Below, piece by piece: positions 1-35,503 of a stretch of 35,503 nucleotides of DNA; position 1 is the first letter of the stretch; each line of letters begins with the position of its first letter. The translations under genes and the position numbers were made by a program. Source of the stretch: Kiritimatiellota bacterium. GTDB taxonomy: Bacteria; Verrucomicrobiota; Lentisphaeria; Victivallales; JAADHT01. Under the pieces are notes generated by a model. The model made no database searches, had not been told where the DNA came from, and was given only the letters and a program-made list of their open reading frames with translations. The DNA is taken from assembly GCA_030590505.1 (NCBI GenBank), contig JAUUYH010000003.1, positions 1-35,503 of the forward strand. The letters are read 5' to 3'.

Positions 1-137
1 AACAGACAACAGACAACAGACAACAGACAACAGACAACAGACAACAGACAACAGACAACAGACAACAGACAACAGACAACAGACAACAGACAACAGACAA
101 CAGACAACAGACAACAGGCAACAGGCAACAGGCAACA
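1..137. repeat. Heptanucleotide tandem repeat (AACAGAC)16 followed by (AACAGGC)3 and a partial unit, upstream of hisA
   Basis: Read directly: 16 identical 7-bp units at 1-112, three AACAGGC variants at 113-133, then AACA. The array runs off the window's left edge. Confidence 0.98.
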
Positions 138-186
138 AAACATCAACAAGCAGAGATTTTGATCTCTATAATTATGGAACATCATT

Positions 187-924
187 ATGGCAAAATTAAT
201 AATACTACCAGCAATTGATTTAAGAGCTGGAAAGTGCGTAAGGCTTCAACAGGGAGATTACAATCAAGAAACCATCTATTCAGACTCACCAGCGACACAG
301 GCAAAAGAGTGGGAAGATAACGGTGCGGAATATATACACCTTGTGGATCTTGATGGAGCAAAAAATGGGGCACCTGCAAATCTTGAGGCTGTAAGAGCAA
401 TCACAGATGCAGTCACCACTCCCTGTGAACTGGGAGGGGGAATTCGCACGATTAAAGATGCTGAGGCCGTCTTTGCCGCCGGCGTTGATCGTATCATACT
501 AGGAACTATTGCCTGTAAAAATCCGGAATTAGTTAATTTGATGATAGAAAAGTTTGGAGCAGAAAAAATTGTAATCGGCATTGATGCAAAGGATGGTAAA
601 GCCGCTATTGCAGGATGGCTTAATGATACAGGACTGGACGCATTCAAACTTGCAGAAGATTTTGCAAAAAAAGGTGTAAAACGTTTTATATATACTGACA
701 TATCAACAGACGGTATGCTAACTGGTCCGAATCTTGAAGCCCAAGCAGAACTCTGCGGCAGGGTTCCAGGATGTGCGATTATCGCATCAGGTGGAGTTTC
801 AGAAGCTTCAGATATTGCGAAACTCGCAAATCTTAACAAAAGCAATTTAGAGGGTGTGATTGTAGGCAAAGCCCTTTACGATGGTAAAACAACCCTGAAA
901 GAGCTGTTAAAACAGTGTAAATAA
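187..924 (+). CDS. hisA: 1-(5-phosphoribosyl)-5-[(5-phosphoribosylamino)methylideneamino]imidazole-4-carboxamide isomerase
   Basis: 245 aa; HisA/HisF-type barrel motifs: LPAIDLRAGKCVRLQQGDY, ELGGGIRTIKDAE, YTDISTDGMLTGPN, IIASGGVSEASDI. Confidence 0.96.
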   Translation: MAKLIILPAIDLRAGKCVRLQQGDYNQETIYSDSPATQAKEWEDNGAEYIHLVDLDGAKNGAPANLEAVRAITDAVTTPCELGGGIRTIKDAEAVFAAGVDRIILGTIACKNPELVNLMIEKFGAEKIVIGIDAKDGKAAIAGWLNDTGLDAFKLAEDFAKKGVKRFIYTDISTDGMLTGPNLEAQAELCGRVPGCAIIASGGVSEASDIAKLANLNKSNLEGVIVGKALYDGKTTLKELLKQCK

Positions 925-990
925 AGAAGCTGTTCATTTCGCACAGGAATCAAATAGGCAGAAAAGATCCAGCAAGAAGCCACAAAAGCA

Positions 991-1016
991 AAAACTCTAA
1001 AAAGAGTCTGTTTTAG
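991..1016 (+). terminator. Possible weak terminator after hisA
   Basis: ACTCT-AAAA-AGAGT followed by CTGTTTTA. Confidence 0.35.
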
Positions 1017-1237
1017 CCTCTGTGCTGATGAACTGCTGCAACAATAGCTGCAACTACATCATCATTATCACTTTGTGTGTTTTTCTGGGGCGCCGCTGCT
1101 TTTACAGGTTCTTCAAGTAGGTGAGCAAACGGAGAAAGTATTTTTGCCATCCATGTGATAAGCAAAACCATAATTGTAAGGAAAAGAAAAACCATTCCCA
1201 TACCAGTAACCATCAATTTTAAACCATCAACAAACAT
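1013..1237 (-). CDS. OadG-family sodium-pump decarboxylase gamma subunit-like small membrane protein
   Basis: 74 aa; one N-terminal TM helix (LMVTGMGMVFLFLTIMVLLITWMAKIL), then a charged/Ala-rich tail ending in AAIVAAVHQHRG, typical of the OadG family. Confidence 0.75.
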   Translation of the reverse strand: MFVDGLKLMVTGMGMVFLFLTIMVLLITWMAKILSPFAHLLEEPVKAAAPQKNTQSDNDDVVAAIVAAVHQHRG

Positions 1238-1340
1238 ATTATCAGCACTCCTTAAACATTCAGTTAATAAATTTTCTAATCTACTTCAACCTATCTTCGC
1301 AATCAACAGCGACGCTTGACGGCAGAACTCCACGATCTTT

Positions 1341-1428
1341 ATACCGCAAGCGGTAGAGATCTTGTATTTCTTTGATTGACTACTCAACCTCAAGCGAAAT
1401 GCTCAGATTTCACCCGCGTAAAGTATAG
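1341..1428 (-). repeat. Dispersed ~85-bp intergenic repeat, copy 1 (minus orientation)
   Basis: ATACCGCAAGCGGTAGAGATCTTG...CAGATTTCACCCGCGTAAAGTATA; near-identical to 20271-20356. Confidence 0.9.
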
Positions 1429-1592
1429 TCTGTCTCGATGCAAGCATCGTATAATCAACCCCACCTTAATGAGATTAAACTGTCATTGCCTCAACAATAA
1501 TTAATAAAGTTGAAAAGTAACAGTAGACAACTTATCCATTATATATTCAATTTCAAATGAGTTAGGAAGAAATGATAGATATTTTCAAAGAA

Positions 1593-2945
1593 TTACTGCT
1601 TTTGGGAAAAAATCAACGTTTTCCGCCATCTTCTACCAGGTCTATAAAAAAGAGACATATTTCCTTGGCCGTCAAATAGAAGATATTTTTTGTGTTGCGG
1701 CAGATATGATAATAGCAGAGCATCTCCTTTAGTTTTAGGTTTTAGTTTTTCGGGGCTGAAAGAATCAAGTTTCTTAAGTGATTTTAGGTCAATAATTGAT
1801 ACAGCCTTATTCTTATATTCTTCAAAAACAATCGCCTTAACATCATCTCTAAAAAAAAGTTTACGACCCGCAAGAGGTGACAACTGTTTTAAAGAATTAT
1901 CAACTACAAGATTAAGTGGGTTTTGATATGACAACATGGCAAATATATTATTTTCGATACAAAGAGCGGCATTCGGAAGGGATTTTAAATTAATTGGAAT
2001 CTCTTTAAGCTTCATATTATCGGAAAACTTAAAAACCTCAATCTCATTTTTGCCGATAAGAGCAAACTGAGAATCATCCGGTGAAATTACAGTTAGCCCC
2101 TCTTTCTGGTTGCACTCAATGGGAGTCGGCATCTGATCAAAACTTTTAAGTTCAAAGAGATAGAGCTTACTCTTTTTACTACCTGGTTTTAATATAAGTT
2201 TCTCTCCATTTTTTGTAATTGCGAAATTCGCAGAAGATGCACTTATAGGTTGTGATGATAGAGATATCTTACCTGTTTTAAGGTCTATGATATGGAGAGA
2301 TCCCGAATTCAGATCTTTTTGACTCTTCTCCCAGACTACTACCTTTGTTGTAGAAGGTATAAACTTTACCTGCGATAAGAACTTGCCTGAAAAATAGAAG
2401 ATACCATTAATATTAAAATTGTAAGCATTTATCAAAACTAAAAGTGTAGATACCGCTTTACCCTGTGATGAAACATTATCAAGGACAGCAATAAGAGATT
2501 TATCCTGCGATATTACCGCATCTGGCAGCCTGACTCCACCTTTCCCTGAGAAGCTCCAGTTAGGAAGCCATGAATATTTGGTTGAATTCACAACATCTGA
2601 AGCCAGTGACGAAGATGGTGGAGTGCTTTCTATAAATTCCTGATTGTCAAATTTATTTTGAACAAATGCTCCTGATTTGAAAAACTTGCGTCCATCATCA
2701 ACTTGCAGCTCCTCGCTCTTCACCTCTGGTTGGTGAACAGTATTTGAAAATATTTTACTAAACTCATCTGCGTCAACAAGTTTCGCAGCAGAGCTTTCAT
2801 CACTCTCCTCAGAAGAACGACTCTCTGTCATTGAGGGATTGCTCTTTTTAGAAGGCAACTCCTTAGCAGGTGCCTTACCGCACGAAGAAAACAGAGAGAC
2901 GCAAACGAAAACCAAAAGTACATAATATATTTTCATAATAAACAT
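1593..2945 (-). CDS. Predicted lipoprotein, possibly beta-propeller, unknown function
   Basis: 450 aa; lipobox-like signal YVLLVFVCVSLFSSCGK; Ser/Glu-rich linker; repeated beta-strand-like segments. Confidence 0.6.
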   Translation of the reverse strand: MFIMKIYYVLLVFVCVSLFSSCGKAPAKELPSKKSNPSMTESRSSEESDESSAAKLVDADEFSKIFSNTVHQPEVKSEELQVDDGRKFFKSGAFVQNKFDNQEFIESTPPSSSLASDVVNSTKYSWLPNWSFSGKGGVRLPDAVISQDKSLIAVLDNVSSQGKAVSTLLVLINAYNFNINGIFYFSGKFLSQVKFIPSTTKVVVWEKSQKDLNSGSLHIIDLKTGKISLSSQPISASSANFAITKNGEKLILKPGSKKSKLYLFELKSFDQMPTPIECNQKEGLTVISPDDSQFALIGKNEIEVFKFSDNMKLKEIPINLKSLPNAALCIENNIFAMLSYQNPLNLVVDNSLKQLSPLAGRKLFFRDDVKAIVFEEYKNKAVSIIDLKSLKKLDSFSPEKLKPKTKGDALLLSYLPQHKKYLLFDGQGNMSLFYRPGRRWRKTLIFSQKQ

Positions 2946-3138
2946 TCCTGAGATGATAAAAAAATTTCTATTACTTATGCTTTAAAATAGCTGATAGCAG
3001 AGAAAAGGCAAGTTACAGGAGATTAAATTAAAGTAAAATTGATTTTAAACGTTCGATAATTAAACTAGTGAATGAAGAAATTTAAGACAAAAATTAAGGC
3101 AACTATCGACATCTTTCAGCTTTTTCTTCTCTTAGGCC

Positions 3139-3400
3139 ACCAGCGACCTTGTGTCGTTGGAGCCAATGTCGAATTTTCTTCAAAAGAAAAAGCGACATCT
3201 CCCACCCCCTCCCCTCTGCCTTGTTCAAAGGCAGGGGGGAAATGCTAACTTCGCATACCGTAAACAGCAAGACCATTCTTTTTGCTTGCAACGTTATATT
3301 TGTGACGGGTTGAAAACCGTCCTACGTATGTCGGAATTCATTCCGACACTTTTTATGCTGCAAAAACGGAAAGTTTTCTTAGGGACAGGTTGATCAATCC
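3139..3400. repeat. Composite intergenic palindrome cluster
   Basis: CCAGCGAC-cttgt-GTCGTTGG; CCCCTCTGCCTT-gttca-AAGGCAGGGGGG (3211-3239); ATGCTAACTTCGCAT (3242-3256); GACGG..CCGTC (3304-3321); GTCGGAAT-tc-ATTCCGAC (3330-3347); AGGGACAGGTTGATCAATCC. Partly shared with 13317-13455. Confidence 0.85.
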
Positions 3401-3421
3401 CCCCATATTGCCGATTTAATA

Positions 3422-6400
3422 TCATGTTTTTTCTTTAACAAACTGAATATAGATCAATGGTATCACATACAAGGAAAGGATGGTTGATGAGATTAACCCT
3501 CCTACAACCGCGATACCGCAACCTGAACGCAGTTCAGAACCCAGCCCATTTCCCAATGCCATTGGTAGAATCCCTAAAATTGCAGCAATACTTGTCATTG
3601 CAATCGGACGAAATTTTTCTTTAGCCGATTCAAGCATTGCCTGTTTAGGAGGTATGCCTTTTGCGCGCAAGATAATAACATTATCCATAATTAAAATTGC
3701 GTTATTGACAACAATCCCAATCAGCATTACGCCTCCTAGTAATCCCATCATAGATAGTGAAATTCCTGCAATAAACAATGCCCAATAAAGTCCGATCAAG
3801 GCTAAAGGTAGAGTTACAAGAATCATTAATGGTTGAGTCCATGATTCAAGAATTGCGGCAATAAGTAGATATGTGAGAATTGATGCAATGATAATTGCTT
3901 CAAGAAAATCGATTTGAGCTTCACTCATCTTTTCAACTTTGCCAGCAAATCGCATGGTATATCCTTGTGGTAAGACCTCCATTGTAAGTTTACTCAATTG
4001 ATTTACAGCATCCCCTAAAGCTACCCCTGGAGCGGGATTCGCTAATATTTTCACAATGCGTCTTTTTTCTGCTCTTGTAATCTGAATAGGGATAGTACTT
4101 GGGGTAAGGGTAGCAACTGATTCGATACTCAAAGGACGCCCTGACTTTGTCAGAAGGGTATACTCTTTGAGTTGTCCCACTCCTTTTTCTTCTTCCAATT
4201 CTACTCTTATATCATAAGATCTATCTGCAATTTTGTATGTTCCTACTTCTATACCTTCGATATTCCCTCTCAAAAGCATCCCTACAAGTTGTGCTGACAC
4301 TCTCATATCCTGTAATATAGGACGCTTGGGAATAATTTTAATTTCAGGTTTAGGAGCACGAACGGTATTATCCACATCTACCATTAAACCACCTGTTGCC
4401 GCTAGAGATGAAACCTTTTTCCCTAATTCATTAAGCACTTCCAAGTCATCTCCAGCAATTTCCATCTCTATTTCCGAATTTGAACCACCGACAATGCTGG
4501 GAATATTAACAGTTACGATACAATCAGGTTCATTTTGCAACTCATTGCGGAAAAGAGCTGCCATTTGCTCCATGTTCATATCTCGATCATTCTTTTCAGT
4601 TGTTTTGACCATTATTTCGGCTAGATATACTCCTTCGGAAACTTGCCCTAAAGATCCCTGTACTTTACCAATCAAAGTTGATGTCGTAATAACTTCTGGC
4701 AATTTTCTGATACGTTTTTCTATCTTCTTACTCCTTCTAATAGTCTCATCAATGTTGTAGTAAGAGGGATATTCAATTTTGACAGCAAATTCTCCTCTGT
4801 CATTATTAGGGAAAAATCCCATTCCGACGTTGGGAACAATAAAAATGAAGGTAAAAATAAGCAACGCAAAAACAAAAACAAAAACTATCCACGGGCGACG
4901 ACTGTTTTTTTGTAAGCTTTTATAATAATAACCCTCACATGCATTATAAAATATATTCCAATATTTTGTATAAAAGCTCATCAGTTTTTTGTGTATAGGC
5001 ATCTTATTTTTAAGCAATTGCGATGAAAGAAGAGGAGTAAGAGTAAAGCTTATAAAAAGTGAAACAAGAGTTACAGCGGTCATTGTAACAGCAAAAGGAG
5101 CAAAATATCGCCCAATAATTGATGACATTAATGCTATTGGAATAAAAACAACAACATTGGTAAGAGCACTAGCAACAACAGGAAGTGCGACTTCTCCAGT
5201 TCCTTTTCTCGAAGCATCTTTGGGGTCAAGTCCGGCATGAAGTTTCTGAAATACATTTTCGATAACCACAATCGAATTGGTCACAAGAACACCAACAGAA
5301 GTTCCCAATGCAAGTAATGTTGAATTATTAAATGTATAATTAAAATAGCGCATTATCATAAAAGTTATTATCAGCGAGGTTGGCATACTGATCACAACAA
5401 TTATTGTCGAACGAACCTCATGGAGAAACATAAAAAGAATAACAGCGGTCAGAATTATACCGAGAAAAACGCTGTACCATGCGTCAGATACACTCGATTG
5501 AATAAATTCCGCATCATCGGTAAACCAGATCAATTGCACTCCTCCTGGCATGGCATTTGAATCTTTTATCTTCGCAACAAGCTCTTTAATTTTTTGAACC
5601 ACCACTACAGCATTCGCTTCACCTTTTTTCGTTATTTTTAAGTTTACAGCAGGTTTGCCATTGTAGAATGCTCTTGTTCTTTTATCTTTTGACATCATTG
5701 TAACTTCAGCGATATCTCCGATATATATTCTACCGATTTCGCTTTGCCCGATCTCAAGTGCTTTTATTTCATCTAGGCTTTTGAATTCCGCATCAAAAGT
5801 TACACTAATTTCCTCAATCCCAGCATGCAGATTTCCCGAAGGTATTTTAAGATTGTTCAATGCTAATTGCCGGATAACATCAACACTATTCAATCCTGTT
5901 GATGCTAGCTTTTCTTTATCAATTGTAATATGAACTTCTAATTCTTCACCGCCAGTAACCTGCACATCTGCGACGCCTTCGATTGTAGATAATTTATCAG
6001 AGAGAGTTTCGTCAGCATAGTCATAAAGGTTATCTATCGGTAAGTCACCTGTCAATAACAGAGTCGCAATAGGTTTCGCATTAATATCAAATTTTAAAAT
6101 TTTAGGCGTCTCAACGTCACTCGAAAAATCGTTTCGAATCAAGTCAATCTTTTCTCGAACATCAATTGCTGCAATATCAACATTGATAGAGAGCTGGAAC
6201 TCCAAAATTGTTATACACACATTTTCCATACAATTGGAATGTACATGCTTTAAGCCATCCACATTACTAACCGCATCTTCAATCTTCTTTGCGACATCAA
6301 CTTCTATCTCTTCTGGACTGGCTCCGGGATAAATAGTCGTAACTGTCACATACGGGATGTCAATTTCAGGCATATTATTAAGGCCTATTTTTCTATAAGA

Positions 6401-6481
6401 ATAAATCCCCGCAAGAACTAAAGCAATCATAATCGCCGTCATCGCTATTGGACGTTTTATAGAAAAGTTACTTAGAAACAT
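3422..6481 (-). CDS. RND-family efflux transporter permease (HAE1/AcrB-like)
   Basis: 1019 aa; MFLSNFSIKRPIAMTAIMIALVLAGIYSYRKIGLNNMPEIDIPYVTVTTIYPGASPEEIE; GLLGGVMLIGIVVNNAILIMD; two TM blocks with large periplasmic loops. Confidence 0.96.
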   Translation of the reverse strand: MFLSNFSIKRPIAMTAIMIALVLAGIYSYRKIGLNNMPEIDIPYVTVTTIYPGASPEEIEVDVAKKIEDAVSNVDGLKHVHSNCMENVCITILEFQLSINVDIAAIDVREKIDLIRNDFSSDVETPKILKFDINAKPIATLLLTGDLPIDNLYDYADETLSDKLSTIEGVADVQVTGGEELEVHITIDKEKLASTGLNSVDVIRQLALNNLKIPSGNLHAGIEEISVTFDAEFKSLDEIKALEIGQSEIGRIYIGDIAEVTMMSKDKRTRAFYNGKPAVNLKITKKGEANAVVVVQKIKELVAKIKDSNAMPGGVQLIWFTDDAEFIQSSVSDAWYSVFLGIILTAVILFMFLHEVRSTIIVVISMPTSLIITFMIMRYFNYTFNNSTLLALGTSVGVLVTNSIVVIENVFQKLHAGLDPKDASRKGTGEVALPVVASALTNVVVFIPIALMSSIIGRYFAPFAVTMTAVTLVSLFISFTLTPLLSSQLLKNKMPIHKKLMSFYTKYWNIFYNACEGYYYKSLQKNSRRPWIVFVFVFALLIFTFIFIVPNVGMGFFPNNDRGEFAVKIEYPSYYNIDETIRRSKKIEKRIRKLPEVITTSTLIGKVQGSLGQVSEGVYLAEIMVKTTEKNDRDMNMEQMAALFRNELQNEPDCIVTVNIPSIVGGSNSEIEMEIAGDDLEVLNELGKKVSSLAATGGLMVDVDNTVRAPKPEIKIIPKRPILQDMRVSAQLVGMLLRGNIEGIEVGTYKIADRSYDIRVELEEEKGVGQLKEYTLLTKSGRPLSIESVATLTPSTIPIQITRAEKRRIVKILANPAPGVALGDAVNQLSKLTMEVLPQGYTMRFAGKVEKMSEAQIDFLEAIIIASILTYLLIAAILESWTQPLMILVTLPLALIGLYWALFIAGISLSMMGLLGGVMLIGIVVNNAILIMDNVIILRAKGIPPKQAMLESAKEKFRPIAMTSIAAILGILPMALGNGLGSELRSGCGIAVVGGLISSTILSLYVIPLIYIQFVKEKT

Positions 6482-7670
6482 TGTGCAACTCCTTCGATCT
6501 CTTATCGATTATTTTAATCTTCATACCATCATCAAGAAAAGATTGCCCTTTGATTATTACAGAAAGATGATTATCAACAAAATCTTTTATCTCTGTATAA
6601 TTGTTGTCAATTATTCCACATTTTATTTCTAAAGCATCAGCTTTATCTTTATTTGCAACAAAAATAATTGACCGATTACCGCGTCTTGCCATTACCGCTT
6701 CTGTGGGGACTCCATAAGCCATTTTTTCGTGAAAAATCAAATCAATAGAACAGAGCATTCCACTGACCAACTTTTTATTGTTTGGCAAGTCAATTTTAAT
6801 TTCAAAAGTTCTGCTAGTTGGGTCAATACTGGGAGAGCAGTACGAAATCACAGACTCTGTTAACACTTCCTCATTAAGATTATAGATTACAGCTTTACTT
6901 TTGCCTGCTTCGATCATCGAATAATAGTTGGAGCTTAAAAGAATTGAGATCTCAAGATTATCTGGTTTCTCAACCATTAAAACACAATCACCTTTTTTTG
7001 CATATTCACCCAACTCCTTTATCACGGATGTAATAACACCGTCAATAGGAGCCTTGATCATTGAATCGTCTAACTCCTTTTTTGCTATTTTCACATTGCT
7101 TTGAGCTTGCTCAACAATTGCTTTGGTGTGTTCCAAATTTGCTTCAGCGCTTTTTATATCGGCTTTTGCTTTTTCCCAAAGGAGCTCAATCCGTTCAAAA
7201 TTATCTTTCGATATAACTCTGTTTTCAATCAGCTTTTTTGCTCTTTTAAAATCAAGTTCACCTTTTTCAAGCTTAATCGTCTCTATTTCCAGCTGAATCA
7301 ATGCTCGCTTTACTTTTGTCTTTGCGACATTTACATTTTGCTCAGCAACCTCAACTTCACTTTCAAGGTTAAATTTATCACATTGAAATAACATCATACC
7401 TTTTTTTACTACATCACCTTCTTCAACCATCATATTTTCCAGTACACCATCAATACGCGCGCATATATCAGCGTATTCCTTCGGCTCAATATTTCCTTGG
7501 ACCCTGATCTTTTTTTTAAATTTCATATATTTTGGTTGTTCAACTTCAACATTGACTGGAGGCTTGTCGATTTTCTCTCTCTTCCCACATGAGCAAAAAA
7601 TTAGAACGATACTGAGGGAAAATAAATGCGTTATATGATTAGCGTGCTTTATGTAGTGAAAATTTCTCAT
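6468..7670 (-). CDS. RND efflux periplasmic adaptor (membrane fusion protein)
   Basis: 400 aa; lipobox-like FCSCGK; lipoyl-like ARIDGVLENMMVEEGDVVKKGMMLFQCD; coiled coil; overlaps the RND permease start. Confidence 0.93.
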   Translation of the reverse strand: MRNFHYIKHANHITHLFSLSIVLIFCSCGKREKIDKPPVNVEVEQPKYMKFKKKIRVQGNIEPKEYADICARIDGVLENMMVEEGDVVKKGMMLFQCDKFNLESEVEVAEQNVNVAKTKVKRALIQLEIETIKLEKGELDFKRAKKLIENRVISKDNFERIELLWEKAKADIKSAEANLEHTKAIVEQAQSNVKIAKKELDDSMIKAPIDGVITSVIKELGEYAKKGDCVLMVEKPDNLEISILLSSNYYSMIEAGKSKAVIYNLNEEVLTESVISYCSPSIDPTSRTFEIKIDLPNNKKLVSGMLCSIDLIFHEKMAYGVPTEAVMARRGNRSIIFVANKDKADALEIKCGIIDNNYTEIKDFVDNHLSVIIKGQSFLDDGMKIKIIDKRSKELHNVSK

Positions 7671-8290
7671 ATTATTGTCTTCCTAAATTTTAGTCTTGAA
7701 CATGCTCCATTTGTAATATAAGAAGCAATATCTTCGATACGGTTTTCCTTCTTCAGAAAATCAGATTGAAACAGCTGTTGGACAATTACTTTGTTTTGAT
7801 CATAAAAAAGACATTGTGATAAAAGAGAGAACAGAATGATATAAACTTGCTCTTTTGACGTATCATCGGGAACCCCACAGCTTACATAGTACTCTATAGG
7901 TACAAAATATGGCTCAAAATATTTTTTGAAAAATTCAGAGAAATGTTCCGAAGGGTCAAGCATTTCCCGAAATAATATTTTATTCTTCCATTGCGAAAGA
8001 GAAGATGAATTGGTAACACTTGTTAAAATACCAAGAACCCAATTAAATATTTCACATTCCCACTCTTTCTCTGTTTTTATCGCTATCTTGGAGACTGCCT
8101 CCTTAGATGTATGCTCAAATAAATAATCGACGACATACTTATAAAGTATCTCTTTGCTTCTAAAATGGTAATTAATAGCAGCAATATTAACCTTGGCTCT
8201 ATGACAAATATTTCTGGTTGTAGTCGATTGATAACCATTATTAGAGAACTCTTCAGCCGCCGCCAATAAAATCTTTTCTTTCGTATCCAT
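7667..8290 (-). CDS. TetR/AcrR-family transcriptional regulator
   Basis: 207 aa; N-terminal HTH TKEKILLAAAEEFSNNGYQSTTTRNICHRAKVNIAAINYHFRSKEILY; ATGA-type overlap with the adaptor gene. Confidence 0.93.
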   Translation of the reverse strand: MDTKEKILLAAAEEFSNNGYQSTTTRNICHRAKVNIAAINYHFRSKEILYKYVVDYLFEHTSKEAVSKIAIKTEKEWECEIFNWVLGILTSVTNSSSLSQWKNKILFREMLDPSEHFSEFFKKYFEPYFVPIEYYVSCGVPDDTSKEQVYIILFSLLSQCLFYDQNKVIVQQLFQSDFLKKENRIEDIASYITNGACSRLKFRKTII

Positions 8291-8643
8291 TATTGCACCT
8301 TTATTAAATTATATAATTAATCATTTGATTCAAGCAACAATTTAAAGCATTTGTTTGAATATTCAATAGCGAATTTTAAAAAACAGCAAATAAAGCCTTA
8401 CAGACTACTCTTTTGCTTATTCTTTTACATCTCTTTCAGCTTTTGCTATTTGCGTTGGGACAACGCAAGCTACTGAAGAAAAAAAATAGACCAATCCCTA
8501 TTCTTTTCTGTTAAACCACCGATAATATAAAATGATTCTAGCTTTCTTACTTGCTTTTTTTTCTATTCATGCTAGCTTCTTGCTTATTAAATGAATGGCT
8601 CTTAACATCTTTAATATCTAATTATTGATATATATAAAAAAAC

Positions 8644-8723
8644 TACCTCGATGTTTACTCGAGCATGGCGACAGATCTGCAAAGCAGATAACCATACGAG
8701 GTATATACGCTTTTAATAAAAGC
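8644..8723. repeat. Nested inverted repeats in the fabF leader (repeat element partly shared with 27016-27051)
   Basis: TACCTCG (8644-8650)/CGAGGTA (8697-8703) enclosing ATGG/CCAT and ATCTGC-aaa-GCAGAT; then GCTTTT-aat-AAAAGC (8709-8723). Confidence 0.75.
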
Positions 8724-8753
8724 TTATGCGAACTAACTAGGAAATACTATTTA

Positions 8754-9986
8754 ATGAAAGTGGCAATTACAGGAAGGGGACTAATTACCCCGATAGGGAA
8801 TGGCATTGAAGAGAATGAACGATCTCTCAAATCTGGCACAGTCGGCATACAATTCATACCTGAATGGAAGGATAAACATCTTGAAAGTCAGGTATGCGGA
8901 GTACCGGATGAAAACCCTGAATGCATTCTTATTGATAAAAAAATTGCACGATTTACCACGGCAAATGGAAGAATGGGAATTGCCGCAGCTTATGAAGCAT
9001 TAATTGAGGCAGGTCTCTCTCTTGAAGAGGTAAAAGGCAGGCGCATTGCTGTAATTCTCGGATGTGCCGGCAGCCCGTATGATCTAGTATATCAAACCGC
9101 GAAGAGGCTTATTGATACTAAAAAAGTCAAACGTGTCAGCCCGTTTATTGTTCCAAAAACAATGACCTCCTGTGCTGCATCAAATATTTCACTTATTCTG
9201 GGTCTGACAGGCGAAAGCTATGCAATAAGTTCAGCATGCACAAGCGGTTCACATGCAATCATGATTGCGACTCGACTAATCAGAGATGGTGTTTATGATA
9301 TAATTATTACAGGCGGAACTGAAGAGGCTAACTGGGTTACGGCATTAGGCTTTGACGCAATGAAGGCAACGTCACGAAACTATAATGATACTCCACAAAA
9401 GGCGAGCAGGCCATTTGATAAAAACAGGGACGGTTTTGTCCTAGCTGGCGGAGCCGGGATATTAATCCTTGAATCAGAAAAAAGCATAAAAGAACGAGGT
9501 GTAACTCCGAAAAGCTACATTTCAGGAATTGCAGCAAACAGCAACGCAACGGATATGGTTGTGCCTGACAGTTCATCTGCATGCGAAATGATGAGTATGG
9601 CAATTAAAAATGCGGGTCTCGCAAAAGAAGATATCGGATATCTTAATACTCACGGCACCTCAACACCAGTTGGAGATCCTCTTGAAATGCGTGCGATACA
9701 ACAGTTATTCGGCTCCCATGCTGGCAATGTTGCTATAAATAGCACAAAGTCTCAGACAGGTCACATGATAGGTGCAACTGGTGCAATAGAGGCGATCTTC
9801 ACCACAATAATGCTAGATAAAGGTTTTATAAGCCCAACGGCCAATCTTGAAGATCCTGAAGATGAGTTTAGTTGGGCGAATCTAGTTAGAGGAGAAGCAC
9901 AAAAAGATTCAACCATTCGACATGCTTTAAGCAACAGTTTCGGTTTTGGCGGCACAAATGGAGCATTAGTTCTCTCAAAGGATTAA
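8754..9986 (+). CDS. fabF: Beta-ketoacyl-ACP synthase II-like (FabF family)
   Basis: MKVAITGRGLITPIGNG start at 8754 (the ORF track starts at 8625, but the extra 43 aa encode the structured leader); catalytic Cys in SSACTSGSHA, His in NTHGTSTPVGDPLE and KSQTGHMIGATGA. Confidence 0.9.
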   Translation: MKVAITGRGLITPIGNGIEENERSLKSGTVGIQFIPEWKDKHLESQVCGVPDENPECILIDKKIARFTTANGRMGIAAAYEALIEAGLSLEEVKGRRIAVILGCAGSPYDLVYQTAKRLIDTKKVKRVSPFIVPKTMTSCAASNISLILGLTGESYAISSACTSGSHAIMIATRLIRDGVYDIIITGGTEEANWVTALGFDAMKATSRNYNDTPQKASRPFDKNRDGFVLAGGAGILILESEKSIKERGVTPKSYISGIAANSNATDMVVPDSSSACEMMSMAIKNAGLAKEDIGYLNTHGTSTPVGDPLEMRAIQQLFGSHAGNVAINSTKSQTGHMIGATGAIEAIFTTIMLDKGFISPTANLEDPEDEFSWANLVRGEAQKDSTIRHALSNSFGFGGTNGALVLSKD

Positions 9987-9991
9987 GAGAA

Positions 9992-10077
9992 ATATACTTT
10001 ACGGGGTAAAATCTTAGCATTTCGATTAAGGTTGAGTAGCCCAAAAAAAAACAAGATCTCTACCGCTTGCGGTATAC
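9992..10077 (+). repeat. Dispersed ~85-bp intergenic repeat, copy 2
   Basis: ATATACTTTACGGGGTAAAATCTTAGCATTTCGATTAAGGTTGAGTAGCC...AAGATCTCTACCGCTTGCGGTATA. Confidence 0.88.
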
Positions 10078-10095
10078 TTAAATGAGGAGGCGATT

Positions 10096-10599
10096 ATGAC
10101 AAAACACATTGCAGCACATACTTTGCTACTTATAGTGGTATTATATTTTTCACTACCATCAATATCTTTCTCTGAAAATAGCACAAATCCTTCTAAAAAA
10201 AAGATTGAGCTGACTACTTTGCAGGTGGAACAATCTATAAAATTACTGCCGTTTTTTCTCAAATACAGTGCAAATAAAAAAAAATCAGTCGAACTAGCCA
10301 CACCAACTTCTCTGAATCAACGTGCAATTAAGCATGGGTTTCAAAATTATCAGGAATTCCTAAAATCTGCCTCTGTAATAATGATGGCATATACCTATTT
10401 ACAGTTAAAATCGAATGAAGCTGTACTTTCAAATCAGATTAGCAAGCTCAAACCTGACATAGCAAAAGCATTTAAGCCCCAAATGGAATCTCTTGCAAAA
10501 TCTATAAAGAGATATGAAGAAGAGTTGTCTCCAGTTACAGTCAGAGCGGTACTTCCATACATGTCTAATATTGGAGCAATTTTAAACGCTAACAAATAA
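10096..10599 (+). CDS. Exported protein of unknown function, adjacent to the sensor kinase
   Basis: 167 aa with signal peptide (HTLLLIVVLYFSLPSISFS); upstream GAGGAGGCG; stop is 1 nt from the next ATG. Confidence 0.7.
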   Translation: MTKHIAAHTLLLIVVLYFSLPSISFSENSTNPSKKKIELTTLQVEQSIKLLPFFLKYSANKKKSVELATPTSLNQRAIKHGFQNYQEFLKSASVIMMAYTYLQLKSNEAVLSNQISKLKPDIAKAFKPQMESLAKSIKRYEEELSPVTVRAVLPYMSNIGAILNANK

Positions 10600-10600
10600 T

Positions 10601-13243
10601 ATGTCTATATTAACACAAGGTAAAATTTCAAAAAAGGAGAGTATTATCCTTTTTATTTTCCTTGCAATTATTCTATTCCTCCCAATAGCAGTTCTCTATT
10701 TCTTTAAAAATTCATGGGGAGAACTCTCCTGGCAAAATCACACTGATATCGCAATGCTTGAGTGGACTGGTGCATTTCTCAATATGTTTCTATTTCTTCT
10801 GCTATTCGAAACTTACAGAACAACGGGACGAAATAGATTCAATTTTATTGCCTGTGGCTTTCTATCGATGGGCATATTAAACTTCATATATGCAATAAAT
10901 TCGCCAGGTACTGAGCAGGCTCTCTGGCTACGAACTTTTTCCATTCTTACTGGATCCCTAATCTTTCTTTTTTCCATTCCAGAAAGAAATAAAAAAAGTT
11001 CTGATGTCACTGGTGCTATAATAAAATTTGTGATTCCCACAATCCTCATCTCAGTACTCGCTGCCTGGATCCCTTTTTCCATGAAGCAACTTTTACCTCG
11101 CCTCATTACACCCAAAGGAACGATATCCATATTCGGATCAATCCTGCTACTTATCCCATCTGCATGCTTTTTCATTACCGCTGTAATATGGTTGCATAAA
11201 TATATAACTAATAAAAAAAGTATGGATTTATTAATTGCCATAACACTATGTATTCTTGCCCAAATGACACTCCTGATGCGTGAATCTGAGACCTGGGGGG
11301 TTTTATGGTGGACGTGGCACATTGCATGGATTGTTAACACCTTAATTGCCTGTATTTATATGCTTATTTTTACAGTTAACAGATCTATTGTCTGGAAACT
11401 GGTATTTTCGCTTGGACTTACATTTGCAATGACTGTAATCCTCGCATCTGGAATTATACAAAGCCACTCCACAAAACTTGCAATAATCAACTACCAACAT
11501 CAACTGCATGAACGAAATAAGAAACTTTTAATATCAAATGATATAAATTTAAAATGTGCTGATATGATAATAAATAAGATGGCAGACGATGCCTCCGCAT
11601 TTAGCAACGAAACCCACCCCGAAGAGAAAACATTTAAACTGTGGGTTCAAACATATTTTGACTATCACCAGAACGACTGGATGATTTTATCACAGGAGTA
11701 CGGATTTTACTCTAAAGAAATCGGGATGCATCTGCCACAAGAAACTGCTTCTATAATACCGCAACAACAGAAAATAATAAAAGATTGCTACTCAAAGGCC
11801 ATCTCTAATCCACATTCCACAACATGGTCACATTTTTACTATCTACCAAAAAAACTAAAATGGTACTCCTATGCTTTCCGCCCATTAGGCAAAGGTGATA
11901 TCAATGGTATGTTTTTTATAAATGTAGATGTAACAAACATTGTAACATCACAACTAATCAAAAGCGAAGATGATGCATTGCCAAAAACTATAGTATTTTC
12001 CCTAAAAACAGGTACAATCCTATATGCTTCACTTTCAAATCAAGATTTTCGACACAATTTACAAAACAAAAGAATACCTGCAAATAAATTAGTAAAAAAA
12101 CTTATAGCAACAGCATTCAGCATTAAAAAACATGGTAGAGAAATTTCCGCCACTATTAATGGGGAGAAAATATTCATTTCTGCTCAACCGATAACTCCAC
12201 CTGACTGGGGAGTAATGAAAATTGTAAACGAGAATACATTTCCTGTCCTTAAAATAGAATCCAGATATTTTTTAATCGCTGTTGGAATGGTAACACTTCT
12301 TTGTGGTTTTGTTGTGCTACTTATTCTTCTGCATAAACAGCTATCAAAACCCTTTCATAGCTTGATTGTTGCAACAAAAAAAATTGAACATGGCGATTTT
12401 AATATCAAACTGCCAAGTAAAGATGAATCTGAAATAGGACTTATTTCACGTGCATTTAACCACATGGCGGGAACATTAAAAGAGCTCTACTCAAACCTTG
12501 CTACAACAATTGATGAAAGAACGACAGCCCTGGAAGAAGCAAACAAAGCGGACTCGGCAAAAGTAACCTTTTTCCAGAATGTTAGCCATGAACTAAGAAC
12601 TCCGCTTCACGGAATTTTGAGCTATGCTCGATTGGGGAAAAACTTAACCGTTGAAGAAAATCCTGAAAAAATCAACAAATATTTTAACAATATAAATGAG
12701 AGTGGAGAGCGATTGATGGCAATGCTCGACTCCATTCTCGACCTTGCAAAACTAGAATCAGGGAATATCCAGTTTAACTTCCAACCTACAAATATTTACT
12801 TGATTATAATTAAGGTTAAAAATGAGTTGGAGGCATCCTTTACTGAAAAAAAGATAGAATTAATTCTCGATATTCCTGAAAAAAAACTTATTATTACAAT
12901 GGATTCAGAGATGATTGCCAGAGTTTTTAGAAATCTACTGGGCAACGCGCTAAAGATGTCCACATCAGGATCAAAAATAATAGTAAAATTGGAAAAAGCA
13001 GAGAAGGAAGTGATCATAAGAGTGATAGATGAAGGGCCTGGCATCCCAAAAGAGGAATTTAATAATATTTTTGATAAATTCATACAGGTGGGAGAGGGTA
13101 AAAGAAAAGGTGGTACAGGTCTAGGCCTTCCAATATGCCGAGAAATCATTCATGCACATAATGGCTCCATCGTAGCAAAAAATGGTCCAGAGAAAGGGGC
13201 TTGTTTTACATTTAATATTCCCTTACATACTTTGCACGGATGA
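10601..13243 (+). CDS. Membrane-bound sensor histidine kinase (multi-TM N-terminus, extracytoplasmic sensor, HAMP, HisKA, HATPase_c)
   Basis: 880 aa; HAMP KPFHSLIVATKKIEHGDFNIKLP..DESEIGLISRAFNHMA; H-box FFQNVSHELRTPLHGIL; N-box NLLGNALK; G-boxes DEGPGIP, GGTGLGLPIC. Confidence 0.95.
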   Translation: MSILTQGKISKKESIILFIFLAIILFLPIAVLYFFKNSWGELSWQNHTDIAMLEWTGAFLNMFLFLLLFETYRTTGRNRFNFIACGFLSMGILNFIYAINSPGTEQALWLRTFSILTGSLIFLFSIPERNKKSSDVTGAIIKFVIPTILISVLAAWIPFSMKQLLPRLITPKGTISIFGSILLLIPSACFFITAVIWLHKYITNKKSMDLLIAITLCILAQMTLLMRESETWGVLWWTWHIAWIVNTLIACIYMLIFTVNRSIVWKLVFSLGLTFAMTVILASGIIQSHSTKLAIINYQHQLHERNKKLLISNDINLKCADMIINKMADDASAFSNETHPEEKTFKLWVQTYFDYHQNDWMILSQEYGFYSKEIGMHLPQETASIIPQQQKIIKDCYSKAISNPHSTTWSHFYYLPKKLKWYSYAFRPLGKGDINGMFFINVDVTNIVTSQLIKSEDDALPKTIVFSLKTGTILYASLSNQDFRHNLQNKRIPANKLVKKLIATAFSIKKHGREISATINGEKIFISAQPITPPDWGVMKIVNENTFPVLKIESRYFLIAVGMVTLLCGFVVLLILLHKQLSKPFHSLIVATKKIEHGDFNIKLPSKDESEIGLISRAFNHMAGTLKELYSNLATTIDERTTALEEANKADSAKVTFFQNVSHELRTPLHGILSYARLGKNLTVEENPEKINKYFNNINESGERLMAMLDSILDLAKLESGNIQFNFQPTNIYLIIIKVKNELEASFTEKKIELILDIPEKKLIITMDSEMIARVFRNLLGNALKMSTSGSKIIVKLEKAEKEVIIRVIDEGPGIPKEEFNNIFDKFIQVGEGKRKGGTGLGLPICREIIHAHNGSIVAKNGPEKGACFTFNIPLHTLHG

Positions 13244-13311
13244 AATCTTAACATTTTCTATAAACTTAATTAGCTACCAAAAGAAAGACAAGATATCTAC
13301 CGCTTGCGGTA
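13227..13311 (+). repeat. Dispersed ~85-bp intergenic repeat, copy 3 (overlaps the kinase stop codon)
   Basis: TACTTTGCACGGATGAAATCTTAACATTTTCTATAAACTTAATTAGCTACCAAAAGAAAGACAAGATATCTACCGCTTGCGGTA. Confidence 0.93.
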
Positions 13312-13316
13312 AAATA

Positions 13317-13455
13317 AAAAAGGGGACAGGTTGATTATCAACCTCCTCTTGATATTAGGGAATTTGCTAAGTTCGCAAACCTATGACGGTCTTTAAACCG
13401 TCGCTTCAGATTATTGAAGATACCAGCAAGGTTGAATGTCGGAATAAATTCCGAC
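13317..13455. repeat. Composite intergenic palindrome cluster, second copy
   Basis: GGGGACAGGTTGATTATCAACC; TTTGCTAAGTTCGCAAA (13363-13379); GACGGT-ctttaa-ACCGTC (13385-13402); GTCGGAAT-aa-ATTCCGAC (13438-13455); same elements as 3242-3400. Confidence 0.85.
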
Positions 13456-13562
13456 TTACAGAAAACTCTGCCTGAAGCTATCAAGCTCTATACTGCACTA
13501 GAAGCATACTCCTCTGATGTGCCACAAATCTAAAAAAAATCAATCTTTTTTTCAAAAACAGC

Positions 13563-13590
13563 TTGACACTGTGCTTTATTAGGGTATTCT
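13563..13590 (+). promoter_or_regulatory. Predicted sigma70-type promoter for the Whirly-like gene
   Basis: TTGACA (13563-13568), 16-nt spacer, TATTCT (13585-13590). Confidence 0.55.
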
Positions 13591-13665
13591 TTAGAAGAGG
13601 CGAATAATAAATAGTGCAAAATATGATTTTTTTTTGCACACATCTAACAAAAGAGGAGGTCGATG

Positions 13666-14250
13666 ATGAGTAATTACAGAGTGTACAAGGCAAACAAGCA
13701 GGGAACAGGATCAGCAACAGAGTGGCAGTTATCATTTAAGGGTCAAGAAAAATTTTCCCCATGGAAGCTCTTTTTCTCAATTGCCAAGCAGTTAGAGAAG
13801 GATGCAAATGGCAATCCCCGATTTGACTGGGATAATGCAATTTGTGTAAAAATGGATATTACTGATATTTCAGAAATTATTGCCGTACTTGAAGATCAGC
13901 AAAAGGAGGCCGGGAATGGCGGAAAGATTTTCCATCAACACGGCACTGAAAACAAGATTATCAACTTCATTCAAAACAGAGAGCATGGCGGATATTTCAT
14001 GAAGATATCACATCAATCTCAAAAGGGAGTAATAACACTACAACAGAATCTCACAATGGGTGAAGGTTGCGCACTTCGCATATTACTGCAAAATGCCGTA
14101 CTAAAATTGACAAACTGGGGGTATGTGAATAAGCGTAAAAACTATGCCCCAAAAACAATTCCAGAGACGCAAAGACAGGCAGAGGTACAACCGCAGGTAC
14201 AAGCACAAATACAATCGCAGACAGACTCCCCATTTCAGAAAGCGGTGTAA
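13666..14250 (+). CDS. Whirly/PC4-like single-stranded-DNA-binding-type protein
   Basis: 194 aa from the second ATG (ORF track starts at 13663); GAGGAGG RBS. Pattern KFSPWKLFFSIAKQL..FDWDNAICVKMDITDISEIIAVLEDQ..KIFHQH..GGYFMKISHQSQKGVITLQQNLTMGEGCALRILLQNAVLKLTNWG resembles the Whirly fold family; Q-rich tail. Confidence 0.6.
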   Translation: MSNYRVYKANKQGTGSATEWQLSFKGQEKFSPWKLFFSIAKQLEKDANGNPRFDWDNAICVKMDITDISEIIAVLEDQQKEAGNGGKIFHQHGTENKIINFIQNREHGGYFMKISHQSQKGVITLQQNLTMGEGCALRILLQNAVLKLTNWGYVNKRKNYAPKTIPETQRQAEVQPQVQAQIQSQTDSPFQKAV

Positions 14251-14276
14251 TTATTTGATATAATTAAGAGGATGGT

Positions 14277-14339
14277 GAAATTTGAACATTTAATGTTCAA
14301 ATTTCGCAAAAAGAGTTTTGTTATGAAATGACTCTTTTT
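14277..14339 (+). terminator. Tandem-hairpin terminator after the Whirly-like gene
   Basis: GAAATTTGAACAT-TTA-ATGTTCAAATTTC (13-bp perfect stem), then AAAAAGAGT...ACTCTTTTT. Confidence 0.75.
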
Positions 14340-14491
14340 CGTTCAGTCACTATTTAGATACAATGCCCCCCATCAATTCTAGTGAAGAAGAAATTATATT
14401 AAATGACTATACTATTCCATACACACTCGCCTTTCAGCCACCTAAAATGGAATGTTTACTAAAAGATAAGGGATTAAATTAAAAAAAGCAC

Positions 14492-14519
14492 TTGACATAA
14501 CACTAGCGAGAACTATAGT
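14492..14519 (+). promoter_or_regulatory. Predicted sigma70-type promoter for the ABC exporter operon
   Basis: TTGACA (14492-14497), 16-nt spacer, TATAGT (14514-14519); ATG at 14557. Confidence 0.65.
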
Positions 14520-14556
14520 ATAGTGAATAGTACGAAATTTACACTAGGAACTTATC

Positions 14557-15882
14557 ATGGATTTAGATCGATTAAAAATTGGAGATCATCAACGCGAAAA
14601 TGGTCGTGGTGGAAAATTAATATTGCTCTTAGTTGCCATCTTCGCATTTATCATTGGTGGAGTTACTGGGTACTATTCCCAATATAAAAGTAGCGGGATT
14701 TTAAAAGTAAAAACTGTTGTTGCAAAATCTTCATCAGGCAGAGCAAGCCTAAAAAGTTTTACAGCTGGTGGGTGGATAGAAGTTGCCACGCCGGAACAGC
14801 CCATTGAAATTAGTTGCAGGATCTCTGAACGAATAGATGAAATTTTAGTAAAAGATGGCGAAATCGTCCAACCCGGACAAGTGCTAGTACGTTTGTACGA
14901 TTGTGACAAAAAAACCGAACTTGAACTTGCTGCAGCCAATCTACTTAAAGCTGAAAGTCATTATAATATGATGAAAAAGGGATACCGAAAAGAAGACTTA
15001 AATATTGCAAAACACACAGTTACTGATTTTAAGGAACGATTGAGAATAGCCAAAGCTCTTCATGATAGAAATATAAAAGTTGGTGAAAACGTGATGTCGG
15101 CAAAAACAATCGATACATCACTTGCGATCTATAAACGTGCTGAGGCAAGATATAATCAGGCAATTTTTGAAATGAAAAAAATGGAAGCTGGTTATCGTGA
15201 AGAGGAGATTTTGGTAGCTAAAGCAGAATACCAAAGAGTGAAAGCGACATTTGACCTTGCTCAGAGATATCTTCAGTACTGTACGATCAAAGTTCCGGAA
15301 TACGGAGCTCCGTTGAAGGTGTTGCATGTTAAAAGAAAAGTTGGTCAATGGGTACGAGTCGACAATAAAAATACTAGCTCCACCCTTCTATCTCTTTATG
15401 ATCCTAAAAAAATGCAAGCACGTGTTGATGTAACTCAAGAGAGCATCGGGGCTGTAACCAAAAATGCACCAGTTATTGTAAGAACAGATGCTCAGCCAAA
15501 TAAAGAGTACAAAGGCAAGGTTTTACGTATAGAACCTCTTGCGGATCTCGCAAAAAACACTATCACCGTACGAGTAAAAATTGATAATCCAGATGATATG
15601 CTATTCCCTGAAATGACATCAAAAATAACATTTTTTGATAAAAAAGGTGAGGTTTCAAAAACCAGTTCTGGGGATATCACTATTCCTAAAATTGCTGTAA
15701 TATCACAACATGAAAAAAGTTATGTATATATTGTTGAAAATAATATGGCAAAAAAAACACCTGTAAAAATCGTAAAACAGAAAAGAGATTCATACGACAT
15801 TACTGGAGTAAAATTCGGACAAAGAGTGATTATTAACAATCTAAGCAAATTAAAAGATGGGGTTGAGGTAGAAGAGTTGTAA
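14557..15882 (+). CDS. HlyD/DevB-like periplasmic adaptor of an ABC exporter
   Basis: 441 aa; N-terminal TM; lipoyl-like half ISERIDEILVKDGEIVQPGQVLVRLYDCD; coiled coil; beta-barrel region. Confidence 0.9.
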   Translation: MDLDRLKIGDHQRENGRGGKLILLLVAIFAFIIGGVTGYYSQYKSSGILKVKTVVAKSSSGRASLKSFTAGGWIEVATPEQPIEISCRISERIDEILVKDGEIVQPGQVLVRLYDCDKKTELELAAANLLKAESHYNMMKKGYRKEDLNIAKHTVTDFKERLRIAKALHDRNIKVGENVMSAKTIDTSLAIYKRAEARYNQAIFEMKKMEAGYREEEILVAKAEYQRVKATFDLAQRYLQYCTIKVPEYGAPLKVLHVKRKVGQWVRVDNKNTSSTLLSLYDPKKMQARVDVTQESIGAVTKNAPVIVRTDAQPNKEYKGKVLRIEPLADLAKNTITVRVKIDNPDDMLFPEMTSKITFFDKKGEVSKTSSGDITIPKIAVISQHEKSYVYIVENNMAKKTPVKIVKQKRDSYDITGVKFGQRVIINNLSKLKDGVEVEEL

Positions 15883-15911
15883 AATTATTCAGTTTTTAAG
15901 GAAATTATAGT

Positions 15912-16583
15912 ATGAGTAAAAACATTGTGATACGGGATCTTATGAAGATCTATACAAAAGGCGATAATGAAATTCACGCACTTGACCATGTCAGCCTTGA
16001 AGTAGAAGCTGGTGAATTTGTTGCCCTTATGGGACCTTCTGGATCTGGAAAAACAACACTTCTTAATATTATTGCAGGAGTCGATGCCCCTACATCAGGA
16101 CAGGTCTTTGTTGATGAACAAGAAATTACAGGAATGTCGGAAACGCAAAAAACAAAATGGCGCACACGTCATATCGGGTATATTTTTCAGTTTTACAACC
16201 TCTTGCCGGTTCTAACTGCATACGAAAATGTAGAACTCCCTCTCCTGCTGTTGCCGATGTCAAAAAAAGATAGACATGATCATGTTGTTGCTGCACTTGA
16301 AGCGGTCAGCATTCTTGAACGTGCCAAACATTTCCCACGTGAACTATCAGGTGGACAAGAGCAGAGGGTTGCAATTGCTAGAGCAATCGTAACAGATGCT
16401 CATCTCCTAGTAGCAGATGAGCCTACAGGAAACCTGGATGCCGAATCTGAGCAGGAGATAATGACCCTACTGAAGTCATTGAATAAAGAGCTAAACAAGA
16501 CCATTCTTATGGTTACACACGATGACGCCGCTGCGGAATTCGCAGATCGTAAAGTGAAACTTGCAAAAGGAAAATTATTATAG
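15912..16583 (+). CDS. ABC transporter ATP-binding protein (LolD/MacB type)
   Basis: 223 aa; Walker A GPSGSGKTT, signature LSGGQEQRVAIARAI, Walker B LLVADEPTGNLD, H-loop VTHDD. Confidence 0.96.
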   Translation: MSKNIVIRDLMKIYTKGDNEIHALDHVSLEVEAGEFVALMGPSGSGKTTLLNIIAGVDAPTSGQVFVDEQEITGMSETQKTKWRTRHIGYIFQFYNLLPVLTAYENVELPLLLLPMSKKDRHDHVVAALEAVSILERAKHFPRELSGGQEQRVAIARAIVTDAHLLVADEPTGNLDAESEQEIMTLLKSLNKELNKTILMVTHDDAAAEFADRKVKLAKGKLL

Positions 16584-16652
16584 TTAAATTCGCTATTTTT
16601 GCATACTAAAAATAGATAATCTTTTAAAAATAAACAAAAGGAATAGAGAGCA

Positions 16653-17813
16653 ATGCCAGATAAATTTTTACTGTTAATCATTAAAAATATTTTCAGGTCG
16701 AAAGTGAGAGCTTTTGCGACAGTTTTCGGAAGTATAATGGGAGCATTAATAATATGCTTTTTTATCACTGCCGCACACAGTCTTGATCGTCTTATTGATC
16801 AGGTTGGAGGAGAATCCAATCTAATTATTACCCAAAAGGGCCGACACTGACCGACGAGTAACAAGCTCCCCGAAAGTGAGATGAATCAAATCGGGAAGCT
16901 CCTTCCGCAGGTTGCGGAAGTGATGCCTGTAAAATTGCTGATGACTGCTTGTGGCTCAACTACAGATGTTATGGCAATTCATGGAGTCGATAAAGAGATC
17001 TTTACATCGTTTTACAAATACAACATCGCCCCAGATGTGCTGGCTAAATTACGTGCATCAAAAACCTCTGCCATTGCAGAGATTAAAGTCGCAAATCGCT
17101 TTGGCTGGAAAACGGGTGATTTCATAACTCTTGAGGAGTTAAATGGAATAAGTTTTACTCTTGCCGGAACCTTTAAATGCGAAAATGCCTCACAAGATAA
17201 TATTATTATTGCTGGTCGTCGCTTCATTCAGGAGGCGGTAGATGAACAGGGAATAGCAAACCATGTACTAGTACGGCTAAATCCGGGTGCTGATCCAAAT
17301 ACGGTCTGCAAAGAGATTGATGCCCTCTCCTCTCTTACCGTTGATACTTTGACGCAACCTGAGCACCTTTTTCTACTTGCAGCAATTGAGCAATTGGATG
17401 ATCTTATGCGAGTGAGTAGAATTATTATTTCAATCATTCTAATGGTAATGCTTGTTGCAATAGGCAACGCCATATCCATGGGAGCTAGAGAGCGATACCC
17501 TGAAATGGGAGTCCTCAGAACTCTTGGATTTTCTAAGATGGCGATTATGCTACTAATCATAGGTGAAGCTGTTATATACACCCTGACTGGTGGTATCATC
17601 GGTGCATTAATTGTTCAGGGATTTATTGTTTCTGGAATTACTGACACCCTGCCAACGTGGGGCACTGCTGTCAGTATCTCAATGACTGCTGATTTCTATA
17701 CCTGGGCTGTAACTCTCGGAATAGTTTCACTTGCTGGTTTTTTCGGAAGTATTATACCTGCATGGCAGGCATCTCGTATAAATATCTGTAATGCAATAAG
17801 GAAAAGTGAATAA
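16653..17813 (+). CDS. FtsX-like ABC permease with an in-frame TGA at 16848-16850 (candidate selenoprotein; otherwise nonsense-interrupted)
   Basis: ORFs 16653-16850 and 16881-17813 are in the same frame. Reading through gives ...SNLIITQKGRH[TGA]PTSNKLPESEMNQIGKLLPQVAEVMPVKLLMTACGSTTDVMAIHGVDKEIF... and a 386-residue permease, the same size class as the next gene (387 aa). Confidence 0.8.
16864..16900 (+). promoter_or_regulatory. bSECIS-like hairpin downstream of the in-frame TGA
   Basis: AGCTCCCCGA (16864-16873) pairs with TCGGGAAGCT (16891-16900), 9/10 pairs; inner UGA/UCA stem caps a GAUGAA apical loop starting with G, 29 nt after the UGA. Confidence 0.5.
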
Positions 17814-18976
17814 TGCGGATAATGACAAAATATGCTATAAGGAATCTATTACGCAGAAAATGGCGCACGCTAATGACTATTGGAGGATTATTCCTATCCA
17901 TTTTTGCTATAATTCTTATGTTTTCGCTATCTCGAGGATTGGCGATCAGGACAACAGCAACAGGCGATGACAAGAATATTCTTTTAATTAGCCGTAAGGG
18001 AAAAAGTGTAATGTTCGGTTCTATTAAAGGTGATGAACTTGTACACCTTATGCAGCTTAAAGATATTGCGGAAGACGCAAATGGAGACCAACTGATCTCT
18101 CCTGAAGTAATGCATGTAAGCATAGCCGAAAGTGACGATAAAAAAGGAAAAGCACCTTTAAGCATTCGGGGTGTCAGCAATATTGCCTATGAAGTTCATA
18201 GAAAAGTAAAATTAATTGAGGGCAATTTTCCGGAGAATGCCAATGAGATAATGGTGGGAAAAACCGTTTATATAAAACTAGGATTAACTGAGGATACCTT
18301 AAAAATTGGAAGTTATATTAAATTTGAAAATGTCGAGTGGTTAATATGTGGAAAATTTGAGGCAAATAACAGTCTGTTTGAATCGGAATTATGGTGCGTT
18401 GACGAAGATCTTATGACAATACTTAAACGCAGAACTCATACATTTGCAGTCATTGCGTTTACGGATAAACAAGCTGCAGAGAAAGGATTAACCTCTTTTT
18501 CAAAAACAGGAGCGATAAGTAGGTATTTTAAAGGTTGGATTGAGAACACTTATTATCGTGACTTCTCAAAAAATCTCCAATGGATTGTCTGGATATCATT
18601 TATCACATCTATTGCTGTTCTAGTTGCTGCGATTCTTATCGGAATAAATACTATGTACACTGCAATTGTAAACAGAATGCGTGAGTTTGGAACACTAAGA
18701 GTCCTAGGATTCAGCAGAATTGATATAATTGCAACTCTGATCTTTGAATCAATCTTTCTTGCATTACTTGGCGGAATTCTCGGTATAATTCCAGGCTTGT
18801 TCCTAAATGGGGTTCCGGTAAAAATTGCGAATAGCGCATTTTCTCTAATCGTTGATTCATCTGTAATTATTGCCGGGCTTTCTGTAACTCTATTGATCGG
18901 CCTGCTAGGTGCAATACTTCCATCTATGCATATCATTAAAAATACAATTATTGCATCCTTAAATACTCGACGTTGA
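17813..18976 (+). CDS. FtsX-like ABC transporter permease
   Basis: 387 aa; four TM segments with large extracytoplasmic domain; overlaps the preceding stop codon; MREFGTLRVLGFSRIDIIATLIFESIFLALLGGILG. Confidence 0.92.
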   Translation: MRIMTKYAIRNLLRRKWRTLMTIGGLFLSIFAIILMFSLSRGLAIRTTATGDDKNILLISRKGKSVMFGSIKGDELVHLMQLKDIAEDANGDQLISPEVMHVSIAESDDKKGKAPLSIRGVSNIAYEVHRKVKLIEGNFPENANEIMVGKTVYIKLGLTEDTLKIGSYIKFENVEWLICGKFEANNSLFESELWCVDEDLMTILKRRTHTFAVIAFTDKQAAEKGLTSFSKTGAISRYFKGWIENTYYRDFSKNLQWIVWISFITSIAVLVAAILIGINTMYTAIVNRMREFGTLRVLGFSRIDIIATLIFESIFLALLGGILGIIPGLFLNGVPVKIANSAFSLIVDSSVIIAGLSVTLLIGLLGAILPSMHIIKNTIIASLNTRR

Positions 18977-20131
18977 TTATTTAAGGATCTCTGTTATTTT
19001 TTCAATAAAAGTATCGATCTCTTTTAATGTATTGTATTTACTTAAAGAGAGACGGATAGCTGCGAATCTTCGTTTCTTCTCTAGTTGCATTGCAGTTAAG
19101 ACATGTGAGGCCCCAGGGGTTGCGGACTTGCATGCAGCACCTGTGCCTACAGCAACTCCCTGTTCATCGAGCAAGGAGACAAGTGATGTAGAATCCAGCT
19201 CAGAAAAACTTACATTCAGGGTATTTGGCAAAGATTCGATCATGGAGCCATTAAAGAGTGCATCAGGGCATGATTGTTCAATTTTCTCAATCATATACTC
19301 TTTCAAAGTTTGCATAGCATCAATATCACCCTGCAGATTATTTGTAATCATTTCGCATGCTTTACCAAGAGCTACAATTCCTGGCACATTTTCAGTTCCT
19401 GCACGCAGGTGGTTCTCATGAGATCCCCCAAAGAGGATAGGTTTTATTTTTATGCCTTTGCGAATGTACAATGCACCTACGCCTTTCGGGGCATATATTT
19501 TATGAGCAGAAAGCGAGAGAAGGTCAACACCAAGCTCTTCGACATCGACTTTCATTTTACCGATAGCCTGTACTGCGTCTGTATGAAAAATAAGATTATG
19601 TGAATGTGCGATGTTCGCAAGTTCTTTAATCTTTTGAACAGTACCTGTTTCGTTATTCGCAACCATTATTGACACTAAAAAAGTGTTATCGCAAATTGCA
19701 TTTTGTAACTCTTTGGGATCAAGAAGTCCATCAATTCCTACAGGCAAATATGTAACTTTAAAGCCGCATTTTTCAAGTTCACGACAAGTGTTCAGAACAC
19801 TACCATGTTCAGTAGATGATGTAATGATATGTCCATTATCAGATGTTGATTCTGCAAACCTTGCTCGTCCTCCAGTGTGGCTCGCAGCTATTCCAAAGAG
19901 AGCAAGATTATTTGCTTCAGTACCACTACTAGTAAAAACGATATTTTCAGCATCACTATTCAAAAGCTGTGCCACTCGCTTACGGGCACAATCAAGAGCT
20001 GCCCCAGCATTGCGCGAGAAAGAGTGCATACTAGAAGGATTACCGAAGGATTCTCTAAAAAAGGGCAACATCTCTTCAAGAACTTCTTGAGCTACTGCCG
20101 TACTAGCATTATTATCAAAATATATACTCAT
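18977..20131 (-). CDS. Cysteine desulfurase, NifS/IscS family
   Basis: 384 aa; IYFDNNASTAVAQEVLEEMLP; PLP-Lys SLSAHKIYAPKGVGALYIRKG; RAGTENVPGIVALGKA; GTGAACKSATPGASHVL. Confidence 0.95.
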   Translation of the reverse strand: MSIYFDNNASTAVAQEVLEEMLPFFRESFGNPSSMHSFSRNAGAALDCARKRVAQLLNSDAENIVFTSSGTEANNLALFGIAASHTGGRARFAESTSDNGHIITSSTEHGSVLNTCRELEKCGFKVTYLPVGIDGLLDPKELQNAICDNTFLVSIMVANNETGTVQKIKELANIAHSHNLIFHTDAVQAIGKMKVDVEELGVDLLSLSAHKIYAPKGVGALYIRKGIKIKPILFGGSHENHLRAGTENVPGIVALGKACEMITNNLQGDIDAMQTLKEYMIEKIEQSCPDALFNGSMIESLPNTLNVSFSELDSTSLVSLLDEQGVAVGTGAACKSATPGASHVLTAMQLEKKRRFAAIRLSLSKYNTLKEIDTFIEKITEILK

Positions 20132-20270
20132 AATTTATGCTTAGATCTCTGATTTTTAACAAACCGAAACCTAAAATCTCCTTTATTGTTATTCTAAACC
20201 CCACACAAAAGAGTGGGAAAACTACACAAAAAACATATACAAATTTAAACTGTAAACTCCTCGATTTACC

Positions 20271-20356
20271 ATACCGCAAGCGGTAGATATCTTGTATTTC
20301 TTTTATTGACTACTCAACCTTAATCGAAATGCTAAGATTTCACCCGCGTAAAGTAT
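20271..20356 (-). repeat. Dispersed ~85-bp intergenic repeat, copy 4 (minus orientation)
   Basis: ATACCGCAAGCGGTAGATATCTTGTATTTCTTTTATTGACTACTCAACCTTAATCGAAATGCTAAGATTTCACCCGCGTAAAGTATA. Confidence 0.92.
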
Positions 20357-20414
20357 ACACTACTGGCTTTGCCCCCCTATTTTAACCTAAAATCTAAAAA
20401 TTTGAACCTCTTCC

Positions 20415-21806
20415 CTACTGCAACTGCATTGTTGGCATAAAATCTCTATTACGTTGGGTCGGAACATCAAGTGGCGGTGTGGATCCAGCAATTCCCCATC
20501 TTCTTGAAAACGGCCAAAATATGAAACAAGCTTTACCGATAATATTTTTGCGCGGCACGAAGCCCCAGCGTCGACTGTCACTACTATTTGCACTGTTATC
20601 ACCCATCATAAAATAACACTCATCTGGGATAATAATTCCGCCCTCGGAATCAAAAACAACCTGTGCTAATGGATTTTTAGAATTTACCTGATAAGCACAG
20701 GAATCCCTCTCCTCTTTTGAAGGTGAGAGTAACCAGTATGGAAGGTGTCCATGATAACCACTCTTGCCACTGTAGATACGATTTATACCTTCAATTCCGA
20801 AATCTGTGATCGGTTTATACTCTGACTCACCTTTAGGTTTCACATGCACAAGCTTGTCAATAATTTTAAGGTGGTCGCCTGGTAAGCCGATCAGCCGTTT
20901 AATAAAGAAATACCCATCACTGCCAGTATTAACCCCATTTGTAGTAAAGATTGTAATGTCCCCTCTTGCAGGATCCCGAAAGTGGAATGTTACACGATCT
21001 ACAAACAGATGATCGCCTAAAGAAAGCCAACCATCACACAAAGTTTCCCCCTCCGCAAAAGGTCTATCCATATAGTGTTGCTTTACCGGATCCTGTTTTG
21101 AGCCGATACGTGATGGATCATAAATAAATGATTCTTCAAATTTTTCAAGCATCTTCCCTGTATTCACTTTACTCTGAAAATCACAATATTTGAATACTTG
21201 CGAAAAATCCCCAGGCAGATCATACTTTACACCACCGATATAAAATGATGTGCGTTGATTAAAGAGGCGGTTCGTATATTGCGAAAAACTATTCGAGTTC
21301 AGCACCCCTTCATGAGAAATCTTCGCCTTTGCTGTCTGAGTAGAGTAGAGTGCATAGTGAAGCGGTTGCGGTAGATCAGGTAGCGTTCGCGATCCGTCCG
21401 GCAATTCGGTGTCTTTTATAAAATGGATACCGAAGAGAGTCGGTTGCATACTGCTTGTCGGAATCTTAAACGGTTGCAGATAGAGTGCTCGGAGCCCAAA
21501 GGCAACAGTCAGAGCAACGGCCAAAATATCTGCATATTCGCGAAGAAGCGAATGTGTACGTTTTGGGAGAATATCCATCACCCGCTCAGAACCTTTTGTT
21601 AGAAATTCAGAAACCACATCTGGATTGTCAGAATCAATCGTACCTGCATCCGTGAGAAGTTCGTTCAAGTTATCCTTTGTTGCATCAGCAAAAATATCAT
21701 CATTTACATGTGCAAGATACTTAATATGCTTCTTAAAGTGCTTAAGATGCTTTCTCGCCTTTCTTTTTTTGTACCAACTAACTATGCTCATACTAATATT
21801 TTCCAA
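20415..21806 (-). CDS. lepB: Signal peptidase I
   Basis: 463 aa; catalytic Ser motif PTSSMQPTLFG, FIKRLIGLPGDHLKI, MMGDNSANSSDSRRWGFVPRKNIIGKA. Confidence 0.95.
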   Translation of the reverse strand: MENISMSIVSWYKKRKARKHLKHFKKHIKYLAHVNDDIFADATKDNLNELLTDAGTIDSDNPDVVSEFLTKGSERVMDILPKRTHSLLREYADILAVALTVAFGLRALYLQPFKIPTSSMQPTLFGIHFIKDTELPDGSRTLPDLPQPLHYALYSTQTAKAKISHEGVLNSNSFSQYTNRLFNQRTSFYIGGVKYDLPGDFSQVFKYCDFQSKVNTGKMLEKFEESFIYDPSRIGSKQDPVKQHYMDRPFAEGETLCDGWLSLGDHLFVDRVTFHFRDPARGDITIFTTNGVNTGSDGYFFIKRLIGLPGDHLKIIDKLVHVKPKGESEYKPITDFGIEGINRIYSGKSGYHGHLPYWLLSPSKEERDSCAYQVNSKNPLAQVVFDSEGGIIIPDECYFMMGDNSANSSDSRRWGFVPRKNIIGKACFIFWPFSRRWGIAGSTPPLDVPTQRNRDFMPTMQLQ

Positions 21807-21823
21807 ATCCTAAATGGGTTTTG

Positions 21824-21912
21824 ATATACTGTGCACGGATGCGATCTTAACATTTTCTTTAAACTTAATTAGCTAGCAAAAGAAAGTTAAGATCTCTACC
21901 GCTTGCGGTATA
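21824..21912 (+). repeat. Dispersed ~85-bp intergenic repeat, copy 5
   Basis: GATATACTGTGCACGGATGCGATCTTAACATTTTCTTTAAACTTAATTAGCTAGCAAAAGAAAGTTAAGATCTCTACCGCTTGCGGTATA. Confidence 0.93.
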
Positions 21913-21914
21913 TT

Positions 21915-23237
21915 CTAACTTTCATCTTCTAAATTCTTAATTTCACTACTAATTTTCATTGAACAAAATTTTGGGCCGCACATTGTACAAAAATCACTCT
22001 CTTCAGACTCTTTTGAAACTTCTGGTTGCTCCTGCTCTGCTAGTGCCTCTTTGCGAAGTTCGCGAGCCTTGTCTGGGTCTAGTGCTAGGTCAAACTGCTT
22101 CTCCCAATTAAAATCCATCCTTGCCTTGCTTATTGCATCATCACGTTCACGTGCATGTGGACGCTTAAGTGCAACATCCGCTGCGTGTGCCGCAATTTTA
22201 TACGCAATTACCCCATCACGAACATCATTCGCATTCGGAAGCCCTAGATGCTCTTTAGGTGTAACATAACAGAGCATTGATGCTCCGAAATATGCCCCGA
22301 GTGTTCCTCCGATGGCACTTGTAATATGGTCATAGCCTGGAGCGCAATCTATTACAATCGGACCCAATATATAAAATGGTGCACCATCGCAAATCTCATC
22401 TTCTTTCTTCATATTCATCTCAATTTCATCCAACGGAATATGTCCTGGCCCCTCGACCATTACTTGCACTTCTGCTGCACGACAGCGTGTTACCAGCTCG
22501 CCAAGGACATCCAGTTCTGCGAATTGCGCATCATCTGATGCATCAGCAAGACACCCCGGTCTAAGTCCATCGCCAAGTGAGAGCGTTACATCATACTCTT
22601 TACAAATATCAAGCAGACGATCAAAATGTTCATAAAACGGGTTTTGCCTGTTGTGGTGATTCATCCACTGAGCAGTTATTGCACCGCCGCGACTTACAAT
22701 TTTAAGTAATCTTTTCATTGCTGCTGGCACATGCTCTTTAAGAAGTCCAGCATGAATTGTCATGTAATCCACCCCCTGCTCTGCCTGACGCTTCACTACA
22801 TCTAGCAGCAAGTCAATATCCAGTTGCATAGGATCATCCACTAATCCAAGTGCTTCATAGATCGGCACAGTTCCTATAGGCGCAACACTTCCTGCAATAA
22901 TCGCTTTGCGAATTTCGCAAATATTTTCACCAGTACTGAGATCCATTACTGTATCTGCTCCATACCGCAATGCCGTCTGCAGTTTTTCAACTTCCATACT
23001 CGGACAGCTTGTCAGTGTTGAATTACCGATATTCGCATTAATCTTTGTTCTCAATGCCTTACCAATACCAATTGGAATAATATTTTTATGATTTACATTT
23101 GCCGGAATAACAAGTCTGCCAGCGGCAACCTCATCACGGATAAATTCCGCCTTTAGGAATTCGCTTTCAGCCACTTTGAGCATTTCGGGCGTAACCTCGC
23201 CTCTCCTTGCTCTACTTATTTGAGTAATTTTCTGCAT
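21915..23237 (-). CDS. thiC: Phosphomethylpyrimidine synthase (HMP-P synthase)
   Basis: 440 aa; [76 protein letters not shown]-terminal Fe-S motif [12 protein letters not shown]. Confidence 0.97.
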
Positions 23238-24496
23238 AATTTAATTGTTCTTTCTGTAGCACCTTTATGTTTCTCTATAGACTTTGCCGCCCGCTCTCCA
23301 AGCTGCTTACATTTCTCAGGAGAATCGAGAAGTTCTGACAGAACGGACTCCAACTCGGAGTCACTGTCAATTGTGATTAAAGCATCATCGCTCTTCATCA
23401 CGTTCAAGACAAATCTAAAATTGCGAAGTTCGCTTCCGGTAACAATCGGCTTACCTAAAAGCGCCGGCTCTATAATATTATGGCCCTCATTCTGACCGGC
23501 CATACTTTTGCCCATCACGACAATATCAGCTACACTCATAAATGCAAGCATCTCTCCAGTCGTATCTGCTAATAAAACGTCAACATTCTCATAAACAGCA
23601 CTATTTTCAGATCTGCGGATAAAACTCAAATCCAAATTTTTCAAAATTCCAGCAATCTCCCCTCCCCGCTCTGCATGACGCGGAACAAGAATCAACTTAA
23701 GGTTAGATTGCGAAGTTCGCATTTTTCTGAATGTCTCCGCCAGAAGTTTCTCCTCACCCGGATGCGTACTTGCCCCGAGGATTATTTGATTCTTCCCGTT
23801 GCCAAAATAATTTACAAGATCAATTTTTGCGAGTTTCGCAGGAATTTTCTGGTCAAACTTCAAATTTCCAGAGATATTTGGGTGTAATTGAGAAGAGACT
23901 GCAAGAAACCGCTCAGCATCAGTTTCCGTCTGTACACACAGCAAAGACAATTTATTCAGCACAGGAGCAAAAAACAAAGACCACCGCTTGTAACCTGCAG
24001 CCGAACGGTCGGATATCCTTGCATTAACCAGAGCAACCGGAGCACCAGTTCTGCGAACTTCACCAATAAGGTTCGGCCAGATTTCAGTTTCAAGAATAAT
24101 GAGCATAGATGGTTTAATAATCCTAACAGTCTTGCGTACAAATAGTATAAAATCGATTGGACAGAAAATAACCTCAACCCCGTCAGATGCTTTGGCTCTA
24201 GCCAGTGCTTGCCCAGTGGTAGTAGTAGTCGAAAGCACAAATTTAACCGAGGGATCAACCTCCTGCCATGCCTGGATCATCGAGAGTGCAATCGCCGTCT
24301 CTCCTACACTTACACTATGCACCCAAACAGCACCTCTATAATCCGCAAGGACCTTAAGCTTATCATTTGCGAACTTCGCAAACCGCTCGCCATAATTATC
24401 CTTTTCGCCACCACGCCGGATATATTTAACAATCATTCCAGGCACAAAAAAGATAAATGCCAAAGGGAAACATAAATTATATAAAAAAAGCATCAA
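23216..24496 (-). CDS. waaA: 3-deoxy-D-manno-octulosonic acid (Kdo) transferase
   Basis: 426 aa; [85 protein letters not shown]. Confidence 0.95.
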
Positions 24497-24559
24497 TTAG
24501 CTTCTCCACTCAAATTATTAATACCATAAAGACCAATTTGTAATCCGAAATATAGTTTT

Positions 24560-24648
24560 TATACTTTGCACGGATGAAATCTTAACATTTTCTTTAAACT
24601 TAATTAGCTAGCAAAAGAAAGACAAGATATCTACAGTTTGCGGTATAT
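24560..24648 (+). repeat. Dispersed ~85-bp intergenic repeat, copy 6
   Basis: ATACTTTGCACGGATGAAATCTTAACATTTTCTTTAAACTTAATTAGCTAGCAAAAGAAAGACAAGATATCTACAGTTTGCGGTATAT; terminal inverted repeat is partly broken. Confidence 0.93.
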
Positions 24649-24898
24649 ATCAAACTACAGAACGTTCAGATACTAATTAGTGCCTGAAATAAAATATTAC
24701 ACGAATTCGGAATCAAGCAACCCCCTAAACATGCATATTTCAATCTTTCTAATCCAATAATGGCAGTTTTTATCTCACCTGCCCCCTTGGAAGCGTTTTC
24801 ATCAGAGCTCAGTAAGCCTATCCAAGCAAACACCCAATTTCAACAGAACCCAAATGAAAATTACAACCTAAAAAACTATAAAAATCAAGCACGAAGTT

Positions 24899-25013
24899 TG
24901 TCAAAACGTTGACTCATACGAATAACATTTAAACTCTTTCTCTTCCGCTTGATCATGCCTATTTAACAGACAAAGAATATTGTCCTCTTCTTCCATGCCA
25001 TCGTTTTTACATG
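24899..25013. repeat. ~115-bp segment duplicated at 27887-28001
   Basis: TCAAAACGTTGACTCATACGAATAACATTTAAACTCTTTCTCTTCCGCTTGATCATGCCTATTTAACAGACAAAGAATATTGTCC..., only a few mismatches between copies. Confidence 0.95.
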
Positions 25014-25129
25014 TCACGCAGAGAGAAGGCTTTTTTATAAGATCCATCTTTATCTTATTACCGTCATCATCATATATACCAGAAATTTCATCTTCTTCAA
25101 ACATTTTTCTAATCCTTTTCGTTCAAGCA

Positions 25130-25213
25130 CTAAATATAAGAAATTAAATTTATAGCGGGCGGCGGCTTCCAAATTATTCTCCCGCATAGTTTTCATCGGG
25201 AGGCGATTCATTA
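25130..25213. repeat. ~85-bp segment duplicated at 28018-28102
   Basis: CTAAATATAAGAAATTAAATTTATAGCGGGCGGCGGCTTCCAAATTATTCTCCCGCATAGTTTTCATCGGGAGG versus CTAAATATAAGAAATTAAATTTATAACGGGCGACAGCGTCCAAATTATTCTCCTACATAATTTTCATCAGGGGG. Confidence 0.93.
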
Positions 25214-25755
25214 AATAACGCTTTATATTGTTGAGAAAACTTTGGCATATTGGATGTAGGTAAATCCTTTTCATACATTAAATAGGCAATTGTAGATTTG
25301 ATTTGTTCATAAGTTATCCTTTTAGAATCCAATAGAATTTTCATTAACTTTAAAATACCTATAACATGAATCCCGACAGTTTTTGCAACTTCAACCATTC
25401 CTCCATCATCAGTAACCAAAGTTAAATTTTTCACTTGTACGGTTGCTATTGCCATTGAGTCGATTTTTGAATTATTATATTCTCTTCCTTGCGCATCAAT
25501 AAAAGAGAATGCCAGCTTTATTTTCTTTTTCTCATCTTTTGTTATTTCAATTTGTTCATAGATCCTATTTCCCGAATAATCCTCATCCATAACCCATTCG
25601 AATTTATTCTGTAGCCTCTGGCATCTTTTATATTCATCTTCAAACTCATTTATTACATAAAGACAAAGATTTTCTTCATCAAACAGAAGTGGATGTAGAC
25701 TATACGCAAGCCTCAAATAAGCATTGCTGTCTAAAAGGAACTCTTTCTTAGGCAT
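25174..25755 (-). CDS. PIN-like domain protein, putative toxin
   Basis: 193 aa; FLLDSNAYLRLAYS near the N-terminus, IDSMAIATVQVKNLTLVTDDGGMVEVAKTVGIHVIGI acidic core; adjoins an upstream HTH-ImmA/IrrE gene. Confidence 0.65.
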   Translation of the reverse strand: MPKKEFLLDSNAYLRLAYSLHPLLFDEENLCLYVINEFEDEYKRCQRLQNKFEWVMDEDYSGNRIYEQIEITKDEKKKIKLAFSFIDAQGREYNNSKIDSMAIATVQVKNLTLVTDDGGMVEVAKTVGIHVIGILKLMKILLDSKRITYEQIKSTIAYLMYEKDLPTSNMPKFSQQYKALFNESPPDENYAGE

Positions 25756-25756
25756 T

Positions 25757-26926
25757 TTACTTTCGAAGCTCCTTCAGTAGTGCTTTGGAATCTGTCAAAG
25801 GCATTTGCAATACTTTTTGAATAAAACTTGCTGAATATCCTGTATCATCAAAATATTGCTCCAAGGTATCAAAGAAGGGAGTTTTAAAAATCTTTTTAGA
25901 AGTGGCAATATAGTCTTTCGCTGAAGGTTTCAATTCTTCCCCAAATATACTTTCAGAAACAGGTTTGTATTTTTTATTAAAATTAGTAATTGCTCCATAA
26001 AAACTCTTTCCAAAAGTTATTTCAGGTAAATTATTTGCTTTCGCATATATGTCTACAGATTTTTTCACAGTATATGGGGATATAGTAAACTTTTTAGCAT
26101 ATCTCAGAGCGGTTCCTATCTTTTCCGCAACAGTTTGTTGTGTAGTAAGCGTTTGATATGTATTTTTTGCCAACTCTTCAGGGAAGAGCAATACTTGTGC
26201 AAATAAATCTGCAAAGTCCTCTCCTTCATCTCCTTTTAAGTTAGGGGCATATACATGCCCCAGTTCGTGAGCCATCCAAAATTTAAAGTCATGTATATTA
26301 GTATCTAGATTAATGAAGATCCATGCTGTCATAGATTCGGGAAGATAAATATGAAGAGCATTTTCATGCTTATCCTTATCGCCTAATAAAACAGGTATCA
26401 GTACAGCATCCAATATGTTGAATTTATCAATCAAATGACTGAACTTGATTTCTTCTTCAGCCGAAACTCCAATATCATCCCTCAATTTCCCGCAGACTTT
26501 ATTTAGATAATTGTAATCGATAGAAGGTTTTTTTAATGTAGGCGGTCTTTCCAGATCATTGGATGATGGAAGAAATGGTACAAGAGATTCAAGAAGTTTT
26601 CCTGTTTCCTGTGCTCGTTTAATGTGTTCTGGTAATGTTTTTCTATGTGCTTTTTTTCTAAATGCAACAATCGGAGCGTTTGGACTCTCTTCTTCAATTA
26701 CTAGCTTATCATACTCAAGTCCAAGTGCCATCCCCATTTTAAACAATTTATCAGGACGTGGGAACTTTTTCCCTTTAAGCCATTTTGAAACAATCTCTCT
26801 TGAAACGCCAATAATCTCAGCAAGACTGGCCTGACTTAATCCAGCTTTCTTCATACTACCATCAAGCAAAGATACATTTAATGTTTTCTGCATCAACTTC
26901 CTCTCTTTACATAAAATATTTGTCAA
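25757..26926 (-). CDS. XRE-type HTH + ImmA/IrrE (DUF955-like) metallopeptidase, putative antitoxin/regulator
   Basis: 389 aa; HTH GLSQASLAEIIGVSREIVSKWLKGKKFPRPDKL; zinc motif HELGH with a downstream acidic EDFADLFAQVLLFPEE. Confidence 0.88.
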   Translation of the reverse strand: MTNILCKERKLMQKTLNVSLLDGSMKKAGLSQASLAEIIGVSREIVSKWLKGKKFPRPDKLFKMGMALGLEYDKLVIEEESPNAPIVAFRKKAHRKTLPEHIKRAQETGKLLESLVPFLPSSNDLERPPTLKKPSIDYNYLNKVCGKLRDDIGVSAEEEIKFSHLIDKFNILDAVLIPVLLGDKDKHENALHIYLPESMTAWIFINLDTNIHDFKFWMAHELGHVYAPNLKGDEGEDFADLFAQVLLFPEELAKNTYQTLTTQQTVAEKIGTALRYAKKFTISPYTVKKSVDIYAKANNLPEITFGKSFYGAITNFNKKYKPVSESIFGEELKPSAKDYIATSKKIFKTPFFDTLEQYFDDTGYSASFIQKVLQMPLTDSKALLKELRK

Positions 26927-27015
26927 CTTTCGTCAACCATATTTACATCATTATACTATATTGTCAAGTAAAATGCAACAGTTTTTATGTTATTTCCCAA
27001 AATCCTTCACAAATA

Positions 27016-27051
27016 AACTACCTCTATGCAAGACGCTTTTAATAAAAGCTT
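27016..27051. repeat. Short relative of the fabF-leader repeat (internal stems missing)
   Basis: AAACTACCTCTATGCAAGACGCTTTTAATAAAAGCTT versus AAACTACCTCGATG...ATACGCTTTTAATAAAAGCTT at 8640-8724. Confidence 0.7.
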
Positions 27052-27063
27052 GACAAAATATAT

Positions 27064-27516
27064 TTATTCTGTCAATGATTGTGTCTTTGCCCAATTAAGG
27101 AAAGTCAAATTTTTAATTACACCAATAATGCTTAGAATTGATACAAGTAAGAATATAGTAGGAACTCCCACGGTAAAATAACAGAAAAATACAGCTGCCG
27201 CAAAAGTGAGTTTCATTAATAATCTAACTTTGACAAGATCTATGTTCCTTGATGGATTTTTTGCTATTAAAAATTCTCCTACTCCTCCGCAGATAAGAAA
27301 GAGAGCTGGCACATATATATATCCTGGATGGTTGGGAAGATCAATTCCGAGAGATTGGAAAATGTTTTTATAAAACAATAGAAAGCTTAATCCCAAAAGG
27401 ATATCATAAACGCCTACAATCCGAAAAAATAATGGAAAAAGTTTGTTCTTAACCATAAAAGACCTCCTTGTTTTTATTTTTAGTAATATAAACTGTAACT
27501 TTTCATGGTCAAGCAT
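27064..27516 (-). CDS. Small integral membrane protein of unknown function
   Basis: 150 aa; about four hydrophobic helices (IVGVYDILLGLSFLLFY, YVPALFLICGGVGEFLI, LTFAAAVFFCYFTV, VPTIFLLVSILSIIGVI). Confidence 0.65.
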   Translation of the reverse strand: MLDHEKLQFILLKIKTRRSFMVKNKLFPLFFRIVGVYDILLGLSFLLFYKNIFQSLGIDLPNHPGYIYVPALFLICGGVGEFLIAKNPSRNIDLVKVRLLMKLTFAAAVFFCYFTVGVPTIFLLVSILSIIGVIKNLTFLNWAKTQSLTE

Positions 27517-27682
27517 TGATTCCCCAAAAAAGTTCCTTATTTTGATGGTAGAGATTGAACCATAAAAAGAATATACGTCTCTTCAATGTTCATGCAAACT
27601 TGTTTTTTACATTGCTCACTTTGTGCTGTATTCGACTCGAATTGTAACTCGGCCGTGACTGGTGCCGTAACTGGGACTAACT

Positions 27683-27943
27683 CTACCCCCCCGAAGTTGT
27701 GACTTGTGCGGTGGCTTCGGGGGGTTCTATAAAATCAGGGTGGCAATGGATTGCCGACAGAAAGGAGATTTGTTCCGGGTCGGTGATGTATTCGGCTTCA
27801 GGTGAACCGTTGCTTTTCAGGGGAAGTTTAGGGTCTCCATTTTTTACTTTATTATCTCCACTGATGCAATCCATATCGTAATATCTGTCAAAATCTTGAC
27901 TCATACGAATAACATTTAAACTCTTTCTCTTCCGCTTGATCAT
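27683..27943 (-). pseudogene. Mosaic ORF containing a fragment of a RecG-like/AlbA_2-type protein C-terminus
   Basis: KSNGSPEAEYITDPEQISFLSAIHCHPDFI matches KNNGSPEAEYITDPERISFLSVIHCHSDFI in the longer ORF at the right edge; DRYYDMDCISGDNKVKNG is shared with ORF 32898-33176. Confidence 0.65.
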
Positions 27944-28061
27944 GCCTATTTAACAGACAAAGAATATTGTCCTCTCCTTCCATGCCATCGTTTTTACATG
28001 TGCTTTTTGGTTCGTCTCTAAATATAAGAAATTAAATTTATAACGGGCGACAGCGTCCAAA

Positions 28062-28268
28062 TTATTCTCCTACATAATTTTCATCAGGGGGAAAATTCAT
28101 TAACCTCTCAAATCCATTGCTTAACAGTAGCATTGGTAGATGAAGAAAAGTATTCCATTTATCAATATTCTTTAACTCAAACAGCCCCTTTTGTATCAAT
28201 TTAACAGAAACTGTAATTTCATCATCAATAGAATATTCTCTAAATTTTGCTGGTAATTTTTTTGTCAT
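28062..28268 (-). CDS. Small protein of unknown function
   Basis: 68 aa; AAAAAGG RBS-like sequence upstream; C-terminus PPDENYVGE lies in a repeat and matches PPDENYAGE of the PIN-like protein. Confidence 0.45.
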   Translation of the reverse strand: MTKKLPAKFREYSIDDEITVSVKLIQKGLFELKNIDKWNTFLHLPMLLLSNGFERLMNFPPDENYVGE

Positions 28269-28277
28269 ATTTTACCT

Positions 28278-28350
28278 TTTTGCGAGTTTCGCAGATTTTA
28301 AATTAAGTCAACAGCAGGAGTGTGATCTTGTATCTCAATTCACGTGTCAA
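28278..28350 (-). repeat. Gene-boundary repeat, copy A
   Basis: Minus strand: TTGACACGTGAATTGAGATACAAGATCACACTCCTGCTGTTGACTTAATTTAAAATCTGCGAAACTCGCAAAAAGG. Confidence 0.75.
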
Positions 28351-28371
28351 TTGTGTAAAAAGTTAAAAAAA

Positions 28372-28911
28372 TTAAGCCAGTAATTGTGCAAGGTCAAAAT
28401 ACATGAGTACCGTAAATTTAGTAGGTGTCGGGGTTTCCAGATATTTAAACCCGTTTTTTTCATAAAATGCCAGAGTGCCTTTTCTGTTATATGCGTCAAG
28501 GGTTATGAATCGACATCCTGTTTTGTTCTCATCAAGAAACCAACCCTTTGAGAAATCAAGAATTTGTGAACCTATTTTCTGTCCATGAAAATCCTTAGCA
28601 ATTCCAAGTCTTCCTATTTTTACAGCTGGATAGCCAGCCTTAATTCTTTTTTTATTCGGGATATGACGCGAAACACTGTTCCATTTTTCAGCGTTAGCTG
28701 TGATTTTATCATTTGAATAACTGATAAAAGCCACCGGAATTTTTTCGAAAAAATAAACAAATGTTGCAGACATAAGTTCATTTGAATATTTCAGGGCATC
28801 ATTTCTGATAAAATCATTCAGGTCAGGGCAGGCACAATCAAATCCCCCCATATCTAAGGAAGAATTCAGGCGCATTCGCGATAAGCTGGAAATATCAAAA
28901 GTATTAGACAT
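28372..28911 (-). CDS. GNAT-family acetyltransferase, putative toxin
   Basis: Start taken at MSNTFDISSL (28911; ORF track starts at 28950); acetyl-CoA motif KIGRLGIAKDFHGQKIGSQILDF, RFITLDAYNRKGTLAFYEKNGFKYLE. Confidence 0.82.
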   Translation of the reverse strand: MSNTFDISSLSRMRLNSSLDMGGFDCACPDLNDFIRNDALKYSNELMSATFVYFFEKIPVAFISYSNDKITANAEKWNSVSRHIPNKKRIKAGYPAVKIGRLGIAKDFHGQKIGSQILDFSKGWFLDENKTGCRFITLDAYNRKGTLAFYEKNGFKYLETPTPTKFTVLMYFDLAQLLA

Positions 28912-29077
28912 TAAGCAAAGAAGTATCGTGTTTGGATTTGACTCTATCATATACTGACATAACTCTTGCTCGTTCCTCTATGTGACATGAAGCAAGTGCA
29001 GTTTTTTCAGCTTTTTTAATAAAACCATAAGCTTTTTTGCCTGTCAGCACTGGTGTTTCTTTTATTGGTCTGGCCAT
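28904..29077 (-). CDS. Small antitoxin-like protein paired with the GNAT protein
   Basis: 57 aa from MARPIKETPVLTGKKAYGFIKKAEKT; ends 8 nt inside the GNAT start. Confidence 0.65.
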   Translation of the reverse strand: MARPIKETPVLTGKKAYGFIKKAEKTALASCHIEERARVMSVYDRVKSKHDTSLLNV

Positions 29078-29184
29078 GATAACTCCTTGTTTCAAACCTT
29101 TATTCTTGTTCATAATAACCGAATATAACATGTGTGAAGAGAAATGCCATTAAAAATCGTTTTTTATATTTTTAAAAAAATAGG

Positions 29185-29298
29185 TGCGAGTTTCGCAGAT
29201 TTCAAATTAATTCAATAACGAGAGTGACTCAGTGATGTCCACGATTCACGTGTCCCTATGTTTCCGTTATTAGATATCTCGCATCTTTTTGTGAAGTT
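29185..29298 (-). repeat. Gene-boundary repeat, copy B
   Basis: TGCGAGTTTCGCAGATTTCAAATTAATTCAATAACGAGAGTGACTCAGTGATGTCCACGATTCACGTGTCCC...ATATCTCGCATCTTTTTGTGAAGTT. Confidence 0.85.
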
Positions 29299-29299
29299 A

Positions 29300-29935
29300 T
29301 CAATAAGCCTCATAGACCTCATAGGCGGTAGAGATAAATTCACCAAGATTTGCTGTTGTGATAACTCTTTCATTTGTTAATTCATACATTTGAACACTGG
29401 TATCAATAACTTTTAGTACTTCTTGCAAAGCTTTTTTTTTATTTTTCAATCCCCAACTGGCACCATATCCATGATCGAAGTTGATTTGATAATATTCCTC
29501 TGGATGCTCTTTGTCAATCCTGAGATTTGGAGGATTTCCTACAAATCTTGAATTGCCAAGAATTTCGAATATTACCTTGGGATCATTCTCTATTGACAAG
29601 GGAATAAAGTTAACAGATTGAATCATCCAGCTTTCTTTTGAACAAGATAGCGTTCCTCTGAAAAATGCACCTTCATCAAAAAAGAGCATAAACTCAAAAT
29701 ATCTTGTTAATATATAAGATTCTTCAGTCATTATTTCGATATTGCCTGAAGGAAGTGAAGCATACTCATAACTCTCAAGCTTGTTTTTAAATCCATTCCA
29801 AAATTCCATCAGAAGATCATCAAGAATCTCTTTTTGTGCAGGATTTTCAAGAACTGCATAATCTTTTAAGTAATCAGCTTTACGTGCTTCTCTAATGAGC
29901 CAGTTATCTTTCATATTTGTATTCCTTATGTACAT
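29300..29935 (-). CDS. Conserved-looking cytoplasmic protein of unknown function
   Basis: 211 aa; good RBS (AAAAAGGTG) upstream; no recognised motif. Confidence 0.55.
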   Translation of the reverse strand: MYIRNTNMKDNWLIREARKADYLKDYAVLENPAQKEILDDLLMEFWNGFKNKLESYEYASLPSGNIEIMTEESYILTRYFEFMLFFDEGAFFRGTLSCSKESWMIQSVNFIPLSIENDPKVIFEILGNSRFVGNPPNLRIDKEHPEEYYQINFDHGYGASWGLKNKKKALQEVLKVIDTSVQMYELTNERVITTANLGEFISTAYEVYEAY

Positions 29936-29966
29936 TTCACCTTTTTGCGAGTTTCGCAGATTCTTT

Positions 29967-30743
29967 TTAAAGAAACTGTCGTTCTGTTAAAAGAATATCA
30001 TCTATTTTCTTCTTGATTCTATAGGAAAAAAGATTGCTTTCTCGTATCTTCATCAAATATTCTTCTGACTCTTCCAGATTACACAACTTTAAAAATTTAA
30101 ACACTTCTGTATACCAGCCTCGTGTTTGATTATTCGATGGTGTATTAAAAAGGGTCTCAACCAGAGGAGCAATCAGTTTTTTTCGATTTTGATATGGGTG
30201 CAACTTTCGTAAAACATCAACCATCAGATTAGTTGTATCGGTGTTTTTAGATGGAACCAGTTCCATTAAATAATTAAACAGCATATCAAATGCTGCTGGA
30301 TTGTTGTTTGCAACAAGTCCGCCAAGGGAAGATATTGCTTTTTTCTGCGATTCAACACAGGAGGATTTCAATGCATTCTTATATTGTTCAACAGGCTGTT
30401 TCGACCAGTCAACATTGTCTATAATCAAAGAGAGAACTTCTTCCTTTGTCATTGGGTTGTGCAAATCATCCGCAATTTCATCATTATCCTCGACTTCACA
30501 GGCTTCAAAATTTTCACAAGAGTGTTTGCCCTGTATTTTATATTTTTCAAATAGTTCACGGCATTGTTCCGGGATTTCCCCATTAACAATATCATCCATA
30601 AATGGTTCAAGAGAATCATCAGGTTTCTGTAAACATAAACCGTAAGAATCTTCTGAGACGACATGCCCTTCTACGAAAAAACATGCGCAATTCGCACATT
30701 TTTGCAGTATATTAAATTCTTCAAATTCTTTATCATAACTCAT
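29967..30743 (-). CDS. HEAT-like protein with Cys-rich N-terminus
   Basis: 258 aa; CANCACFF...GLCLQKP...EQCRELF...HSCENFEAC suggests metal binding; helical repeats after about residue 80. Confidence 0.6.
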   Translation of the reverse strand: MSYDKEFEEFNILQKCANCACFFVEGHVVSEDSYGLCLQKPDDSLEPFMDDIVNGEIPEQCRELFEKYKIQGKHSCENFEACEVEDNDEIADDLHNPMTKEEVLSLIIDNVDWSKQPVEQYKNALKSSCVESQKKAISSLGGLVANNNPAAFDMLFNYLMELVPSKNTDTTNLMVDVLRKLHPYQNRKKLIAPLVETLFNTPSNNQTRGWYTEVFKFLKLCNLEESEEYLMKIRESNLFSYRIKKKIDDILLTERQFL

Positions 30744-30806
30744 TTCATTATTCCTTTTTGCTAGTTTCGCAAATGATAATCTAAGTCAATAAATTGAAGC
30801 AGAATA

Positions 30807-32747
30807 TCATATTCCCTTTTCTTTTAATCTAATGAGTTTTTTTAGGGCTTCATTAGCTATCTCAAGGAGATCTTTATTTTTTTCTGTCTTTAAAAAACTT
30901 CTAAGATGTGGTATAGCATCGACATAATCATCAAGGTAGAAGTTCTGTAATGCCCGAACTTTCACCAGTTGATGTTCGTCGTTTAAAAGTTCCAGCATTC
31001 GCTTATAAACCGCAGTAGATTTTTCTCCGCATAAGGCGTAAGTTGCTTTAACCCGTATATCATCATCCTGATCATAGGTTAATGGTAACAGGAGTTTTTC
31101 AGCTTCTTTATTGTCTTTAAACTGCAAAGCTTGAATGGCTGCCAATTTGATTTTTTTATTTTCGCTCTTTAAAAAGCCTTTAACTTTGTCTATAGGAAAT
31201 TCATTTTCTGATCCCCGACCGACGGAACTTTCAAGAGCCGCAATAATTACTTCCGGATCGCTATCATCCAGCATTTTTACCCGATTCGCGACCCCTGCTT
31301 TACCTTCATATAAAGATTCAAGTGCAAACACCACAGCTTTCCTTACTTTTGCAGAAGAATCGTTTTGCGCTTTTCTAAGTGCTTTTTTTACCTCATTATC
31401 TTTTTCAGAATAAGCAAAAAACGCTACAGCAAATGCACGAAGTTCCGGTTTTTTTGCACCAAAAAAAGTTTTAACATGAGCGAATATTTTTTTCTTGTCA
31501 TTTAATTTTTTGCAACGCTTGGCGAACTGCCCCAGTGCCAAAGCTTCATTAAAGGTCAAAAACTCTCCCTTGGGTTCAGGTGAGATTACTTTCATTATAC
31601 TTTCTGCGTCTCCGATAACTCTGAGTGTATCAGATGCCTGTTTTTGAACTTGAGGGTTACTGTCTTTATCAAGCGGTTTGATTTTATCGATAATATACTG
31701 CCATTTGGGTACTGCATAAGTATCACCAAGCATTAACTCGCTCTGAAGTTCTTTAATGGCTTTAATTCGTTGTTGGGAATCTTTCTGTTTTAATTGTCCT
31801 AGCAGATATTCTACTTCATTTTCAGGCCTAATTCTCTCGTGTTTTGTTGCCATATTTACTGAAATCTTTACCGGCAATATTCCGTTCACATCTCCCTCTC
31901 CCCTAAGCTTAACACGATATTTATCATCAATAAAAAGAGTATATTCATGCCCCGGTCCTGAGGACCATGTTCCTACAGAACCACTGCGGATATAGGATTT
32001 ATACGGTCCCGCTACTTTAGAACCACCTGGTTGATCCAGCCATATTATTTCAAGATTGCTGAATGGATTTTCTCCATAACGGAGCCTTAAATCGCTATCT
32101 CCTGGTAGGCTAAATCGACCCGTTTTGTTACACCATATAGCAAGATTTTTTTTATCTGGTAAAATAATATTCAGTGCACATCCCGGAGAAAGAGTAATCT
32201 TTTTGGTATATGGTATTTCTTTGTCAGTAATTACCACTTTCGGACAAAGAACAGAGGTATGACTATCCATTTTTTCATCATACCACTTCTTTAAAATCTC
32301 AATTTGTTTTGAAAATTCCTTCTGATCATGTCCCTTTTTAGGAACAGGATGGGAAAGAGCGGGAGAAACCCTCCATTTATTATCAATTTTGACTAAATAT
32401 ATTGATTGCAAGTTATGTGCTTTGGTCTTGTCTTTAAGTAGTTCGTATGCAGTAACGACAGCATAATCATCGGTCTCTTTTGAATCAACGATTTTTGAGT
32501 TCAGCCATGGGCTGAGAACCGTTGATAACTGCTTATGAATCATAGTTTCCATTTCAGGAGTCATTTTATCCATCGGATTCGGGCCGTAAAAAAAGAGAAG
32601 AGATAGGTATGATTCAGTTTTTTTCTTTTTGAATGAGTTAATAAATTCCGTAACAGAATCTTTTGGCGACATTGAAGAACCGGCACTCAAACTGCTTGCA
32701 CAAATAAACATAGCAACACCCATACAGCACAATATAACCTTTTTCAT
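30807..32747 (-). CDS. Exported HEAT-repeat protein
   Basis: 646 aa; signal peptide VILCCMGVAMFICASSLSAGS; multiple HEAT-like repeats (LRAFAVAFFAYSEKDNEVKKALRKAQNDSSAKVRKAVVFALESL; DIRVKATYALCG). Confidence 0.75.
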   Translation of the reverse strand: MKKVILCCMGVAMFICASSLSAGSSMSPKDSVTEFINSFKKKKTESYLSLLFFYGPNPMDKMTPEMETMIHKQLSTVLSPWLNSKIVDSKETDDYAVVTAYELLKDKTKAHNLQSIYLVKIDNKWRVSPALSHPVPKKGHDQKEFSKQIEILKKWYDEKMDSHTSVLCPKVVITDKEIPYTKKITLSPGCALNIILPDKKNLAIWCNKTGRFSLPGDSDLRLRYGENPFSNLEIIWLDQPGGSKVAGPYKSYIRSGSVGTWSSGPGHEYTLFIDDKYRVKLRGEGDVNGILPVKISVNMATKHERIRPENEVEYLLGQLKQKDSQQRIKAIKELQSELMLGDTYAVPKWQYIIDKIKPLDKDSNPQVQKQASDTLRVIGDAESIMKVISPEPKGEFLTFNEALALGQFAKRCKKLNDKKKIFAHVKTFFGAKKPELRAFAVAFFAYSEKDNEVKKALRKAQNDSSAKVRKAVVFALESLYEGKAGVANRVKMLDDSDPEVIIAALESSVGRGSENEFPIDKVKGFLKSENKKIKLAAIQALQFKDNKEAEKLLLPLTYDQDDDIRVKATYALCGEKSTAVYKRMLELLNDEHQLVKVRALQNFYLDDYVDAIPHLRSFLKTEKNKDLLEIANEALKKLIRLKEKGI

Positions 32748-32897
32748 TTTCCATCTCCCTATCTACTCATTTATATATTTCAATTTCCCCAAATCTTTAT
32801 CCTTCAGTTCTGCAAAACAATCGACTTTAGGAGAGTTGCAAGAAAGCCTCTCTCCTACATTTTTTGATCAGAACATTCGACATAGTACTCGAGTGAA

Positions 32898-33176
32898 TTA
32901 TTCTAGTAGTTTTACAAATTCTAATGATATTTTCCTAGTAACATCATTATCTTTAAACCATTCAGGATGCTGCTCTTCGATTAATTTCAATTCCAGTTTC
33001 CCCCATTTGTCTTCTGGGGGAAGTTTACGGGCTCCATTTTTTACTTTATTATCTCCACCGATGCAATCCATATCATAATATCTGTCAAAACCTGCGAAAT
33101 TCGCAAGTAATCCGATAAGATCAACCAAGATGGGATCTTCTAATATTTTTTTATCGTTTTCAGCAAAAGGGAACAA
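32898..33176 (-). pseudogene. Small ORF/fragment sharing DRYYDMDCIGGDNKVKNG with 27683-27943
   Basis: 92 aa; ~77-bp nucleotide repeat (33017-33093 versus 27820-27896). Confidence 0.45.
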
Positions 33177-33256
33177 TCAAGTAAGAAAGTTACAGTTGAA
33201 GCAACAAGTATCAAGCTTATGTCCCCAATTTTTTTGCAGTTTTTTATGTGGGATAG

Positions 33257-33295
33257 TTTGCTAATTAGCAAAGTTGCCCATATAGCAAACAAAGA
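33257..33295. promoter_or_regulatory. Palindromic candidate operator upstream of the AbiEi-like gene
   Basis: TTTGCTAATTAGCAAA perfect palindrome, then a second half-site-like TTGCCCATATAGCAAAC. Confidence 0.5.
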
Positions 33296-33310
33296 AAGGA
33301 GAACAATAAG

Positions 33311-34362
33311 ATGAAATCAATAGAAAATAATACTCTTAAAAAAGGGATCAGTATTCTTTTGGAGGAGCTGGGTAAGCGCAACATTCCTGCTCTTGTTAAA
33401 AAAATGTTATGCTTTATGAGCAGGAGAGAGATGCCATTGTCGAGATTCATGAGTTGAATGTTAACTTTGTTGTTGAGGCAAAATCGCCGTTCTATCCCCA
33501 GCAAATTGAACAAATTGCTTTTTCTCATGGCTTTGATAATAAAGAAGGCTCGATACATAATCCTTTAGTAATTACTCAATTGATAACAGAATCTTCTTTT
33601 GATATGTGCAAGGAAAACGACATATGTGTCATTGATTTAAGTGAAAATATCCTGATTAATCTCCCAGGCCTTTATATAGAGCGATACAGGAAACCGAAAC
33701 ATGAAAGAAGAAAAGGCACTACTGGGACAGTTTTTACAGCAAAAGCATCACGTCTTGTGCGTGCTTTGCTTGCATATCCAAAGAATGAATGGACTCATTC
33801 TGAACTTGTTGAAAAAACAAAAGTAAGTGCTGGATACACAAGTACTCAAATAGAGAAGATGAAGAAAGAGCGATATATATCCAAATCAAAAAATACGATC
33901 AAACTGATTGACCCTGAAAAGATGCTTAATGATTGGAGAAATGCATTTCGTTTTGACAGATATAGAGGTCGAAAATTTTATGCTATGAATAGCAGCAATT
34001 ACGAAATGGGCTTAAAAAAATGGAGAAAGCTGACAGGTAGTGAAGTTAATTTTGCGTTCACTGGCTGGAGCGGAGCATTTATTAGAGCTCCATACTGCAC
34101 GTCTCATTTATACATGGCTTATGTTGACCATTTTCCAGTTGAATTGGATACAATGTTCCCGGTAAATGAAGAGGGGAATGTTATATTATATCTCCCACAG
34201 GATGAGGGAGTATTTCAATTTACAACTCAAAGTGAATATGGGCCTGTTGTTTCTGATACTCAACTTTATCTGGATTTGACCGAAATGCCAGGTAGAGCGA
34301 TTGACCAGGCCGATTACCTGAAAGAACAAAGACTACATTGGGAGAATATGAATAATGCCTGA
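33311..34362 (+). pseudogene. AbiEi-family antitoxin-like protein, N-terminus separated from the body by a frameshift at an A7 run
   Basis: Frame 33311: MKSIENNTLKKGISILLEELGKRNIPALVKK. A -1 shift at A7 (33398-33404) joins it to MLYEQERDAIVEIHELNVNFVVEAKS...; body 33409-34362 has an AbiEi-like wHTH (FTAKASRLVRALLAYPKNEWTHSELVEKTKVSAGYTSTQIEKMKKERYI). Confidence 0.7.
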
Positions 34363-34721
34363 ACCTAAAACAATTCGTGAATATACACCGGAAAAAATTC
34401 TGCCGAAAACGACAAGAAGCATTCTTTTGTTCAGCGAATTGATGGGCACAATATTATTATTGATTTCCTAACTCTTCAGTATGCAGGAAGAAGGGGAGCA
34501 ACAATGAAAGGCCTTCAGGAGGAGTGAAGGCTTTGGTTGCAGAGATAACCCCTGAAGAAAGAGCTGAAAAATCTTTTAAAAATGCAATAAGGTCTTTACA
34601 GAAACATTTTGCCAGTCCTAACCAAAATGGTTGTGTAAACTATGCTAACTTTTTAGGCGATGACACTCAAAATATTCAAGCCTTTGCAGCTGTACAGGAA
34701 TTCTTGAAAGAATTAAAATAA
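34356..34721 (+). pseudogene. Decayed AbiEii-type nucleotidyltransferase toxin remnant
   Basis: Fragments in different frames: MPEPKTIREYTPEKI, HSFVQRIDGHNIIIDFLTLQYAGRRGATMKGLQEE, VKALVAEITPEERAEKSFKNAIRSLQKHFASPNQNGCVNYANFLGDDTQNIQAFAAVQEFLKELK; position after AbiEi fits. Confidence 0.6.
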
Positions 34722-34842
34722 CAGAGTAAGATTTTCATCAGCCCTTCGCTTAAGTGGGTAGAAGTGTTATGGAAAAACGGAGTTTGCAATACGACTATTG
34801 GCTTGCCCCCAAGTTTTTTCTTCAAACATTTTTATCACCTTG

Positions 34843-34989
34843 TTGCTAATTTCGCAAATTTTTAATTAATTCAATAACGAGAGTGTGACTCAGGGATGTC
34901 CACTATTCACGTGACCCTACGGTTTTCTCGTGTTCTTTTTTATGATTTGGATTGCCTAAAAAGAGAATATTTCGCATTTTTGTGAGAGT
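34843..34989 (-). repeat. Gene-boundary repeat, copy C
   Basis: TTGCTAATTTCGCAAATTTTTAATTAATTCAATAACGAGAGTGTGACTCAGGGATGTCCACTATTCACGTGACCC...ATATTTCGCATTTTTGTGAGAGTT. Confidence 0.85.
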
Positions 34990-35052
34990 TGGTTATTGGC
35001 TTGTGCGGCAGTCCAGATGTCGATATGTTTGGTTATTAAAGATGTTATATTA

Positions 35053-35503
35053 TTATTCATGGTTTATTCTTTGCGATATCTGTTTTCCATTGTTAGTAAG
35101 TCTGTATTTTTGATTCGGATCAAATTTACTATCTGTCAGAGGTTGCATTAACTCTCTCTTCAGTGCAGGATTGAGGTAGTTTTCTCTGAAATGTTTACGA
35201 TCTTTTATGCCTACAACAATCATTAATTCAGCTCTTGTCATTTCTCCTTTTACTGCCAATAAGAGAGCTTTCACCTGGGGGGTAACCTGGGGGGTAACCT
35301 GGGGGGTAATTTCCGTGGTTGCTTGACCTTTATCTTTAAGGTTTAAGTTTGATCCATCTTTTTCTATGAAATCAGAGTGGCAATGGATTACCGATAGAAA
35401 GGAGATTCGTTCCGGGTCGGTGATGTATTCGGCTTCAGGTGAACCGTTGTTTTTCAGAGATCGCGTGATCTTCGGGAAACCGGTATTACGCCCTTCTGTG
35501 AGT
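35053..35503 (-). CDS. C-terminal part of a RecG-like/AlbA_2-type ATP-binding transcriptional regulator (runs off the right edge)
   Basis: Frame is open to the edge: LTEGRNTGFPKITRSLKNNGSPEAEYITDPERISFLSVIHCHSDFI...EITPQVTPQVTPQVKALLLAVKGEMTRAELMIVVGIKDRKHFRENYLNPALKRELMQPLTDSKFDPNQKYRLTNNG. Confidence 0.75.
   Translation of the reverse strand, partial: LTEGRNTGFPKITRSLKNNGSPEAEYITDPERISFLSVIHCHSDFIEKDGSNLNLKDKGQATTEITPQVTPQVTPQVKALLLAVKGEMTRAELMIVVGIKDRKHFRENYLNPALKRELMQPLTDSKFDPNQKYRLTNNGKQISQRINHE

Follow-up and report, generated by a model that had tools for sequence, protein, structure and literature searches.

An in-frame TGA within an otherwise intact transporter operon raises the question of whether the gene is broken, misread, or carries an additional amino acid at that position. 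Such a codon occurs in the 35,503-nucleotide stretch of Kiritimatiellota DNA analysed here (hereafter the window), in a frame on the plus strand (16653–17813) that encodes a 386-residue ABC transporter permease (permease 1). The TGA at codon 66 (16848–16850) is the sole interruption of this frame, which reads ...LIITQKGRH(TGA)PTSNKLPE...; the first-pass annotation had described the frame in these terms and proposed selenocysteine (Sec) as the inserted residue, and its description is confirmed in the sequence, with each of its suggested checks that was run here favouring the proposal. From the comparative sequence evidence presented below, we assign a probability of roughly 0.93 to the reading that this TGA encodes selenocysteine (Sec66) in an exporter permease.

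Permease 1 is the third gene of a single plus-strand operon in the order membrane fusion protein, ATPase, permease 1 and permease 2. The first gene (14557–15882) encodes a 441-residue periplasmic adaptor of the HlyD/RND_mfp type, with matches to Pfam HlyD_D23 and HlyD_3 and a TIGR01730 score above the cut-off. It is followed by a 223-residue LolD/MacB-type ABC ATPase (15912–16583; Pfam ABC_tran, E = 2e-37), encoded separately from the permeases, whose nearest NCBIfam models are LolD, DarD and DevA, all below cut-off. Permease 1 itself matches both MacB_PCD and FtsX above the Pfam gathering cut-offs and has no NCBIfam equivalog. Its AlphaFold2 model (mean pLDDT 89.7) retrieved LolE as the top Foldseek hit, with LolE and MacB both at E ~1e-16 and the other relatives being type VII permeases. 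Permease 2 (387 residues, 17813–18976) has the same MacB_PCD and FtsX composition by Pfam and, judging by its Cys positions, lacks the Sec/Cys pair described below. The permease 1 stop and the ATG of permease 2 overlap (TAATG). Translation of permease 2 is therefore probably linked to read-through of the upstream UGA, and stopping at that UGA would probably harm permease 2 as well. Relatives share this gene order, and an outer-membrane efflux (OEP, TolC-like) gene lies in the cluster of four of them (L052, L080, L058 and L060), with none linked in the window; the components of a tripartite pump are thus represented by the adaptor in the window operon and the OEP gene in the relatives' clusters. 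PADLOC returned only generic weak matches, to the ATPase and permease 2. A NifS/IscS-like cysteine desulfurase gene (18977–20131, minus strand) ends directly against permease 2, and is absent beside the operon in the relatives examined.

Searches of 388 genomes of the phylum recovered homologs in 48, one of which (G169) also carries TGA at codon 66, and with further searches the number of distinct TGA forms rose to seven: the window gene, three from Phycisphaerae metagenome-assembled genomes (MAGs; L052, L053 and L054), one from the 'Lentisphaerae' MAG G169 (L055), one from a Planctomycetota MAG (L056), and one from genome G388 (L062). All derive from Planctomycetota/Lentisphaerota-type genomes. 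The 58 distinct homologs use only three codons at position 66: TGA (7), TGC (35) and TGT (16). The proposal that Sec replaces a conserved Cys is therefore supported: the aligned residue is Cys in 51 distinct homologs and TGA in the six relatives, never Trp or anything else, and most homologs ('RFCPxTSRLPE') fit the motif given in the first-pass annotation, R-[FWY]-C-P-x-[TS]-S. In a 57-row alignment, Cys/Sec66, Pro67 and Cys100 (codon TGT, 16950–16952 in the window, plus strand) are invariant. The other six TGA forms share 38–49% identity with the window protein, and in the tree all seven form one clade (support 100/99), with the nearest Cys form (L024) coming from genome G119.

These comparisons bear directly on the simplest rival explanation, namely that the TGA is a real stop, either in a decaying pseudogene or separating a 65-residue product from an internally started 310-residue permease. 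A split gene is what automatic annotation would deliver by default, and a mechanically called open reading frame does begin at 16881; such an internal start, however, would cost the protein its first transmembrane segment. A stop would also have to be reconciled with a TGA kept at the identical codon in seven genes of one old clade despite their divergence, with Cys as every alternative at that codon, and with frame and protein-level constraint preserved on both sides. Between L052 and L053, for instance, differences after the TGA number 31, 11 and 121 at the first, second and third codon positions; since they fall mostly at third positions, the part beyond the TGA is under protein-level selection. 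Together with the presence of sel genes in all seven genomes, this makes a genuine stop highly improbable.

The machinery required for Sec insertion is present where it would be needed. The window's own genome (2.54 Mb, 86% complete) encodes tRNA-Sec (selC), SelB, SelA and two SelD proteins, so that all four genes whose presence had been suggested as a check were found. Both selA and selC were recovered from all six other Sec-form genomes; in G119, the genome of the nearest Cys form, neither was found. This complement also weighs against the TGA being read as Trp, Gly or Cys through a recoded genetic code or general readthrough. UGA is generally known to allow near-cognate readthrough, and this lends that alternative its only, non-specific, backing. 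Of 24 genes predicted in the window, 7 end in TGA; the codon has therefore not been reassigned and the code is standard, and the residue aligned with the TGA is always Cys and never Trp or Gly; we therefore give this alternative very little credence. As a separate observation, the second selD of the window's genome (L019, contig C35, ~1465–2490, minus strand) has an in-frame TGA of its own within ...KCAG(TGA)AGKLKPG..., at the site known to hold Sec or Cys in SelD; its product is likely a Sec-containing SelD, and the other copy (L018) is intact.

Selenocysteine at codon 66 would further call for a recoding signal in the mRNA, and the sequence 3' of the UGA offers two candidate hairpins. In hairpin 1 (16864–16900, plus strand), which starts thirteen nucleotides past the TGA, AGCTCCCCGA (16864–16873) pairs with TCGGGAAGCT (16891–16900) with one mismatch, enclosing an inner UGA/UCA stem and a GAUGAA apical loop that begins 29 nt after the UGA, just as the first reading of the sequence had drawn it; folding, covariation and a synonymous null mark it as a probable bacterial SECIS (bSECIS) element. 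Hairpin 2 (CTTCCGC/GCGGAAG, 16902–16920, plus strand), missing from that account, lies directly 3' of hairpin 1 and beyond the usual 16–37 nt range. It is as conserved as hairpin 1, being paired in 7/7 Sec forms with one compensatory change, and the two may possibly constitute a tandem Sec-insertion signal.

Taken as a single sequence, hairpin 1 scores only slightly better than dinucleotide shuffles (z = -1.2 to -2.0). What lifts it above chance is comparative: a TGA column that is kept, Cys elsewhere, covariation, and pairing beyond a synonymous null. When aligned, the seven Sec forms fold as two consecutive hairpins, with 95.2% of cells paired and four pairs changed on both sides (7 cells); the observed paired percentage and covariation score were each matched by 0 of 500 shuffles, and the signal is lost on sliding the pairing partners by 1–3 columns. 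Since the region is coding, synonymous recodings of each Sec-form sequence, drawn from that sequence's codon usage, served as an additional null. Hairpins 1 and 2 showed 51 and 49 pairs where this null gave means of 35.9 and 35.2, and 0 of 2000 recodings reached the observed value for either hairpin. The covariation among orthologs that had been put forward as a check of the stem is present. The corresponding regions of the Cys homologs fold no better than shuffles (mean z of +0.27 and -0.05), whereas every Sec form has a hairpin z of -1.66 or lower; the Mann-Whitney p values for this difference (3e-9 and 4e-8) are indicative only, as the sequences are phylogenetically non-independent.

The general bSECIS model places the apical loop 16–37 nt from the UGA, with a G in the first two loop positions and a minimum free energy (MFE) of at most -7.5 (PMC13188914). 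The window fits it (29 nt, GAUGAA, -14.3), as do five of the seven Sec forms in all; however, 32 of the 51 Cys homologs pass too, and the generic rule is thus no evidence by itself; the strict apical-G rule, as implemented here, is failed by two of the seven Sec forms. An Rfam scan of 16800–17000 yielded chance-level matches only.

The same comparative pattern addresses a sequencing or assembly error that turned TGC or TGT into TGA. The codon is one base away from those for Cys, and the genomes are largely metagenome assemblies; the TGA nevertheless recurs in seven independent contigs, and a covarying downstream structure accompanies it only in those. Recurrence of the same TGA across independent assemblies renders such an error, for which the first-pass annotation had pointed to raw reads, very unlikely, to the point of being negligible.

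The phyletic distribution points to horizontal acquisition of the gene. Among the 137 genomes of its order and the 198 of its class, the window's genome is the only one in which a copy was found, and the class to which L056 belongs yielded no additional Sec form. Because order and class hold no other copy, the gene was probably acquired horizontally; mis-binning of the window contig is less likely than such acquisition. With a GC content of 0.37, the window lies near other loci from the same genome (0.38–0.40) and well away from the other Sec-form loci (0.53–0.71), making both a recent transfer and gross mis-binning unlikely.

In G388, the exporter is found together with the machinery for Sec insertion. 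On contig C133 (L080, 1138–12098), selD, selB, selA, the Sec exporter operon and tRNA-Sec all lie within ~11 kb. Three sel genes run leftward: selA (4727–6130), which starts beside the adaptor gene, selB (2742–4727), and a selD (1138–2721) whose product carries a C-terminal fusion to a carboxymuconolactone decarboxylase (CMD, AhpD-like) domain. The exporter operon runs rightward up to the outer-membrane efflux gene at 11863, after which follows tRNA-Sec (12002–12098). Contig C38 of this genome carries one further copy each of selA and selC, and the estimated contamination of G388 is 5%, so C133 may derive from another organism; the physical linkage of the sel genes with the exporter holds whichever organism owns the contig. 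This cluster represents Sec machinery packaged with one user gene and bears on how the Sec trait spreads.

With regard to function, SelB carrying Sec-tRNA(Sec) would recode the UGA under the direction of the downstream hairpin or hairpins, yielding a full-length permease with Sec66, and the two permeases, the LolD-type ATPase and the HlyD-type adaptor would act together as a MacAB-like (type VII, mechanotransmission) exporter. By homology with MacB, Sec66 is expected to be periplasmic, just past the first strand (residues 57–61) of the periplasmic domain, with Cys100 just past the second (87–97); as these two parallel strands are joined by a helix (74–83), residues 66 and 100 would fall at the same edge. 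Predicted to be close, they could form a reversible selenenylsulfide that gates export or senses redox state, or alternatively a selenolate/thiolate site at which the exported substrate, be it a soft metal, a metalloid or a thiol-reactive compound, is bound. Sec66 would be a quicker or softer equivalent of the ancestral Cys. Of the UxxS site originally proposed, the substitution of Sec for Cys is supported; as a working pair, UxxS appears less likely than Sec66 with the invariant Cys100.

Our best guess is a periplasmic Sec66–Cys100 site of redox or soft-metal character, and we give specific chemistry of this pair an even chance. Its main competitor accepts Sec insertion and assigns Sec66 a structural or redox-sensing role in place of substrate chemistry or metal binding. 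The position is invariantly Cys or Sec in many species, and no metal, redox or Se-supply gene recurs beside the operon across the neighbourhoods examined; for metal and redox genes, this lack of linkage favours such a role. A purely structural disulfide, however, would not need selenium, and Sec tends to be retained at sites that depend on the reactivity of the selenol. We consider this competing role a substantial possibility, though appreciably below even odds.

Comparison with known systems places the operon near, but outside, several established families. Like MacAB-TolC (MacB, PDB 5nik/5gko), it combines the FtsX/MacB_PCD fold with a HlyD-type adaptor, a MacB/LolD-type ATPase and, in the relatives' clusters, a TolC-like partner; it differs in encoding ATPase and permease separately, in having two different permeases, and in the Sec/Cys pair in the periplasmic domain of permease 1, and its score against the MacB equivalog PRK10535 is 17.8 bits with a cut-off of 966. 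LolCDE resembles it in pairing two FtsX-type permeases with one LolD-like ATPase, as does the top Foldseek rank of LolE. However, an adaptor gene lies in the operon and an outer-membrane efflux gene in relatives, and the scores fall below cut-off for both LolC/LolE (TIGR02212; 21.4 versus 362 bits) and LolD (227 versus 308 bits).

Among selenoproteins, the sole ABC permease in a 2026 review of the prokaryotic families is SaoP, a subunit predicted to contain Sec; it is listed with the substrate-binding subunits SaoB and SaoX, which to us suggests that the Sao system is an importer (PMC13188914). These known Sec-containing ABC proteins thus form a system distinct from the present exporter. SaoP (NF040733) is not among the family matches of permease 1 at E ≤ 0.001. 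The SO_0444-family Cu/Zn efflux transporter (NF033936) and other transport-associated selenoproteins share with permease 1 a Sec in a membrane efflux protein and possibly soft metals as substrates (PMC13188914), but the SO_0444 family is unrelated and likewise absent from the permease 1 matches. FtsX and MacB are mentioned nowhere in the review (PMC13188914). The open-licence literature covered here yielded no paper joining a selenoprotein with FtsX, and only unrelated papers joining one with MacB or an ABC exporter. Within this literature, the novelty that the first-pass annotation suggested for an exporter permease is supported; for a Sec-containing ABC permease as such, SaoP is a precedent. 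Given the silence of the review and the absence of a relevant paper in the literature covered, we rate these MacB-like tripartite ABC exporters with Sec as a new selenoprotein family.

The reading that joins all of these elements, an unrecognised family of Sec-dependent MacB-like tripartite exporters with a conserved tandem-hairpin signal, able to travel with selD-selB-selA/selC, in which a Sec66–Cys100 selenenylsulfide or metal site drives or gates export, remains tentative, at slightly less than an even chance. If it is true, the selenocysteine trait could be maintained or disseminated in part through the exporter. The family would add an FtsX/MacB-type exporter subunit to a bacterial selenoproteome otherwise dominated by redox enzymes, and it singles out residue 66, along with Cys100, as a site that is likely to be chemically active in a widely distributed family of exporters, whereby the function of the Cys forms becomes testable too. 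More such genes are probably hidden, because automatic annotation would cut them at the TGA.

Two further features of the window lie outside the operon. ARAGORN called a tRNA-Trp at 6178–6265 (minus strand), within the beginning of an RND transporter gene (3422–6481, minus strand); this is probably a false positive, and would otherwise be an odd overlap. Two short open reading frames (27683–27943 and 32898–33176, both minus strand) have a repeated segment in common (FDRYYDMDCI-GDNKVKNG--KLP) and perhaps represent a small duplicated family.
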